NCBI GenBank assembly: GCA_021323535.1
Contig: JAJONO010000015.1
Span: forward strand, 1-64,000
Direction: 5' to 3'
Length of the DNA stretch: 64,000 nucleotides
Origin: Bacteroidota bacterium
GTDB taxonomy: Bacteria; Bacteroidota; Bacteroidia; B-17B0; Aurantibacillaceae
Part shown: positions 1 to 64,000 of the stretch, piece after piece
Layout of the letters: each line of letters starts with the position of its first letter
Numbering within the stretch: the stretch's first letter is position 1
The notes under the pieces: generated by a model
Told to the model about the DNA's origin: nothing
What the model saw: the letters and a program-made list of their open reading frames with translations, nothing else
Databases searched by the model: none
Program-made: the position numbers and the translations under genes

Positions 1-1514
1 GCATCAATGGTAATAAGAATGTTTCCATGAGTGATCATAATGCGAAGCAGTTCCTTTTCTTCCGCATCGAAACTCTGGATGTGTTTTTCCTCTTTGGTTT
101 CGGTTGAGAAATCTTCAGGAGGAACGTCATTGTTGATGAATGTTTCAGGCGTATTTTGTTGCGACGTTTTATTTTTAGAAGCAGCTTTCTGTCTTATCTT
201 ATTAACTTCTAACTGAAGAATAGATTCTTCAATTTCCATTACCGAAGAACAATCTTTAATGTAAATGCTTCTAATGATGTTGTCGGGGATCAGTGCAATA
301 CTCTCAACAATATCTTTGATAATGCCGGCGCGCTTAATAGGATCGTTCTTTGTTTCGGCCGTTAATTTCTTCGCTTTGAAAATGAGAAAATCCTGAACAT
401 TTTCTCTAAGGTAATTTTTGAATTCTTCAATGGTAACCTTTCTGCTGAATGAATCCGGATCATCATTATCCGGGAACATCAACAGCTTTACATTCATTCC
501 TTCTTCTAGTAAAAGAGGAATGGCGCGGTTGCTGGCTTTTTGTCCGGCCTCATCACCATCGTAAAGAACAACTATATTATTGGTAAAACGGTGAATTGAT
601 TTGATCTGTTCCACCGTTAACGATGTTCCGCTCGAAGCAACAACATTTTCAATTCCCGCCTGGTGCATGGCAATTACATCCATGTAACCTTCCACTAAAT
701 AACAGGTGTCCTGTTGCTGAATGGTTTTCTTCCCAAGCCATAATCCATATAGAATTTTACTCTTGTTGTAAATGTCTGTCTCGGGACTATTAATATACTT
801 GGCTGTTTTTTTATCGTTGCTTAAAGTTCTTCCTCCAAAGGCAACCACGCGTCCGCCATCGTCCTGTATAGGAAACATAACACGGCCAGCATAACGGTCG
901 AACACATCTTTTAAAGTAATTTCTGTTCCTTCAACATGGTTGTTGCTGAGGATGCTCATACCGGTTTTTACAAGATATTTCGGCTGATAATTTGCTTTTA
1001 CTGCATCTTCACTGAATGCCCTGCGTTCTTCAAGACTATAACCTAACTGAAATTTTTCAATGATATCGTCACGCAAACCGCGCTCTTTGAAATAACCCAG
1101 ACCAATGGATTTTCCTTCATCGGTGCTGAACATTTTCTCTGTAAAGTAACGTTGCGCGTACTGCATCACAATGAGCATGCTGTCGCGCTCGGTTTGTTTT
1201 TCTCTTTCTTCGGGTGTTATTTCGCGCTCAACAATTTCGATGGAATATTTTTTTGCCAGCCAGCGAAGAGCTTCCGGGTAAGAAAGCTGTAAATGATCCA
1301 TCACGAAGTTCACGGAATTTCCCGCTTTTCCGCAACCGAAACATTTGTAGATTCCCTTCACAGCAGAAACAGTGAACGACGGCGTTTTTTCACCGTGGAA
1401 AGGACAAAGTCCGAGTAGGTTCGTACCACGTTTTTTTAACGTGATAAACTCGCCGATGACTTCCTCAACCCGGGCCGCGTCAATGATCTTATCAACTGTT
1501 TCTTTAGGGATCAA
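1..1514 (-). CDS. dnaG: DNA primase DnaG, C-terminal part outside window
   Basis: This is the replicative primase that makes RNA primers at the fork. The gene is read on the lower strand and runs off the left edge, so only about 504 N-terminal codons are visible. The N-terminal CHC2 zinc-finger is clear (CPFHGEKTPSF, then CFGCG), followed by the catalytic core and the TOPRIM domain (VEGYMDV with the catalytic Glu, then YDGDEAG). I start it at TTG 1514, which gives MIPKETVDKII, the usual start of the family; no ATG is available there. The start lies only 38 bases from the start of the divergent hydrolase, so the two promoters must overlap. The identification is secure; the C-terminal DnaB-interacting domain cannot be judged. 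Confidence 0.95.
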   Translation of the reverse strand, partial: MIPKETVDKIIDAARVEEVIGEFITLKKRGTNLLGLCPFHGEKTPSFTVSAVKGIYKCFGCGKAGNSVNFVMDHLQLSYPEALRWLAKKYSIEIVEREITPEEREKQTERDSMLIVMQYAQRYFTEKMFSTDEGKSIGLGYFKERGLRDDIIEKFQLGYSLEERRAFSEDAVKANYQPKYLVKTGMSILSNNHVEGTEITLKDVFDRYAGRVMFPIQDDGGRVVAFGGRTLSNDKKTAKYINSPETDIYNKSKILYGLWLGKKTIQQQDTCYLVEGYMDVIAMHQAGIENVVASSGTSLTVEQIKSIHRFTNNIVVLYDGDEAGQKASNRAIPLLLEEGMNVKLLMFPDNDDPDSFSRKVTIEEFKNYLRENVQDFLIFKAKKLTAETKNDPIKRAGIIKDIVESIALIPDNIIRSIYIKDCSSVMEIEESILQLEVNKIRQKAASKNKTSQQNTPETFINNDVPPEDFSTETKEEKHIQSFDAEEKELLRIMITHGNILITID

Positions 1515-1552
1515 AATTGTTTATTTTTGAAGAATCTAAATTTAAATATAAA

Positions 1553-2899
1553 GTGATAAAGTTACGTTATTCTTCCCTCATTTTTGGCTTTATTTTAGCC
1601 GGATTCATGGGCAGGGCGCAGGATGAGCCTGTTAAAGACCCTTATATCATCCTCAGTAAAAAATTTATTGGCGCTGTAAAGCGAAATGAGCCCTGGAAGA
1701 ATTACAAATTTTTTGATACCACCTTTTACGGCAAAATGATCGAAGATCAAACCCTAAAGTCTATTGAACAATTTACTATGGCAAACGGCCCGATTGTAGC
1801 TATCGAAAAAACAGAATGCGATACACAGGGTTGTAAAATGGCCACAGCCACGGCAATAAAGGTTGCTAAAGGAAAATATTTATGGTACCAGTATTTCGAC
1901 CAGGGACAACGTATTCAACGCTTTGCTGTGGATACTTTCAATAAAGAACAATGGTTCTACAAAAAAGAAGCTCTAGAAAATACAAACTTTACACGTAAAG
2001 AAGTTCTTGTTGAAACCAGCGCTTTTATCAAACTTCCGGGAAGTCTATATCTTCCAACAACAGGAGCGAAGAAAAGTCCGCTTGTAATTTTTGTGCATGG
2101 CAGTGGCCCGCAGGACAGAAACCTGAGCGTGGGAAAAAACAAAGTGTTCCTTGACATGGCGCTTCAGTTGGTTCAGAAAGGTGTTGCTGTTCTTATCTAC
2201 GATAAACGCACTTACGTTTACCAATACCGCGATCCTTTTCCAATGGACAGTATGGATTACAATACCGAAACGGTAGATGATGCGGTAGCTGCTTTTCAGT
2301 ACGCGAAATCGTTCAAAGAAATTGATACCAATAGGATTTTTGTTGCAGGACATAGCCAGGGAGCCATGTGCGCGCCGTTGATCGCGAAAAAGTGTAAGGG
2401 CATGAGAGGCTTGATACTACTGGCGGCTCCGGGAAGAAGTTTGTTAGAAATGATTCCTGAACAACTTGATTACGTTGCTACCACTCAAACCAAAAACAAA
2501 GAACAATTTGAAAAAATGTCGGGCCAGATAAAATGGATGGTGAAAAACGCCCAGGCACTTGATCTGAATTTAAAGAGTAAAACCATGCTGCCATTCGGAG
2601 GTAAACCAAAATACTGGTTGTTCGACAGGAATTACAAAGCGCTCGAAGAAGCAAAAACTTTAACCATTCCAACTATTCTTTTACAAGGAGGAAGAGATTA
2701 TAATGTTACCAAAAAGGATTTCGATCTATGGAACGCAGCCATGGCCGGAAAATCAAATTTTAAATCGGTGTGGTACGAAGAGCTTGATCACATGTTTTTT
2801 GAAGGACAGGGAACAGCAAGGCCCCAGGATGTAGAAATTCCGAAACATGTGTCGAAAAAAGTCACTGCAAAAATGCTCGAGTTTATAGCAGTTAAATAA
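1553..2899 (+). CDS. secreted alpha/beta hydrolase
   Basis: Serine hydrolase, probably an exported esterase or peptidase-like enzyme. The frame opens at TTG 1517, but I prefer GTG 1553, because it puts a normal signal peptide (hydrophobic residues about 8-20, ending GRAQ) at the N-terminus. Residues about 25-130 form a small domain like those preceding hydrolases in DUF3887-type proteins. The hydrolase fold follows: oxyanion-side motif HGSGPQDRN at about 182, nucleophile Ser in GHSQG at about 268, acid Asp in GGRD at about 382 and His in LDHMF at about 413. The complete triad argues for activity; the substrate is unknown. It stands alone between dnaG and a T9SS gene. Confidence 0.82.
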   Translation: MIKLRYSSLIFGFILAGFMGRAQDEPVKDPYIILSKKFIGAVKRNEPWKNYKFFDTTFYGKMIEDQTLKSIEQFTMANGPIVAIEKTECDTQGCKMATATAIKVAKGKYLWYQYFDQGQRIQRFAVDTFNKEQWFYKKEALENTNFTRKEVLVETSAFIKLPGSLYLPTTGAKKSPLVIFVHGSGPQDRNLSVGKNKVFLDMALQLVQKGVAVLIYDKRTYVYQYRDPFPMDSMDYNTETVDDAVAAFQYAKSFKEIDTNRIFVAGHSQGAMCAPLIAKKCKGMRGLILLAAPGRSLLEMIPEQLDYVATTQTKNKEQFEKMSGQIKWMVKNAQALDLNLKSKTMLPFGGKPKYWLFDRNYKALEEAKTLTIPTILLQGGRDYNVTKKDFDLWNAAMAGKSNFKSVWYEELDHMFFEGQGTARPQDVEIPKHVSKKVTAKMLEFIAVK

Positions 2900-3002
2900 A
2901 TGTTCAAAAATCTTATCCTTTGTCTTATACTGAGTGAATAGGTTCTTTAAATGATTGAATAACTGAATTAAGAAGCGAAATTGGTATAATTTTATTCTCC
3001 CA

Positions 3003-4214
3003 ATGAGAATGAGATTAACCCCATTCATTTTGTTCCTGATTGTAATATCGTCGCAAGTTTCTTCGCAGACCTTACACGAGTATTTTTTTAATAATAGTTT
3101 AGCAGGTACCAATAGCGGACCAACTCTTACCCAGACTTTATCCTGTGGCGCAGCTGCAGGGGCTTTTGGTTCGCAAACCATTACAACAAGCGCAGGAACC
3201 TGTTCAGTGGCCAATGTGTTTTGCTTTAATGCCGGCGGTGGCGTAAGATACGATAACCCGAATTACATTACCAACCAGTACACTATTCACCTGTTCTTTA
3301 AATTTAATACCTTGGCCGGCTATTCCCGTGTTATCGATTTTTCGAACAACACCAGCGATAACGGAGTATATCTTTTAAATAACTGTCTTAATTTTTACCC
3401 AACCGGAAGTGTAGGCGCATGTACATTTGTGGCCAATACGTACTATCTAATGACCTTTGTGAGAAACAGCGCCGGATCAATTTCTGTATATGTGAACGGT
3501 ACTTTATTTACAACTTATAACGACGCTACCAATAATTATTACAGGCCCGCCACAAGTACAACACCAATTATTTTCTTTAAAGATGATAACGTAGTAACTT
3601 GTGAAGCAAAAGCCGGTTGTATAAAATACGCGTCCATTACTTCGGCCACTACGTCGGCTGCGGCTGTGGCAACTACATGGACAAACATCTGCTCCGTTGT
3701 TTTACCAATTGAATTAAGTTCGTTTAATGCGGTTGAAAAAGAAAATAAAACCTTGCTTAACTGGTCGACCATGACAGAAAGTAACAATGAAAAATTTGAA
3801 GTGGAAAGAAGCTCTGACGGAATTGACTTCGTAAAGATAGGTGAAGTAAAAGGAAATGGAAATTCGCATCGGGAAGTGGATTATAATTTTACAGATCATT
3901 CCCCTCTACGTGGGATAAACTATTACCGTTTAAAGCAGGTTGATTATTCCGGGGAATCAAGATACTCTTATCTTGTTAATACAAATTTTGAATCAAAGGC
4001 AAGATGTTTTTATCCCAATCCTACCGACGGAATAATTACGTTAGAACAAAAAGGAAGTAAGTCAGGCTTAAGCATTAAGAATATGCTTGGAGAAGAGGTG
4101 AAATTTATCAATGAAATTCCTGCCGATGGAAAAGTAGACTTGTTGGAATTACCTTCGGGAAGTTATATACTTATGATTGATGGTGTCGCCAATCGTCTTA
4201 TTATTGCCAAATAG
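3003..4214 (+). CDS. T9SS-exported LamG-like protein
   Basis: A secreted protein of 403 residues. It has an N-terminal signal peptide (to about residue 21) and a concanavalin/LamG-like beta-sandwich region (about 25-230, with the typical motif giving a displayed strand VYVNG). A linker module from LPIELSSFNA to about residue 325 resembles the fibronectin-like segment common before sorting tails. The last about 75 residues are a type A T9SS sorting domain (FYPNPTDGII ... LPSGSYILMI). The family route is Sec export followed by T9SS transport across the outer membrane, with tail cleavage. The ligand is not predictable; a carbohydrate or adhesive role is inference. Confidence 0.8.
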   Translation: MRMRLTPFILFLIVISSQVSSQTLHEYFFNNSLAGTNSGPTLTQTLSCGAAAGAFGSQTITTSAGTCSVANVFCFNAGGGVRYDNPNYITNQYTIHLFFKFNTLAGYSRVIDFSNNTSDNGVYLLNNCLNFYPTGSVGACTFVANTYYLMTFVRNSAGSISVYVNGTLFTTYNDATNNYYRPATSTTPIIFFKDDNVVTCEAKAGCIKYASITSATTSAAAVATTWTNICSVVLPIELSSFNAVEKENKTLLNWSTMTESNNEKFEVERSSDGIDFVKIGEVKGNGNSHREVDYNFTDHSPLRGINYYRLKQVDYSGESRYSYLVNTNFESKARCFYPNPTDGIITLEQKGSKSGLSIKNMLGEEVKFINEIPADGKVDLLELPSGSYILMIDGVANRLIIAK

Positions 4215-4300
4215 GTTGACGCTAATTTCGCAAATTAACGCGAGTATATTTTTTTTACACCTTTAGATTAGCGTAAATCCGCGCAATTCGTGTCAAAAAG
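4213..4300. repeat. degenerate intergenic inverted repeat
   Basis: The spacer between the convergent T9SS gene and pyrB holds two related AT/GC-alternating segments. One contains GACGCTAATTTCGC and the other TTAGCGTAAATCCGCGC, in partly inverted orientation. This resembles the short intergenic repeats scattered in many Bacteroidota chromosomes. No T-tract terminator is obvious apart from the run of eight T at about 4250. Confidence 0.4.
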
Positions 4301-4316
4301 TTTAAAGTTATTTTCG

Positions 4317-5243
4317 TTAAGCTTGTCGTCCTGCGAGCAGAAACATCACAGCCATTCTTACCGCTACACCGTTTTCAACCTGGTCGAGGATGATAGACTG
4401 TTTGCTATCTGCAACATCGCTTGTAATTTCCACACCACGATTGATAGGGCCGGGATGCATCACCACAATTTTTTTCGAGAGACCGTCGAGAATTTCTTTG
4501 TTGAGTCCGTACAACATGCTGTATTCTCTTAGTGAAGGAAAGTATTTTATGTCCTGGCGCTCGAGCTGAATACGCAGCATATTGGCCACATCGCACCATT
4601 CAAGGGCCTTGCGGAGATCTGGTTCTACTTCAACACCAAGAGAAGTAATGTATTTAGGAATGAGTGTGGTTGGTCCGCATACTTTCACAGAGGCGCCAAG
4701 TTTCTGCAGACAAAAAATATTGGATAAGGCAACACGTGAGTGAAGGATATCGCCTACGATCACAATTTTTTTACCTTTTACGGTTCCGAGTTTTTCGTGA
4801 ATAGAAAAGGCATCCAGAAGAGCCTGTGTTGGATGTTCGTGGGCTCCGTCGCCGGCGTTTATAATTCTTGAATTTACTTTTTTGGAGAGGAACACCGCGG
4901 CTCCCGGACTGGCGTGACGCATCACAATCATATCCACTTTCATAGCCAGAATGTTATTTACGGTATCTACCAGTGTTTCGCCTTTTTTAACTGAAGAACC
5001 GGAGGCTGAGAAGTTGATCACATCCGCACTAAGGCGTTTCTGGGCCAGTTCAAAAGAAAGTTTGGTACGTGTTGAGTTCTCGAAGAATAAGTTGGCTACA
5101 GTAATATCGCGGAGAGAAGGAACCTTTTTAATGGGGCGGTTGATGACTTCCTTAAAATTTTTAGCGGTGCTTAAAATAAGTTCAATGTCGTTTTTGTTGA
5201 GGTATTTTATTCCGAGGAGGTGATTGACGCTGAGGTGGCTCAT
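4317..5243 (-). CDS. pyrB: aspartate carbamoyltransferase catalytic chain
   Basis: Catalyses condensation of carbamoyl phosphate and aspartate, the committed step of pyrimidine synthesis, in the cytoplasm. The carbamoyl-phosphate motif STRT is at residues 57-60, HPTQ at 137-140, the aspartate-loop HPGPINRG near residue 268. The length of 308 residues matches the family. No pyrI regulatory chain is seen next to it, as expected in this phylum. It is last in the lower-strand series pyrR - DinB - pyrB, with an 83-base spacer after the DinB gene. Regulation through PyrR is plausible but no PyrR-binding attenuator is recognised here. Confidence 0.96.
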   Translation of the reverse strand: MSHLSVNHLLGIKYLNKNDIELILSTAKNFKEVINRPIKKVPSLRDITVANLFFENSTRTKLSFELAQKRLSADVINFSASGSSVKKGETLVDTVNNILAMKVDMIVMRHASPGAAVFLSKKVNSRIINAGDGAHEHPTQALLDAFSIHEKLGTVKGKKIVIVGDILHSRVALSNIFCLQKLGASVKVCGPTTLIPKYITSLGVEVEPDLRKALEWCDVANMLRIQLERQDIKYFPSLREYSMLYGLNKEILDGLSKKIVVMHPGPINRGVEITSDVADSKQSIILDQVENGVAVRMAVMFLLAGRQA

Positions 5244-5326
5244 TAGTTTTTGAAATCTTAAATTTCAAAAGTCAAAGATAGCCTTAAAATCCGAACCAGA
5301 AAATAAAGTTTTAGACAAAATTTGAA

Positions 5327-5836
5327 TTATCTGAGATAACGGTCACGGATAACGTTCATGTGATGGATAGGATGTCCGCAGATAATGAATCCCAGGGCCA
5401 GAACGCTCACTTTTCCGGCTTTTGTTTCGCCCAGTTTCTGAAGATCGGTTTCGTCCATGGATTCAAACAGCAACTGGGTACTTTTTCTGACTGCTTCAAA
5501 TTCTTCAATAATGTTCTTTAATGTGCGTCGCGAAGCATTACAGTTTTTAGCGTACTCGTTTTCGTCAAAGGAATGGAGCGGAGTGGAGTCGTTCCGTAAA
5601 AACCGTAAAGTTCTGTAAGCAAAAATCCTTTCTGCATCACAAATGTGAAGGATCACTTCTTTAACCGACCATTTATTATCAACATATTTAAAATCTCCTT
5701 TAGCTTCAGGGATTGAATTAAGAAAAGAGAAAACAGTAGTTGTGTTGTTGGTAAATATTTGCCTGATGTTATCACCTTCAACAAGTGAAATGTAGGTTTC
5801 GAAATATTCGGGATAAGTTCCTTTAATTGGTTTCAT
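5327..5836 (-). CDS. DinB superfamily protein
   Basis: A 169-residue four-helix-bundle protein of the DinB/YfiT superfamily, whose members use a metal-bound His triad and often transfer thiols. The first His is in VILHICDAE (about residue 84) and the other two are in the GHPIHHMNV segment near the C-terminus. It lies between pyrR and pyrB on the same strand, so it is probably co-transcribed, but nothing links it functionally to pyrimidines. Substrate unknown; a bacillithiol-dependent reaction is possible because other bacillithiol-family genes occur in this window. Confidence 0.75.
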   Translation of the reverse strand: MKPIKGTYPEYFETYISLVEGDNIRQIFTNNTTTVFSFLNSIPEAKGDFKYVDNKWSVKEVILHICDAERIFAYRTLRFLRNDSTPLHSFDENEYAKNCNASRRTLKNIIEEFEAVRKSTQLLFESMDETDLQKLGETKAGKVSVLALGFIICGHPIHHMNVIRDRYLR

Positions 5837-5876
5837 ATTTTTTTAAGCCTCGGATTTCACAGATTTCCAGGATTAC

Positions 5877-5920
5877 ATTTTGCCATCTGCGATCCCGATA
5901 ACTATCGGGAGTGGCAAAAC
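5877..5920. repeat. nested inverted repeat between pyrR and DinB gene
   Basis: Two stems are nested: outer TTTGCCA/TGGCAAA and inner TCCCGATA (5893-5900) with TATCGGGA (5903-5910). It may form a hairpin in the pyrR transcript, but it is not followed by a T run on the lower strand, so it looks more like a dispersed palindromic repeat than a terminator. Related CCCGATAGTTATC-type sequence recurs at 36843 and a weaker relative lies near 20558. Confidence 0.6.
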
Positions 5921-5926
5921 CTGCGG

Positions 5927-6460
5927 TTATTTATTAAGCAAAGTCACTTTATCTTTTCCATCGGTTTCAGTCCATTCCACTTTCACATTCTGGCTCTCGA
6001 TAGAGTCAATTACAATCCCGGTATATTTTGCCTGGATGGGAACGTGACGTGAAAAGCGACGATCTACCAGAACGAGTAATTCAACATCTTTCGGTCGTCC
6101 GAATGCGAGCATGGCATCTAATCCGGCGCGAATGGTTCTTCCGGTGAATAATACATCATCGATCAGGATCACATTTTTATCTTCAATAATAAAATCGATG
6201 TTGGTTTTATTGGGAATAAGTTCTTTTTTTCTGAAATCGTCGCGGTAAAAAGTAATATCCAACTCGCCACAATTTATTTTTTTTGATTTGAGTATTTTCT
6301 CAAGTTCTTTTTTGATGCGGTGAGCCAGGAAAATGCCGCGTGGCTGTAATCCAATCAGGGCGGAGTTTTTAAAATCGTTGTGGATTTCAATCAACTGGTG
6401 ACAAAGACGTTTGATAATGATATCGAACTGTTCCTTTTCTAATAAAATTTTTGGCTTCAC
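5927..6460 (-). CDS. pyrR: PyrR: uracil phosphoribosyltransferase / pyrimidine regulator
   Basis: Phosphoribosyltransferase-fold protein of 177 residues. The PRPP-binding signature DDVLFTGRT is at residues 101-109, and GLQPRG at about 37-42 is the phosphate loop. In Firmicutes PyrR binds pyr mRNA to attenuate transcription and has weak uracil phosphoribosyltransferase activity; in Bacteroidota the RNA-binding role is less clear. The start codon is GTG at 6460; no ATG lies near. It heads the lower-strand group with a DinB gene and pyrB, which supports the pyrimidine assignment. Confidence 0.9.
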   Translation of the reverse strand: MKPKILLEKEQFDIIIKRLCHQLIEIHNDFKNSALIGLQPRGIFLAHRIKKELEKILKSKKINCGELDITFYRDDFRKKELIPNKTNIDFIIEDKNVILIDDVLFTGRTIRAGLDAMLAFGRPKDVELLVLVDRRFSRHVPIQAKYTGIVIDSIESQNVKVEWTETDGKDKVTLLNK

Positions 6461-6499
6461 TTGGCTGTATTAGAGGCTTAAAAGTACTATTTTTTTAAA

Positions 6500-6538
6500 C
6501 AAATAAAAACCCCGGCTGCAATTGGCAACCAGGGTTAG
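6500..6538 (-). terminator. terminator of the 6555 T9SS gene
   Basis: On the lower strand an AACCCtGG arm pairs with CCgGGGTT (one mismatch), followed by a T-rich tract TTTTTATTTG. It lies 17 bases after the stop of the 6555-9020 gene and separates it from pyrR. Confidence 0.7.
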
Positions 6539-6554
6539 TTTGAGAAGAGAATAC

Positions 6555-9020
6555 TTATTCTTTTATAATACTTTTTACAATCACTTCACCACCCGTAAAA
6601 GCTTTTACAAGGTATATTCCTTTTTCAAGGTTTGAAATGTTTATTTCGGCATTGGCTTTGTCAATTGTTTGACTTTTTACCTTGCGGCCCATTGCGTCGT
6701 ATACTTCGAGTGTATAAGCTTCCTTAAAGGATTCGATGCTGAGGTTATAAATACCGTTAGAAGGATTAGGATAAATGGTCATTGAATTCATTTTCATTTC
6801 AGATGAATTTATTTTGCCGCTGTAATCAGGTGTATCAAATACATCTTCGATTGTAAATACAGGCTTACCATTTGCAGTTCTGCAATTATCACATAAATGA
6901 ATTGCTTTTGAAACCTGTATCCACGGACAAGATCCGGTGATCCATGTTCCCCTGGTAATTTTGTATTTTTTATTGGTAATGAATTCTCCAACAGGAGGTG
7001 TACCACAATTAATAATATTAGTGCCCACATAACCAGAGAACTGATTTGGGCCAACACCGTACGACCACCAGCAAGATGGATTAGATGCACTTGTGTTTGG
7101 AATAATAGCTCCGGTTATTGGATCTATTTCGTCAACAAACCACGCATAACCAAAATTGGGATTCGATAAGGCATTGGATACAAGCGGAACAGCGGTAGCG
7201 GTATAAGATGGACTGCCAGGATTTAAATAACCTCCTAAACCAAAGTTAGGATTGTTAACATCAACATTCAGGACATGATAATCTACGCCAGAGCATCCAT
7301 ATTGATTGGTTACCAGTAATGTAAAGGTAGTTGTTGTGGTTCGGGTCAATGCAATGCATTGGGTTGTTCCCGATTTTGCCGGCGACCAGCTTAAAGAATA
7401 ATTAGGAGCAGGCATATAGTTAGAACATAATGTCGCTGTTGATCCATAACAAACCAGAGTAGGGCCGGAAATTACCGGAGTAGGGGTGCATGAAACGTAA
7501 ATTACTGTATTGGTTGCCGACCACGTTACACAAGGTAAATTCTGAAGAGCCAGTTTGATGCTATAATATTTATTACATGGGGCCTGTGTTCCATTAGGAA
7601 AATTAAAAAATCCTGGTGAACCCGAAAACCAACCGGAATAAGAATAAGTAGGTGAAGCTACCGGAACCCCCTGGGCATCTGATTCTATAATCTCCCAATA
7701 ATGATTTACACAATTTAAATTACCGATCGCGTAGCCCGTCGCATTAATCGGAGAACCACTGCAGATAACTGTACTGGTTAAAGAAACAGATGGAGTTAGA
7801 ACCGGGTTAGGGTTCAACGTTACGTTTACGGTAGTCTGAATCGGACAATCTGTTGTGGTGAAAGAAGCTGAAACGGTATATGTTGTATTTCCATTTGGTG
7901 ATACAGCAAGCGTGTTGGTTGAAGTAACTGTAGATGAACCTGCTGTCCATGTATAACTTACAAAGCCAGGAGTTGCAGTAAGGGTAACTGTATTACCTGC
8001 GCAAAATAACGTATTTGAAGCTGTTGCCGTTAATGTAGGGATAGCTGAACAATTATTAAAAACAGTTATATCGTCCACTTCTCCACGAACACGCCTGAAT
8101 TTTGAACCTGATATATGGGCAAAATTCTGAATCGTAGTAAGATTTTCTACATCCGCCTGGATCAAAAAACATTGCGGAGAACCCGGAACGTGGGTCGTCA
8201 TACCAGCATTAGAGAATACGCTTATCCTGCAATTGGTAGGCGATAAACGCTCCAATCTCACCCAATAGTTGGTGCCTGTGTTGGGCAAGGCAATTCCCCT
8301 GGAATAATTTATAGGCGGAGCTGCCGGATTATTAGCAACAACAGTTGTACCGAAAAGGCTCGACAAACCATTTATCGCATGGCCATATATTCTCCATCCG
8401 ATTTTTGCAGGTGTCACGCTCTGATCTGCCTGAACCGTTGAATTAAATGACTGATCATTATCGTTATTGGGAATTTGATTATTAGGATCGCCTGAATTAC
8501 TACTGTATCCAAAAGCAATAAGTGAAGCAAAAATCCCATCCTGGTTAGAGGTCTGATCAATACTTTCAGCGTCTGCACCTCCTGTACCTGAGCATCCCCA
8601 ATCTGCGCCAGGGGTACCGGTAATAACACCTTGAGGGCAAAGGCTACCTGCTGTAAAACCCATAAAAGTATGAGAAACGCCGTTACCATCAGATATTCTC
8701 AACCTGCATTCTGCTCTCCATATGTTATTGCTTAATGTACCGGGCAACGGTCTGAAAAGCCTTACCTCTCTGTTATTGTGAACCCCATTTGTATTGCTTG
8801 GATTGCATTCAGGATTATGCATATGCATTTCTCCAGCCGAAATATCAATTGTTCCGTTACCGTTCGCCGGATCAACAGATGTCCAGCCGGCAGAAGAATT
8901 AAAATTATCCTGGAAAAATGGAGTGACGCATGGAGCCTGACTCTTGATTTGATTGTTAAGAAACAGGCATGCTGCAAGCATAAAGGTTTGCCTGCCTAAA
9001 TAATTGAGTGTTTTTTTCAT
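6555..9020 (-). CDS. large T9SS-exported protein with Ig-like/PKD-type region
   Basis: Secreted protein of 821 residues. A signal peptide ends near residue 28 (NNQIKSQ). The N-terminal about 300 residues form a domain of unknown type with many Asn/Gly turns (NFNSSAGWTSVDP near its start), perhaps a lectin-like sandwich. From about residue 330 come Thr/Ser-rich repeats typical of Ig-like or PKD modules (TLTATASNT, YTWTAGSSTV, NTTYTVSAS). The last about 75 residues are a T9SS sorting tail (IYPNPSNGIYNLSI ... LEKGIYLVKA). No catalytic motif was found. A rho-independent terminator follows. A structural or adhesive role at the cell surface is inference. Confidence 0.75.
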   Translation of the reverse strand: MKKTLNYLGRQTFMLAACLFLNNQIKSQAPCVTPFFQDNFNSSAGWTSVDPANGNGTIDISAGEMHMHNPECNPSNTNGVHNNREVRLFRPLPGTLSNNIWRAECRLRISDGNGVSHTFMGFTAGSLCPQGVITGTPGADWGCSGTGGADAESIDQTSNQDGIFASLIAFGYSSNSGDPNNQIPNNDNDQSFNSTVQADQSVTPAKIGWRIYGHAINGLSSLFGTTVVANNPAAPPINYSRGIALPNTGTNYWVRLERLSPTNCRISVFSNAGMTTHVPGSPQCFLIQADVENLTTIQNFAHISGSKFRRVRGEVDDITVFNNCSAIPTLTATASNTLFCAGNTVTLTATPGFVSYTWTAGSSTVTSTNTLAVSPNGNTTYTVSASFTTTDCPIQTTVNVTLNPNPVLTPSVSLTSTVICSGSPINATGYAIGNLNCVNHYWEIIESDAQGVPVASPTYSYSGWFSGSPGFFNFPNGTQAPCNKYYSIKLALQNLPCVTWSATNTVIYVSCTPTPVISGPTLVCYGSTATLCSNYMPAPNYSLSWSPAKSGTTQCIALTRTTTTTFTLLVTNQYGCSGVDYHVLNVDVNNPNFGLGGYLNPGSPSYTATAVPLVSNALSNPNFGYAWFVDEIDPITGAIIPNTSASNPSCWWSYGVGPNQFSGYVGTNIINCGTPPVGEFITNKKYKITRGTWITGSCPWIQVSKAIHLCDNCRTANGKPVFTIEDVFDTPDYSGKINSSEMKMNSMTIYPNPSNGIYNLSIESFKEAYTLEVYDAMGRKVKSQTIDKANAEINISNLEKGIYLVKAFTGGEVIVKSIIKE

Positions 9021-9099
9021 GTTGTTTTATAAGTTACCTACTCTTTTAAAGCTTTTCGGTTAACGCTCCGGGGAAATGGAGTCGCAAAATTATTGAGCA

Positions 9100-9146
9100 G
9101 GTAAATAAAAATCACGACCGTTCACTCAGTAAAACGGCCGTGGTCA
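9100..9146 (-). terminator. terminator of the LytTR regulator gene
   Basis: Read on the lower strand, CACGGCCG pairs with CGGTCGTG (two G-T pairs) around a 14-base loop and is followed by ATTTTTATTT. It lies just past the stop of the 9167-9886 gene and 80 bases before the start of the next gene. Confidence 0.6.
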
Positions 9147-9166
9147 CAAAACCTAGTAAGAGGTTT

Positions 9167-9886
9167 TTAGTTTCTTTTTTTTAAAATGGAAATGATTTCA
9201 CTGCGTCTTCTCCTTGAGATTTCATACTCGCTGTTATTGTCCATAACTATTGTGAAAGGATATGCTTTGGAATAACTTTTAATGAACGAGTGATTGATAA
9301 TAATGCTCCTGTTTATTCTGATGAAATTTTCAAGAGGAGATAACAACTCTTCGAGGTCGTTCAGACTTTTTGAAATAAGATGTTTTTGTCCCTCAACGGT
9401 ACTGATATTGGTGTAATTGCTTTGAGCTTCAAGAGCCAGGATATCTGACGCTTTTACCTTTTCAACCTTGTCACTTTTATGAACATTCACATAGATCTCT
9501 TTTTTAGAAACAGGGTTTAATAAACGTTTCTTTATTACTTTTTCAACTGCCAGTTTCAACTCTTCTACATCGTAAGGCTTTAAAAGATAATCAATAGCGT
9601 TTACTTTAATAGCAGGTATTGCAAACTCTTTATAGCTGGTGGTAAACACAATTTCAAAATCTATCTCGGTGAATTTTTCAAGAAGTTCGAACCCGTTACC
9701 TTTTGGCATTTGTACGTCAAGGAACACGAGGTCGGGCTTGTGCTCAAGTATTTTTTCGTAGGCAGAGTCAATGTCGTTTGCTTCGTCAAGAATCAAAACA
9801 TTCTTACAGTTTCGTTCAAGAAGAAGTCGTAGCAACTCGCGAACCCCTTTTTCGTCGTCAACAATTAAAGCTCTGATGTCAGCCAT
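9167..9886 (-). CDS. LytTR family response regulator
   Basis: Two-domain regulator of 239 residues: an N-terminal receiver with acidic residues DD at 10-11, phospho-acceptor Asp57 in FLDVQMP and the conserved Lys in LLKPYD, then a C-terminal LytTR DNA-binding domain (about 140-237, with VKASDILALEAQSNYT and the RINRSIIIN segment). Its start overlaps the end of the upstream histidine kinase by 22 bases, so the two are translationally linked and form a pair. Target promoters are unknown. Confidence 0.92.
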   Translation of the reverse strand: MADIRALIVDDEKGVRELLRLLLERNCKNVLILDEANDIDSAYEKILEHKPDLVFLDVQMPKGNGFELLEKFTEIDFEIVFTTSYKEFAIPAIKVNAIDYLLKPYDVEELKLAVEKVIKKRLLNPVSKKEIYVNVHKSDKVEKVKASDILALEAQSNYTNISTVEGQKHLISKSLNDLEELLSPLENFIRINRSIIINHSFIKSYSKAYPFTIVMDNNSEYEISRRRRSEIISILKKRN

Positions 9887-12810
9887 ATTTTCTGTGGGAT
9901 ATTTAATTCAACTTTTGTACCTGTGGCTTCGCCATTAGTATCCGTAAGGTCGGTAATTTTTATAAAAGCGCGCTTTGAATTATGATCGTTCATAATGTTG
10001 AGCCTGTCGCTGGTAATATTTTCGCCCATGGAGCTTTTTGCCGTTCTTTTATATTCGTTGCTTTTCTTTCTTCCAATACCATTATCAGTTACTTCAATGG
10101 TAAGATCGTTATTTTTCTGGCTGATGTGTATGGAAATTCTTTTTTCTTTTTTATTGGAATGCATAAGTCCATGCCAGATAGCATTTTCAACCACTGGTTG
10201 CAGGATCATATAAGGTACCTTCGTCATTTCTTCATCAATGCCTTTATCTACATCCAGCATAAATATAAATGAATCGTCGAACCTCATTTGTTCCAACCCT
10301 ACATATAAACTTACAACCTCCATTTCCTGTCTCAAAGAAATAAAATTCTTTTTTGAATTTTCAAGAACGAGCCGCAACAGTTTTGAAAATTTCTGAAGAT
10401 ACGTGTATGCTGTTTCAATTTCGTCCTTCAGCATTAAAGCCTGTATGGAGCTGATACAATTAAAAATAAAATGCGGATTAATCTGCGCCCTCAAAGCCGT
10501 CATTTGAAACTCGGAAAGTAAACGTTCGATCCTGGCCTTTTCGTTCTCCTTTTTTCTTACCGCGCGTATGTAAAGATTAACAAAAGCTGAAACTATAAAA
10601 ACAGTGAGTAATACCATCAGTAGCAAAAACCACCATGTTTTCCAGAAGGGTGGGGTAATCTCAAAAGGGAGCGATCTGCTCATCAGGGATTTTACATTCT
10701 TACAATTTACTCCCATCACCTGCAGTTGATATTTTCCAGGAGGTAAATTGGTGTAATTGATCATGTTTTCGCTATTGGTGTTTTTCCAGGCACTATCATA
10801 TCCCAATAAACGGTATAAAATAGTAGGTGCGTCGCCGGGAAGAAATGAAAGACTGGAGGCCTGCACCTGGATATTATTTTCATTATAATTAAGTAATAAA
10901 TCAGCAAAATCGTACTGCCTGGTTCCATTAATAAAAACGGCTTCAATTTCAATTTTGGGCGGAATACTTTCTTTTAAAAGATCGGAGGGTTTGAAGTAAT
11001 ACAAGCCATTATTGGTTGTGTACCAGATATAATCTTTAAAGCAATTAATAAAATTTATTTCATTGGATTGCAAACCATCGGATTTGGTTATGAAATAAGG
11101 TGTATAACCGGGACCGTTTTTTTTCAGATAAACAATTCCTCTATTAGTACCGAGCCAGATATTATTTTCCTGATCAACATCGATCGAATTAGAAAGAGTG
11201 TTTTTCTCGTAAAAGAGTTTCACATACCGGTTATTTATTTTAAGATAAAGACCCTTTTGCTGAGCACAGATAAGAAGATGACGATCTTTTGTCAATGCAA
11301 TTGCGCGTATGGATTCAGCCTGAAATCCCCCGAATGTATCTTTCTCTACCTGATCAAATTTTTTTACAGTGTATAAACCATCTGAGGTCCCAATGTAAAT
11401 ATTTCTGTTCAGCGAATCGTACTTAAACAAGGTGACACGAAAAGGCAAATGAATTTGTTTGTATATAAAAGAATCCCTGCCAAGATTAACGCGAACGCCA
11501 TCGGCAATAATGTATTCGTTCTTGTTTAAAAATTTAATTTGTTTAAAGCCTGTCCTGAGCTTTAAACCTTCATCTCTTATGCCATTAATATTTCTCAGAA
11601 GTTTTAGATTGGAATCATACTCTTTTAGTAAGCCATATCCTGCCGCATAATATTTTGAATCAAAATATTCCATGTCGTTTAAATTATAGCCGTGAGGTTG
11701 ATAGGATACGTCAAGGAATCCATGCTTCAAAGAGTCATTTACATACAATAATGCAGGTCCGTCTGTTCCAAGAAAAAGTTTGTTATTCTGTTTCGTGAAG
11801 AACCGGATAGAGTTAGAATATGGAAGTGTTGAAAAAATATACTGATAATTTTTAAGGCTCCGTTTATAATAAACACCATTCTCCAGCGTGGAAAACCAAA
11901 AGCCACCTTCAAAATCTTTTAAAAAAGAAGTTACAGTCAATCCCTCAAGTAAATGATAAATTGGTTTTGAAAGATCATCAGGATTGTAACAATAAACACC
12001 ATTTTTAAAAAGCGATACAAGAATGTCATTTCCATCTCTGAACACATCAATCACGCGATTCTTAAAATGTAATTCTTTCACAACATTATTTCTTACCACA
12101 AGAATATACCCCTGGCTCCCTGTTGAAATCACATAATTAGAGTCGTTGTAATATAATAGATTACTGTTGACGCTTAACTTAAGTTCAAGTTCTTTTTTCG
12201 AACTCCGGTTTTTGTTGATTATATTCAGATAAACGTGACTGAGTTTATAAAAATTTTCAAATGAAAATAAGTATTGTTTTTCGTCAAAAACTTTTAGTGA
12301 AAGCGGGGAGTTGCTTTTAACAACAGAAATTTTTTGTGTTTTAAAAGGATCTGCATGCAGCAGATCGGACGAACCATATCTTGATAACCATAGGTTGTCG
12401 TTTTTATCAACATAGATCTTCGAAATAATTCTCTTTTCAAGGTATTTCCCTATTTCCTCGTTTAATCCGGAACTAAAAATCGAATCTTTGTAATAATAAT
12501 TTAATTTTCCATTATAGGTCCTGAACCAAATCCGTCCCTTCGGATCCTCATAGGCGCCAAAAATAGTATTGTCGCTCAGTCCGTCTTCTTTTGTAAAAGC
12601 TTTCAGTTCTTTTGGATTGTATTTTACAACTCCTTTCGAAGTGCTTATCCAGATATAACCTTTCGAATCCTGCATGACATGAAAACACTCTGACGTAGGC
12701 AAACCATTTTCGCTGTTAATGTTCTTAAAAAGGTAATTGGACTGCGCGGAAACAGTAAGTCCGGTAAAAAAGATAAAAGTAATGAGGTGGTACAACCGAA
12801 AAACAAACAT
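9865..12810 (-). CDS. two-component propeller sensor histidine kinase
   Basis: Membrane sensor of 981 residues. Order: signal peptide (about 1-22), a large periplasmic beta-propeller made of Reg_prop repeats (typical repeat motifs such as SKGYIWISTSKGVVKY and ENNIWLGTNRGIVYL), a Y_Y_Y domain (about 640-712), one membrane segment (about 718-742), and a LytS-type His_kinase domain with phospho-accepting His780 in NPHF. The ATPase domain follows, with VVEN at about 873-876 and DNGIG at about 909. It lacks the fused response regulator of hybrid systems and instead precedes the separate LytTR regulator. The gene starts 2 bases after dtd, so dtd is probably in the same transcript. The ligand is unknown. 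Confidence 0.92.
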   Translation of the reverse strand: MFVFRLYHLITFIFFTGLTVSAQSNYLFKNINSENGLPTSECFHVMQDSKGYIWISTSKGVVKYNPKELKAFTKEDGLSDNTIFGAYEDPKGRIWFRTYNGKLNYYYKDSIFSSGLNEEIGKYLEKRIISKIYVDKNDNLWLSRYGSSDLLHADPFKTQKISVVKSNSPLSLKVFDEKQYLFSFENFYKLSHVYLNIINKNRSSKKELELKLSVNSNLLYYNDSNYVISTGSQGYILVVRNNVVKELHFKNRVIDVFRDGNDILVSLFKNGVYCYNPDDLSKPIYHLLEGLTVTSFLKDFEGGFWFSTLENGVYYKRSLKNYQYIFSTLPYSNSIRFFTKQNNKLFLGTDGPALLYVNDSLKHGFLDVSYQPHGYNLNDMEYFDSKYYAAGYGLLKEYDSNLKLLRNINGIRDEGLKLRTGFKQIKFLNKNEYIIADGVRVNLGRDSFIYKQIHLPFRVTLFKYDSLNRNIYIGTSDGLYTVKKFDQVEKDTFGGFQAESIRAIALTKDRHLLICAQQKGLYLKINNRYVKLFYEKNTLSNSIDVDQENNIWLGTNRGIVYLKKNGPGYTPYFITKSDGLQSNEINFINCFKDYIWYTTNNGLYYFKPSDLLKESIPPKIEIEAVFINGTRQYDFADLLLNYNENNIQVQASSLSFLPGDAPTILYRLLGYDSAWKNTNSENMINYTNLPPGKYQLQVMGVNCKNVKSLMSRSLPFEITPPFWKTWWFLLLMVLLTVFIVSAFVNLYIRAVRKKENEKARIERLLSEFQMTALRAQINPHFIFNCISSIQALMLKDEIETAYTYLQKFSKLLRLVLENSKKNFISLRQEMEVVSLYVGLEQMRFDDSFIFMLDVDKGIDEEMTKVPYMILQPVVENAIWHGLMHSNKKEKRISIHISQKNNDLTIEVTDNGIGRKKSNEYKRTAKSSMGENITSDRLNIMNDHNSKRAFIKITDLTDTNGEATGTKVELNIPQKIWLTSEL

Positions 12811-12812
12811 AC

Positions 12813-13265
12813 TTATTCTTTTATCTTACTATCAATGAATATCGTTACCGGCCCGTCATTTACCAGCGTCACTTTCATATCTGCGCCAAATTCCCCTGTT
12901 TGAATAATTTTTCCCAAAACAGTATTAAACTCTGTAATCAGTTTTTCGTAAAGAGGAATGGCTTTCTCAGGCCTCGCTGCTTTAATGAACGAAGGCCGGT
13001 TTCCTTTTTTGGTAGAAGCATGCAATGTAAATTGACTGACAAGTAAAATATCTCCATGGATCTGTTTTATATCGAGGTTCATTTTGCCTTCGTTGTCGGA
13101 AAAGATTCTCATCTGGCACACTTTTGATACGAGCCAGGAGATATCCTCGGGGGTATCTTCATCTTCAATACCTGCCAGAATAAGAAATCCCCTTGAAATA
13201 GTGGCTGTCTGCTTTCCTTCTATGGTCACAGAAGCTTCGCTTGCCCTTTGAACGATTAATCGCAT
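12813..13265 (-). CDS. dtd: D-aminoacyl-tRNA deacylase
   Basis: Removes D-amino acids wrongly attached to tRNA (D-Tyr and others) in the cytoplasm. It has the family length (150 residues) and both invariant motifs: SQFTLHA near residue 77 with the catalytic Thr, and the Gly-cisPro-like NDGPVT near residue 137. The N-terminus MRLIVQRASEASV is canonical. It sits directly upstream of the propeller sensor kinase, with 2 bases between them; the functional reason for this linkage is not evident. Confidence 0.97.
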   Translation of the reverse strand: MRLIVQRASEASVTIEGKQTATISRGFLILAGIEDEDTPEDISWLVSKVCQMRIFSDNEGKMNLDIKQIHGDILLVSQFTLHASTKKGNRPSFIKAARPEKAIPLYEKLITEFNTVLGKIIQTGEFGADMKVTLVNDGPVTIFIDSKIKE

Positions 13266-13281
13266 AATTTTTATATATTTG
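13247..13281 (+). promoter_or_regulatory. Bacteroidota-type promoter of the 13305 lipoprotein gene
   Basis: TATATTTG at 13274-13281 matches the -7 consensus TAnnTTTG, and TTTG at 13247-13250 could be the -33 box, though the spacer of 23 bases is slightly long. The -7 box ends 23 bases before the ATG at 13305. Confidence 0.5.
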
Positions 13282-13304
13282 GTAAAAGTAAAAATAGATT
13301 AAAA

Positions 13305-14282
13305 ATGAAAAAGTTAATAATTGCCTCATTTGTTATGTTGGCACTTATCTCTTGTAAAAAGAAAGATACCCCGGCCGAAGAAACCGATGCCACTACTACA
13401 ACTACAGGAAGCGCACCGTGCCCTACCTGTAATTTCCCTGATACGGTTTTCACAAATACGGCAACAGGGCCAAAACTTGTGTTTAAATTCAAGTTTGACA
13501 GCACCCAGGCGCGTTTAAATAGTTTTGGGCAACCAACAACGGTTCCAGCTTCAAATGCGGCGCAGTGTCCTAAATTCAATGGTATGAGTGGGCATTACAT
13601 CGAAATGGCGCAAAACGACTTTACACAGGTTGGACAAGGCGCTGTGTTGTACCGGGCCCCTGAAACAGAATGCGGCGGATCTAAAGCTATTAGTTTCTGC
13701 GAATCTATTGTCTGTAAAGAAGGTGATGTGTGTTTTTCTATTCCGATCAGTTCGGTTACACCAGGAACTTATAAATGGTTACGTGTTTCTTTGGCATATC
13801 AGAATTATGATGTGAAGGTGAGAGCAAACACGCAAAATCTTACCGGCACCATTGCTTCTTTTGTAGGATTTAATACCTACGTTACAAAATATAAAATGAA
13901 GAACGCTGTAATGACTCCAACTGCTGGTGGAACAGGAAATCATCCGCAGGGGTATTGGGGGTTCTGGACCACCGCATCTGGATTTGAATTCAAGAGCGAC
14001 GGACAATCAGAAAAAACAACAGTTGTTAATCCTAATCCTAACTCACCAATTCCTGCAGGGAGTTGTCTTGTAACAGGAGCGTTCGAGCAGTTTTCTAACC
14101 CTGGGGTTGGAGCGCCATTAGTGATCACAGGAAACGAAACATCGGATATTATTATTACCATTTCATTATCTACAAACAAAAGCTTTGAGTGGAAAGAAAA
14201 TACATTCGACGGATTGTTTGAACCTTCGGCGGGAGAAACTGTAGTGGATATGGGTTTACGCGGATTGGTTCCTAAATACTAG
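13305..14282 (+). CDS. putative lipoprotein of unknown function
   Basis: A 325-residue protein with a lipoprotein signal (hydrophobic 4-14, lipobox LISC, Cys17) followed by a charged, Thr-rich linker (about 20-38). The mature part contains several cysteines (PCPTCNF, AAQCPKF, ECGG, ESIVCKEGDVCF) likely in disulfides, and appears to be a beta-rich domain with no motif I recognise. It is monocistronic: its own promoter upstream and a strong hairpin terminator downstream. Anchoring in the outer membrane facing either side is possible. No function is proposed. Confidence 0.75.
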   Translation: MKKLIIASFVMLALISCKKKDTPAEETDATTTTTGSAPCPTCNFPDTVFTNTATGPKLVFKFKFDSTQARLNSFGQPTTVPASNAAQCPKFNGMSGHYIEMAQNDFTQVGQGAVLYRAPETECGGSKAISFCESIVCKEGDVCFSIPISSVTPGTYKWLRVSLAYQNYDVKVRANTQNLTGTIASFVGFNTYVTKYKMKNAVMTPTAGGTGNHPQGYWGFWTTASGFEFKSDGQSEKTTVVNPNPNSPIPAGSCLVTGAFEQFSNPGVGAPLVITGNETSDIIITISLSTNKSFEWKENTFDGLFEPSAGETVVDMGLRGLVPKY

Positions 14283-14325
14283 TTAGGACCAGAAACCTAG
14301 AACCAAGAGCCAGGAACCAAGATTG

Positions 14326-14357
14326 AAAGCGATGAGGGATTCATCGCTTTTTTGTTT
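14326..14357 (+). terminator. rho-independent terminator
   Basis: Perfect 10-bp stem AAAGCGATGA/TCATCGCTTT with loop GGGAT (14336-14340), followed by TTTGTTT. It lies 43 bases after the stop of the lipoprotein gene. Confidence 0.85.
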
Positions 14358-14454
14358 ATAAAACCTACCACTTATAAAATCATTATTACCAATTAATCAT
14401 TAAGAGTTGAATTTCTTTCAAGCTCCCTTTAACTTTAGTATAAATACTATTGTT

Positions 14455-17112
14455 ATGAAAGCATTTTTACTTTTTGTTTTGCTGATTATGGGAATGATCA
14501 ACAAAGCGCAGATTACCGGGGTTACCAGTTATACGAGCGCCACCATGGGTTTTAGTTACCCTCTTTATACGCAAAGAGCATGTCAGGCGCCAAACGGAGA
14601 TATTTACATGGTTGGCAATAATTTAAACCTCGTACGTTTTTCTGCCGGAACCTATTCTGCAATTCCAATAAACATAGGTACCAGCGGGATGTACTATAAT
14701 GTATTTGCAACTTCACTTGGAGTATGGATCTATGATGAACTCGGTGAGGTGCTTTTTTACAATGGATCCACTTTTGTGAATCATACCTCGTCTATTGCTT
14801 CTTTAATTAATACAAGTAATCCAAACGTTATATTTCATGCAGGTGCTGTAGGAAATAATGTATTGTTTGCAACTAAACAGGGAATAATAAAATATAATGG
14901 CACTACGTTTTCGCTGATAACAAAAAGTAATAGCGCTCTTCCGAGCGATACTGTAAATTGTTTCACAACGGGCACATCTTCAATTTATGTGGCCACCGAT
15001 AAAGGATTGTGTTCATACGACGGTACAAGCTTCGGGCCAAACATTCAGTTTACCGGAGCCTCATCACACAAAGCAAAAGCTGTTTTTACCAATGGCGTAA
15101 GAACATTAGTGACCCGTAATGATAACAGCAGTTATTTCAACCTTTATGAGTTGAATGGAAATACACTGACGCGTCTTCCTGCATACCAGGATAGCGCAAA
15201 ATTTAAGAGTGCAGGAATAATAAGCATGTGTTTCGTTAACAATCAGCCTGTGTTCCCGGGCATGGCAAGACCAAGAAAAATGGGAAGCGCGACAAACTTT
15301 ACTACATATATTCTTCCGAATAATCAGGTTGGTTGGTATGTGTTTCCGCATCCTTCCAATCCAAATAAATTCTATGCTTGTGGAGCACCCTATAATTTTC
15401 ATATCTGGGAAATTGATGTAACGCAATATTCTAATTACGATAATCCGTTCGATCCACACTGCCACGCTTTTCTCGATACCAACCAGGTAAGCGCAATGAT
15501 ACATACCGATAATATTAAGCATTGGGACATTTACGAAAGCGCCGATCCCGCCTATGAAGTTCCAAAGGGAAGCGGTGCAAAAGCTACTTATGCAACGGCT
15601 CTATGGATCGGTGGTCTAGATAATTCCAATCAACTTCATATCGCTGCTGAAACGTACAGACAAAACGGTCGTGATTTCTGGCCGGGTCCGGTGGATACCA
15701 TAAATGCTTCTGTAAATACCGTAAATGGAAGTCCGTTTAACAGGCTTTGGAAGCTCTCGTGTAATCAAATCAATCAGTTTGCAGCTAATTATAATGCTGC
15801 TAATTTTTCAGCCAATAATTCTCCTTCTTTTGCCGACATTAACTCTTACATCGGAAATGGCACCCCAACAAATAATTTCGCAAAGAAACTGGCTCCTTAT
15901 AAAGACTGGAATGGGAATAATATTTATGAACCTAATCTTGGAGATTATCCCATAATTAAAGGACATCAGCAGGTTTACGCGGTTTACAACGATGCTTATG
16001 CTAATCACACCGAAACTCAGGGGCAAAAACTTGGTATCGAAGTCCACGAAAAAAGTTATGCATTCAATGTTCCATCATTGCCGGACAGTATGCAGGTTAT
16101 TAACTACACTACATTTTATAACTATGAAATTTATAATAGAAGCAATACGAACTATAATAATGTGTATGTGTCTACCTGGGTAGATTGTGTGCTTGGCTAT
16201 GCATTGGATAACAGAGTAGGTACTGATTCAGTAAATGGTTTTGGTTACATATACAACGGAGCAAATGCTGATCCTACTTCGGGAGGATACGTTGGTTACG
16301 GAAATAAACTTCCCATGTTTGCAATTGCGCCGGTGAATTGTCCGTTTGCGCAAACAGACGGTATAGATAATAACAACGATGGACAAATAGATGAATCAGG
16401 AGAGATATTCGGTTTGGGTAAAACAACGTTTTATAATTATTATGGATCACCTGCGGCAACAATACATCCGACCACAACCACGCATTATTACAACTACATG
16501 TCCGGAAAATGGAGAGATAATACGCCGTTTACCTTTGGTGGAAATGCTTATAACGCACCTGGTACTACAACTGCTAATTATGTTTTCACCGGTAATCCGC
16601 AAACTAATACGGGCTGGACCGAATCCTCAGGAGGTGTTCCAGCCGGCGGAAGATATATGCTTGTTACCATGGGACCATTTAATTTTCCGGCAAAAAAGAA
16701 AATTGAAATAGAGTTTGCTTATGTATTCAGCAGAGATACGTCATTAAACAATGTAAACAATAATCTGAGCTTGCTCCAGCGTGATGTAAAGAACATAAGA
16801 TATTATGTGGCGCAGCAGAATATGGCCTGTACTCCGGTAGTAAATGTGGGATTAAAAGAAAATAAAGAGAAAGAAATAAATATCTGGATGTATCCTAATC
16901 CAACACAATCGCATGTAACCATAAATCTGGATTATAACGCGGATAAGGCACGAATAAAAATATTTGACATTACAGGAAGACTATTAATGGAAGATTGGAT
17001 TCGAAATAGCTATACAAAACTATTGGATGTGAGTCATTATCCTTCAGGCATATATTTTATAGAAGTAAGTGAGGGAAACAGTAAGGCTGTAGAAAAACTG
17101 ATTAAAAATTAA
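14455..17112 (+). CDS. T9SS-exported protein with N-terminal propeller-like region
   Basis: Secreted protein of 885 residues. The frame opens at TTG 14407, but ATG 14455 gives a clean signal peptide (MKAFLLFVLLIMG, ending NKAQ), so I use it. Residues about 20-280 contain repeated segments like YSAPNGDIY / DKGLCSYDGTSF, suggestive of propeller blades. The central part (about 290-780) has acidic Asn/Asp-rich turns (TDGIDNNNDGQIDESGE near 640) of the kind that bind calcium. The end is a T9SS sorting tail (MYPNPTQSHVTI ... YPSGIYFIEV). The stop abuts the stop of the convergent 17113 gene with no visible terminator. Role unknown. Confidence 0.75.
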   Translation: MKAFLLFVLLIMGMINKAQITGVTSYTSATMGFSYPLYTQRACQAPNGDIYMVGNNLNLVRFSAGTYSAIPINIGTSGMYYNVFATSLGVWIYDELGEVLFYNGSTFVNHTSSIASLINTSNPNVIFHAGAVGNNVLFATKQGIIKYNGTTFSLITKSNSALPSDTVNCFTTGTSSIYVATDKGLCSYDGTSFGPNIQFTGASSHKAKAVFTNGVRTLVTRNDNSSYFNLYELNGNTLTRLPAYQDSAKFKSAGIISMCFVNNQPVFPGMARPRKMGSATNFTTYILPNNQVGWYVFPHPSNPNKFYACGAPYNFHIWEIDVTQYSNYDNPFDPHCHAFLDTNQVSAMIHTDNIKHWDIYESADPAYEVPKGSGAKATYATALWIGGLDNSNQLHIAAETYRQNGRDFWPGPVDTINASVNTVNGSPFNRLWKLSCNQINQFAANYNAANFSANNSPSFADINSYIGNGTPTNNFAKKLAPYKDWNGNNIYEPNLGDYPIIKGHQQVYAVYNDAYANHTETQGQKLGIEVHEKSYAFNVPSLPDSMQVINYTTFYNYEIYNRSNTNYNNVYVSTWVDCVLGYALDNRVGTDSVNGFGYIYNGANADPTSGGYVGYGNKLPMFAIAPVNCPFAQTDGIDNNNDGQIDESGEIFGLGKTTFYNYYGSPAATIHPTTTTHYYNYMSGKWRDNTPFTFGGNAYNAPGTTTANYVFTGNPQTNTGWTESSGGVPAGGRYMLVTMGPFNFPAKKKIEIEFAYVFSRDTSLNNVNNNLSLLQRDVKNIRYYVAQQNMACTPVVNVGLKENKEKEINIWMYPNPTQSHVTINLDYNADKARIKIFDITGRLLMEDWIRNSYTKLLDVSHYPSGIYFIEVSEGNSKAVEKLIKN

Positions 17113-17904
17113 TCACTTGTTTATTCCAAGCCCCTTATTAACGCGCTGAACAATTAAATTAGCCACTTTGGCGAAGTGTTTATCGATGATCTTTTTAGGA
17201 TTATTGAGATCGGCCGAAAATTCTTCTTCTGCAATTCCAGAGTTGATTTCCCTGGCATCGTAGGTATAAACTGTGTAATGAACAATTATTTTTCTGTTAC
17301 CGTTTCCATCGCCAAGTTCGGCCGGACCTTTACTTCCGCTGGCTTTTATTTCAAGCTCGTTTATAAAAACAAAAATGTCGGTCTTATGTTTTCCGAAAAG
17401 AAGTGGAACCAGTTTCGGGCTTGTGATCTTTGCGTTCATGAAACGCGCCTCGGTATTGGTCTCAACATTTAATTGCCCTTTTTCAATTTTCTTTGTTTCT
17501 TTTTCTTTTTTCGGAGGCTGGTAATTATTCTGATCAGGAACTTTCTGGTAATCGTAAGTGAGATGCTGATAAATGGACTCCATTTCTTTCCTGTACTTTG
17601 CAGTATCTTCCATAAGATCTACAGCATTGTATTTTGCCGATTTAAAAGATTTGTAGAGCTGTTCGTTTAAACCATCACGGAATTTGTACTTGATATCCTT
17701 TCCGCTCATTTTGGTTTCTTCATTGATCTTATAATCAATTTCACTGAGATACAATCTTTGTTCAAAAGGAATGATCATCACTTTATGAGCAGCCGCAACT
17801 TCACGTTCTGTCTTTTCTTTTGGATTGATGGTTGTGTTCTGAGCCGCAACCGTCAATGAAAGTAAACTAAAAGCGGTAATAATATTTGATCGGAATGAAT
17901 TCAT
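17113..17904 (-). CDS. conserved secreted protein of unknown function
   Basis: A 263-residue protein with a signal peptide (about 1-21, ending VAAQ). The mature part starts with a Lys/Glu-rich stretch, then a segment KVMIIPFEQRLYLSEIDYKI and, near the C-terminus, a strand-rich part with KIIVHYTVYTYDAREINSG. It is the third gene after dxr and rseP on the lower strand, 6 bases after rseP, so it probably shares their transcript and may act in the envelope. I do not recognise the family. Confidence 0.7.
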   Translation of the reverse strand: MNSFRSNIITAFSLLSLTVAAQNTTINPKEKTEREVAAAHKVMIIPFEQRLYLSEIDYKINEETKMSGKDIKYKFRDGLNEQLYKSFKSAKYNAVDLMEDTAKYRKEMESIYQHLTYDYQKVPDQNNYQPPKKEKETKKIEKGQLNVETNTEARFMNAKITSPKLVPLLFGKHKTDIFVFINELEIKASGSKGPAELGDGNGNRKIIVHYTVYTYDAREINSGIAEEEFSADLNNPKKIIDKHFAKVANLIVQRVNKGLGINK

Positions 17905-17910
17905 TCTTTA

Positions 17911-19248
17911 TTAGTTTCTGAGCCAATCGGTATTTGCAAAGATCATGAGTCCAAGAACAATGAATAATCCAACGTTATTTGCGTAATAAACCACCTTGTC
18001 GCTTACTTTTTTTCCAGTGATCATTTCCCAGAGAATAAACATGATGTAGCCTCCATCAAGCATTGGAATAGGAAGAAAATTCATGAATGCAAGAGCGAGA
18101 GAAAGAAATCCGGTAAACATCCAGAAGGCTTTCCAGTTCCAGCTGGTGTCCATTTGTTTTACCATGGTAGCAAAACCGCCAACTTGCTGGTACGCGTCTT
18201 TTACAGTAAAGATCACAACGAATTGTTTGGCCTGCATCACAATCTGCTCCATTCCGTCTTTCACTCCTTCTTTAAAAGCCTGGAAGAAATTGTAAGAATA
18301 ATGAATGCTGTTAAACTCTTCTGTTGCTGTTGGTTTAAATCCAATCACACCATCAGTTCCAACCTGGCACTTAGTATGAACCGTATCATTATTTTTTCCC
18401 CTGAGAATTGTAATATCAACAATCTTTCCTTTGTTAAGCAAGAGTTGTGTTTTCATTTCGTCGAAGTAAGGAACAGCAACACTGTTTATACTAATGATTC
18501 TGTCATCCTTCTGAATTTTTGCAGTAGCGGCAAAAGTTGTTCTGTCAACCGAATCTACCTTGGCTTTGAAACGAGGAGTTACAAATTCAGATTTTTTAAA
18601 CCGTTTAAGAATAAGAGAACGGTTATCGTCTGTTACAGGAACGCTGAATTTTTTTCCATCGGCATGAACACCTTCAATATTCTGAATGCCATTCATGATG
18701 ATCTCAACAGGAACCCTTCTAACATCTTTTACAGGTTTTCCATCAAGCGAAGTAATGTAATCGCCGTTTCTTAATCCCATGTTGTAAGCCGTACTATCAA
18801 CGGCGAGTCCATATTTTAGATTAGTCATAGGAAGCGATTCTTTGCCCCAAACCAGGTACACCATCCAGAAAATAAAAACACCAAGAATTAAATTCACAAG
18901 TATACCGCCAAGCATCACGAGTAAACGTTGCCATGCCGGTTTGCTTCTGAGTTCCCATGGTTGAGGAGGAGAATTAATGATGGATTTGTCCATCTGCTCA
19001 TCCACCATTCCAGCGATCTGAACATAACCTCCGAACGGAAACCAGCCAATACCATATTCTGTATCACCGATCTTCTTTTTTAAGATAGCGAAGTTGAGCA
19101 TGTTCGCGAACGGAAACAGAAAGTCAAAGAACAGGTAGAACTTTTCTACTTTGCATTTGAATTTTTTTGCAAACCAGAAATGACCGAATTCGTGAAGGGT
19201 AACAAGTATGGTAAGACTTAGAAAAAGCTGGGCAATTTGTATAAACAT
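17911..19248 (-). CDS. rseP: RseP-type site-2 zinc metalloprotease
   Basis: Intramembrane protease of family M50 that cuts transmembrane anti-sigma factors or signal peptide remnants. The zinc motif HEFGH is at residues 19-23 in the first membrane helix, and the second active-site motif LDGG is at 397-400 (third zinc ligand Asp398). Between them lie two PDZ-like regions (about 145-210 and 215-300). Length 445 is normal. Position downstream of dxr is a common arrangement in bacteria. Substrate in this organism unknown. Confidence 0.94.
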   Translation of the reverse strand: MFIQIAQLFLSLTILVTLHEFGHFWFAKKFKCKVEKFYLFFDFLFPFANMLNFAILKKKIGDTEYGIGWFPFGGYVQIAGMVDEQMDKSIINSPPQPWELRSKPAWQRLLVMLGGILVNLILGVFIFWMVYLVWGKESLPMTNLKYGLAVDSTAYNMGLRNGDYITSLDGKPVKDVRRVPVEIIMNGIQNIEGVHADGKKFSVPVTDDNRSLILKRFKKSEFVTPRFKAKVDSVDRTTFAATAKIQKDDRIISINSVAVPYFDEMKTQLLLNKGKIVDITILRGKNNDTVHTKCQVGTDGVIGFKPTATEEFNSIHYSYNFFQAFKEGVKDGMEQIVMQAKQFVVIFTVKDAYQQVGGFATMVKQMDTSWNWKAFWMFTGFLSLALAFMNFLPIPMLDGGYIMFILWEMITGKKVSDKVVYYANNVGLFIVLGLMIFANTDWLRN

Positions 19249-19377
19249 AAATTCTTTTTAAAAACGTCAATCACACTATGGTATGTAATTGATAAAGTTG
19301 CGTAAAGTTACATTTATTTACATGATTTTAAAGGGAAAAAGAGCCTTTTAAGGAATATTAAGAAGAGGCGTTTTTTC

Positions 19378-20532
19378 TTAAAACTGGCTCAGGGCTATTT
19401 CGCGGGCCTCTTTGTCGCAGGCCATATACTGACTGTAGTCGGGCGATTTGATAAAGGGTACTTTTTCAAGCGTATTACCAACTACATCGCTCATTTGTAA
19501 AAAACCGATCTTGTCTTCCAAAAAAGCCTGAACCGCTACTTCATTGGCAGCATTCAGCACGCAAGGCATGTTTCCGCCTTTGTTCATGCAGGTGAACGCG
19601 AGTTTCAGATTGGTGAACGTATCCAGGTCCGGTTTCTCAAAACTAAGATTCGGATAATCCATAAAGTTGAACCTTGTGAAATTATTTTTGATCCTGAATG
19701 GATAGGAGAATGCGTATTGAATCGGAAGTTTCATATCCGGCAATCCCATCTGAGCCTTCATACTGCCATCTTCGAACTGAACAATGCTGTGAACAATGCT
19801 TTGCGGGTGAACGATCACATCGATCTGCGAAGGATCAAGGTGAAAGAGCCATTTCGCTTCAATTACTTCAAGACCTTTGTTCATCAACGATGCCGAATCG
19901 ATGGTGATCTTTGCTCCCATGCTCCAGTTAGGATGTTTAAGCGCCTGCGCTTTTGTAATGTTAAGAAGGTCGTTACGTTTTTTTCCTCTGAAAGGACCGC
20001 CGCTTGCAGTGAGATAAATTTTTTCGATTTTATTTTCCCACTCTCCGGCAAGGCACTGAAAAATGGCCGAGTGTTCGCTGTCAACCGGATAAATGTTTAC
20101 CCCGTTTTCCTGAGCGAGACGCGTTACAAGTTCTCCCGCAACAACAAGAGTTTCTTTATTGGCAAGTGCAATTTGTTTTTTATGTTTAATGGCGTTGATG
20201 GTGCTGGCGAGCCCGGCGTAGCCAACAATGCTCGCAAGGACCATGTCCACCGTTTCCATTTCAACGATCTGTTCAATGGCTTTTGTTCCTGCAAATACTT
20301 TAATGTCCTTTGGTTGAAGCACACTTTTTACCTGCTGGTATTTACTTTCATCAGCAATAACAACAGCGTTTGGATTAAATTCAAGTGCCTGTTGTATGAG
20401 AAGATCGGCATTGGAGTTGGCCACAAGAACTTCGGCGCAAAATACTTCAGGGTTTTCCCTGATCACCTGCAATGCTTGAGTGCCAATACTTCCGGTACTT
20501 CCAAGGATGGCTATGTTTTTTTTCTTTTCCAG
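19378..20532 (-). CDS. dxr: 1-deoxy-D-xylulose 5-phosphate reductoisomerase
   Basis: Converts DXP to MEP with NADPH and a divalent metal, the second step of the non-mevalonate isoprenoid pathway. The NADPH-binding GSTGSIG is at residues 11-17, the metal-site VDSEHSAIFQ lies mid-protein, and the length of 384 residues fits. The start is odd: the frame is open from TAA 20545-20547, and between it and GSTGSIG there is no ATG, GTG or TTG. The first TTG in frame (20472) lies past the NADPH motif and would delete it. CTG at 20532 gives MEKKKNIAILGS and is the best candidate. A frameshift in the adjacent run of eight A is less likely, since the other frames offer no start either. rseP follows. Confidence 0.9.
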   Translation of the reverse strand: MEKKKNIAILGSTGSIGTQALQVIRENPEVFCAEVLVANSNADLLIQQALEFNPNAVVIADESKYQQVKSVLQPKDIKVFAGTKAIEQIVEMETVDMVLASIVGYAGLASTINAIKHKKQIALANKETLVVAGELVTRLAQENGVNIYPVDSEHSAIFQCLAGEWENKIEKIYLTASGGPFRGKKRNDLLNITKAQALKHPNWSMGAKITIDSASLMNKGLEVIEAKWLFHLDPSQIDVIVHPQSIVHSIVQFEDGSMKAQMGLPDMKLPIQYAFSYPFRIKNNFTRFNFMDYPNLSFEKPDLDTFTNLKLAFTCMNKGGNMPCVLNAANEVAVQAFLEDKIGFLQMSDVVGNTLEKVPFIKSPDYSQYMACDKEAREIALSQF

Positions 20533-20549
20533 GCTTCCTGTTTTTTAAG

Positions 20550-20600
20550 CTGCAGTCCAGATAGCTATCAAGATCACAGATTTTACTGATTTAATTTACG
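20550..20600. repeat. degenerate intergenic palindrome upstream of dxr
   Basis: Contains GATAGCTATC and GATCACAGATTTT, remnants resembling the short palindromes at 5850-5920 and 36843. The 111-base gap between dxr and thiF holds nothing else I recognise. Confidence 0.35.
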
Positions 20601-20655
20601 GATGCTAAACTCTAAATATTTTTTGATTTGAGAAAACTTACTTTTTCACAATTGT

Positions 20656-21366
20656 CTAATAATTCAATGAGGAAATTTTCATGGAAAGGCAATCCACGAT
20701 CATGAATTTGTTCACTGAAACATCTTTTTCGAAAATAACCTTAAGACATTCATTCGCCATCATGGTTCCGATAATTCCCGGGATCGTTGCAAGTACGCCA
20801 TTCTCAGAACAATCCGGAACATCTTCGGCATTCGGTGGTTCCGGAAAAAGATCACGGAGGTTTTTACTGTTTTTGTAATTGAAGGTAGCTACTTGCCCCT
20901 CAGAACCAAGAATACTTCCGTAAACTAAGGGCTTATTAAGCTTTACGCAGGCATCATTCACAATGTAACGCGTTATAAAATTATCGCAGCCGTCAATAAT
21001 AATATCGTAATCTCTGAAGATGTTTTCAGAATTAGTTTCATCCAGCATCACGGGATGGTTTATAACATTGACTTCTGGATGCATTCTGTTTATTTTTTCT
21101 TTAGCAACTTCAATCTTTATTTTTCCCACGTCTTCATTTCCGAATAAAACCTGGCGATGAAGATTCGTAATACTCACGGTGTCAAAATCAATTATTCCAA
21201 TAGTACCAACACCAGCCGAAGCAAGATAAAGAAGAGTAGGACAGCCTAGTCCGCCACAACCAACAACAGCAACTTTAGCGTTACGGATTTTTTCTTGTCC
21301 CGCCACACCAACTCCCGGTAGCATGATCTGCTTAACGTATTTTCTTTTTTCTTCGGCGCTTAACAT
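20656..21366 (-). CDS. thiF: ThiF/MoeB family sulfur-carrier adenylyltransferase
   Basis: Activates the C-terminal glycine of ThiS by adenylation so that it can become a thiocarboxylate. The nucleotide-binding motif is VVGCGGLGCP at about 34-43, with the conserved NLHRQ near 68 and DGCDNF near 126. At 236 residues it lacks the C-terminal rhodanese domain of longer relatives, and I see no CxxC pairs for the structural zinc found in many family members. Last gene of the thiamine operon, 1 base after thiH. That operon position favours ThiF over MoeB. Confidence 0.88.
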   Translation of the reverse strand: MLSAEEKRKYVKQIMLPGVGVAGQEKIRNAKVAVVGCGGLGCPTLLYLASAGVGTIGIIDFDTVSITNLHRQVLFGNEDVGKIKIEVAKEKINRMHPEVNVINHPVMLDETNSENIFRDYDIIIDGCDNFITRYIVNDACVKLNKPLVYGSILGSEGQVATFNYKNSKNLRDLFPEPPNAEDVPDCSENGVLATIPGIIGTMMANECLKVIFEKDVSVNKFMIVDCLSMKISSLNY

Positions 21367-21367
21367 G

Positions 21368-22480
21368 TTATTGAGAGAAGGCTCTGTCCCAGTCCTTAAG
21401 CATGGCTTCGTAACCTTGTTTTGAAATGACTTTCATAAATTCTTGGGGAGTTCTTGTATCATCGATCTCGAATTGTTCAAGCGATTGAGGATCGACAGAA
21501 TATCCACCCGGATTTGTTTTTGAACCGGCGCTCATAGAAGTGGCCCCGAGTTTAATGATATTGTCCCTGAACGTGGCAGTTTCTCTTGTAGAGACGGACA
21601 GTTCCACATCAGGATTAAAAATACGGTAAGCGCAGATAAGTTGTAACAGTTCTTTATCGGAAATATGTTCGTTGGAGATTTCAACTCCTTCGGCGGGACG
21701 AATTCTTGGAAATGAAATCGAGTATTTTGTTTGCCAGTATTTTTTCTGAAGATAATCGAGATGCATGGCGCAAAAGAACGAATCAGTTCTCCAGTCAGAA
21801 AGGCCCAACAAAGCGCCTAAACCTATCTTGTGAATTTTACTCTGACCGACTCTATCGGGTGTATCGAGCCTGTAAAAGAAGTTTGATTTTTTCCCTTTTG
21901 GGTGATGCAGTTTATAGGCTTCCTGATCATACGTTTCCTGGTAAACAAGAATGGAATAAACGCCTGCTTCGTGAAGCTGTGCATATTCTTCCTGCTCAAG
22001 CGGCTGAACTTCTACAGAAATATTTGAGAAATGAGGTTTGATTAATTTTATAGCATTTAAAAAATAAGGCACATGAACGGTAGCATTGGCTTCGCCGGTA
22101 ACAAGGAGAACGTGATCGAATCCAAGTTGTTTAATAGCTTCTGCTTCTTTAACGATTTCAGAATCGGTTAATGTCCGGCGTTTTATTTTGTTATCGAAGC
22201 TATACCCGCAATACGTGCAAATATTATTGCATTCGTTGCTAAGATACATTGGCGCGAACATCTGAATAGTTTTTCCGAAACGTTGCATGGTAAGTGCACG
22301 GCTCTTCTGCGCCATCTGCTCAAGATACGGAAGCGCGGCGGGAGAGATGAGAGCGGCAAAATCCTCTAAATTCAATTTTGATTTTGAAAGCGCGCGTTCA
22401 ACATCCAATATGGTTTTAGAAGAAATTTTATTTTGAATTTCGTTCCAGGTATATTTTAGATATTGATCTTTAAATGTCAT
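21368..22480 (-). CDS. thiH: 2-iminoacetate synthase ThiH
   Basis: Radical SAM enzyme that splits tyrosine to dehydroglycine for the thiazole ring of thiamine. The iron-sulfur motif is C84-x3-C88-x2-C91 (ECNNICTYCG). Length of 370 residues is typical. Its presence rather than ThiO (glycine oxidase) implies the tyrosine route. It follows the GxxExxY gene with a 66-base spacer containing one of the inverted repeats, and precedes thiF. Confidence 0.94.
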   Translation of the reverse strand: MTFKDQYLKYTWNEIQNKISSKTILDVERALSKSKLNLEDFAALISPAALPYLEQMAQKSRALTMQRFGKTIQMFAPMYLSNECNNICTYCGYSFDNKIKRRTLTDSEIVKEAEAIKQLGFDHVLLVTGEANATVHVPYFLNAIKLIKPHFSNISVEVQPLEQEEYAQLHEAGVYSILVYQETYDQEAYKLHHPKGKKSNFFYRLDTPDRVGQSKIHKIGLGALLGLSDWRTDSFFCAMHLDYLQKKYWQTKYSISFPRIRPAEGVEISNEHISDKELLQLICAYRIFNPDVELSVSTRETATFRDNIIKLGATSMSAGSKTNPGGYSVDPQSLEQFEIDDTRTPQEFMKVISKQGYEAMLKDWDRAFSQ

Positions 22481-22492
22481 ATTTTGGTTCTC

Positions 22493-22546
22493 GCCCGTTT
22501 CTCGCAGAGGCTCGCGAAGGTTTCGCTGAGTTTCGCTGAGAAAAAT
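22493..22546. repeat. terminal inverted repeat, 3' side of GxxExxY gene
   Basis: Contains TTTCTCGCAGAGGCTCGCG and then TTTCGCTGAGTTTCGCTGAG. In reverse complement it matches the flank on the other side of the gene (22940-22993), sharing TTTCTCGCAGAG exactly and the pattern GCTGAGTTTnGCnGAGAAAA. It lies between the GxxExxY stop and the start of thiH. Confidence 0.75.
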
Positions 22547-22939
22547 CTATAATTTATTTACAATTCGAATAATGTTATCTTTTAATGGAAAAGAATTAAA
22601 GTTAATTAGTAAGCCTAGCTTTTTATTATAAAGTTTCAAGTACGTAAGTAATTGTTTATGATGAACGTCGGCAAGACTTTCAACAGACTTGACTTCTACA
22701 ATTACTAATTCATTTACGATAATATCAAGACGAAAGCCAATATCCATCTTAATATTGTTAATGAACATAGGAACCGGAACTTGATTCCTTACGATAAATC
22801 CTCTTTTAATTAATTCCTGAGTTAAAGCTACCTCATAAACAGATTCAAGTAATCCTGGACCAAAATCTGTATGAATTTTAAATGCAGCACCTCTTATTTC
22901 GTACGAAATGTCATTTTCCTGAACGATATTTTTATTCAT
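22547..22939 (-). CDS. GxxExxY protein (PDDEXK_3 nuclease-like)
   Basis: A 130-residue protein with the signature GLLESVY (GxxExxY) at about 28-34 and a downstream D...ExK motif (FRLDIIV, then VEVKSV), the arrangement of the PD-(D/E)xK nuclease superfamily. The frame extends upstream to 23026, but that part (SRAEINAEFSREN) is translated from the flanking repeat, so ATG 22939 is chosen. It interrupts the thiamine operon between thiG and thiH and is bounded by imperfect inverted repeats. The family is widespread and often multicopy in Bacteroidota; its function is unknown, and it has no evident role in thiamine synthesis. Transfer as a cassette is inferred. Confidence 0.88.
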   Translation of the reverse strand: MNKNIVQENDISYEIRGAAFKIHTDFGPGLLESVYEVALTQELIKRGFIVRNQVPVPMFINNIKMDIGFRLDIIVNELVIVEVKSVESLADVHHKQLLTYLKLYNKKLGLLINFNSFPLKDNIIRIVNKL

Positions 22940-22993
22940 ATTTTCTCTGCTAAACTCAGCGTTAATCTCTGCGCGACTCTGCGAGAAATAACT
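22940..22993. repeat. terminal inverted repeat, 5' side of GxxExxY gene
   Basis: On the lower strand it reads TTTCTCGCAGAG, then TCGCGCAGAGATTAACGC, then TGAGTTTAGCAGAGAAAA, ending right at the ATG. It is the imperfect inverted partner of 22493-22546 and is built from about 11-base GCAGAG/GCTGAG sub-units. It probably also carries the leader of the gene. Confidence 0.75.
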
Positions 22994-23049
22994 GAGATCA
23001 GTACAAATATGTGTATTAACGATCATTTCAAATAAGACATTTAACGAAC

Positions 23050-23814
23050 CTATGAAGTAAGAAAACTTGTGAGAGGACTAGTAGCTTCCGCCGTTTTATT
23101 TTGTGTGGCCATTCCTGCTTCGAAGGCGTTTCTTCCGGCGAGAACTGCATTTTTAAAAGCTTTTGCCATTAAGATAGTGTTTTTCGCTGTTGCAATGGCC
23201 GTGTTTACAAGAACAGCATCCGCACCAAGTTCCATAGCAAATGCCGCGTGAGAAGGAAGTCCGATCCCGGCATCAACAATCACCGGCACATTGCTTTGCT
23301 CAATGATGATCTCAAGAAAATCCTGCGTCTTTAATCCTTTATTACTTCCAATAGGAGAACCTAAAGGCATTACCGCCGAAGTTCCGGCGTCTTCAAGTCT
23401 TTTACAAAGAACAGGATCAGCATGAATGTATGGGAGCACAACAAATCCAAGCTTCGCCAACTCTTCAGTAGCTTTTAGTGTTTCAATAGGATCGGGCATA
23501 AGGTAACGAGGATCGGGATGAATTTCGAGTTTCACCCAGTTTGTTTCTAAAGCTTCACGAGCGAGTTGCGCGGCGAAAACCGCTTCCTTAGCATTTCTTG
23601 CTCCAGAAGTATTTGGCCATAAAAATACATTCGCTTTACGCAAAGACTCGAGCATGTTATCGTAAGGGGCAGATGTGTCAATACGTTTCAGTGCAACCGT
23701 CACCATATTTGTTTCTGAAGCAATGATAGATTCGTACATCTCTTCGCTTGAGGCATATTTCCCTGTTCCCAAAAAAAGACGCGATGAAAATTCTTTGTCT
23801 GCGATCTTAAGCAT
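23050..23814 (-). CDS. thiG: thiazole synthase ThiG
   Basis: Builds the thiazole phosphate from DXP, dehydroglycine and ThiS thiocarboxylate. TIM-barrel protein of 254 residues; the Schiff-base lysine is Lys95 in WVKLEIHPD, and the phosphate-binding [19 protein letters not shown] segment is near the C-terminal end. It overlaps thiE by 8 bases. Downstream, the operon is interrupted by the GxxExxY cassette before thiH, its functional partner. Confidence 0.96.
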
Positions 23815-24433
23815 TGTATAAAATTTTAGTTATTTCTTTTATCAATTGTTCTTTGTTGCTTGCCCGGGTTAGCATTCCTGAAACCGCGATACCGTAAACC
23901 CCGGTTTCCATAATAGTTTCAAGATCCTCTTTTTCAATTCCTCCAATGGCGTATACAGGCGCGGTTAATTTTTCTTCCTGCATTTTTGAAAGAATAGAAG
24001 TATATCCTTCGGCGCCAATAACTGGACTTAATTTTTCTTTTGTGGCTGTGAAGCGGAACGGGCCAAGACCAATGTAATCTACATTTTCGGAACATCTTTG
24101 TTTCACCTGTTCGAACGTGTTTGCAGTTCCACCAACGATCATACCCGGTGCAATTTTTCTGGCGTCTTCGATCTTCATATCGTTCAGCCCTAAGTGAACT
24201 GCGTCGGCTCCAATTGATTTTGCAATCTGAGGTTCATCGTTAATGATGAGATTGGCATCGTAGCGAACGCAGAGTTCTTTTACCGAAGCGGCGCTTTCCA
24301 GATAAATATTTTTCTCTACGTTCTTTAAACGGAGTTGCACCAATTTCACGCCCGAATCAAGAAGGGTGTAAATGTTGTTTATGTGCTCGGCGGGAGTTTT
24401 TCCCTGCGAAATATATTGTAACCTATGAAGCAT
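23807..24433 (-). CDS. thiE: thiamine-phosphate synthase ThiE
   Basis: Joins the thiazole and pyrimidine phosphates to give thiamine phosphate. Canonical motifs are present: VQLRLKN near residue 33, LIINDEP with the Asn-Asp pair, ADAVHLG, then [15 protein letters not shown] and AIGGI. Length 208 is normal. It overlaps thiD by 11 bases and thiG by 8, indicating tight coupling. This is the catalytically complete copy; a second, divergent ThiE-like protein is encoded at 25148. Confidence 0.94.
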
Positions 24434-25175
24434 GAAATCCTAATAAACTTCTATTACTGTTGAGATATTTTTCGATATAAATTTTTGCGTCGCGACAAGC
24501 ATCAAAGCCATTTTTTCCTTTAGCCATCGAAGCAGTAATTGCAGCGGAAAGAACGCATCCTGAACCGTGCTTTGGCCATACGTTCGTTTTTCCGGGCCTG
24601 ATTTCCTGTTTCCTGTCAAAATTGTAGAACCAATCGGTGCCTTTATCTTTGTTGTTGTGCCCGCCCTTTAATAACACTGCCACCTGTGAAGCAATTTTTG
24701 TGGCCGCTTCATGAGGATCTTTCAGATCAGCAATAAGAATAACTTCTTCTGTATTTGGAGTAAGGAGATCGATGTTCTTAAAAATAGTTCTGAGTTTTTC
24801 CTCGTTTTTGATGTCAGCGAATTCAAAACCTGTACTTGATTTCCACACAGGATCAACTACGATTGGGATTTTTTCAGAATGCGATTTTATTTTTCTTGTC
24901 AATACGATTAACCAGTCAAGTGACGGAACAATTCCGAATTTTACAGCTTTGATCGGGTAAGTCTGCAACATGACGTCCAGTTCCTTTTCAACTTCTTCTA
25001 ATCTTCTCCATTCTACAGAGTAGAATTTATCTTCTGTCTGTAATGTCCAGCCTGTACAAATCGCCAATCCGTAAACCTTCAATTGCTCAAAAGTCTTAAT
25101 ATCGGCGGTTAAGCCAGCGCCAGAACAGGGATCGAAACCTGCAATGGTTAATGTATATGGACGGTCGGTTTGCAT
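24423..25175 (-). CDS. thiD: hydroxymethylpyrimidine (phosphate) kinase
   Basis: Phosphorylates HMP and HMP-phosphate to the diphosphate used by ThiE. Ribokinase-fold protein of 250 residues: N-terminal IAGFDPCSGAGLTADIKT, central VVDPVWKSSTG and a C-terminal anion-hole motif KHGSGCVLSAAI. The PCSGAG motif replaces the usual SGGAG-type sequence but aligns with it. Overlaps the upstream TenI-like gene by 28 bases. Confidence 0.92.
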   Translation of the reverse strand: MQTDRPYTLTIAGFDPCSGAGLTADIKTFEQLKVYGLAICTGWTLQTEDKFYSVEWRRLEEVEKELDVMLQTYPIKAVKFGIVPSLDWLIVLTRKIKSHSEKIPIVVDPVWKSSTGFEFADIKNEEKLRTIFKNIDLLTPNTEEVILIADLKDPHEAATKIASQVAVLLKGGHNNKDKGTDWFYNFDRKQEIRPGKTNVWPKHGSGCVLSAAITASMAKGKNGFDACRDAKIYIEKYLNSNRSLLGFHAS

Positions 25176-25743
25176 TTTTCTTTTATTTGTTTAAAATTTC
25201 TCACAGCATTTTCAGGGTCGTTCCACACGCTACCCAAAACTGCGGCGCCATAAAATTCTTTTTTAAAAACTTCTTCAATGTTACTTTTTGTGATTCCTCC
25301 AAGAGCAAATACTCTTTGGTAAAGATCACTTTCAATATTAAAATCGTTTCCAAAAGAACTTTTATAATTAGTCTTTGAAACGCTGTCAAAAACAGGACTC
25401 AAAAAACAATAATCCCAGAAATGACTTTCAAATTGCAGATCGACGTAATTATGGAAAGAAGTACTGTATTTTAATCCGTTTACTCTTTTGAAATCCTTCC
25501 TGTTGTTTTCTTTTACATGACAGTGCTTTAAACCGAATTCAGAAATTGTCTGGTAATGCTGGTGGACAGAGATCATTGACAAATATTCTTTTTGTATATT
25601 CTGTAAAAAGAAACGCTGTTGTTCCGTTTTCCATTCAGGTTTTCGCAGATGAAACAATTCCAGTCCTGATTCAAACAGATCGTTCACAAGTTTTGTCTCG
25701 TTCTCAATATCTTTCTCGCTGCTTATTACGATGAGGCGTGTCA

Positions 25744-25744
<1 letters not shown>
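25148..25744 (-). CDS. divergent ThiE/TenI-like protein
   Basis: A 198-residue TIM-barrel protein related to thiamine-phosphate synthase. Family landmarks are present but altered: LFHLRKP instead of QLRxK, no IINDR motif, SVHQHYQ, then FLSPVFDSVSKTNYKS and FALGGITKSNI. The loss of the N-D pyrophosphate/Mg residues argues against full ThiE activity; a TenI-like thiazole tautomerase role is an alternative. It shares one base with the end of thiC (stop/start overlap). A second ThiE-like gene at this position is seen in other Bacteroidota thiamine operons. Confidence 0.8.
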
Positions 25745-27612
<1,868 letters not shown>

Positions 27613-27640
27613 TTAAGAGTTGAGTGTTAAAGTTAGGTGT

Positions 27641-27676
27641 TAACCCTGAAGCGAGCTTTGCTCTGCTTCAGGGTTA
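27641..27676 (-). promoter_or_regulatory. intercistronic hairpin between thiS and thiC
   Basis: A perfect 12-bp inverted repeat, TAACCCTGAAGC (27641-27652) with GCTTCAGGGTTA (27665-27676), and an inner GAGC/GCTC pair in the loop. It includes the thiS stop codon. There is no T run after it on the lower strand, so it is more likely an mRNA stability or processing element, or a dispersed repeat, than a terminator. Confidence 0.6.
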
Positions 27677-27874
27677 TCCTCCCTGCGTAGCTTTAATAAT
27701 TAATACATTATCTTTTTCTTTCAAGGCAGTAGATTCCCAATGCGTTTTTGGAACAATATTGTCGTTAATCGCAACAGCGATGCCTTTGGTTTTTTCGCCA
27801 AGAATTCCGGTAACCAGTGATTGTAGCGAATCGTAGTTAACCTGTTTTGTTTCGTTATTGATTACAATTTCCAT
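27674..27874 (-). CDS. thiS: sulfur carrier protein ThiS
   Basis: A 66-residue ubiquitin-fold protein that ends in the obligatory Gly-Gly (KATQGG), whose C-terminal carboxylate is adenylated by ThiF and converted to a thiocarboxylate as sulfur donor for ThiG. N-terminus MEIVINNETKQV is typical. First gene of the operon, directly downstream of the TPP riboswitch. Confidence 0.95.
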   Translation of the reverse strand: MEIVINNETKQVNYDSLQSLVTGILGEKTKGIAVAINDNIVPKTHWESTALKEKDNVLIIKATQGG

Positions 27875-27905
27875 TTCAAGAAAATAAGTTGAACTTTAGA
27901 AATGG

Positions 27906-27912
27906 CACACGG
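27906..27912 (-). promoter_or_regulatory. candidate riboswitch expression-platform segment
   Basis: On the lower strand this is CCGTGTG, the exact complement of CACACGG in the aptamer (27983-27989). It lies 32 bases before the thiS ATG, so alternative pairing could couple ligand binding to thiS translation. Inferred from base pairing only. Confidence 0.45.
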
Positions 27913-27927
27913 GGATCGTGCATTTAA

Positions 27928-28000
27928 CTTTTCCCTACGGCAGCATTATCTGCGTCAGGTACAAAGGGTATTATCTCAGTCACCGTGTGACACCCCTAAA
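27928..28000 (-). promoter_or_regulatory. TPP riboswitch (THI element)
   Basis: On the lower strand the conserved blocks appear in order: AGGGGTG, a P3 hairpin GTCAC-ACG-GTGAC, ACTGAGA, ATACCC, GTACCTGA, CGCAGATAATGCTGCCG and TAGGGAA. These match the TPP aptamer consensus. It lies 54 bases upstream of thiS and controls the whole thiS-to-thiF operon by binding thiamine diphosphate. Confidence 0.95.
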
Positions 28001-28050
28001 GCTTCTATACAAATATAAGCAAATTAAAAGCGGAAGAGAAGCAATTGTGC

Positions 28051-28085
28051 ATAAAAAAAGCCCGGCTTCTGGCCAGGCTGTTTTT
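28051..28085 (-). terminator. terminator between lipoprotein gene and thi operon
   Basis: Hairpin AGCCtGGC/GCCgGGCT with T-rich tracts on both sides (TTTTTTT on the lower strand, GTTTTTG on the upper). It ends the 28103 transcript 18 bases after its stop and insulates the riboswitch promoter region. Confidence 0.85.
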
Positions 28086-28102
28086 GTTTTGTGTAGAGAG
28101 GG

Positions 28103-28966
28103 TTACTCTATAATAACCACGAGGTATTTAGAAGCTCCCCAGAAATCTTTAGCGTTGGTAATCTCAATTTTTTCTACGTTTTTATCGGTTCCAACAATTT
28201 TGTAAGAGTTTTTAGGATGGCTGGTAATGATTTTAGCCTTTTTTGCTCCAACATTGATAACTGTGGTTTGCTCAATATTTACTTTCGTGAAATACTCCTT
28301 ATTAAAATCTTCTTTTACTTTGGTTGTTTTACCAATTCCAATGAAACCGCCTTCACGCGAAATCACATTTTTTTCTTTCAGCTCTTTTGAAGTTCCCATT
28401 GCATAGTAAGCAGTATTGAGTTCCTCAGTTTTTGCCGCGCTTTCTTCCTCAACTGCTTTATAGTTAGTGTTAAGGTTGGTTAGTTCAATATTAAGGCTCT
28501 CCACTTTAGATTTAAGATCAGCAATTTCGCTATCTTTCAGATTAATTGTGTTCTGGAGGTTTTCGATCATTTTTTCCATGCCTTCCAGTTTAAGGTTAGC
28601 ATCTTTTAATTTTTTGGAAAGCGCTCCGATACGACTCTTGTTTTTGTTCATTAGATCGTAAATTGCCTGGATATCTTCCTTGATCTGATCTTCCTTGTTT
28701 TTCACGTCGCCTGTTGAACTGGCGTTGGTAACAATCCTTTCTTTTTCTTTAATGGCATTAAGGTTTTCCTGGATCTCATTAAAGGCTCCGATGAATTCCT
28801 GGAGAGCAGCTTCTTTTTCATTGAGTTTGCCTCCAAGGTCGCTGTTCACTGTTTTTAAACTATCCGCGAGTGGATTTACTTCTTTTTCTTTATCGCCGCA
28901 TGAGCTGAAGTTGAAACTTGCCAGCCCTAATACAATCGCTGCTGCTAAAACTTTTAAAATTTTCAT
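28103..28966 (-). CDS. coiled-coil lipoprotein
   Basis: A 287-residue lipoprotein: signal peptide with lipobox FSSC (Cys23), then a long heptad-repeat coiled coil from about 35 to 185 (KLKDANLKLEGMEKMIENLQ and following), and a small C-terminal domain (about 190-287) with ISREGGFIGIGKTTKV and KIITSHPKNSYKI. Monocistronic, with terminators on both sides. The C-terminal region recurs in secreted Bacteroidota proteins as far as I know, but has no assigned function. A structural envelope role is inference. Confidence 0.75.
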   Translation of the reverse strand: MKILKVLAAAIVLGLASFNFSSCGDKEKEVNPLADSLKTVNSDLGGKLNEKEAALQEFIGAFNEIQENLNAIKEKERIVTNASSTGDVKNKEDQIKEDIQAIYDLMNKNKSRIGALSKKLKDANLKLEGMEKMIENLQNTINLKDSEIADLKSKVESLNIELTNLNTNYKAVEEESAAKTEELNTAYYAMGTSKELKEKNVISREGGFIGIGKTTKVKEDFNKEYFTKVNIEQTTVINVGAKKAKIITSHPKNSYKIVGTDKNVEKIEITNAKDFWGASKYLVVIIE

Positions 28967-29030
28967 AGTGTTGTTTGATACTTTTTTATTAATTCCAATG
29001 AGTCCACAAAAGTAACCTAAATAAAAATAA

Positions 29031-29060
29031 AAAAGGCGCCCCTATGAGCGCCTTTTTATG
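29031..29060. terminator. bidirectional terminator
   Basis: AAAAAGGCGC and GCGCCTTTTT form a 10-bp stem around CCCTATGA, with A/T runs on both sides. It follows the stop of the bacilliredoxin gene on the lower strand. Confidence 0.88.
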
Positions 29061-29076
29061 AAATCTTAAGAATTTT

Positions 29077-29487
29077 TTAACAAAACTCGTCGTAAACGGC
29101 TTTTAAATGTTCTGATATGGCGTTTGCAGAATGACCTTCAATGTTGTGACGCTCTACAAAATGAACCAGTTCTCCGTTTTTAAATAAGGCAATAGCAGGG
29201 CTGCTTGCCGGGTATGGCGAAAAATGTTTACGCGCCTGAACAACGGCATCAATATCAAATCCTGCAAATACAGTAGTTAATTTTGTTGGTTTTTTACCGT
29301 TTTCTAAGCTTTTCTTAACTCCCGGACGGCATGCTCCAGCAGCACATCCGCAAACTGAGTTTACAACTACCAATACAGTGCCCTCGTTCTTAATCGCTTT
29401 GTCAACATCTTCAGGGCTTAATAATTCTTCAAATCCTACCGTAGTTAATTCGGCTTTCATTGGTTTTACAATTGCTTCTGGATACAT
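29077..29487 (-). CDS. bacilliredoxin, BrxA/BrxB family
   Basis: Thioredoxin-like protein with the CGC redox motif (Cys46-Gly-Cys48 in SVCGCAAG) of the YphP/YqiW (BrxA/BrxB) family, which removes bacillithiol from mixed disulfides. I start it at ATG 29487 (MYPEAIVKPM), the usual N-terminus; the frame extends eight codons upstream. 136 residues is normal. Monocistronic. It implies that the organism makes bacillithiol, consistent with the YfiT gene at 60243. Confidence 0.92.
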   Translation of the reverse strand: MYPEAIVKPMKAELTTVGFEELLSPEDVDKAIKNEGTVLVVVNSVCGCAAGACRPGVKKSLENGKKPTKLTTVFAGFDIDAVVQARKHFSPYPASSPAIALFKNGELVHFVERHNIEGHSANAISEHLKAVYDEFC

Positions 29488-29611
29488 AATTTTTGTGTGA
29501 TTTATTATCACAAATTTACATACAAATTTTACTTTATTGTATAGAAAGAAGTTAAAATCTTGTAATATTATCCACTCATACTAAAATTAGTATTTTAAGT
29601 CGCATTTCCGT

Positions 29612-29619
29612 TATATTTG
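29612..29619 (+). promoter_or_regulatory. -7 promoter box of the M16 peptidase gene
   Basis: TATATTTG matches TAnnTTTG and ends 13 bases before the ATG at 29633. No clear TTTG -33 box was found at the expected distance. Confidence 0.4.
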
Positions 29620-29632
29620 TTTGACATTAATT

Positions 29633-32515
29633 ATGAAGAATTCAATTATAGCGGCAGCAATCCTGTTCTCATTGGCAGGTTACGCGCAAAAAACAAAAGT
29701 GGTTAACACAACAGGGCCAAAAACTATATTTCCGGTTCCTGTTCTCGTAGAAGAGGTTAAGAAAACCGGGGGTGAGGTTGTAATACCATACAAAAGATAT
29801 AAGCTTTCTAACGGCCTCAACGTGGTTATCCATGAAGATCATAGCGATCCTGTGGTGTATGTTGATGTGACCTACCATGTTGGAAGTGCCCGCGAACAAC
29901 AAGGCAGAAGCGGTTTCGCGCATTTCTTTGAACACATGATGTTCCAGGGTTCGAAGAATGTGGCCGATGAACAGCATTTTAAAGTGATCGTGGAAGCAGG
30001 TGGAATACTGAACGGAAGTACTAATACTGATCGTACCAATTACTGGGAAGTGGTGCCAAGTAATCAACTCGAAAAAATGCTCTGGCTCGAATCGGATCGT
30101 ATGGGCTTTCTTCTTGATTCAGTAACTCAAAAGAAATTTGAAGTACAACGCGCCACTGTGAAAAATGAAAGAGGACAACGTTACGATAACCAGCCTTACG
30201 GACTCGTATTCGAAAAAATCGGAGAAGCAATTTACCCTCAGGGACATCCCTATAGTTGGTCAACCATCGGATACCTCGTGGATCTTGATCGTGTAGATGT
30301 GAATGATCTCAAGCGTTTTTACATGCGCTGGTACGGGCCAAACAATGCTGTGATAACTATTTCGGGAGATGTAAAAACAGATGATGCTTTATTACTTATT
30401 CAGAAGTATTTCGGAAGTATAGAAATGGGACCACTTGTAAAACCACAAGTAGTTGCTCCTGTTAAACTCAGCGCTAACCGTTATATTTCTTACGAAGATA
30501 ATGTGAAATTCCCGCAGCTCACCATTACTTACCCAACTGTAAAAATGAATGATAAAGATGAAGCAGCACTCGACGCTTTATCAACTATTTTAGCAGGTTC
30601 GCAGGGATCTCCTCTTTACAAATCATTTATTGAAAGTAAAAAAGCAACCAATGCAAGCGCGTTTAATTTCTCACGGGAGCTTACAGGACAAATGATGTTT
30701 ATGATCAGGTCCAATCCGGGTACCCCACTCGCGGATATCGAAAAAGAATTCCACGCTTCAGTCAGCGACTGGGAAAAAAAAGGCGGCGCAACCGATGACG
30801 ACATCGCAAAATTTGTGGCACAATACAAAAGTAACCTGTACACCGCGCCTGACAGAGCGGGTAATTTATCATCCGTTCAGGGAAAAGGTACCATTCTCGC
30901 AGCAAACTTTACATTTACAGGGGATGCTAATTATATTAAAAAGAAATACGAAAAATACATGAAGGTGACTAAAGCCGATGTGATGCGTGTTTATAATACG
31001 TATATCAAAGGGAAGAATGCTGTTATTTTAAGTTGTCTTCCTAAAGGAAAACCGGAACTTAAAGCGGCCGAAGACAATTGGAAAATGTACGAACGCAAAG
31101 TGGAAGCTGAAAGCGCCGAATACAAAAACCTGAAATTTACCGAGCCTAAAGACGACTTCAACAGGGCACTAATGCCAAAGGCGGGAATTGCAATACCAGT
31201 ATCGGTTCCGGATTTCTATACAACAAAAGTGTCTTCTATTCCGCTCATAGGAGTTCAGGAAACAGAAATTCCAAGAGTAAACATTTTGTTCAGCTTTAAA
31301 GCCGGACACCGTTACGAGCCAAAAGAAAAATCGGGCGTTTCTGAATTAACCTCTGCCATGCTCGAACAAAGTACAATGAAAACAAGCGCCGAAGAAGTTG
31401 AGAATAAACTTAACCGTCTGGGAGCTTCAATGAGTGCAAGTTCGGGAGATGAAGATTTTACTATAAGCCTTCAGGCGCCTAAAGAAAATCTGAAAGCATG
31501 TCTTAAAATTTTTGAAGAATGTTTGTTAGAACCAAAATTTGATAACGCTGAATTTGAAATTGAAAAGAAAAAACAACTCGATGGAATTACACAAGGTTTA
31601 ACCAATGCTTCAACACTTGCGGAAAACGCGTATCGTCGTCTTTTATACGGAGCAGATCACATCATGGGATTTCCTTCTAACGGCAGCAGCGAAACTGTTG
31701 GAGCGCTTAAAGTAGATGATGTTAAAAATTTCTATAACAGTTTAAATTCGTCCATGCTCACCATTGCAGTATCGGGCGACATCAATAGAGATGAAGTGGA
31801 AGCAGAACTGGCTTTCCTCTCAAAACTGAAGCAGGGAAGTCCACTTGTTGCGGGCGAAGGAACACTTCCGAAAATTGACAAAACAAAAATTTATTTTGTT
31901 GATAAAAAGAATGCTGCCCAGAGCGAGATAAGGCTTGGGTACATGGCACTGCCTTTCGATTACAAAGGCGATTATTACATTAATAACATTATGAACTACA
32001 GTTTTGGCGGAGCTTTCAACAGTCGCATGAATTATCTGCTTCGGGAAGTTAAGGGCTGGACATATGGAACGCGCAGTAGCTTCTCAGGAACAAAATTCGC
32101 GGGACCCTTTACTATTAGTGGAGGATTTAAAGCCAATACAACAGATAGTACTCTTGTTGAAATGTTCAGGGAACTGAAAAAATTCACGGCAGATGGCATT
32201 ACTGATGGTGAACTTGATTTTACAAAACATGCTATTGCGCAAAGTGATGCTTTGAAGTATGAATCGCCTATGCAGAAACTTGGCTTTATCAGGCGTGTAT
32301 TGGAATATGATCTGCCAAAGGATTATGTAGCAGAGCAAACTGCAATACTTGAACAAACTTCAAAGGAAAAGATAAACGAACACGCTAAAAAATATCTGCC
32401 TTATAACAACATGGTAATTGTTGTGGTTGGAGACAAGGCAACTAACCTGGAGAAAGTGAAAAAGCTCGGTTTTGAGGTAATGGAAATTGATTCGAATGGA
32501 AAACAGGTAAATTAA
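29633..32515 (+). CDS. secreted M16 family zinc peptidase
   Basis: Pitrilysin/insulinase-type protease of 960 residues made of two tandem M16 units. Start at ATG 29633 gives a signal peptide (MKNSIIAAAILFSLAGYAQ); the frame opens at TTG 29621. The inverted zinc motif HFFEH is at residues 97-101, with the distal Glu further on; the second half (about 500-930) lacks it, as in related two-domain enzymes where only one unit is catalytic. Probably periplasmic or surface-bound, degrading peptides. Lpd follows 59 bases downstream. Confidence 0.92.
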   Translation: MKNSIIAAAILFSLAGYAQKTKVVNTTGPKTIFPVPVLVEEVKKTGGEVVIPYKRYKLSNGLNVVIHEDHSDPVVYVDVTYHVGSAREQQGRSGFAHFFEHMMFQGSKNVADEQHFKVIVEAGGILNGSTNTDRTNYWEVVPSNQLEKMLWLESDRMGFLLDSVTQKKFEVQRATVKNERGQRYDNQPYGLVFEKIGEAIYPQGHPYSWSTIGYLVDLDRVDVNDLKRFYMRWYGPNNAVITISGDVKTDDALLLIQKYFGSIEMGPLVKPQVVAPVKLSANRYISYEDNVKFPQLTITYPTVKMNDKDEAALDALSTILAGSQGSPLYKSFIESKKATNASAFNFSRELTGQMMFMIRSNPGTPLADIEKEFHASVSDWEKKGGATDDDIAKFVAQYKSNLYTAPDRAGNLSSVQGKGTILAANFTFTGDANYIKKKYEKYMKVTKADVMRVYNTYIKGKNAVILSCLPKGKPELKAAEDNWKMYERKVEAESAEYKNLKFTEPKDDFNRALMPKAGIAIPVSVPDFYTTKVSSIPLIGVQETEIPRVNILFSFKAGHRYEPKEKSGVSELTSAMLEQSTMKTSAEEVENKLNRLGASMSASSGDEDFTISLQAPKENLKACLKIFEECLLEPKFDNAEFEIEKKKQLDGITQGLTNASTLAENAYRRLLYGADHIMGFPSNGSSETVGALKVDDVKNFYNSLNSSMLTIAVSGDINRDEVEAELAFLSKLKQGSPLVAGEGTLPKIDKTKIYFVDKKNAAQSEIRLGYMALPFDYKGDYYINNIMNYSFGGAFNSRMNYLLREVKGWTYGTRSSFSGTKFAGPFTISGGFKANTTDSTLVEMFRELKKFTADGITDGELDFTKHAIAQSDALKYESPMQKLGFIRRVLEYDLPKDYVAEQTAILEQTSKEKINEHAKKYLPYNNMVIVVVGDKATNLEKVKKLGFEVMEIDSNGKQVN

Positions 32516-32574
32516 ATAAAACAGTTTTTTAATCAGAGAATAGATAGTAAATTAGAACGCATAAAAATTAAAGT

Positions 32575-33963
32575 ATGAACTACGATATTATTGTAATAGG
32601 AAGTGGTCCCGGTGGTTATGTTACGGCGATCAGAGCTTCACAGTTGGGATTTAAAACAGCGATCATCGAGAAAGAGAATCTCGGAGGAATCTGTTTAAAT
32701 TGGGGTTGTATTCCAACTAAAGCGTTATTGAAAAGTGCCCAGGTATACGAATACCTCAATCATGCAAAAGATTATGGTATCAATGCTGAGAACATTAAAG
32801 CGGATTTTAACGCTGTAGTAAAACGCAGTCGCGATGTTGCCGAAGGAATGAGCAAAGGTGTTCAGTTCCTTATGAAGAAAAATAAGATCGATGTCATTAT
32901 GGGTACCGCTAAAGTAAAAGCGGGAAAAAAAATTGACGTTACGGGAGCAGATGGTAAAATGACTACTTATACGGCAAGTCATATTATCATTGCCACAGGT
33001 GCACGTTCGCGCCAGTTACCAAACTTACCACAGGATGGCAAAAAAATTATTGGTTACCGCGAAGCCATGGTGTTGCCTAAGCAGCCTAAAACAATGGTAG
33101 TTGTTGGAAGCGGCGCCATAGGCGTTGAGTTTGCGTATTTCTATGCCACTATGGGAACAAAAGTAACTGTGGTTGAATTTTTACCGAACATTGTTCCGGT
33201 AGAAGACGAAGAAGTAAGCAAGCAACTCGAAAAATCATTCAAGAAAGTGGGGATCGATGTGATGACAGAAGCTTCTGTTGAAAGCGTTGATACGAAAGGA
33301 GACGGCTGTAAAGTAAACATCAAAACCAAATCAGGAAATGTAACTCTTGATGCGGAGATCGTTTTATCGGCCGTTGGAATTGAAGCAAACATTCAGGGTC
33401 TGGGTCTTGAAGAGACAGGAATTAAAACAGATAAAGGAAAAATTGTTACCGATAAATTCTATGCAACAAACGTGGCAGGATATTATGCTATCGGAGATTG
33501 CGTAGCCGGACAAGCTCTTGCTCACGTGGCGAGCGCTGAAGGAATTACCTGCGTTGAAAAGATCAAAGGCATGCACACCGAAACTATTGATTACAATAAT
33601 ATTCCGGGATGTACATATTGCCAGCCTGAAATTGCCTCAGTTGGTTTCACTGAAAAGAAAGCTAAAGAAGCAGGCTACCAGGTAAAAGTTGGTAAATTTC
33701 CTTTCACGGCTTCAGGAAAAGCAAAAGCTGCCGGAGCAAGCGATGGATTTATTAAATTGATCTTTGACGCTAAATATGGCGAACTTTTAGGCGCGCACAT
33801 GATCGGAGCAAATGTAACCGAGATGATCGCCGAGATCGTTGCATTAAGAAAACTGGAAACAACAGGGCACGAACTTATTAAAACCATTCATCCACATCCA
33901 ACCATGAGTGAAGCTATTATGGAGGCTGCAGCAGCGGCTTATGGTGAAGTAATACATTTATAA
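32575..33963 (+). CDS. lpdA: dihydrolipoyl dehydrogenase
   Basis: Flavoprotein E3 component that reoxidises dihydrolipoamide in the 2-oxo acid dehydrogenase complexes. FAD-binding GSGPGG at 9-14, redox disulfide Cys40/Cys45 in GICLNWGCIPTK, NAD-binding VVGSGAIGVEF near 178, and the C-terminal His-Glu pair in HPHPTMSE (His441, Glu446). Length 462 fits. No E1/E2 genes adjacent, so it probably serves several complexes. Confidence 0.97.
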   Translation: MNYDIIVIGSGPGGYVTAIRASQLGFKTAIIEKENLGGICLNWGCIPTKALLKSAQVYEYLNHAKDYGINAENIKADFNAVVKRSRDVAEGMSKGVQFLMKKNKIDVIMGTAKVKAGKKIDVTGADGKMTTYTASHIIIATGARSRQLPNLPQDGKKIIGYREAMVLPKQPKTMVVVGSGAIGVEFAYFYATMGTKVTVVEFLPNIVPVEDEEVSKQLEKSFKKVGIDVMTEASVESVDTKGDGCKVNIKTKSGNVTLDAEIVLSAVGIEANIQGLGLEETGIKTDKGKIVTDKFYATNVAGYYAIGDCVAGQALAHVASAEGITCVEKIKGMHTETIDYNNIPGCTYCQPEIASVGFTEKKAKEAGYQVKVGKFPFTASGKAKAAGASDGFIKLIFDAKYGELLGAHMIGANVTEMIAEIVALRKLETTGHELIKTIHPHPTMSEAIMEAAAAAYGEVIHL

Positions 33964-33968
33964 TTAAA

Positions 33969-33997
33969 GGAGGTTATCGCAATTTGCGATAACCTCT
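33969..33997 (+). repeat. perfect hairpin after lpdA
   Basis: AGGTTATCGCAA (33971-33982) pairs with TTGCGATAACCT (33984-33995), extended by an outer G-C pair. It has no T tract; it lies 6 bases after the lpdA stop and may stabilise the 3' end of the mRNA. Confidence 0.65.
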
Positions 33998-34011
33998 GGA
34001 GGCCTTGAAAT

Positions 34012-34043
34012 AAGAGCGTTTTCGAAAGGGACGCTCTTTTTAT
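34012..34043. terminator. bidirectional terminator between lpdA and 34044 gene
   Basis: AAGAGCGT (34012-34019) pairs with ACGCTCTT (34031-34038), followed by TTTTATTT. It serves lpdA and may overlap the 3' end of the convergent gene. Confidence 0.8.
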
Positions 34044-34595
34044 TTAACATTTTCCGCCACCTACGTAATACGTTTTTATTTTCACTTTGGAAGGAGCGTA
34101 TTGAACAGAAACTTTAACAACACGTTTATTTCTGTCTATCATAGTTTGAATCCGGTAAGTTGATTTCAGCCCGGTGATGATTCCATTTTTAAAACCCTTT
34201 ATTGGCATACACCAGCGGTCATGAACCCGTCCGTATTTCTTTTCATAAGATAATTCCTGTACGGGTTTTAGTTTTGAATGAAAATCAATCAAAGCATTCA
34301 GTTCTTTTCGGGTAGAATCAACACCTGTATTGTATTCTGAAATGTTTAACGATACGGATGAGTCTGTAAAACAGATTTCCTCTTCAATAAAAATATAATC
34401 AGATGTATTCTTGACTATTTTTTGAGAAATCATATTGCGTTCTCTCTCTGATAATAATTTATCAAATTTTCCAATGTGTTCTTTCGGAAGTAATTTTAAA
34501 TAGTGAAATGTCATCGAATCATGAATGGAAGATAATGTCTGCGCTTGATAAGAACAGATAGATGTGATAAGAATTATGACAAGAAATACTCTCAT
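34044..34595 (-). CDS. small secreted protein of unknown function
   Basis: A 183-residue protein with a short signal peptide (about 1-18, ending SYQAQ). The mature part is mixed, with SDYIFIEEEICFTDSSV and, near the end, KVSVQYAPSKVKIKTYYVGGG. I see no family signature. The stop lies at the edge of the terminator shared with lpdA; a terminator-like stem upstream (34618-34645) belongs to the preceding gene, so it is probably transcribed on its own. Confidence 0.6.
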   Translation of the reverse strand: MRVFLVIILITSICSYQAQTLSSIHDSMTFHYLKLLPKEHIGKFDKLLSERERNMISQKIVKNTSDYIFIEEEICFTDSSVSLNISEYNTGVDSTRKELNALIDFHSKLKPVQELSYEKKYGRVHDRWCMPIKGFKNGIITGLKSTYRIQTMIDRNKRVVKVSVQYAPSKVKIKTYYVGGGKC

Positions 34596-34617
34596 GAATG
34601 AATATGAAGATACAAAA

Positions 34618-34645
34618 AAACGCTCCCCGGTAAAAGAGAGCGTTT
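34618..34645 (-). terminator. terminator of the PNGase-like T9SS gene
   Basis: On the lower strand AAACGCTC pairs with GAGCGTTT and the second arm runs into TTTTTT. It lies 23 bases after the stop of the 34668 gene. Confidence 0.82.
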
Positions 34646-34667
34646 AGCTTTAACTAATTAAGACAAA

Positions 34668-36644
34668 TTACTTCTGTATGATCAGTTTCCTGTTCAGCGA
34701 AGTGCCGTCTTTGAGCTCAACACACACAACATATGAGCCGCTCGCTATTTTGTGAAGATCAATTGTTTCATAAACAGCAAGCACGTTTGAAAGATGTTTC
34801 CGGAAAATAATTTTACCGGTAAGATCAATGATCTTGTAATTAATATCCTGACTGCTTTTTAAATCAAATCGCATGAATGCCTGATCTGTTGCAGGGTTCG
34901 GAAATACTTCAACAAAGTTGTTTGCGATAACGCTTTCATTAACGCTGGTAGACGTTGTGTTGGCAACTCTGAAATATTTTACCTGGCTGCAACCAAAGTC
35001 GCCATTCATAGTATAGAAACTTGTATTAAATGTAGTGTAGTTAAAACGAAGCGCCCCTGTTCCCGGATTTGGTGTATAGTATTGGTAGGCCCACCAACTG
35101 AATCCGTCGCAACCCGAATCGGTAGCGGTTAACTTATAACAGCCAGGCTGCAGATGAACTGTATCAGAATAAGAAGTTAAATTAGGAACATTGTTACGTG
35201 TCATAATAATATTCCCGTTTTCGTCTTCGAGTTTATAGGATGTTTCGTTATTCTGCGTCACAGTATTTGTAGCATTATTTGCGGCGAAGAATATCACAAA
35301 GTCTTTCGGATAAGTTACAATCGGAGGCGATGTTTTTGAAATGTAAGTGTCATTAAAATTATTCTGATCAGGGCCATTTCCATTCACGGAAGTTATGGCT
35401 ATCTGGAAATCGCTGCTCACGTTGTTTGTGTAAATTGATAACGATGGAGGAAATACAACATCTGTTTGCTGTAAATAGGCTAACGAACCGGTCCATGTAT
35501 GAGTAAGTGGTGCCTGATTTTTTAATCCGTAACTGAATACAACGGTGGTTATGCTATTTGTTCCAACGTTTTTAATTCTGATAACGGGATTATGGCAGGC
35601 AGGATTACTTCTGTAAAAATTTTCGTTTTGCGTTGGCGATACAATATCTTCAATAGAAACATCTACGGAATGATTAGGCGCGCTGTAACTTACAAGTTGC
35701 GAAATAAAATTATATCCGCCCTGCGCGTTCGCCTGGTTAGGAGCAGTGTAAGGTTCCATGTCAATATCAACACTGAAACTATTATTGGCAGTGGTAAGAG
35801 ATGTAATGTCGTGATAAATTGGCCACACAACGGCGCCTGGGCACCAGTTGGCGCGCTCATATAACCAGGTTCCTGTTTGAGGATAAACGTCATTGGAGCC
35901 GCAGTCGTTTCTCCAGATCTGGTGTTGGGCGATCTGACTACTATTTAATTTAAGCTGGTAGTACTTACTGCAGAATTCAGAGCATTGAGTATCATCGGAA
36001 CCATGCCCGCTGATACTGTTCTTGATCATGGCAACTGATCCCGGTGAAGCGTAACTCATGGTTTGCACTGAGAGGTGGTTCTCGATCGGATCGGCAGTTT
36101 TTCCGAAAGCGTAATAACCATCATAAATATTCTTTACTTTTTGAGCGTCCATTGGAGGTACTCCTTCAATCAATTCGAGTTTGAGTGTAATGGTAAATCC
36201 GAACGAATATCCTTCGTAACGAAACATAAAACCAAGGTTGCCATCAAGCACAGGTGAGTAATCAGTTACATCAACTACATAATCGTGTTTGCGGTTGGTG
36301 GTGAGCCAATCGGTTGCATACGGTGTGATTATACGTGCAATTTCAACGGTATCGGTTCCCGGAGGCTTAGCGTAAATTTGTGTTGTGTAATCCCAGGATC
36401 CGCAATACTGTGAGCCTGCGGGACAAGCATATCTTCCGAGAATATAATGCATTCGGATCTTACGGTAACGTAATCCTGTTGGCAGACTCGCCGTTGTATC
36501 ATAATTTCCGTAATAGGTTAACTTTCTCTGGTTCCAGATGGTGACCCAGGTAGTATCACCGGGATTGGAACGGATCGAACCTGAAATCATTTCGAATAAT
36601 AAGACAAGCACTAAAACCGCTTTTGTTTTTTTTGAAATGGGCAT
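34668..36644 (-). CDS. T9SS-exported peptide-N-glycosidase F-like protein
   Basis: A 658-residue secreted protein with an N-terminal region like the jelly-roll pair of peptide-N4-(N-acetylglucosaminyl)asparagine amidase F, which releases N-glycans. Recognisable segments are GSWDYTTQIY near residue 93, RNDCGSNDVYPQTGTWLYE and ANWCPGAVV in the C-terminal half of the PNGase part. A CARDB-like stretch (about 340-450) and a T9SS sorting tail (VFPNPATDQAFM ... IASGSYVVCV) follow. ATG 36644 is preferred over 36674 because it places the hydrophobic signal right after MPISKKTK. Activity is not proven from motifs alone. Confidence 0.82.
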   Translation of the reverse strand: MPISKKTKAVLVLVLLFEMISGSIRSNPGDTTWVTIWNQRKLTYYGNYDTTASLPTGLRYRKIRMHYILGRYACPAGSQYCGSWDYTTQIYAKPPGTDTVEIARIITPYATDWLTTNRKHDYVVDVTDYSPVLDGNLGFMFRYEGYSFGFTITLKLELIEGVPPMDAQKVKNIYDGYYAFGKTADPIENHLSVQTMSYASPGSVAMIKNSISGHGSDDTQCSEFCSKYYQLKLNSSQIAQHQIWRNDCGSNDVYPQTGTWLYERANWCPGAVVWPIYHDITSLTTANNSFSVDIDMEPYTAPNQANAQGGYNFISQLVSYSAPNHSVDVSIEDIVSPTQNENFYRSNPACHNPVIRIKNVGTNSITTVVFSYGLKNQAPLTHTWTGSLAYLQQTDVVFPPSLSIYTNNVSSDFQIAITSVNGNGPDQNNFNDTYISKTSPPIVTYPKDFVIFFAANNATNTVTQNNETSYKLEDENGNIIMTRNNVPNLTSYSDTVHLQPGCYKLTATDSGCDGFSWWAYQYYTPNPGTGALRFNYTTFNTSFYTMNGDFGCSQVKYFRVANTTSTSVNESVIANNFVEVFPNPATDQAFMRFDLKSSQDINYKIIDLTGKIIFRKHLSNVLAVYETIDLHKIASGSYVVCVELKDGTSLNRKLIIQK

Positions 36645-36661
36645 AATAAGTAGAATTTGGA

Positions 36662-36669
36662 CAAAAATA
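36662..36669 (-). promoter_or_regulatory. -7 promoter box of the PNGase-like gene
   Basis: On the lower strand TATTTTTG fits TAnnTTTG and lies 17 bases before the ATG at 36644. No -33 partner is clear. Confidence 0.35.
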
Positions 36670-36838
36670 AACATTTGATTAAAACGTTTTAGTATTTATT
36701 TTTATTTCGCTGCAAATGTTTTAAAATCAAGTATTTAAAGAGTTATTAGTATTGCACTCCTATCCCTCGGTTTTAATCAAGTCAAAGATTCTGGCAGATT
36801 TTACTTTCTGACAGTATCAGACTATCTGTCTAAAACTA

Positions 36839-36866
36839 TGATCCCCGATAGTTATCAGGACGCGGC
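36839..36866. repeat. degenerate CCCGATA/TATCAGG palindrome
   Basis: ATCCCCGATAGTTATCAGGA resembles the palindrome at 5893-5910 with one or two changes. The 256-base gap between the PNGase-like gene and the CCC-motif gene holds this and a GACAG/CTGTC pair at about 36809-36829; nothing else is evident. Confidence 0.45.
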
Positions 36867-36930
36867 TAAAAAATAGAGTAGTTAAACTTCGAATATTTAT
36901 CTATTTTTATCTTCCAATAAAATTAAATTT

Positions 36931-37311
36931 ATGAACCCTCCTGATTTACAAAACGTAAACCCCCAACAGAATAACCCTAATAATAACTTCAACCAGTTTG
37001 GTAATGGCCAGCAGGCAGTACCTAATAGTGTAGGAGTTCTTGTGTTAGGAATTCTTTCCATTGTTTTCTGCTGGTGTTACGGTATTCTTTCAATCATTAT
37101 GGGGATAATAGCTCTTGTGCTTGCTGCACAAGGTGAGAGAGCATACGCTGAAAATCCACAGGGTTATACTGTGTCTTCATATAAAAACCTGAAGGGTGGA
37201 AAGATATGCGCTATCGTGGGCCTTGCGTTAGGTTCGATCGGAATTATCATTGTGATTATTTCTATCGTTGTTAACGGAGTGGCGGCGCTTAACGGTTTCA
37301 GCAGATTTTAA
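36931..37311 (+). CDS. CCC-motif type small membrane protein
   Basis: A 126-residue protein: an Asn/Gln-rich, disordered N-terminus (1-32), a first membrane segment (about 34-66, carrying FCWCYG near the end of the first helical turn), a polar loop with ENPQGYT and a second membrane segment (about 92-118). The layout matches the CCC motif / DUF4190-like membrane proteins common in Bacteroidota, often next to DUF2752 genes, as here. Function unknown. Confidence 0.8.
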   Translation: MNPPDLQNVNPQQNNPNNNFNQFGNGQQAVPNSVGVLVLGILSIVFCWCYGILSIIMGIIALVLAAQGERAYAENPQGYTVSSYKNLKGGKICAIVGLALGSIGIIIVIISIVVNGVAALNGFSRF

Positions 37312-37325
37312 TATTAAGTTCCATA

Positions 37326-37616
37326 ATTGATTTTCTGGAAAACCACATGTTCGCATGTGGTATTAAAAGCCTTACAGGTTACGATTGCCCGGGATGCGGT
37401 ATGCAGCGGGCCTTTATATCGCTTTTGCGTGGCGATCTTTTAACAAGCCTTAAGTTAAATCCGTCGCTCATTCCATTTCTTCTCACTATTTTCTACGTAA
37501 CTTTGCACCTGGGTTTTAATTTCAGGAACGGCGCAAGAAACATTGTTTGGTTTTTTTGCTTTACAGTGTCAGTTATGCTTGTAAATTTTGTTGTAAAAAT
37601 TATTTCTCACCATTAA
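37326..37616 (+). CDS. DUF2752 membrane protein
   Basis: A small membrane protein with the hallmark CPGCGMQRA of DUF2752 and two or three hydrophobic helices. The first ATG is 37347, but the family normally begins about seven residues earlier with a segment like IDFLENH; here that segment is encoded (from ATT 37326), yet has no ATG, GTG or TTG. Possible starts are ATT 37326, CTG 37335 or ATG 37347. It follows the CCC-motif gene by 14 bases and probably shares its transcript. Function unknown. Confidence 0.78.
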   Translation: MDFLENHMFACGIKSLTGYDCPGCGMQRAFISLLRGDLLTSLKLNPSLIPFLLTIFYVTLHLGFNFRNGARNIVWFFCFTVSVMLVNFVVKIISHH

Positions 37617-37669
37617 TTACTTTGTTTTATTTTGATAACAGTTTGCATTAGCTTTCTGTTTGTTTACCC

Positions 37670-40549
37670 ATGAAGCCAGAATTTGTTGAAGATGATAATA
37701 TAGAGATCGTTGGAGCGCGCTCTCATAATTTAAAAGATATTTCCATTTCTATTCCACGCAATAAACTTGTTGTGATTACAGGTTTAAGTGGTAGCGGAAA
37801 ATCATCGCTCGCTTTTGATACCATTTACGCCGAAGGACAACGTCGCTACATAGAGAGTTTTTCCTCTTACGCGCGACAGTTTCTCGGAAATCTGGAACGA
37901 CCCGATGTAGATAAAATATCAGGATTAAGTCCCGTAATTTCTATCGAACAAAAAACGGTAAATAAAAATCCACGTTCAACAGTGGGAACGATCACTGAGA
38001 TCTATGATTTCATGCGCCTACTTTACGCCCGCGCCGGCGAAGCCTATTCTTACGTTAGCGGAGAAAAAATGGTGCGTTACAGCGACGATCAGATCGTTGA
38101 ACTTATTCTCGATAAATACAAAAACAAAAAAATATATTTACTGGCCCCGGTTGTAAAAGGACGTAAAGGCCATTACCGTGAACTGTTCGAAGATATTCGT
38201 AAACGTGGTTATGCAAAGGTGCGTGTGGATGGCCAGATCCTTGACATTGTTCCTAAAATGCAGGTGGACCGTTACAAAATTCATGATATCGAAATTGTTA
38301 TCGACCGTCTTGAAATTTCCGGAGATATAAAATCAAGAGTGAATACTTCCCTGCAAACAGCAATGAAGCAGGGCAAAGGAACCATCATGGTTCAGGAGCA
38401 TGTGGAAGAACCGAAAACAAAAAAGAAAAATTCTGCACCCGGACCAAAAGCCGAATTCTATAGCCGTGCTTTAATGTGTCCAACGAGCGGAATCAGTTAC
38501 GATGAACCTGCTCCGAATTTATTTTCTTTCAACTCGCCTTATGGAGCTTGTCCACAATGTAATGGTCTCGGAGAAATTTCGGAGATAGACATTGACAAAA
38601 TTATTCCGGAGAAAAAATTATCAATTGCAAAAGGAGCCATCGCGCCTATTGGTCCTGCTAAAGGAACCTGGATTTTTAAACAGATGGAAGCCATTGGTAA
38701 TGCTTATGGTTTTAAACTTGAAACTCCTTTCGAAGATTTAAGTGATGAAGCTGTAAATGTTCTTTTATTTGGCAGCGAAGAATTATTTAAAGTTTCTACC
38801 GACGGAGGAAATTATAATACCACTTTTGAAGGAATAGCAACTTTTATTACGCGCCAGGCCGAAGACGATCCTAGCCCGGGAATGCTGCGTTGGGCGCATG
38901 GTTTCACGAACAAGAAAAAATGCCCAACCTGCGAAGGAACACGACTTAAAAAGGAAGCTTTATATTTTAAGATCGCCGATAAAAATATTTCTGAATTAGC
39001 CGACCTCGATATTTCTCTTCTTGAAAAATGGTTTGAGAATGTAGAGAAGAAAATGAACAAACAACAGAACATTATTGCGAAAGAAGTTCTGAAAGAGATC
39101 CGGGCCCGCATCCGTTTTTTAATGGAAGTAGGATTGGATTATGTAACATTGAACCGTTCTTCAAAATCGTTAAGTGGCGGAGAAGCTCAGCGTATCCGCC
39201 TGGCTACACAAATTGGTTCGCAGTTGGTTGGTGTGCTTTATATTCTTGATGAACCAAGCATTGGATTACATCAGAGAGATAACACACGATTGATCGACGC
39301 GTTAAAAAATCTTCGTGACGTTGGAAATAGCATTCTTGTTGTAGAACACGATAAAGATATGATCGTTGAAAGCGATTACGTGATCGATATTGGTCCCGGT
39401 GCCGGTGTTCACGGCGGAAGGATCGTGGCAAGCGCTTCACCTTCTGAAATGCTTAAGTTTGATACGGTAACAGCGAATTATATCACCGGTAAAATGAGCA
39501 TTCCTGTTCCTGCTCAGAGAAGAAAAGGGAACGGAAAGAAAATTTCTTTGAAAGGATGCACCGGACATAATCTCAAAAACGTTAGCATTGATCTTCCTCT
39601 CGGAAAATTTATTTGTGTTACAGGTGTGAGCGGAAGCGGAAAAAGCAGTCTTATTAACGAAACGCTTTATCCTATTTTATCCGCGCATTTTTACAATTCA
39701 GAAAAGAAACCTCTGCCTTATAAATCAATAACAGGATTGGAACATATCGATAAAATCATTGATATCGATCAGTCACCTATTGGAAGAACACCAAGAAGTA
39801 ATCCTGCAACTTACACGAATGTTTTTTCAGATATCAGAAATCTTTTTTCTGAAATTCCTGAAGCGAAGATCCGTGGTTATAAACCCGGACGTTTTTCATT
39901 CAATGTGAAAGGTGGTCGCTGTGAGACTTGTGGCGGCGCTGGAGTAAAGACCATTGAAATGAATTTTCTTCCTGATGTGTATGTTCAGTGTGATGAGTGT
40001 AACGGCAAACGTTATAACCGTGAAACATTAGAAGTGCGTTATAAAGGAAAATCGATCAGCGATGTGTTGAATATGACCATTGAGCAATCTTGTACTTTCT
40101 TTGAAAATGTACCGAATATCTATCGTCAGGTAAAAACATTGCAGGATGTGGGATTAGGATATATTACACTCGGACAACAAGCCACAACTTTAAGTGGTGG
40201 TGAAGCGCAACGTGTGAAACTCTCAACCGAGTTAAGCAAACGCGATACTGGAAATACGTTTTACATTCTTGATGAACCAACAACAGGTTTGCATTTCGAG
40301 GACATTCGTATTCTACTCGAAGTATTAAATCGTCTTGTGGAGAACGGAAATACAGTTTTAGTGATCGAACACAATCTTGATATCATAAAAGTAGCTGATC
40401 ATATCATTGACCTTGGTCCTGAAGGCGGACGCGGTGGCGGAGAAATCCTGTTTGCCGGAACACCGGAAGATCTTATAAAAGAAAAGAGAAGCTTTACTGC
40501 GCCGTTTTTGAAGAAGGAATTGAAACAGGCGAAAGCAGTGCTTTCTTAA
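37670..40549 (+). CDS. uvrA: excinuclease ABC subunit A
   Basis: DNA damage sensor of nucleotide excision repair; loads UvrB. It is 959 residues with two ABC ATPase units: Walker [10 protein letters not shown] at 38-46 and GVSGSGKSS at about 658, two LSGGEAQR signatures, and Walker B DEPS/DEPT with conserved His-rich switches ([16 protein letters not shown]). The zinc modules are visible as CPQCNGLG with CPTCEGT, and CETCGGAG with CDECNGKR. A complete, standard UvrA. Confidence 0.98.
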
Positions 40550-40550
40550 A

Positions 40551-40578
40551 ACAAGAAACAAGAAACAAGAAACAAGAA
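40551..40578 (+). repeat. four tandem copies of ACAAGAA
   Basis: Four perfect 7-base units ACAAGAA fill the spacer between uvrA and the DinB gene, ending 7 bases before that gene's ATG. Such a heptamer array is prone to slippage and could change leader length. Confidence 0.9.
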
Positions 40579-40585
40579 CGGAAAT

Positions 40586-41086
40586 ATGAACACATCACAA
40601 AATGTCGCAAAACATTTCCGAGAAGTTTTCTTCGGAGGAAACTGGACGGTTTCTAATTTAAAAGGTCAGTTAGCTGATGTTACCTGGCAGGAAGCTACAA
40701 CGAAAGTTCATTCGTTCAATACAATTGCTACTCTTACTTTCCACATAAATTATTTTGTAGATGTTACCATGAAAGTTCTCGAAGGCGGAGAACTCAATGC
40801 GCACGACAAATTCAGTTTCGATCATCCTCCCATTAATTCGCAGGCCGACTGGGAGAAACTCGTGAACAAAGCATTGAATGATGCAGACAGATTTGCAGAT
40901 CTTGTAGCGAAGCTTCCGGAAAATAAATTATGGGAAAATTTTGTGCTTGAAAAATACGGGATCTATTACCGTAATATTCATGGAATTATTGAACACACGC
41001 ATTATCACCTGGGACAAATAGCATTGATCAAGAAGCTGGTTCGCCTTGAGGCTAATACTCAGGAACCTATTGATAGAAAAGAGTAA
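40586..41086 (+). CDS. DinB/DUF1572-like protein
   Basis: A 166-residue helical protein of the DinB superfamily: helix 1 with RQFREVFFGGNW-like start, a His in TLTFHINYF (about 55) and a His-rich segment IIEHTHYHLGQI near residue 134, which would supply the metal triad. It follows uvrA by 36 bases filled with a heptamer repeat and may be read through from it. No partner gene suggests a substrate. Confidence 0.72.
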   Translation: MNTSQNVAKHFREVFFGGNWTVSNLKGQLADVTWQEATTKVHSFNTIATLTFHINYFVDVTMKVLEGGELNAHDKFSFDHPPINSQADWEKLVNKALNDADRFADLVAKLPENKLWENFVLEKYGIYYRNIHGIIEHTHYHLGQIALIKKLVRLEANTQEPIDRKE

Positions 41087-41100
41087 GAAGGTTAAAAGTT

Positions 41101-41131
41101 ATTCGTTCTGCGTTCACAACGTGGAACGAAT
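41101..41131. repeat. inverted repeat between convergent genes
   Basis: ATTCGTTC (41101-41108) pairs with GAACGAAT (41124-41131), with an inner CGTT/AACG. No T run follows. It lies between the ends of the DinB gene and the 41154 gene and might slow polymerase from either side. Confidence 0.5.
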
Positions 41132-41153
41132 GACCTGTAACGAGATACCTGAT

Positions 41154-41777
41154 CTATTTTATCTCTATTTTGGTTCCGAATGTCAGCGTGTTTAAATCAA
41201 GTTTTACGTAGTAAAAATCTTTGTCTTCATTTTCATAGTCGCCGTCTTTGTCATAATCCCTTTGAAGCTTGACCAGCGCGAAATTTTGTTTTTCATAAAT
41301 TTCAATGCTCAAAACATTTTCATTGGCTGTTGTAAGGCTTTTAAGATTGTTGCCCAGATGATCGCAGATATAAAGCAGGGTTGGATCGTAGCTGTCTATT
41401 CGTCCGCTTTGGTTATGATCAACGTTTTTTACTCGTAAGAAAAATAATTTAGCAGTCGAATTTTTTTTCTGATTGCTCATATCATATTTCGAATAATAAT
41501 GACTGTTGAATCCGGCAATATAAGTGTCCTTTTCAAAAAGTTTTTTATAACTGTCATTTACAAAATTGTAAAAGATAATATTCGAATAATAATCGCCCCA
41601 GGAAGCAATTTTGTTGGTGGACAGAAAATCCGAGTTATACCGCGTTGGAATAATAATCGTGGATGCCGAATCGAGCATAGTTGGATTATCCAGGTAATAC
41701 GATGGGGAACTTTTTTGCGAGAAAGATGGAAACACCAATGAAAATGTTGCCGCGATAAAATAAAATTTACGTTTCAT
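41154..41777 (-). CDS. secreted protein with EF-hand-like loops
   Basis: A 207-residue protein with a signal peptide (about 1-20, ending PSFSQ). Near residues 115-130 lies DHNQSGRIDSYD and near 172-184 DYDKDGDYENED, both matching the calcium-loop pattern DxDxDG-like with a terminal acidic residue. The rest is strand-rich. No family recognised; calcium binding is inferred from the loops. Confidence 0.6.
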   Translation of the reverse strand: MKRKFYFIAATFSLVFPSFSQKSSPSYYLDNPTMLDSASTIIIPTRYNSDFLSTNKIASWGDYYSNIIFYNFVNDSYKKLFEKDTYIAGFNSHYYSKYDMSNQKKNSTAKLFFLRVKNVDHNQSGRIDSYDPTLLYICDHLGNNLKSLTTANENVLSIEIYEKQNFALVKLQRDYDKDGDYENEDKDFYYVKLDLNTLTFGTKIEIK

Positions 41778-41912
41778 ACTTAAGGTTTATAAAATTAAAG
41801 GAGATCTGTAAACAGGACGGTTTAAGGCTACAGATAGTTACAACTGTAAGCGAAGATACGCGACTTAATGTGTGACAAAAAAGTTAATTTTTGTAAAGAG
41901 AAGACGGAAGTT

Positions 41913-43250
41913 TTATTGTCTGTTTAGAACAATTTTTTTATTCATAACCGTGTTGGAAGTAATGATGGTAGCAAAATATATTCCTTCATTTAAGATTGAG
42001 ATATCGATGACATCGTTATCATGAATTGTTTTTGACATAACAATTGCACCTTTTATATCAGATATATGGAGTGTTGCGCTTTGTTGTTCATTAGTTTGAA
42101 TCAGAATTTTTCCGTTGCTGGGATTAGGATAAATTGAAAAAGAATGGTCGGAATTATATTCCTGCCTGATTCCTACAGGACCTTTCCCCACTTTACGAAT
42201 CCTGTTTGTATAGGCTTCTGCAAGGTAAAGGTTGCCCGTTAGATCAACACCAATTCCAGCTCTTCCACCGATATTCGCAAAAGTTGCAAGCCATCCGTCG
42301 CCACTCCAGCCAAGGGTTCCGTTGCCCGCGTATGTAGTTATTATACCATTCGGATCAATCTGCCTGATACGGTCATTGGTGCCGTCACACACATAAACAT
42401 TCCCCAGTGTATCTATCGCTATATCCTGTGGTTGTTTTAAAAAAGCAGACGTGGCAGGTCCGCCATCACCTCCGAAGCCGGCGGTTCCAAAATTATTTCC
42501 CGCGAAGGTGCTAATAATACCAGAGGTGTTAACTTTTCTGATTTTATTGTTATTCATGTCGGAAATAAAAATGTTATCATATCTGTCAACAGTTACCCAA
42601 TAAGGATTATTTATTTGCGCGCTGCCTGCTGGTCCTCCATCACCAAATGCGCCTGGTATTCCGTTCCCGACAAATGTCGAGATAATGCCTGCGGGAGTTA
42701 CTTTACGTATCACATGGTTACCAGCTTCAGCCCAGTAAACATTACCTGCCTTATCAACTCCAATTCCCCATCCAACATTCAGTTTCGCTGATAATGCATT
42801 TCCACCATCACCCGAATAACCAACAGTTCCGTCGCCTGCTATTGTTGTAATAATACCGGAAGTATTTATTTTTCTTATTCTGTTATTATCATTGTCAACA
42901 AAGTAAATATTGCCTGCGGTATCCAAAGCCAGTCCTGTAGGGCGACCCAGAACGGCAGATACTGCGGGCCCTCCGTCGCCTGAAAAACCGCTTATTCCGT
43001 TTCCGGCAATCGTAGTAATAATTCCTGACGTATTTATTTTCCTGATCCTGCTGTTATTCCTGTCGGCAATATAAACATTGCCCAACTTATCAACTTCCAC
43101 ATCGTTTGGCGAATGCACTTCGCAATTAATAGCTAATGCCATATCTCCCGAGTAAGATGGTAAACCATTTCCGGCAATTGTAGAAATGTTCTGTGATCGA
43201 ACTATGGAGGTTAAAAGAACCAAGGCAGAGAAGAATAAAGATTTTTTCAT
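41913..43250 (-). CDS. T9SS-exported NHL-repeat propeller protein
   Basis: A 445-residue protein: signal peptide (about 1-20), six about-56-residue units each opening with IAGNG-like and GFSGDGGPA motifs (starting near 25, 81, 137, 193, 249 and 307), which predicts a six-bladed NHL propeller, and a T9SS tail from about residue 372 (IYPNPSNGKILI ... NEGIYFATI). NHL propellers bind ligands or proteins; the target is unknown. Repeats are conserved at the protein level more than the DNA level. Confidence 0.85.
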   Translation of the reverse strand: MKKSLFFSALVLLTSIVRSQNISTIAGNGLPSYSGDMALAINCEVHSPNDVEVDKLGNVYIADRNNSRIRKINTSGIITTIAGNGISGFSGDGGPAVSAVLGRPTGLALDTAGNIYFVDNDNNRIRKINTSGIITTIAGDGTVGYSGDGGNALSAKLNVGWGIGVDKAGNVYWAEAGNHVIRKVTPAGIISTFVGNGIPGAFGDGGPAGSAQINNPYWVTVDRYDNIFISDMNNNKIRKVNTSGIISTFAGNNFGTAGFGGDGGPATSAFLKQPQDIAIDTLGNVYVCDGTNDRIRQIDPNGIITTYAGNGTLGWSGDGWLATFANIGGRAGIGVDLTGNLYLAEAYTNRIRKVGKGPVGIRQEYNSDHSFSIYPNPSNGKILIQTNEQQSATLHISDIKGAIVMSKTIHDNDVIDISILNEGIYFATIITSNTVMNKKIVLNRQ

Positions 43251-43383
43251 TGGTACTTACTGTTTAATTTGTTTCGTGAAAGACATCAGAAAAATATTAA
43301 ATCTAATATAGTAAAAATAAGATGTTTTTGTTACACTTTGTAACTAACGGTACTAATTATGGAATGAACGTACAGTTATTGAT

Positions 43384-44079
43384 TTATCTGTTCGTCTGAA
43401 TCATAAGTATGACAAAATCCCAAAGGAAATGAAAGAAGATTAAAAATTTCAGGCTTCTGAATTTGTCATAAAATATGGCAAACACAAGTCCAATAAAAAA
43501 TGGACCGAGCATGTTTATCCACGTTCCGTAACCATAGTGTAAAAGGCCGAACAGAACAGAAGCAATAAGAATAGCGATCCATTTATTTTTCAAAAGTATT
43601 TCCAGCCTTGGCTGCAGGTATCCCCTGAAAATAAACTCTTCTACAACACCTGCGGTTAATGATGTAAAAAAGATCATGAAGTAATTGCCTCTTAAAAGAT
43701 CAACTATCTGTTTAAAGATGGTGCTCTCTTCTTTTGTTTTCAGAAGAAAAACAATAAGACCAATAATCAGCAGACCAAGAAATAAAACTACATAGGTGCC
43801 TATTAAGAAGAGAGGATATTTCCAGATGGGATGTTTTCGTTCTTCATAAAGTAAAAAAGGCTTGCCTTCAATTTTAACAGCGTAACGCCATAAGACAATA
43901 AGACAGAGCCAATAAAATAATCTTGATATCAAAAACATGGGGAGACTAACTTCTGTTTCGCCCAATACAACGCGATTATAAGAACGTAATACTTCCGGAA
44001 ATACAAAAAGCAATACAAGCACAAGCGCCATTCCACCAAGCGAGCGGTATTTATCACTCTTTGATGTAAGTTGTGTCAT
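43384..44079 (-). CDS. CPBP family intramembrane protease
   Basis: A 231-residue polytopic membrane protein of the CAAX/Abi (CPBP, glutamic-type) family. About six hydrophobic helices are visible. The first catalytic motif is EEFIFRGY (Glu-Glu and Arg), the second FGLLHYGYG with the His, and a third FHFLWD. Its substrate is unknown; relatives are involved in peptide maturation or self-immunity. It ends 29 bases before the thioesterase start and may share its transcript. Confidence 0.85.
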   Translation of the reverse strand: MTQLTSKSDKYRSLGGMALVLVLLFVFPEVLRSYNRVVLGETEVSLPMFLISRLFYWLCLIVLWRYAVKIEGKPFLLYEERKHPIWKYPLFLIGTYVVLFLGLLIIGLIVFLLKTKEESTIFKQIVDLLRGNYFMIFFTSLTAGVVEEFIFRGYLQPRLEILLKNKWIAILIASVLFGLLHYGYGTWINMLGPFFIGLVFAIFYDKFRSLKFLIFFHFLWDFVILMIQTNR

Positions 44080-44108
44080 GTTATTTGTGGTAATTATAGA
44101 AAAGAGGA

Positions 44109-44624
44109 TTAGTCTTTCATAAACAAAGTTTTCAACTCTGTCGCGTCTTCAGGTTTCATTCTGCCGGCAAGTATGAGGGATAGTTGCCTTCTTCTCAAGG
44201 CGCCATCGAAACGTTTTTTCTCAAGTTCGGTTTCAGGAATAAGTGGAGGAACCGGGAGTGGTGATCCGTTCTGGTCAATAGCCACGAATGTAAGAATGGC
44301 TTCGTTACATTTTGTTTTCTCGCCGGTAACAGTATTTTCTACAAAAACATCTACAAAAACTTCCATGCTGCTGTTGAAGGCACGACTCACTTTCGCATCA
44401 AGTGTTACAATGCTGTTTTGTTTGATAGGATTATCAAAACTCACGTGATTGATGGCCGCTGTTACAACCACTCGTCCGCAATGACGTTGCGCTGCAATCG
44501 CCGCGGTAATGTCGACCCATTGCATAAGTTTTCCCCCGAAAAGATTTCCAACGTGGTTGGTATCATTAGGAAGAACAACTTCAGTATTAATAGTAACAGA
44601 TTGTAAGGGTGTTTTTGCTTTCAT
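44109..44624 (-). CDS. acyl-CoA thioesterase (hotdog fold)
   Basis: Hydrolyses acyl-CoA esters. A 171-residue hotdog-fold protein with the typical motif GNLFGGKLMQWVDITAAI and the segment VVTAAINHVSFDNPI. The frame extends to 44717, but ATG 44624 (MKAKTPLQSV) matches the usual family start and removes a 31-residue extension. Downstream of the radical SAM gene on the same strand. Confidence 0.86.
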   Translation of the reverse strand: MKAKTPLQSVTINTEVVLPNDTNHVGNLFGGKLMQWVDITAAIAAQRHCGRVVVTAAINHVSFDNPIKQNSIVTLDAKVSRAFNSSMEVFVDVFVENTVTGEKTKCNEAILTFVAIDQNGSPLPVPPLIPETELEKKRFDGALRRRQLSLILAGRMKPEDATELKTLFMKD

Positions 44625-44735
44625 AAAATTTATATTGGCGGGATTTAAACTTTCTTCAACCAGAGCTCCGTAGATGCCGGCTTCTCCGATTGGAGAGGTA
44701 TAATTTCCGATTTTCACTCCGCAAATTTAAGCATT

Positions 44736-46403
44736 TTATGCCTGAAGTAATGATAAAGGATCATAAATCATTTCCGGTGCCGAAACGCCATTGTATCGTA
44801 GAATAAGGTTAAAAGAGGTTTCTTTAACTTCATTCGTGGACTGGAATTGTCTGAGGTCAAGACTAAGCGCAATTACGAGATCTCGTGTTTTTGATTCGTT
44901 TATGGGAAGGTTATTCGTTATAAGTTGTTTTTCCTTCTTAGGCAGGTCGAACAGGATAAAGTTCTTAGGGCGTACTTTACTTTGAAGATAATAATCAACC
45001 GCGATGAGTTCCTGGAGAATCTTATCATCTCCGTAATTCATCTGAGCAAATTCGTGAAGGATCTCATAAATATCCATGAGCGAGAATTTATGATAATCTC
45101 TTTTGGTGCCGAAATAAATTCCGAGTCCCATCAGAAAATCAAAGCTGCCGTATTTTTGTGTTACATACTTCAACGTGTTGATGGCGCGTTTTTTGTTCCA
45201 GTAAATTTCGAGTGCGTGTTCAAGCTGTTCTATCTTTTGTAATTGCTCTGCGGAAAGATAATTGCTGCGAATGATCTGATAAGGAGGATTAGGGTCAAAT
45301 TCAAAGCCATGCTGTTCGTATTTGTAACGTACCGGAGTTCCTTTCAGGAACTTTAAAAAACCTAATTGCAATTCAGGAGCGAAGAGTTTAAATACTTCCT
45401 CGAAACTGTATTTAATATCTTCCCAATGATCGAGCGGTAAACCAACAATAAGATCAAGATGCATTTCCACTTTGTGTGAAAGCGCGTTAATGATTCCTTT
45501 TGTCTTTTCAAAATTCTGTTTCCGGCTCACCTCTAAATTCGCTTTCTGGTTCACCGTTTGAATGCCAATTTCGAAACGAAACAATCCATCGGGAACTTCT
45601 TCGTGAATGAATTTGATAATATCGGGATGAAGAATGTCTGCTGTAATCTCAAACTGAAATACATTTCCGGGCTTGTGATGCTGAAGAATGAATCTGAAAA
45701 TATCGAGCGTAAAATCTTTTTTAATGTTGAAGGTACGATCAAGGAACTTAACAACTTTTCCATGCTGCATCAGGAACATTAAATTGGCCTTGATATGTTC
45801 ATCGGGTAAATAACGTACTTTGTTATCGAGACTAGCCAAACAGAATTCGCACTTATACGGACAGCCTCTCGAGGTTTCTACATAGGCCACACGGTTAAGA
45901 AGCGTTTCAGGAATGTCGTTTTTATAAGGACGAATATCCTTGTAATTTTTAAGATCGAAGGTTTCGGCTTTCTGAAAATGAACCACACTCCCGTTTTGTT
46001 TGTGAATGAGGTTAGGAATATCGGTCACTTCCGGATACGATTCCATGAATTTTGTAAACGGAATTTCTCCCTCACCGGCAATAATATAATCAATGTCTTC
46101 TCTTGAAATAACATTGTCCCAATCATAACTTACTTCGGGTCCGCCCAGTAAAATTTTAGCGCCGGGATTTAACTCTTTTATTTTTTTAGTGACTTCAAGA
46201 GTAGGGGTGATGTTCCAGATGTAACAGCTGAAAGCTATCACGTCATAATTGGCACATTGTTCAGCAATTTCGTCTTTGTTTTCCTTAATGGTAAATTCTT
46301 TCCAGTCCAGGTTCTTTTTATCGCTGTTGAGCTCATATAAAAGCCGGATAGCGAGATTAACGTGGATGTACTTTGCATTAAGGGTTGTAAGCAGAACGCG
46401 CAT
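44736..46403 (-). CDS. B12-binding domain radical SAM protein (DUF4080 type)
   Basis: A 555-residue protein: N-terminal B12-binding-like Rossmann domain (MRVLLTTLNAKYIHVN, GPEVSY near 98), a radical SAM domain with CPYKCEFC near residue 180, and a C-terminal DUF4080-like helical region. The family is widespread in Bacteroidota and its reaction is unknown. The cluster is intact. It is not adjacent to an obvious pathway gene. Confidence 0.86.
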   Translation of the reverse strand: MRVLLTTLNAKYIHVNLAIRLLYELNSDKKNLDWKEFTIKENKDEIAEQCANYDVIAFSCYIWNITPTLEVTKKIKELNPGAKILLGGPEVSYDWDNVISREDIDYIIAGEGEIPFTKFMESYPEVTDIPNLIHKQNGSVVHFQKAETFDLKNYKDIRPYKNDIPETLLNRVAYVETSRGCPYKCEFCLASLDNKVRYLPDEHIKANLMFLMQHGKVVKFLDRTFNIKKDFTLDIFRFILQHHKPGNVFQFEITADILHPDIIKFIHEEVPDGLFRFEIGIQTVNQKANLEVSRKQNFEKTKGIINALSHKVEMHLDLIVGLPLDHWEDIKYSFEEVFKLFAPELQLGFLKFLKGTPVRYKYEQHGFEFDPNPPYQIIRSNYLSAEQLQKIEQLEHALEIYWNKKRAINTLKYVTQKYGSFDFLMGLGIYFGTKRDYHKFSLMDIYEILHEFAQMNYGDDKILQELIAVDYYLQSKVRPKNFILFDLPKKEKQLITNNLPINESKTRDLVIALSLDLRQFQSTNEVKETSFNLILRYNGVSAPEMIYDPLSLLQA

Positions 46404-46446
46404 GCTGTAAAGGTACGGAATTAGTTTAAAGTTTAATGTTTAAAGT

Positions 46447-46749
46447 TCAAAGTTGTGTGCCTGATTTCCTGAACTTTTTGATGAAGAAAACAATTCTTTC
46501 GGTGATCAGGGCATAAAACAGGCAATTGATTAGAAGGCCTATAGAAAATACAGGTAAGTTGTCGGAAAAAGTCGCGGGAAATAACGAATGTGTGGGAAAT
46601 CTTAATATAGAATATAGTCCGGATAAAAAATAGAAACTTTCCTCCAGAGTTCCTTCTTCTTCAGCAAATCTGAAAATAAAACAAAAGAATGTAAGGATCG
46701 AAAATCCGACGACGCAAAGAATGAAAATTATTATTCTAAAGCTTTTCAT
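46447..46749 (-). CDS. small membrane protein of unknown function
   Basis: A 100-residue protein with two strongly hydrophobic segments (about 6-26 and 68-90) and a short acidic loop AEEEGTLEES. It is the last gene of a lower-strand row of four envelope proteins, starting 3 bases after the stop of the 46752 lipoprotein gene. I recognise no family. Confidence 0.6.
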   Translation of the reverse strand: MKSFRIIIFILCVVGFSILTFFCFIFRFAEEEGTLEESFYFLSGLYSILRFPTHSLFPATFSDNLPVFSIGLLINCLFYALITERIVFFIKKFRKSGTQL

Positions 46750-46751
46750 TT

Positions 46752-47576
46752 TTATTCCGTGTCCTTATATTTTTCTTCAAGTTCAATCAGCATTTTGAAT
46801 TGATTATTCTGGTCTTTAAAGAGACTGTCTTTTTTCTGAATAGAAGTTTTAAAAGGAACATCGTCTATTGAACAGATCAGAAAGTTAGTGAATGTTTTAC
46901 TTCGTTCTTTGATGATAGCATTGATTCCTGAAAAGTCATGGATCTTCTCTTCTATGAGGTAAGTAAAATTTTTAAGGTCGGAATGATATTCGAGAACGCT
47001 GAAGTTAAAAGTTCGTGATCGTTGCAACACATTCTGTGTAAAAAAGAACTGGTCGTTGCTATAACCGTATTCGCCGCAATACGATTTGAAAAAATAAAAC
47101 GAACTATCGGAGCGTTGAAATATCTTGTAAGAGCCGCAACAATCGCCCCAGCAATAATCGTTCTTAAAGGCTGTTTCCGAATTGTCGTTTGAAAGTACAG
47201 ATTGTATGGATTCAAACACGCTGTCATGGAAGTTGATGCTGAACCCGGTAAGACTTTTGAGAGAATCTCTCAGCGAATCATATTTCTCTTTAACTACAGA
47301 ATGAAGAAGCCGATTGACCTTACCTGAATATAGAAAGGAATGTTCGTGAAATAACCATACTTCTATAATAGTATCGTTTGCGCCATTCCGATAAACCAGT
47401 TTCCAGAAAGAACATGGAGGAGTATTTTTAATATTCTCGCAATTCAATAAGGTTCCAACACCATGCATTTCCCTGAATGTTTCGGCTACGAATGCTGCGT
47501 TAGGTTCTTCAACGGCACAACCTGCGAGGAGGATTGAATTTAATACAATGAGAAATTTAAAAAAAGATTTTAGCAT
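46752..47576 (-). CDS. putative lipoprotein of unknown function
   Basis: A 274-residue protein with a lipoprotein signal (lipobox LAGC, Cys20). Several cysteines in the mature part (NCENIKNTPPCSF and DYCWGDCCGSYKIF) suggest disulfides. It starts 3 bases after the stop of the 47579 gene and ends just before the 46447 gene, so it is probably in one transcript with both. No family recognised. Confidence 0.65.
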   Translation of the reverse strand: MLKSFFKFLIVLNSILLAGCAVEEPNAAFVAETFREMHGVGTLLNCENIKNTPPCSFWKLVYRNGANDTIIEVWLFHEHSFLYSGKVNRLLHSVVKEKYDSLRDSLKSLTGFSINFHDSVFESIQSVLSNDNSETAFKNDYCWGDCCGSYKIFQRSDSSFYFFKSYCGEYGYSNDQFFFTQNVLQRSRTFNFSVLEYHSDLKNFTYLIEEKIHDFSGINAIIKERSKTFTNFLICSIDDVPFKTSIQKKDSLFKDQNNQFKMLIELEEKYKDTE

Positions 47577-47578
47577 TT

Positions 47579-48346
47579 TTAATTTCTGCTGTAAAGGATC
47601 TTATCAAAAAACTCTTCGGTAAAAGTTTCGTTGATCTTATGATAAAACTCAATGGTGAGTTTTCTTTTGTTACGAATGCCTTCATATTTCTCAAGCAATT
47701 CTCTGAAGCCCGGTTTTGGCTCGAATAAATTTCTCGCAAAAGAATTAAAATCATTTTCAAGATCCGAAGCCGAGTACTCGCTGAGTAAACCTATTTTGTG
47801 AAAGGTGGAGTCGAAGATGAGCCCGTCTTTATTTTGCTTAATGGCATTTACACCACCTGTTCCGTAAGTAAAACTTCTTGCATTATTGCTCTGCCATCTT
47901 GCTTTGTCGAGATAAAGAGGTTTATTTCTCAATAGTATGCTTGAGAATTCTTCATGAAAAGCCTGTTCTATATAATGATCGGTATACCCTTTGTTCTCGC
48001 CGCGGTTTCCTAAATATATTTTGTTGTTTGAGTTGGTTCCACCGTAAGGAACACCAAAGAAAATAATACTGTCGAGTACGTAAACAGCTTTTAAATTTGT
48101 TTTGATAACGTCTACTGGATATTTTGAGAGGGCTTTCGTAACGACTTCTTTACTTCTCGTAAATTCTTTTTCAGAAAGCGATCCTCCCTTTGCATCAATT
48201 TTTGCGGAGTACCAGCTTTCGGGAAATATTTTTCCTTCGGCCGAAAAATTAATTTCAATTCCTGTTCTTTCATCAAAGGATTGGGTTTGGGAAAAAATGT
48301 TCTGTGAAATATAAAGCAGTAGAACTAAGGCAAAGTAACGTGTCAT
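47579..48346 (-). CDS. secreted protein, possible metallopeptidase relative
   Basis: A 255-residue protein with a signal peptide (about 1-20, ending NIFSQ). It contains AFHEEFSS (His131-Glu132) after a segment predicted to be a helix, which is reminiscent of a zinc-peptidase helix but lacks the second His of HExxH. YGTGGVNAIKQNKDG follows at about 160. It heads the row 47579 - 46752 - 46447. A catalytic role is speculative. Confidence 0.6.
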   Translation of the reverse strand: MTRYFALVLLLYISQNIFSQTQSFDERTGIEINFSAEGKIFPESWYSAKIDAKGGSLSEKEFTRSKEVVTKALSKYPVDVIKTNLKAVYVLDSIIFFGVPYGGTNSNNKIYLGNRGENKGYTDHYIEQAFHEEFSSILLRNKPLYLDKARWQSNNARSFTYGTGGVNAIKQNKDGLIFDSTFHKIGLLSEYSASDLENDFNSFARNLFEPKPGFRELLEKYEGIRNKRKLTIEFYHKINETFTEEFFDKILYSRN

Positions 48347-48416
48347 GATATCGAATTTACGAAATTTCTGATCATGTTTTTCCGAGCAGGAAAATAATAC
48401 TACAGGAATAATTATT

Positions 48417-49391
48417 TTAAGAATGCTTTTCAGATTTACGCTTCGTTGATCGTTTAATCGCCTTTACAATGATCCAGACTAAAACAATAAAACCTAGCAA
48501 TGCTGTTAGACATTGCAGTCCGAATAAAATAATTCTTAATCTCGGGTTTTCGTTTTCCCATTTCTCTCTCTCATTTTCTTTATCAGCTGTTTTCTGAAGT
48601 TTGGAAAAATAATCTATTCTCTGGTCAAGCACAGGAGAAGAATAACCATATTCTTTTGCGAGCTCCAGGGTTTTCAGTCCGTTTCTTATATCAACAGTTA
48701 ATGCGTTTAAATTTCCAAGGTCAAATAAAAGTTGTGCTACAATGGACTCTTTTGGTTTTACAAATGAAATACGTTCGTTCAACTGGTGATACAAATGATT
48801 TCTTAATTGATCAAGGTTCGCTTTTTTTGGTGCAAGCGGAATTTTTTCATTTCCGAAATCAAGTCCAAGAATATTCTTTGGCTTTAGGTCTTTTACAATT
48901 CCTTTCGAACGTATTTTTTCTTCGAGTAATTTTAAGTGGATCCATTCAGAACCCTCGTGTGATCCGGGATTCATCTTAATGGCCTTATCTATCCAATAAT
49001 AAGCCGAATCGTTTTGCCCGAGTAATTCATAGGCGGTTCCAAGATTAGAAGCGGTCATGTAACGCCCGGGAGATTTATTTTCAATCTCAATGAAAATTTT
49101 CTTTGCTTTCAGAAATTCACCATTGTAAATGAGCATGGCCCCCAGGTCGGAGTAATGTTCTATTTGTCCGTAAAGTTTGTAAAGACTGTCGGCCGTTCTG
49201 AGTTTATGAAACAGGTAGGGTTTATTGTTGGAATTAAATCTGCCATAAGGAATGAAATGAGGGCTGTCGCCGAATTCCATTTTGCCGTCGAGATGAATAA
49301 AATACTCGTTAACACAGGGACGTACCTGCAAAATAAAAAGCAGGCAAAGGCTTGTTAAAATAATTTTCGGAAATGAAAATAATGAATGCAC
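48417..49391 (-). CDS. membrane-anchored TPR protein
   Basis: A 324-residue protein with a signal sequence (about 8-26), TPR-like helical repeats (about 70-175; typical ASNLGTAYELLGQNDSAYYW) and a C-terminal membrane helix (about 290-315) with a short basic tail. Such proteins act as scaffolds. It lies 70 bases upstream of the 47579 gene on the same strand; the gap contains no terminator. Function unknown. Confidence 0.7.
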   Translation of the reverse strand: MHSLFSFPKIILTSLCLLFILQVRPCVNEYFIHLDGKMEFGDSPHFIPYGRFNSNNKPYLFHKLRTADSLYKLYGQIEHYSDLGAMLIYNGEFLKAKKIFIEIENKSPGRYMTASNLGTAYELLGQNDSAYYWIDKAIKMNPGSHEGSEWIHLKLLEEKIRSKGIVKDLKPKNILGLDFGNEKIPLAPKKANLDQLRNHLYHQLNERISFVKPKESIVAQLLFDLGNLNALTVDIRNGLKTLELAKEYGYSSPVLDQRIDYFSKLQKTADKENEREKWENENPRLRIILFGLQCLTALLGFIVLVWIIVKAIKRSTKRKSEKHS

Positions 49392-49499
49392 AATGATGAA
49401 GGATTTACAACATCAATGTTACTGATTAAACAAAGCGATAAACAGCGTTTAACATAAATTAATGGAGAAAGAAGTGATCAGAACCCTTGATCATTTATC

Positions 49500-49560
49500 C
49501 TTTGTCATTCATCATTAGTCCTTCCCGACTGCGCTCAGCGTGAGATGGACTTGTTTCTTG
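49500..49560. repeat. degenerate intergenic repeat
   Basis: The 177-base gap before the LytTR gene holds ATTTATCCTTTGTCATTC and a GC-rich palindromic part GACTGCGCTCAGCGTGAGAT, like the dispersed repeats seen elsewhere in this window. No gene was found there. Confidence 0.4.
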
Positions 49561-49568
49561 ACTCTACG

Positions 49569-49943
49569 TTAATGGTTCAGCCAGTTCTTAAACTCGCTTA
49601 CTTTTTCGCGGCTCACAATAGCTTTTACCTGCATATCGGGTTTCAGGAACACAATTAGACGGTTACCGAGATAAGGTTCAATTTTTCCAATGCTCTGGTA
49701 CGATACCAGAAACATTCTGTTTATCCTGAAAAAATCTTTTTCATCAAGTTTTTCCTCCAATTGGTTCAAAGTACGGTGAAGCATGTACTTTTCGTTCTTA
49801 TGTGTAACGACATATGTCACTTTATCTTCAAAATAGAAGTAGGCTATCTCGTGTACCTCAATCGATTTCAGGTAATCTCTTACATAAACAAGGAATCTTG
49901 TCTGTAGGGTTTTTGTCTGGGTGGGGTTGTTCTCAATTATCAT
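49569..49943 (-). CDS. stand-alone LytTR DNA-binding protein
   Basis: A 124-residue protein consisting of a LytTR domain alone, without a receiver: HEIAYFYFEDKVTYVVTHKNEKY, then RTLNQLEEKL and the RINRMFLVS segment that contacts DNA. It is divergent from the LytS-like kinase at 50103 with 159 bases between the starts. Unlike typical family members it cannot be phosphorylated, so it may act as a constitutive or ligand-controlled regulator, possibly of the neighbouring pair. Confidence 0.85.
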   Translation of the reverse strand: MIIENNPTQTKTLQTRFLVYVRDYLKSIEVHEIAYFYFEDKVTYVVTHKNEKYMLHRTLNQLEEKLDEKDFFRINRMFLVSYQSIGKIEPYLGNRLIVFLKPDMQVKAIVSREKVSEFKNWLNH

Positions 49944-50088
49944 AGAAATGTCATCAACTCTTCAAATTCTGGTCAAAGTACGTTCATTTAACGCAAAGAG
50001 GTGGGAAAGAATAATTTCAAAAGCGTTGAAATGTGACGAAAGACGTTTATCAACCGCTAACTAATAGCGGGTATTTCGGGCGACTGAT

Positions 50089-50096
50089 TATATTTG
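50089..50096 (+). promoter_or_regulatory. -7 promoter box of the kinase gene
   Basis: TATATTTG matches TAnnTTTG; the ATG at 50103 starts 6 bases after it, so the transcript could be nearly leaderless. No TTTG -33 box is clear. Confidence 0.4.
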
Positions 50097-50102
50097 CATC
50101 GT

Positions 50103-51092
50103 ATGACTAAAAAATGGTGGTCTGCTTTTTGGTTCAGGAACACGCTCCTGTATCTTTTCATTTTGTTCCTGGCCCGGATGCTTAATGATCGTGGTCCGTG
50201 GTCTGAGATGAATCTGGAACGATTTAAGATTTACTTATCGTACACGGTGGACTTTGTCTGGATACTTGTGCATAACAAGTTGCTGGTGGAGCGGTTCCTG
50301 CTTCGTAAAAAAGCCAAGAATTACCTGTTGTTGCTTGTCGTTAGTTATGTTGCTTACATTCCGTTTTACTGGTGGTTTAACACCCCTTACAGCAAAGATG
50401 TGGGAATGATATGGACATCTATTCTCAGTCTTACCGCTATTAAGCTGCTCGGACTCGGATTGTATTTTATTGTAAGATACATTATGGAGCGCGACCGTTT
50501 TTATAAAGCTACAATCAATGCGCGCGAACTTGAAATGGAACTTCTGAAAGGGCAACTCAACCCGCATTTTCTTTTCAACGCGTTAAACAATATTTACAGT
50601 CATATTATTACCGGAAGTTCTAATGGGCAGGAACTTGTTCTGAAACTGAGCGAACTCATGCGATATATTCTCGACAGTAATAAAAAAGAATATGTTACTA
50701 TTGAAGATGAAATAAAATTCATTGATAATTACGTAGCCTTTGAAAAAGAACGCCTCGGTCAGCGATGTGAAATAGTTTATAAAAAAAACGTAGAGAACGC
50801 GAACCTGAAAATTGCTCCGCTTATTATTTTTACATTTATAGAAAACGCCTTTAAGCACGGAACATTAAGTATGAGCAAATCTGTTATTGATGTATCCATT
50901 TCTTCCGGTAAAGATTCATTGAGCCTTCATGTTTCCAACCCTGTGCATAAAGGAGAATCTGAATCAACGAAGATAGGTCTGCAGAATACAATAAGAAGAC
51001 TTGAACTTTTATATCCGGAAACACATAAATTACAGATAGACGAAAGCGGAGAACGTTACATTGTTAATCTTTTATTAAGCGAACTTAAATGA
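50103..51092 (+). CDS. LytS-like sensor histidine kinase
   Basis: A 329-residue membrane kinase of the LytS/YehU class. About four membrane helices in the first 145 residues, then the His_kinase domain with the phospho-His in LNPHFLFNALNNIYSH, then an ATPase domain in which the usual DNGIG is replaced by SNPV, as in many kinases of this class. ATG 50103 is chosen over TTG 50094. It overlaps the regulator gene by 4 bases (ATGA), so the two are coupled. Confidence 0.9.
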   Translation: MTKKWWSAFWFRNTLLYLFILFLARMLNDRGPWSEMNLERFKIYLSYTVDFVWILVHNKLLVERFLLRKKAKNYLLLLVVSYVAYIPFYWWFNTPYSKDVGMIWTSILSLTAIKLLGLGLYFIVRYIMERDRFYKATINARELEMELLKGQLNPHFLFNALNNIYSHIITGSSNGQELVLKLSELMRYILDSNKKEYVTIEDEIKFIDNYVAFEKERLGQRCEIVYKKNVENANLKIAPLIIFTFIENAFKHGTLSMSKSVIDVSISSGKDSLSLHVSNPVHKGESESTKIGLQNTIRRLELLYPETHKLQIDESGERYIVNLLLSELK

Positions 51093-51787
51093 TACTAAAA
51101 TGCCTTATAGTTGACGACGAGCCACCAGCCATCAAGATAATTGAGAATTACCTGTCCAAGCTTCAGGGAATGGAAATTGTTGGAACGGCAGCCAATGCTA
51201 TAGAAGCCTTTAATCAGCTTCAGGCAAACAGGGTGGACATTCTTTTTCTTGATGTAAACATGCCCGAAATTTCCGGGATCAATCTTCTCAAAATAATCAA
51301 AGACCCGCCGGTAGTAATTCTTACAACTGCTTACAGCGAATACGCTCTCGAAAGCTATGAGTATAATGTAACCGATTATCTTTTAAAGCCCATTCGCTTT
51401 GAACGCTTTATACAGGCCATTGAAAAAGCAAAAACTGTAAAACAATTAAAGCCTGTTGAGCCTGTAATTGCAGAGTCTACACATTTCGAATTTAAAGTAA
51501 ATGGTTGCTCTAAGAAAATACCATTCAAAGAAATTCTGTATCTGCAGAGCTTAGGAAATTATATTAAAGTGTTCACCACACTTAAATCGTATGTGGTTTT
51601 GTTGTCCACCAAAGAAGCGGAAGGTATGTTACCCAAGAGTAAATTTGTGAGGATCCATAAATCCTTTATCATTAACATGACGAGGGTAACCGAACACGAT
51701 CATGAGTTCGTTACACTCGAAACGGAAAAACTGCCGATCGGAAAAACCTATAAGAAATTTTTCCTGGAGAAACGGGGGAGCCAATAG
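51089..51787 (+). CDS. LytTR response regulator
   Basis: A 232-residue regulator: receiver with DDEPPA (DD at 9-10), phospho-acceptor Asp55 in FLDVNMP and Lys in LLKPIRF, then a LytTR DNA-binding domain (about 130-230; CSKKIPFKEILYLQSLGNY and RIHKSFIIN). Partner of the upstream kinase. Probable target: the divergent LytTR gene or the neighbouring T9SS gene, which is inference from position only. Confidence 0.93.
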   Translation: MILKCLIVDDEPPAIKIIENYLSKLQGMEIVGTAANAIEAFNQLQANRVDILFLDVNMPEISGINLLKIIKDPPVVILTTAYSEYALESYEYNVTDYLLKPIRFERFIQAIEKAKTVKQLKPVEPVIAESTHFEFKVNGCSKKIPFKEILYLQSLGNYIKVFTTLKSYVVLLSTKEAEGMLPKSKFVRIHKSFIINMTRVTEHDHEFVTLETEKLPIGKTYKKFFLEKRGSQ

Positions 51788-51819
51788 TCTATAGTCGGTT
51801 AAGAACTATAAACCATTGA

Positions 51820-53142
51820 CTAATTAAAAACTACCTTCCTGTTGAACATCTTTCCATTGGAAGTTCTCACTCTTACCAGATAAACGCCACGGGCAAGTGT
51901 GTTATTTACAATGGTGGTAAAAAAATGTTCGTTGTTGTAATAGGATGTGTGAATGAGTCGCCCGGCCGCGTCGTAAACCGTTACCAGGTCGAGTGTATAA
52001 ATGCTGCTCACAGTAAAATAATTTTCGGTAATGGAAGGAGCCACATTAAGTTCAAGTTCCGTATTACAGTTTATAGCAACTATTTTCGAATAAAAGGTCT
52101 CGCCCGAAATTTCTATCTGTTTGATCCTGTAATAAAATACATTCGGACCAAGGTCCTGTGTTTCTGAACTAAAGGTATAGGTGTTATAAGTGTTACCGTT
52201 TTTCTGCGCTTTAACGCTTCCCACCAATTCGTAATTTACTCCATCGGTAGAACGTTCCACATTAAAATGATCGGTACCTGCTTCATCTCTTGTTTTCCAT
52301 TCGAGCAGGGCCTTGTTCTCATCACAGATCCCATTAAACTCAACGATCCGTAAAGGCAGAACAATAGAACAGCTCGCACAGTTATTATTTACTGTGGCAT
52401 TACCGAAATTAGCGGAACCCGATATGGTAACATTAGAAGCCTGGTAACAGATATTGACGTTGCTGGATGACGTCATGGGTTGATTGTTAATGACCATCTG
52501 CGTGATATTAATGCAGGAAGGGCCATTGGGTGAAGTAAAGGCATTAGCGTATTGATTGATCATGAAATTGGTAACAATAGCGGAGGGGGCCCCGGAACAT
52601 ACTGGCCCAGGCGAGTTGGTAGATTGCACAATAAAATAAGACGAATTAAAAATGCCATTATTTACCAGGAACGTATTTGGCCCCTGCAAAACAAACTGGT
52701 TAAAAGCTACCGTAAAAACCGAGGACGTAGTGGCATTATGAATGATGTTGTTTTGTCCTGTTACTATACTAACGTTAAACTGAATATTTCCAAAATTATG
52801 GATGATGCAGTTATTTCCAAAAGCCACAGCGGCTCCACCGTTATTAATAACGAAGTTTCCTCCGGTGTTTACAATGATAGCGCCGCCAGAAAACGCGAAG
52901 CTGGAAATAGTAGCACTGCTGCAAACAATCAGTGTTCCGCCACTAATTGTTAATGATCCGTAATTTCCATTGGCATTTATTGTTTTTATCTGTCCCGCAC
53001 CTACAACATCGTTGGCTACAAGGACAGATGATCCCGCGGGATTACAGGACGGCGCTGTTGGCGTGGCAATACATTGCGCGCTGATTGAAATGCCGGATAA
53101 TAACAAACATATTACAATGAAGATTTTTTTTGTAAGCTTCAC
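51820..53142 (-). CDS. T9SS-exported protein, signal-peptide start
   Basis: A 440-residue protein from GTG 53142, which starts a clear signal peptide (VKLTKKIFIVICLLL, ending ISAQ). A Gly/Asn-rich beta-helix-like region (about 50-250, with repeated NFGNIQFNV / IIHNATTSSV segments) follows, then the shared pre-tail module (PLRIVEFNGICDENKALLEW, about 265-360) also seen at 3003-4214, then a T9SS tail. The frame is open back to ATG 53319, which would add a hydrophilic 59-residue N-terminus incompatible with a signal peptide; that extension is treated separately. Confidence 0.72.
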   Translation of the reverse strand: MKLTKKIFIVICLLLSGISISAQCIATPTAPSCNPAGSSVLVANDVVGAGQIKTINANGNYGSLTISGGTLIVCSSATISSFAFSGGAIIVNTGGNFVINNGGAAVAFGNNCIIHNFGNIQFNVSIVTGQNNIIHNATTSSVFTVAFNQFVLQGPNTFLVNNGIFNSSYFIVQSTNSPGPVCSGAPSAIVTNFMINQYANAFTSPNGPSCINITQMVINNQPMTSSSNVNICYQASNVTISGSANFGNATVNNNCASCSIVLPLRIVEFNGICDENKALLEWKTRDEAGTDHFNVERSTDGVNYELVGSVKAQKNGNTYNTYTFSSETQDLGPNVFYYRIKQIEISGETFYSKIVAINCNTELELNVAPSITENYFTVSSIYTLDLVTVYDAAGRLIHTSYYNNEHFFTTIVNNTLARGVYLVRVRTSNGKMFNRKVVFN

Positions 53143-53319
53143 GGTTTGGTTTTTCTCAACAAGTAACCGGTTAAATGAAATGAGAAATTGCGTGTATTCT
53201 CTTAACAGATCGTCGGGGATGTATTGAGAGTTTATTTTTTCGCAAAGGGCGGCCACCAACCTCTGGTTGGCATTCTGCTCGGGTAAATGGGAGGTTTTCA
53301 CGGGAGAATTTTTGACCAA
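53143..53319 (-). other. in-frame 59-codon extension upstream of the 51820 signal peptide
   Basis: The codons between ATG 53319 and GTG 53142 encode a non-random, helical-looking stretch (QRLVAALCEKINSQYI, then LLREYTQFLISFNRLL) rather than noise. It could be a cytoplasmic leader, a small separate protein ending at an unnoticed frameshift, or the true N-terminus. I cannot decide from sequence alone. Confidence 0.4.
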
Positions 53320-53519
53320 GATATTCAGCCAATATGAATACGATATGCGGTTTCTGACAAATCGTTCATTAATTCTGCCGAAATGAATTTATTGCTTGTT
53401 GAACCGCATACTAAAAAATTATCCTATCGGAATTTAATTTTCCGCGGATGTCAATAACGACTTTACTGAAAGTGAAAAAATAAAACAAATTATCAAATTG
53501 ATAATTTTTCAGGGAAAGA

Positions 53520-54065
53520 TTAATTGATCACGATACCAAGTTGTATCAGGGAACTGGCGATCTTTAGTTGATGCTGTTCGATCTCTTTTTTGTTAATGTC
53601 GAATTTTAAACCGTCATCCTCAAGTGTTACAAAACTTAGTCCTGCACCTTTTTTAGCGAGCCCTTCGCGTTCGCCTACAATTAAAACAGGCTTATCTTTT
53701 GTTTGCTCCTTCAATGTTTTTACCGCACTGCTTTTCGAATCGGATAGATAGAGCAGGTGGGCCCCCGCAGCTTCTTCAGGTGTATTACATTTTTTAAGGA
53801 TAATGTTTCTGCCTTTTAATTTTTTGCTGGAAACCAGCGTCTGCAATTCTTTATTAATTGGCGAATCTCCAAGCACGGCAATAACAAAATCGCCTTTGCT
53901 TTGAGCCTCCGGCCATTCAATGTACTTCATGAAGTTGTATATGAAAAGCGAATAGGCTTTATAATCTGTTTCCTGGGCCTTTATTTCTCCGTTGTATAAT
54001 CCGCGCAACAGCAAAGCAAGCAGGAACAGCTTTTTAAGGATAGTTATGTATTGCGCTTTTTTCAA
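53520..54065 (-). CDS. YfiR-like (DUF4154) periplasmic protein
   Basis: A 181-residue protein with a signal peptide (about 8-31) and the YfiR/DUF4154 pattern: FIYNFMKYIEWPE near residue 42, then AVLGDSPI, an AGAHLLYLSDS segment and KGAGLSFVTLEDDGLKFDIN. In Pseudomonas YfiR represses a diguanylate cyclase from the periplasm. Here the partner is a TonB receptor: the start TTG overlaps its stop in TTGA, so translation is coupled. The likely cytoplasmic output is the divergent SpoIIE phosphatase, an inference. Confidence 0.88.
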   Translation of the reverse strand: MKKAQYITILKKLFLLALLLRGLYNGEIKAQETDYKAYSLFIYNFMKYIEWPEAQSKGDFVIAVLGDSPINKELQTLVSSKKLKGRNIILKKCNTPEEAAGAHLLYLSDSKSSAVKTLKEQTKDKPVLIVGEREGLAKKGAGLSFVTLEDDGLKFDINKKEIEQHQLKIASSLIQLGIVIN

Positions 54066-56146
54066 TTTTCAGTTTTCTTTTTAAAGTTCAGGTTGTATTG
54101 CAGACGGAATGTAAATTCTCTTCCGGGTCCAGGTAACGGTGCGTGATATCCGTCATAAGGCTGAATGAATTTATATTTCTGACCTAAAATATCGTAAGCT
54201 CCTATGCCAATGCTTAATCCTTTAACCGGTGTTTCATATCTCAGAAAAAGATTGATCAATGTAACAGGGTCAAATTCTTCAATTACCGAAACGGCCGAAT
54301 CGTCAACCGATCCGTAACCCCAGCGCTTTCCAATAAATGAAATGGTTGGGTTAATGGTAAGTCCTTCCATGATCTTAAAAGAAGAAACAAGGTTGAATTT
54401 ATGATTCGCAAAACCTACCAATGAAGAGCTGCTTTCGCTTACTTCATAGTCGGTAATTTTTTCTTTATTGGCAACAGAATAGTAAGAGTAGTTAACACCT
54501 ATATTTCCCCATCTCTGTTTGATGCGGTATTCGGCTTCAATTCCCTGTGATCCTGAGCTTCCCGAATTAATGTATACATCATTGAGGGCCGAATCTACAG
54601 AATAAACAATAGGGTTATTGGTGGTGATGTCAAAAACGCTGAGCGTAAGAATAGATTTGCGGGTTAACTGATATCCGAGTTCTACTTCGGTAACCTGAGT
54701 GAGTTCGGGTTTAATTCCGTCTGATGTGCTGTAATTAATATTTTCAATAGAAGGCGCCCTGAATGAGTTGCTGTATAAAGCTTTAAAGTGGAAGCGCTTG
54801 TATTTTTTTGTGAGACCAACGCGTGGTACAAAAGCGTCGCCATATTCATTATGTTTATCATAACGTGCACCGAGAATAAAGTTTACGAGGCGGGTTTTAA
54901 TGAGGCCCTGCGCGAAAAATGCCATGTTATTGTAACTTATCTGCTGCTCGTCGTTGGAAAAATAACTGCTGTCAACATGATCCACCGCGTGATCCTGGTA
55001 AGCTTCTGCGCCAAACACAACATTTATTTTCCGGTTCACATTATAAGAAGCCGTAATGTTCCCAAGCGCTCTTGTTGCTGTTCTGTTATATTCTGCTTTT
55101 CCTGCGTATTCTTCACTCTGCCATGGTGTCTGGCTTTTATAGTTTAACCGTGGCGTGATGGTGAATTTGTCGTTCAGTTTAAGAACGTATTTTAATTCTC
55201 CGAAATACGATCCGAAATTATCCTGTACAGCTCCATCCGACAGCTTATCACCATAACCATCGCGCATGGTAGTTTGAAACATGTCACCAATCACCCGGAA
55301 ACTTAATCCTTTGTATTTAACGGCGGCATTAACGTAAGTGTTATTGAGGTTCGAATTACCGGCCATATTATAAGAGCTGTCCTGGAAATCAGTATAATCT
55401 TCGTTACTGCGTTGTCCGGTAGCCATCATCCCCGAAACACTGTATTCAAAGTCGTTTATTTTCTGGCCAATAGAAAGGTTGGCGTTCCTTCTCAGATAAT
55501 CTGTTTCGCCCTGACCATAGGTTCCCGAAACCGAGAGTCCGTTCAGATCCTCTCCCTGCCTGGTAATAATATTAATTACACCGTATTCGGCAAAACCACC
55601 ATAAATAGCTGAACCCGGCCCACGGATCACTTCTATTCTTTTGATCTGTTCAATAGGATAGTGATTTCCGAATTGAGTGGTGGCAAAAAGAATTTCGTTG
55701 GTTTCCTGCCCGTCTAAAAGCACCAGCACTTTTCCCTCATGTGCCCAGTTCCCGCGTACACCAAGTCCTACAACGCCTTCAACGTCGACACCAAAATCAA
55801 GTCCGGGTACGAGTCGAAGCACATCAATAAGGTCGCGGGCACCCGAGTTTTTGATTTCTTCTTCGGTAATAAGACTTACAATACTTGGCGATTCGCGTAC
55901 ATTCAGGGGCTTTTTAGATGCTACAGAAATTAGAGAGTTGATGAGTTTTTCGAGTTCGGTGGGTACGCCGTGAGCCTTTAATTTCAATAATTGCTCAAGA
56001 GACATTTCATAGTAGTCGATAGAGTCCTTTTTGACAACCGTAGAATCGCCTTGCGCCAGACTTTTAAAGGATGTAAAGAATACAGCCAGAAGAATAAATG
56101 CTATACGGGGTAAATGCACGGCATCGAAAATAGATAAAAAATGCAT
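54062..56146 (-). CDS. TonB-dependent outer-membrane receptor
   Basis: A 694-residue protein: signal peptide (about 13-31), a short linker EMSLEQLLKLK (about 48-58), a plug domain (about 85-210; RESPSIVSLITEEEI, IEVIRGPGSAIYGG, NIITRQG) and a 22-strand barrel to the C-terminus. There is no carboxypeptidase-regulatory domain and no SusD partner, so it is not a typical glycan-uptake SusC. The receptor group with this MSLEQL-type linker often neighbours YfiR genes in Gram-negative bacteria. Ligand unknown. It is divergent from the SpoIIE phosphatase, 113 bases apart. Confidence 0.9.
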   Translation of the reverse strand: MHFLSIFDAVHLPRIAFILLAVFFTSFKSLAQGDSTVVKKDSIDYYEMSLEQLLKLKAHGVPTELEKLINSLISVASKKPLNVRESPSIVSLITEEEIKNSGARDLIDVLRLVPGLDFGVDVEGVVGLGVRGNWAHEGKVLVLLDGQETNEILFATTQFGNHYPIEQIKRIEVIRGPGSAIYGGFAEYGVINIITRQGEDLNGLSVSGTYGQGETDYLRRNANLSIGQKINDFEYSVSGMMATGQRSNEDYTDFQDSSYNMAGNSNLNNTYVNAAVKYKGLSFRVIGDMFQTTMRDGYGDKLSDGAVQDNFGSYFGELKYVLKLNDKFTITPRLNYKSQTPWQSEEYAGKAEYNRTATRALGNITASYNVNRKINVVFGAEAYQDHAVDHVDSSYFSNDEQQISYNNMAFFAQGLIKTRLVNFILGARYDKHNEYGDAFVPRVGLTKKYKRFHFKALYSNSFRAPSIENINYSTSDGIKPELTQVTEVELGYQLTRKSILTLSVFDITTNNPIVYSVDSALNDVYINSGSSGSQGIEAEYRIKQRWGNIGVNYSYYSVANKEKITDYEVSESSSSLVGFANHKFNLVSSFKIMEGLTINPTISFIGKRWGYGSVDDSAVSVIEEFDPVTLINLFLRYETPVKGLSIGIGAYDILGQKYKFIQPYDGYHAPLPGPGREFTFRLQYNLNFKKKTEN

Positions 56147-56204
56147 TTAAACAAAAAAAAGTGTTTTCTACGTAAAGCGGCAGGCTTATGTAACATAAAA
56201 ATAA

Positions 56205-56212
56205 TATATTTG
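56205..56212 (+). promoter_or_regulatory. -7 promoter box of the SpoIIE phosphatase gene
   Basis: TATATTTG matches TAnnTTTG and lies 47 bases before the ATG at 56260, leaving a leader of about 35-40 bases. The divergent receptor promoter must lie in the same 113-base gap. Confidence 0.4.
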
Positions 56213-56259
56213 TGTAGATGGTGTAATACGGGTTTGCCAGAGCTGCAACCCCGAAATTT

Positions 56260-58038
56260 ATGAAGTTCAATTTTTTTAATACCGGTTTCCCAAAAATAAC
56301 CACGGCATTCCTATTTGTCATTGCTATCGTTATTGCTAATGTAGCGTTCAATTTTTATGTGATCACGAAAAACAAGTCCAAGATCGCCGAAATGACAGAT
56401 GTGATCAACCCTTACATCGAATCGCTGGAGCAGTTCAATCTCATGGTTACCGAATCTAAAATGTATTCAACCAACTGGGTATATCTTCAGAACAATGTTG
56501 AAGATAAAGGCAGTCTTGATACGCTTCATAAATTCAGATATCCCGCTCTAAAGAAAAAACTTCAGATACAGGCTCAGAAATTTACCAAGATAGATGGTTC
56601 ACAGATCCTTGGTTCGGGCGGACTTTCAGAAGTGTTTGGGAAATTTTACCGGCTCATTGGTTTCGAAAAGGAAATTATGTCAACCCTGGTAACTTTCGAT
56701 GATTATGAAAATGCTTCTAAAAAATTTCATTGTGAAGAGCTGATCGAAGAACAGGTTTTACCTCGAACGGATTCGATCATGAATCAGTTACGTCTTATTA
56801 CATCGAATACAAGACGTGAAGCGGTTCGTTTAAAATCCGAAATTGAAAGGGATTCTTCCTGGCTCACAACTATTATGATGGCGGCTTCTGTGGGATTACT
56901 CATATTTATCCTTGGGGCCATTTCATTTATTTCAAGTGGTATCAGGAAACCTGTTCTAAAAATGAAAGAAATTATTCAGCAACTTGGAAAAGGAGAATTA
57001 CCAAATGAAAAACTCGATGCCAAGAAAAATGTAATTGGTGATATGGTATCTTCCGTAAATACTTTGTCTGAAAGTTTTACGCGTACTTCTGTTTTTGCAA
57101 GCGAGATCGGTAAAGGAAATCTTACTGTAAATTATGATAAGCTCAGCAATAACGACCTTCTCGGAAATGCACTCATTAATATGCGTAACAGCTTGCGGGC
57201 CTATTCAGAAGACATGGAGCAGCAGGTACGCGAACGTACGTTTGAGGTGATTGAAAAAGGCCGGAAACTCGAAATTGCCTACAAAGAGATCAGCGACAGC
57301 ATCAATTACGCGAAACGCATACAGGAATCTATTTTACCGAATAATGAAATGATCACGCAAGTGTTCGCCAATTCATTCATCTTCTATAAACCAAAAGCGG
57401 TTGTGTGTGGCGATTTTTATTGGTTCGGAAGACAAGGCGATGACGCGGTGATTGCAGCAGTGGATTGTACGGGTCATGGCGTTCCGGGGGCCTTAATGAC
57501 AGTGATCGGAAATTCACTGATGAACCAGATCGTGAATTCGGCTGGAGTGACAAGCCCTTCAAATATTCTTACACAACTCGACAAAAAATTACATGAAACA
57601 TTAAAACAACATGGTAACATCATTACCAACGATGGTATGGATGCCGCTGTGTGCCGTTATAAAATCTCGAAGAATGAACTTACTTTCGCCGGGGCAAAAC
57701 GTCCGCTTTATGTTTTTAAGAAAGGTGAGCTCATCGAGATCAAAGGAAATAAATCGCCTATCGGAAGTTTTGGTCATGAATTAACAAAGCGGTTCTCTGA
57801 ACACAAAATAGCGGTGAACACCGGCGATACTTTATACATGTTCTCTGATGGATTACAGGATCAGTTCGGCGGCGAGGATGGAAAAAAATTCATGATCAAG
57901 CGTTTCCGCGATATTCTTGAGTCTGTGCAGGATCTTTCAATGGCCGAACAGGGGAGAAGAATTGAAAAAGAACTCACCGCCTGGCAGCGCGATTTCGAAC
58001 AGACAGATGATATTCTGTTAATTGGGATCAGGTTTTAA
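56260..58038 (+). CDS. HAMP - SpoIIE/PP2C-type phosphatase
   Basis: A 592-residue sensor: membrane helix (11-33), a periplasmic helical region (34-203), second helix (204-226), HAMP (227-279), a coiled coil (about 315-358) and a C-terminal PP2C-like SpoIIE phosphatase domain with metal-site motifs GDFYW (384-388), DCTGHGVPGA (402-411), SDGL (529-532) and DD at 583-584. Enzymes of this type act as anti-anti-sigma phosphatases. No STAS or anti-sigma gene is adjacent. The periplasmic part may read out the YfiR/TonB receptor state; that link is positional inference. Confidence 0.93.
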   Translation: MKFNFFNTGFPKITTAFLFVIAIVIANVAFNFYVITKNKSKIAEMTDVINPYIESLEQFNLMVTESKMYSTNWVYLQNNVEDKGSLDTLHKFRYPALKKKLQIQAQKFTKIDGSQILGSGGLSEVFGKFYRLIGFEKEIMSTLVTFDDYENASKKFHCEELIEEQVLPRTDSIMNQLRLITSNTRREAVRLKSEIERDSSWLTTIMMAASVGLLIFILGAISFISSGIRKPVLKMKEIIQQLGKGELPNEKLDAKKNVIGDMVSSVNTLSESFTRTSVFASEIGKGNLTVNYDKLSNNDLLGNALINMRNSLRAYSEDMEQQVRERTFEVIEKGRKLEIAYKEISDSINYAKRIQESILPNNEMITQVFANSFIFYKPKAVVCGDFYWFGRQGDDAVIAAVDCTGHGVPGALMTVIGNSLMNQIVNSAGVTSPSNILTQLDKKLHETLKQHGNIITNDGMDAAVCRYKISKNELTFAGAKRPLYVFKKGELIEIKGNKSPIGSFGHELTKRFSEHKIAVNTGDTLYMFSDGLQDQFGGEDGKKFMIKRFRDILESVQDLSMAEQGRRIEKELTAWQRDFEQTDDILLIGIRF

Positions 58039-58070
58039 CGACTCTCCAAAAAATTATAAAATAAGAAAAC

Positions 58071-58175
58071 GTCATCCTGATGAAGGAAGGATCTGCTCTT
58101 TTATAATTTCAAAAGCCCGGATCCCATGTACCTCCTTCGGACGCTGAAGCTTTAGCGAAGGCGCTGCGGGATGAC
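58071..58175. repeat. REP-like element with GTCATCC ends
   Basis: GTCATCC at 58071 pairs with GGATGAC at 58169-58175; inside lies CCTTCG (58134-58139) / CGAAGG (58156-58161) and a GCTGAAGCTTTAGC near-palindrome. It fills the gap between the SpoIIE gene and the HEAT gene and looks like a dispersed palindromic element. Confidence 0.65.
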
Positions 58176-58204
58176 AGTTTGAATTGTAAGAAGTCGAAAT
58201 TGTT

Positions 58205-58828
58205 CTATGAAAGCTTCTTAATCACTTTCTCAACCCGTTTCTTCTTCGATTCTTTTTCAATGTCTTTTAAGCGTGATTTGATCGTTTTCAGAAAAGCAGC
58301 TTTGTTTTCTTCGTTAATAATAACAACTGCATTTTCTGCATACATAGGGAACTGATTCTCCGGACACTTCAACAACATTTCATTGAGCAAAGGAAAAACT
58401 TCCTTCGAATATTTTGTAATACAACAAAGCGTTATAAGAATATTGACGTAATGATCTTTTGTAATAACAGAACCTTTCTCAGCCGCCAAAATTATTTTTG
58501 GAAGCGCTTTATAGATCTGGTCGGGAACCAGGCTTGTAATTTTTCCAAGGGCTGTCATAGCTCCCCATTGAATGCGGTTGTTTTTATGTTCGAGCAGCGA
58601 AATAAATTCCTTTGAATGGTCTGCAACCAGTTTTGGATTTATTTCCGCGATCTCATAGATCACCTTCACGCAATCACCGGCAATGTCCTTATTCTTGTCA
58701 CTGATGTGATTCACCAGTTCTTTAATAGAGACTTTATCTTTTTTCTCTGCCAGTTTTCTGGCCAGCTCAATGTTGGGCACTTCATCGCGTCTTCCCAGCG
58801 CGTTTGCCAATTGATTTAATACGCTCAT
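58205..58828 (-). CDS. HEAT-repeat protein
   Basis: A 207-residue all-helical protein with HEAT-type repeats (ISDKNKDIAGDCVKVIYEIA, then EHKNNRIQWGAMTALGKI, and further), highly charged C-terminus. It probably mediates protein-protein contacts in the cytoplasm. It overlaps the 58825 gene by 4 bases. No partner is predicted. Confidence 0.75.
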   Translation of the reverse strand: MSVLNQLANALGRRDEVPNIELARKLAEKKDKVSIKELVNHISDKNKDIAGDCVKVIYEIAEINPKLVADHSKEFISLLEHKNNRIQWGAMTALGKITSLVPDQIYKALPKIILAAEKGSVITKDHYVNILITLCCITKYSKEVFPLLNEMLLKCPENQFPMYAENAVVIINEENKAAFLKTIKSRLKDIEKESKKKRVEKVIKKLS

Positions 58829-59091
58829 TTGTTTTTCCAGCGTTCCAGTTTAGGGATTCCTTTTACAAACATACCGGCAAATAATTTAAGAAAAGGCATT
58901 TCTTTTATTTTTTCACGAACAAATTCCTGCATTTGTTCAACGGTACAATCGGGCTGAAGAAACCTGCCCTTATCATAACAGTAACTACAATACATGTTGT
59001 TTTTAGTTCCATCATTATTGGTGGACCCGCCTTTTGGATCTTTTTTCAGAGGCATACCGCAACTCTGGCAATTCTTATAAACTTTTTCCAT
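58825..59091 (-). CDS. zinc-ribbon protein (PF12674-type)
   Basis: An 88-residue protein with the zinc-ribbon cysteines CQSCGMPL and YCSYCYD (two CxxC pairs) and a helical C-terminus with MQEFVREKIKEM. This matches the putative zinc ribbon family, whose role is unknown. Overlaps the HEAT gene by 4 bases, so they may be co-translated. Confidence 0.85.
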   Translation of the reverse strand: MEKVYKNCQSCGMPLKKDPKGGSTNNDGTKNNMYCSYCYDKGRFLQPDCTVEQMQEFVREKIKEMPFLKLFAGMFVKGIPKLERWKNK

Positions 59092-59141
59092 GACACAAAG
59101 TAAGGGAAGGGGAGTGACAACCCTATGTCAGCAGCTTAAAA

Positions 59142-59525
59142 TTATTTTTCGTAAAGTTCGATGGGGAGATTATCAGGATCGGAAAAAAAAGTGAAGCGTT
59201 TACCTGTAAACTTATCGGTTCGAATAGATTCACAGGTTATCTGTTGCGCGTTTAATTTTTTCACACACTCATCAAGATTACCCACTTCAAATGCGAGATG
59301 GCGTAATCCGGTTGCTTCTGGGCGGGAAAGACGTGGAGGTGTTTCAGGAAAAGAAAACAATTCTATCACGTATTCTCCGTTTAAGGAAAGATCGAGCTTG
59401 TATGATTTACGTTCTTCACGATACACTTCGCGTATAACTTTCATTCCCAGGATTTCGGTATAAAAGCGTTTTGATTTGTTATAATCCGAACAGATGATAG
59501 CGATATGATGAACGCGTTTCAGCAT
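59142..59525 (-). CDS. VOC family (glyoxalase-like) protein
   Basis: A 127-residue protein of the vicinal oxygen chelate family: metal-site His in RVHHIAI, His in LRHLAFEV and Glu in LPIELYEK, the pattern of GloA2/SMU1112c-type proteins. Possible lyase or isomerase; the true substrate is unknown. It starts 1 base after the stop of the 59527 gene. Confidence 0.88.
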   Translation of the reverse strand: MLKRVHHIAIICSDYNKSKRFYTEILGMKVIREVYREERKSYKLDLSLNGEYVIELFSFPETPPRLSRPEATGLRHLAFEVGNLDECVKKLNAQQITCESIRTDKFTGKRFTFFSDPDNLPIELYEK

Positions 59526-59526
59526 T

Positions 59527-60234
59527 TCAGGAAATCACAATTTTACTGATCCCGTATTTATCGTGTAAGGGTATGAACATTTTTTCACAGAATAAATGGT
59601 AAGCTTTCATGGCCTTATAGCCATTCTTATAAGAAGAGGCTCCAAGGTCAATGCTTAATTTGTAATCATCGCTGATAAAACGGCCATAGGTAATTTTTTT
59701 ATTGAGATTCATGCCGCGGATAATGTCTTCAATATAGGTAGGGTCGGGTGTCTTTTTCCAGTAAATATCCAGATCAATCGAACCGATCTGTTGCCCGAGG
59801 GTTTCAAAATAGTTTTCGGTAATAAAAGGAAGATGTGCTATGAATTCTTTTTCCTTCTCATAAGTTTTTTTTGCAATGGGAGGAATGATCAGCTTCTGAA
59901 TAATGAGAATTATAACACCAAAGGAAACAACACAAATAAAAAGCGGTGTTCCGAAATGATCCTCTTCCGGATAATACATTCTGCCTCCTCCCTTTGCATG
60001 CAGTTTGAATCCGAAAATATCAGCCAGAAAAAAGAGCGTGGAGAAAAATAAAGCTGTAAAAAAAAGAGCAAAAGGGAAATACCTGTATCCGAAAATAAAA
60101 TGAAGACGTGATGTATTAAGAATAGCATGTTTTTCCTCTTTTCTTTTCTGCTTCTGTTCAAAAGTCTCCTTGGCACTTTTTGTTTTTTCGCGAATGTTTT
60201 TCCCGCTTTGTGCCAGTTTATCAATGTCACTCAT
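59527..60234 (-). CDS. membrane protein of unknown function
   Basis: A 235-residue protein: a charged N-terminus with coiled-coil character (SAKETFEQKQKRKEEKH), two membrane helices (about 50-72 and 100-122), and a cytoplasmic C-terminal domain (about 130-235; NYFETLGQQIGSIDLDIYWK, GRFISDDYKLSIDLG). No recognised family. It sits 8 bases after the YfiT gene and 1 base before the VOC gene on the same strand. Confidence 0.65.
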   Translation of the reverse strand: MSDIDKLAQSGKNIREKTKSAKETFEQKQKRKEEKHAILNTSRLHFIFGYRYFPFALFFTALFFSTLFFLADIFGFKLHAKGGGRMYYPEEDHFGTPLFICVVSFGVIILIIQKLIIPPIAKKTYEKEKEFIAHLPFITENYFETLGQQIGSIDLDIYWKKTPDPTYIEDIIRGMNLNKKITYGRFISDDYKLSIDLGASSYKNGYKAMKAYHLFCEKMFIPLHDKYGISKIVIS

Positions 60235-60242
60235 GTCTGATA

Positions 60243-60788
60243 TTATTTCCAGTTCTTCATTTCTTTAAGTGTGGTAATGTGTGCAAGATGATGATTACAA
60301 TGCCAGGCATACATACCTGTGGCCTCGTTCAGCGTGAATTCTTTTCCGTATTCGGGATGAATGTAGATTCTTTCCAGATCATTTTTAGTTAGTGATTTCA
60401 GCAACACTGCCCATCTTGAATGAACCCCACTGATAATTTCCAGGCTGGGAGTTATCTCCATAATTTCAGAATCGGGTAATTGAGCCACGAGCCCTTCCAT
60501 ATAAGGTTTAATGGTTGGTTTATTTTCCGTTAGCGTAAGTTTAAAACGAATGATAGCGTTCATATGACTGTCGGCACAGTGATGAACCACCTGCCTTATG
60601 CTCCAGCCGCCGGGCCTGTAATGCGTGTTTAGTTGCTCAGGTGAAAGGTCTTTTACCTGGTAACTTATTTTAGCGGGAAATTTCTCGATCTCCGAAATAT
60701 AGAGTTTTAATAATTCGGATGTATAAGCGTCGGGCCTGTTGAACTTACCGATCGGGTATTTGAGTTTTTCTAATTCGAAGGGGTCCAT
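60243..60788 (-). CDS. YfiT family bacillithiol transferase
   Basis: A 181-residue DinB-superfamily protein with the YfiT arrangement: WSIRQVVHHCADSH (first metal His) and WHCNHHLAHI (other His residues) near the C-terminus. Relatives conjugate bacillithiol to electrophiles. ATG 60788 (MDPFELEKLK) is preferred; the frame runs to 60845 with a Lys-rich extension. Together with the bacilliredoxin at 29077 it supports bacillithiol use. Confidence 0.85.
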   Translation of the reverse strand: MDPFELEKLKYPIGKFNRPDAYTSELLKLYISEIEKFPAKISYQVKDLSPEQLNTHYRPGGWSIRQVVHHCADSHMNAIIRFKLTLTENKPTIKPYMEGLVAQLPDSEIMEITPSLEIISGVHSRWAVLLKSLTKNDLERIYIHPEYGKEFTLNEATGMYAWHCNHHLAHITTLKEMKNWK

Positions 60789-60871
60789 AGTATTTTTACA
60801 TAAATCTAACTTTTTTCGGGGAAGCAAAAAAGAAAGAATTTTCAACTGGTATAAAAATACATGGACCCTGT

Positions 60872-62401
60872 TCAGGTCTGTTTGGAACCGACCCGCTTCG
60901 AATTCTGTTCGATCCTGAAATTGAGCCAGTGAGAAATATCAATAATAGCGAACACTTGTTTTTCTATCGGATCTCCTTTAAGATCTGTAATACTATCCTG
61001 AAGTGTTTTCAGTTTTTCGGAATGATTGCCTTTCTTTTCAAGATCCATAAGCAGTTTCATAAACTGAAGCAATAACGATTCAAATTTTTTGAGCGTATTC
61101 AATTTTTCAAGATAACGGTGCGTAGACTTTATACTGTAGGTCAGAAAAATATCGTTACCCAGTTCAAAGTGGATCACAAGGTTGAGTATTCTTGCCATAC
61201 TGAACACATCTTCACGCATATCGCTTACTTTAGCATTAATAAGAATGTTGTTCCATTTTAAAGCTGACCGTAAATCACGTGTCATTAAAAAGGCATAGGC
61301 CATCATCAGGTAATTTTCAAGCAATACATGAGGATTACGTTTTATATCCTGTAATAAAAGAAACTGAGCGTGTTCTTCATGAAAATTTTTGAGCTTATCG
61401 TAAGAACCTGTTCCCAGTAAGTGACGTAGCTCAGCATTTAAAATAAGCACGAAAATATTGTTCTTCAATAGCGGGGCAATATTTCTGTTCAACCGGCTGA
61501 TGGATTTGAGCTTTTCAAGCATCACTTCATAATCGTCGAAACGTTTCAATGAAATACCTGTAACAATGTAATTATACACAGCCGCCGCGTACCACCATTC
61601 GTTCTGATCGTAAAACGGTTGGTTATTTTCTATCACAGCTATGTTTTTTCTCAGGTGCCTGTACAATTCTTCCGTGTTGGAAATATAATCGTAGTAAAGA
61701 CACCAGGTATTGTAATAAAAACATTTTGATGGGGTGCTTAGCGCCATACTCTCATCAAAGAAAAGCGGATGATTGAGAATGTTCTCGAGTTTGAGCTTTG
61801 TTTTTTCATCACGTATGTTCCCTTTACTGATATTGATTTCGAGTATGAGGTACGATAAAAAATAATACGAAGCGTGATTGGAAGTTTTTTCGAAATGTTG
61901 TTTTTCTGTTTCGTTAACTTTCTCAAACTCATCTTTCACCTCGGCGGAATAACCTTTTTTATAAAGGAATTGCCTTTTCCAATAAGCAAGTTCGCTGAAA
62001 CGATGATGTAATTCGTATTGTTCCATTATCTTTTCCGCTTTCTGAAGTTCTTTTTCGCTTAAAGTGATAAGATTTTTTTTATACAGCAATTCGGCATTGC
62101 TAAGAAATTCCGAAAAAATAATATTGGGCGAATCTTCTTCTTTTTGCGCACGCAACGACCGGAGAATTGTACGCTTGAGATAATTTTTGGCGAACGCGTA
62201 ATGTACACTCGGAAAATCGGCTTTGAGTTTGTCCTCTACTTTACCATCATCATAGTCGCTCATTTTTTCAAGGATCTCAAAGAGCCGGAGATATGAATGT
62301 TCATCTCCGGCAGATTGAATGGCGCTGAATTTTCTGAAAAAACTTTTTTCGGTTTTCGTTAACGAATGCACCAGTTCGTGTAAACTATCCTGCAATTTCA
62401 T
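60872..62401 (-). CDS. large helical protein of a Bacteroidota-specific family
   Basis: A 509-residue cytoplasmic protein, entirely alpha-helical, of unknown function. It starts with an N-terminal LTKTEKSFFRKFSA-like motif found in many Bacteroidota proteins of about 500 residues. No catalytic motif. It overlaps the end of the DoxX gene by 17 bases and is likely co-transcribed. TPR-like periodicity is possible in the second half. Confidence 0.65.
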   Translation of the reverse strand: MKLQDSLHELVHSLTKTEKSFFRKFSAIQSAGDEHSYLRLFEILEKMSDYDDGKVEDKLKADFPSVHYAFAKNYLKRTILRSLRAQKEEDSPNIIFSEFLSNAELLYKKNLITLSEKELQKAEKIMEQYELHHRFSELAYWKRQFLYKKGYSAEVKDEFEKVNETEKQHFEKTSNHASYYFLSYLILEINISKGNIRDEKTKLKLENILNHPLFFDESMALSTPSKCFYYNTWCLYYDYISNTEELYRHLRKNIAVIENNQPFYDQNEWWYAAAVYNYIVTGISLKRFDDYEVMLEKLKSISRLNRNIAPLLKNNIFVLILNAELRHLLGTGSYDKLKNFHEEHAQFLLLQDIKRNPHVLLENYLMMAYAFLMTRDLRSALKWNNILINAKVSDMREDVFSMARILNLVIHFELGNDIFLTYSIKSTHRYLEKLNTLKKFESLLLQFMKLLMDLEKKGNHSEKLKTLQDSITDLKGDPIEKQVFAIIDISHWLNFRIEQNSKRVGSKQT

Positions 62402-62870
62402 GATCTACACTTCCGATATTTTTTTGTCTGTTTCTGAATTTTGAGATCAGGAAGTCGGAACTTAGTCTTCCACCGCCATATATCATTAAAGTAAGCAGCA
62501 TGATGATGTAATAGAGAGGAATTTCAAAACCATTCTCGGAAGAACTGAATCCATTCTCCCAGTGTACGGTTTTAATGGCTACAATAAGGGTAATAATGAG
62601 CGGGATACTGATCCATCTTGTACCTAAACCTACAAGCAGGAAAATAAAACCAAAGAACTCGGTATAGGTTGCGAGATACGCGTTGAGGGTAGGGAATGGC
62701 AGACCCATTTCGCCGAACCACGTGGCGATAGCGTCGATATCATTCATCTTTGAAGTGGCGGGCTCATAAAAACCGTAGGCTAAGATCAATCTTATTAAAA
62801 GCAAAGGCAGATCGGTGAGCTTAGACAGGTAATGGGCTGCATAAGTAAGGGGAAACATGATTTTTTTCAT
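62385..62870 (-). CDS. DoxX family membrane protein
   Basis: A 161-residue protein with four hydrophobic helices and the DoxX pattern: LILAYGFYEPATSKMNDI, then YTEFFGFIFLLVGLGTR and the C-terminal YIIMLLTLMIYGGG. DoxX proteins are linked to oxidative-stress or quinone-related membrane functions. It lies downstream of the AraC gene on the same strand with a 76-base gap. Confidence 0.88.
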   Translation of the reverse strand: MKKIMFPLTYAAHYLSKLTDLPLLLIRLILAYGFYEPATSKMNDIDAIATWFGEMGLPFPTLNAYLATYTEFFGFIFLLVGLGTRWISIPLIITLIVAIKTVHWENGFSSSENGFEIPLYYIIMLLTLMIYGGGRLSSDFLISKFRNRQKNIGSVDHEIAG

Positions 62871-62946
62871 TTTTGTTTTTTTAATAAGACAAAATTGAAA
62901 AAATAGTTGCGTTCAGAAAATGACAATAGTTCCCGAAGGATTGAAA

Positions 62947-63810
62947 TTACTTCCCGTTTTGCTTAACCGGTTGGTTTAAGCGGTACTCGGAAGGAGTAAG
63001 AGTTGTGTTTTTCTTGAAAAAATTGCTGAAATGGGCGCTGTCGTCAAAGCCAAGTTCATAAGCAATTTCTTTGGTGCTTTTATCAGTGTAGTGCAACAGG
63101 CGCTTACTTTCCATAAGCAGCCGTTCGTGAATAACACGCAAAGGCGATTTGTGATTATAAATGGCGAAAAGATTAGCAAGTGTTTTGGGTGAACGGTTAA
63201 GTTCCTTAGCATAGAACTGCACAGAATGTTCTTTACGAAAATTCTCTTCTACGAGGTAATTGTATTTTCTTACAATGTCATATTTTTCAAGATCGTGAAG
63301 ACTTTTTTCGAGATGCTGACTTTTAGCAAGACGTGTTGTGAGAATGATAAGACGTTTTAAAAGCATGCGTAGCATTTCGTGCTGGGAATTATCTACAGTG
63401 TCAAACTCATCAATGAACACTTTTAGTAATAATCTTAGCTTCTGTTGGTCCGATTCACTTGTATTAAGAAACAGCATCTGTCCACTTCCGTAGAAAAGAA
63501 AACCAATGCAGCTTACTTCCTTATCATGATTAAGTATACAGTAAAAATCGGCGTTGAATTGCCAGCCTATGATCTTAGCAGGATCTTCAAAGCGGAACGA
63601 TTGTTGCGACATTAGAGGTAACAGGCCATTCGCCGGAAAAGTATATTCAACTTCATCAATGATTACCTTCTGCGTGGGGCCATCGTTCCATAGCAATGTA
63701 TAAAAACTGATGCCTTTATCTCGGGTGTAAGGCATTCTGTCAAATTTAGTTTCATTGAGTACAAGAACAATCTCGCTGGTAGTAGTGTTTTCTGAAAAAC
63801 GTAATATCAT
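62947..63810 (-). CDS. AraC family transcriptional regulator
   Basis: A 287-residue regulator: N-terminal cupin-like sensing domain (about 1-160) and a C-terminal HTH_18 domain (about 190-283) with the second HTH helix pair in KEIAYELGFDDSAHFSNFFKKN and TLTPSEYR. It probably controls the neighbouring DoxX gene, as commonly seen. ATG 63810 is used; the 190 bases beyond hold no gene. Confidence 0.9.
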   Translation of the reverse strand: MILRFSENTTTSEIVLVLNETKFDRMPYTRDKGISFYTLLWNDGPTQKVIIDEVEYTFPANGLLPLMSQQSFRFEDPAKIIGWQFNADFYCILNHDKEVSCIGFLFYGSGQMLFLNTSESDQQKLRLLLKVFIDEFDTVDNSQHEMLRMLLKRLIILTTRLAKSQHLEKSLHDLEKYDIVRKYNYLVEENFRKEHSVQFYAKELNRSPKTLANLFAIYNHKSPLRVIHERLLMESKRLLHYTDKSTKEIAYELGFDDSAHFSNFFKKNTTLTPSEYRLNQPVKQNGK

Positions 63811-64000
63811 TCTGTAAAATTAATTTGCTGACGAATTCAGGAACATTGTTTTTTAGTGCAAATAACAGTACAATATTAATATAAAATACTGACTTCTAAT
63901 TAATTGTTCTTTCTACACGTATAGTCTGTAACCTAATCACAGCTAATTTTTGAATTGCCGGTAAAAGACAAGTCTGGCATCTTTGAACCCATATTATATG

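Follow-up and report, generated by a model that had tools for sequence, protein, structure and literature searches.

A GxxExxY nuclease gene between thiG and thiH as a probable resident copy of a two-part nuclease-plus-repeat system

A small GxxExxY gene located between thiG and thiH in the window, i.e., the whole 64,000-nucleotide stretch of Bacteroidota DNA analysed here, is framed by two arms of short repeated words. The reading we favour, with a probability of roughly 0.6, is that this gene is the resident copy of a two-part system of a nuclease and its repeats, which works in the manner of RAYT/REPIN with a Cas4-like enzyme. The element would consist of a small Cas4/RecB-like PD-(D/E)XK nuclease and its own inverted arms, made of lineage-specific words of 7–8 nt that are spaced 8–13 nt, near one helical turn. 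The cassette with terminal inverted repeats that had been proposed in the initial annotation of this locus is supported by the arms found in the window.

The gene, its arms and its protein in the window

The features of the locus are the following (window coordinates; upstream and downstream in operon sense):
21368..22480, minus strand: thiH, downstream neighbour of the GxxExxY gene
22498..22544, no strand: downstream arm, inverted relative to the upstream arm, with four words (CGCAGAG at 22503, CGCGAAG at 22513, CGCTGAG at 22524, CGCTGAG at 22534), spacing 10-11-10
22547..22939, minus strand: GxxExxY gene, 130 amino acids, PD-(D/E)XK nuclease fold according to profile matches and a structure model; likely start at the ATG at 22939
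22941..22988, no strand: upstream arm, with four words (on the plus strand CTCTGCT at 22945, CTCAGCG at 22955, CTCTGCG at 22967, CTCTGCG at 22977), spacing 10-12-10
23050..23814, minus strand: thiG, upstream neighbour of the GxxExxY gene

The long inverted repeats noticed earlier around this gene are confirmed. The two arms, of about 47 nt each, are mutual inverted copies that match over one block of 25 nt (80%) and another of 21 nt (90%). The inverted-repeat score calculated on the true intergenic flanks only is 28, and none of 2000 dinucleotide shuffles scored above 15. The 7-nt, CGCAGAG-like words are 10–12 nt apart and hence lie roughly on one helix face. The arms adjoin the gene, with 1 nt separating the upstream arm from the ATG and 2 nt separating the stop codon from the downstream arm, and the open frame extends upstream to 23026, running through the arm. 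The PD-(D/E)XK protein is the sole ORF of at least 80 amino acids between them. The probability that this arrangement is an artefact of chance or base composition is negligible: A+T-rich intergenic DNA does yield weak inverted repeats, but this explanation is refuted by shuffles, displaced windows and reversed-pattern controls (see also below). One such weak repeat is a further A+T-rich inverted pair of 18 nt (22467–22484 and 23030–23047), which lies outside the arms, overlaps the thiH start and is probably due to chance.

The window protein matches PF13366 (PDDEXK_3; E 4e-37, 127.5 bits versus a curated cut-off of 22) and TIGR04256 (E 9e-38, 129.2 bits versus a curated cut-off of 35). In the search that gave PF13366, PDDEXK_3 was its only match, and the protein does not qualify as a HUH/Y1 tyrosine transposase (PF01797). 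The PD-(D/E)XK motif set, earlier read from the translation, is borne out by conservation: across 82 relatives, each of the putative active-site residues E32, D72, E82, K84, Q96 and Y100 (130-residue numbering) is either invariant or retained in at least 90% of the sequences, D and K being invariant and E at least 90% conserved. The structure model (pLDDT 89) adopts a PD-(D/E)XK fold with the Cas4-type protein SSO0001 (4ic1, Z 9.6) as best match, followed by restriction enzymes and Hjc resolvases (Hjc Z 6.8). QxxxY is a motif of the RecB/Cas4 type, and both the conserved Q96xxxY100 and a weak Cas4 profile match obtained with PADLOC (E 2e-4, other defence families unmatched) agree with this predicted Cas4-nearest fold.

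Among known nucleases, those of the Cas4/RecB type are the closest in fold and share the conserved E, D, ExK and QxxxY residues. However, GxxExxY is a stand-alone protein of about 130 amino acids with its own repeat arms; its 130-residue window sequence contains no cysteines, so the Fe-S cluster cysteines of Cas4 are absent, and no CRISPR/RecBCD context was seen, the neighbours of the window gene being those of the thi operon rather than of CRISPR adaptation. PD-(D/E)XK homing endonucleases (e.g., I-Bth0305I) resemble GxxExxY as small nucleases of selfish type with the same broad fold that persist by insertion, but GxxExxY is not associated with an intron or intein, its sites are multiple and intergenic, and gene-less copies exist. 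The family is under purifying selection (median dN/dS 0.11 over 59 unsaturated pairs). A role as an anti-phage defence gene is not supported: PADLOC detected Cas4 only, none of 50,697 phage records contains GxxExxY, viral contigs likewise have no relatives, the window query matched just 5 plasmid records out of 72,556, and the genes are scattered over housekeeping operons.

Arms and words across the family and other phyla

GxxExxY is a commonly annotated family, found in 45 of 61 genomes of the window's family and in 51 of 79 Cloacimonadota genomes, and the arm pattern of its genes is widespread and family-wide. When the upstream flanks of 101 family genes were compared with their reverse-complemented downstream flanks, the mean score was 22.2, versus 14.6 when arms were exchanged between genes and 14.2 for displaced windows. 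With the chain score, a label-free statistic in which one word has to occur at least twice in a chain on each side and a score of at least 6 is considered strong, 49 of the 101 genes had strong arms, a level reached by none of 101 shuffles and by one displaced window out of 113; about one sixth (16 of 101) scored 0, i.e., had no detectable arms. Among twenty more copies that were added afterwards is a divergent subfamily whose word is TACGAAT. Repetition of the survey in Cloacimonadota identified strong arms at 20 of 29 genes (0 of 29 shuffles, 0 of 56 displaced windows), and armed single loci also occur in Gemmatirosa (Gemmatimonadota), Sphingomonas (Alphaproteobacteria) and, from other Bacteroidota lineages, Bernardetia and Bacteroides. 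Two additional Gemmatirosa copies were scored, one of which has a very different word, GGACTGAAGA.

Some of these loci have features of their own. On a plasmid of Gemmatirosa kalamazoonensis, near position 1092494, a GxxExxY gene (L233) is surrounded by long arms of the 10-nt word GGACTGAAGA, with an inverted-repeat score of 93 versus a shuffle maximum of 22. Cloacimonadota genomes hold up to 16 GxxExxY matches (G165), several of them clustered, e.g., on contig C1 of G091 between 786 and 828 kb. In Sphingomonas parapaucimobilis, the gene (L187) is located between fabD and fabG and its downstream arm adjoins fabG, and this insertion may affect the expression of fatty-acid synthesis genes.

The arm word differs between protein clades and tracks the protein tree rather than the genome. 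A tree of 98 GxxExxY domains needs 19 word changes, versus a mean of 59 (minimum 50) with shuffled labels, and automatic word labels give 18 changes versus 46.5. Using genome identity as the label produces no signal (67 versus 65 shuffled). At non-homologous loci, the proportion of protein pairs sharing a word is 5–7% at 30–49% protein identity and increases to 19% at 50–59%, 57% at 60–69% and 70% at 70–79%. Because word sharing tracks protein identity at loci that are not homologous, the gene and its arms travel and evolve as a single unit. Recognition of the repeats by the cassette's own nuclease, as suggested in the initial annotation, fits this co-divergence of word and protein.

Where both neighbours of a copy agree in direction, 79 copies are in sense orientation and 2 in antisense, and copies lie inside operons. 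The simplest inference from this bias is a cassette that relies on host transcription and does not have a promoter of its own.

Dispersed copies, movement and the thi site

Copies of the repeat elsewhere in the same genome, with and without a gene, for which a search had been suggested in the initial annotation, were found. In the window's genome there are 42 copies of the outer word CTCTGCGAGA, versus one of the reversed control; several copies are short inverted pairs 50–140 nt apart and others single arms of about 45 nt. The genome contains nine GxxExxY matches, including fragments or interrupted ones, and inspection revealed arms at most of them, with either the shared word or one of their own (CGCAGAG on contigs C41, C119 and C137, CACAAAG on C100, CACATAG on C104 and C63). 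Other GxxExxY genes of this genome are thus also associated with repeats, the absence of which had been named as evidence against a cassette.

Across genomes, gene-less copies are dispersed mainly where a gene with the matching word is present. The CACATAG-type CCACATAGNCACATAG was found in 13 of 15 genomes with a gene of that word versus 8 of 46 others (p 2e-6), CATATAAG / CATATAAGGCATATAAG in more than two copies in 4 of 4 genomes with the matching gene versus 0 of 57 others (p 2e-6), and TTTCTCGCAGAG, the window's outer word, in at least two copies in 8 of 8 matching-gene genomes versus 4 of 53 (p 2e-7), these Fisher p-values being optimistic since the genomes are related and their independence is overstated. 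Under a stricter count of more than two copies of TTTCTCGCAGAG, as the gene's own arms can supply two, the figures are 5 of 8 versus 3 of 53. Doublets of CCACATAGNCACATAG reach 58 in one genome, whereas the reversed control never occurs, and copy numbers among relatives range from 0 to 58. Word copies are also numerous in some genomes in which no gene to match was found (20 copies in G007, 15 in G058, 10 in G045 and 10 in G057). The twenty TTTCTCGCAGAG copies of G007 (loci L225–L230) are mostly single arms with a common tail of about 50 nt, three of them in tandem in L230, and no GxxExxY gene of word TTTCTCGCAGAG was found in this genome.

The repeats might be spread by another mover (a Y1/HUH RAYT, a DDE transposase or slippage of host replication), GxxExxY being only a passenger with sites located in them by chance. 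Such word-rich genomes in which no matching gene was found would agree with this, as would the fact that the window's genome has three transposase genes of the Y1/HUH (RAYT-like) type (G000:C31:11237, C55:37324 and C85:33392). However, the exact CTCTGCG word does not occur within the loci of these three Y1 genes, the words track the GxxExxY phylogeny instead of the genome, and the pattern recurs in another phylum, all of which makes this explanation improbable.

In G041, G056 and G058, the gene-less copies are mostly 120–160 nt long (one has 84 nt), lie in A+T-rich surroundings and have a common layout: CCACATAGRCACATAG, a variable segment, a hairpin near the midpoint, a second variable segment and CTATGTGYCTATGTGG. 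Joint folding of these elements recovers the invariant outer stem only, as their centres misalign, and the central stem was therefore counted per element; most central hairpins are paired through differing sequences, a given position being occupied by C-G, T-A, G-C or A-T. The hairpins match no Rfam family, and at least 8 of 18 copies are located between convergent frames, near stop codons. At the G053 thi site, the upstream flank of the gene (L051) contains several arrays in both orientations stacked next to the gene, as might result from the insertion or duplication of additional gene-less copies there.

A paired centre maintained through different sequences would be compatible with an RNA-level element, in which pairing between the arms takes place within the operon mRNA and this RNA is cleaved or controlled by the nuclease; transcription would include both arms, in line with the 79:2 sense bias. 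This is nevertheless very improbable. Mismatches within arms include 103 G.U and 121 A.C, and this lack of a G.U excess favours recognition as DNA over RNA pairing. Moreover, the closest folds are mostly DNA nucleases, and the words also occur as single, unpaired arms.

Both gene-bearing and gene-less copies have been mobile over evolutionary time. The element L174 of G041 is absent from the congeners G058, G056, G069, G054 and G050, in which two convergent genes abut directly, is present in G171, and is reduced in G046 to a bare palindrome. It is flanked by GAATTAAT twice in G041 and by AACTAAT twice in G171, a direct repeat of 7–8 nt in which four bases are forced by stop codons. Target duplication at 16 element copies was not above chance, as judged by column profiles and longest shared words, and the empty-site search gave no clean empty site for the element L172. 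Gene-bearing L093 is 89% identical to L051 and lies at an unrelated locus, and pairs at different loci also occur within individual genomes (L116/L129, 81%; L033/L035, 71%).

The thi copy itself has barely moved: its insertion is old, probably transmitted vertically in some members of the family and decaying in other lineages. The order thiG-GxxExxY-thiH is found in eight genomes of five genera (G000, G037, G053, G045, G038, G035, G005 and G016), with the arms retained in most. At this junction, both arms are still present in G062 around a short in-frame gene remnant, while G069 has a short hairpin and G060 one array. The insert is absent from G024, in which thiG and thiH overlap, and from L076–L079 of other families, so the empty junction expected in relatives does exist. 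Because the same junction is occupied in five genera and relics are present in other relatives, the thi copy is not recent; a recent or simply non-autonomous hop into thi is not supported, the unit having been read as a non-autonomous cassette in the initial annotation, and the search for a target duplication at the thi site was negative. Conservation of the gene at the same place, which had been considered an argument against a cassette, holds for these five genera of the family and not for the other relatives, which have empty junctions or relics. The long residence in thi argues against a purely transient selfish element. It is consistent with the long-term residence that RAYT genes reportedly show (PMC8049555).

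Residence of this kind also bears on the alternative that GxxExxY is a domesticated regulator, kept for the benefit of the host, that binds the arms and dispersed words as operators or terminators, while the repeats spread slowly or otherwise. The strong purifying selection (dN/dS 0.11), the thi location common to five genera with arms mostly kept, the position of copies inside operons and the hairpins just past the stop codons of convergent frames (at least 8 of 18) are compatible with such a function. Against it, copy numbers of 0 to 58 among relatives, clean empty sites, internal-deletion derivatives and close gene copies at unrelated loci all need mobility, and we consider this alternative unlikely.

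A candidate mechanism and its relation to known systems

The favoured two-part reading draws on several likenesses to RAYT/REPIN systems (REPtrons, TIRtrons), for which published features were used (PMC8049555; PMC3733652): both comprise a nuclease gene with its own repeats on either side and gene-less singlets and inverted doublets (hairpins) dispersed in trans, with higher repeat numbers in the presence of the gene, and both show prolonged vertical inheritance and are rare on plasmids. The GxxExxY system is nonetheless not a member of this group, since its enzyme is of the PD-(D/E)XK type and that of RAYTs of the HUH/tyrosine type. In addition, its repeat is an array of spaced 7–8-nt words instead of a GTAG-tagged palindrome, and several paralogues with distinct words exist per genome, inside operons. 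Insertion sequences and MITEs mobilized by DDE enzymes likewise have terminal inverted repeats and internally deleted derivatives, but the GxxExxY unit is without a DDE transposase, a general target duplication was not detected, and its terminal inverted repeats are built from words repeated in direct orientation, which co-diverge with the protein. The tandem TAACTGA heptamers of Beggiatoaceae, examined as a possible precedent, are different; they were described as direct repeats and a nuclease was not named (PMC4679880).

In the mechanism we propose, several protomers would bind the words of one arm, bring the two arms together and introduce nicks or cuts at them. An arm or hairpin, either released or copied anew, would then insert elsewhere, mostly in gaps beside stop codons, and gene-bearing copies would persist only in sense orientation within operons because, being promoterless, they would be carried by host transcription. 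The nuclease would thus be the driver of repeat dispersal, acting through word binding and arm cutting. A stronger claim, to which we give somewhat less than an even chance and which is put forward tentatively, is that GxxExxY proteins represent a new class of transposition enzyme, in which a lone Cas4-like PD-(D/E)XK nuclease, without a recombinase or transposase domain, moves its own cassette and gene-less hairpins by means of arrays of 7–8-nt words, with a code diversified to at least a dozen specificities in several phyla.

In the open-licence literature, no published link between GxxExxY and these repeats was found and the repeat strings gave no relevant match, and the element class appears to be both widespread and undescribed. 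With it, GxxExxY gains a partner and a testable function, and many unexplained intergenic repeats of several phyla (CGCAGAG, CACATAG, CACAAAG, etc.) would be accounted for. The family also provides a naturally occurring set of small nucleases, the matching DNA words of which diverge, for the study of how specificity evolves and, if movement is confirmed, would constitute a REPIN-like system built on an unrelated enzyme.
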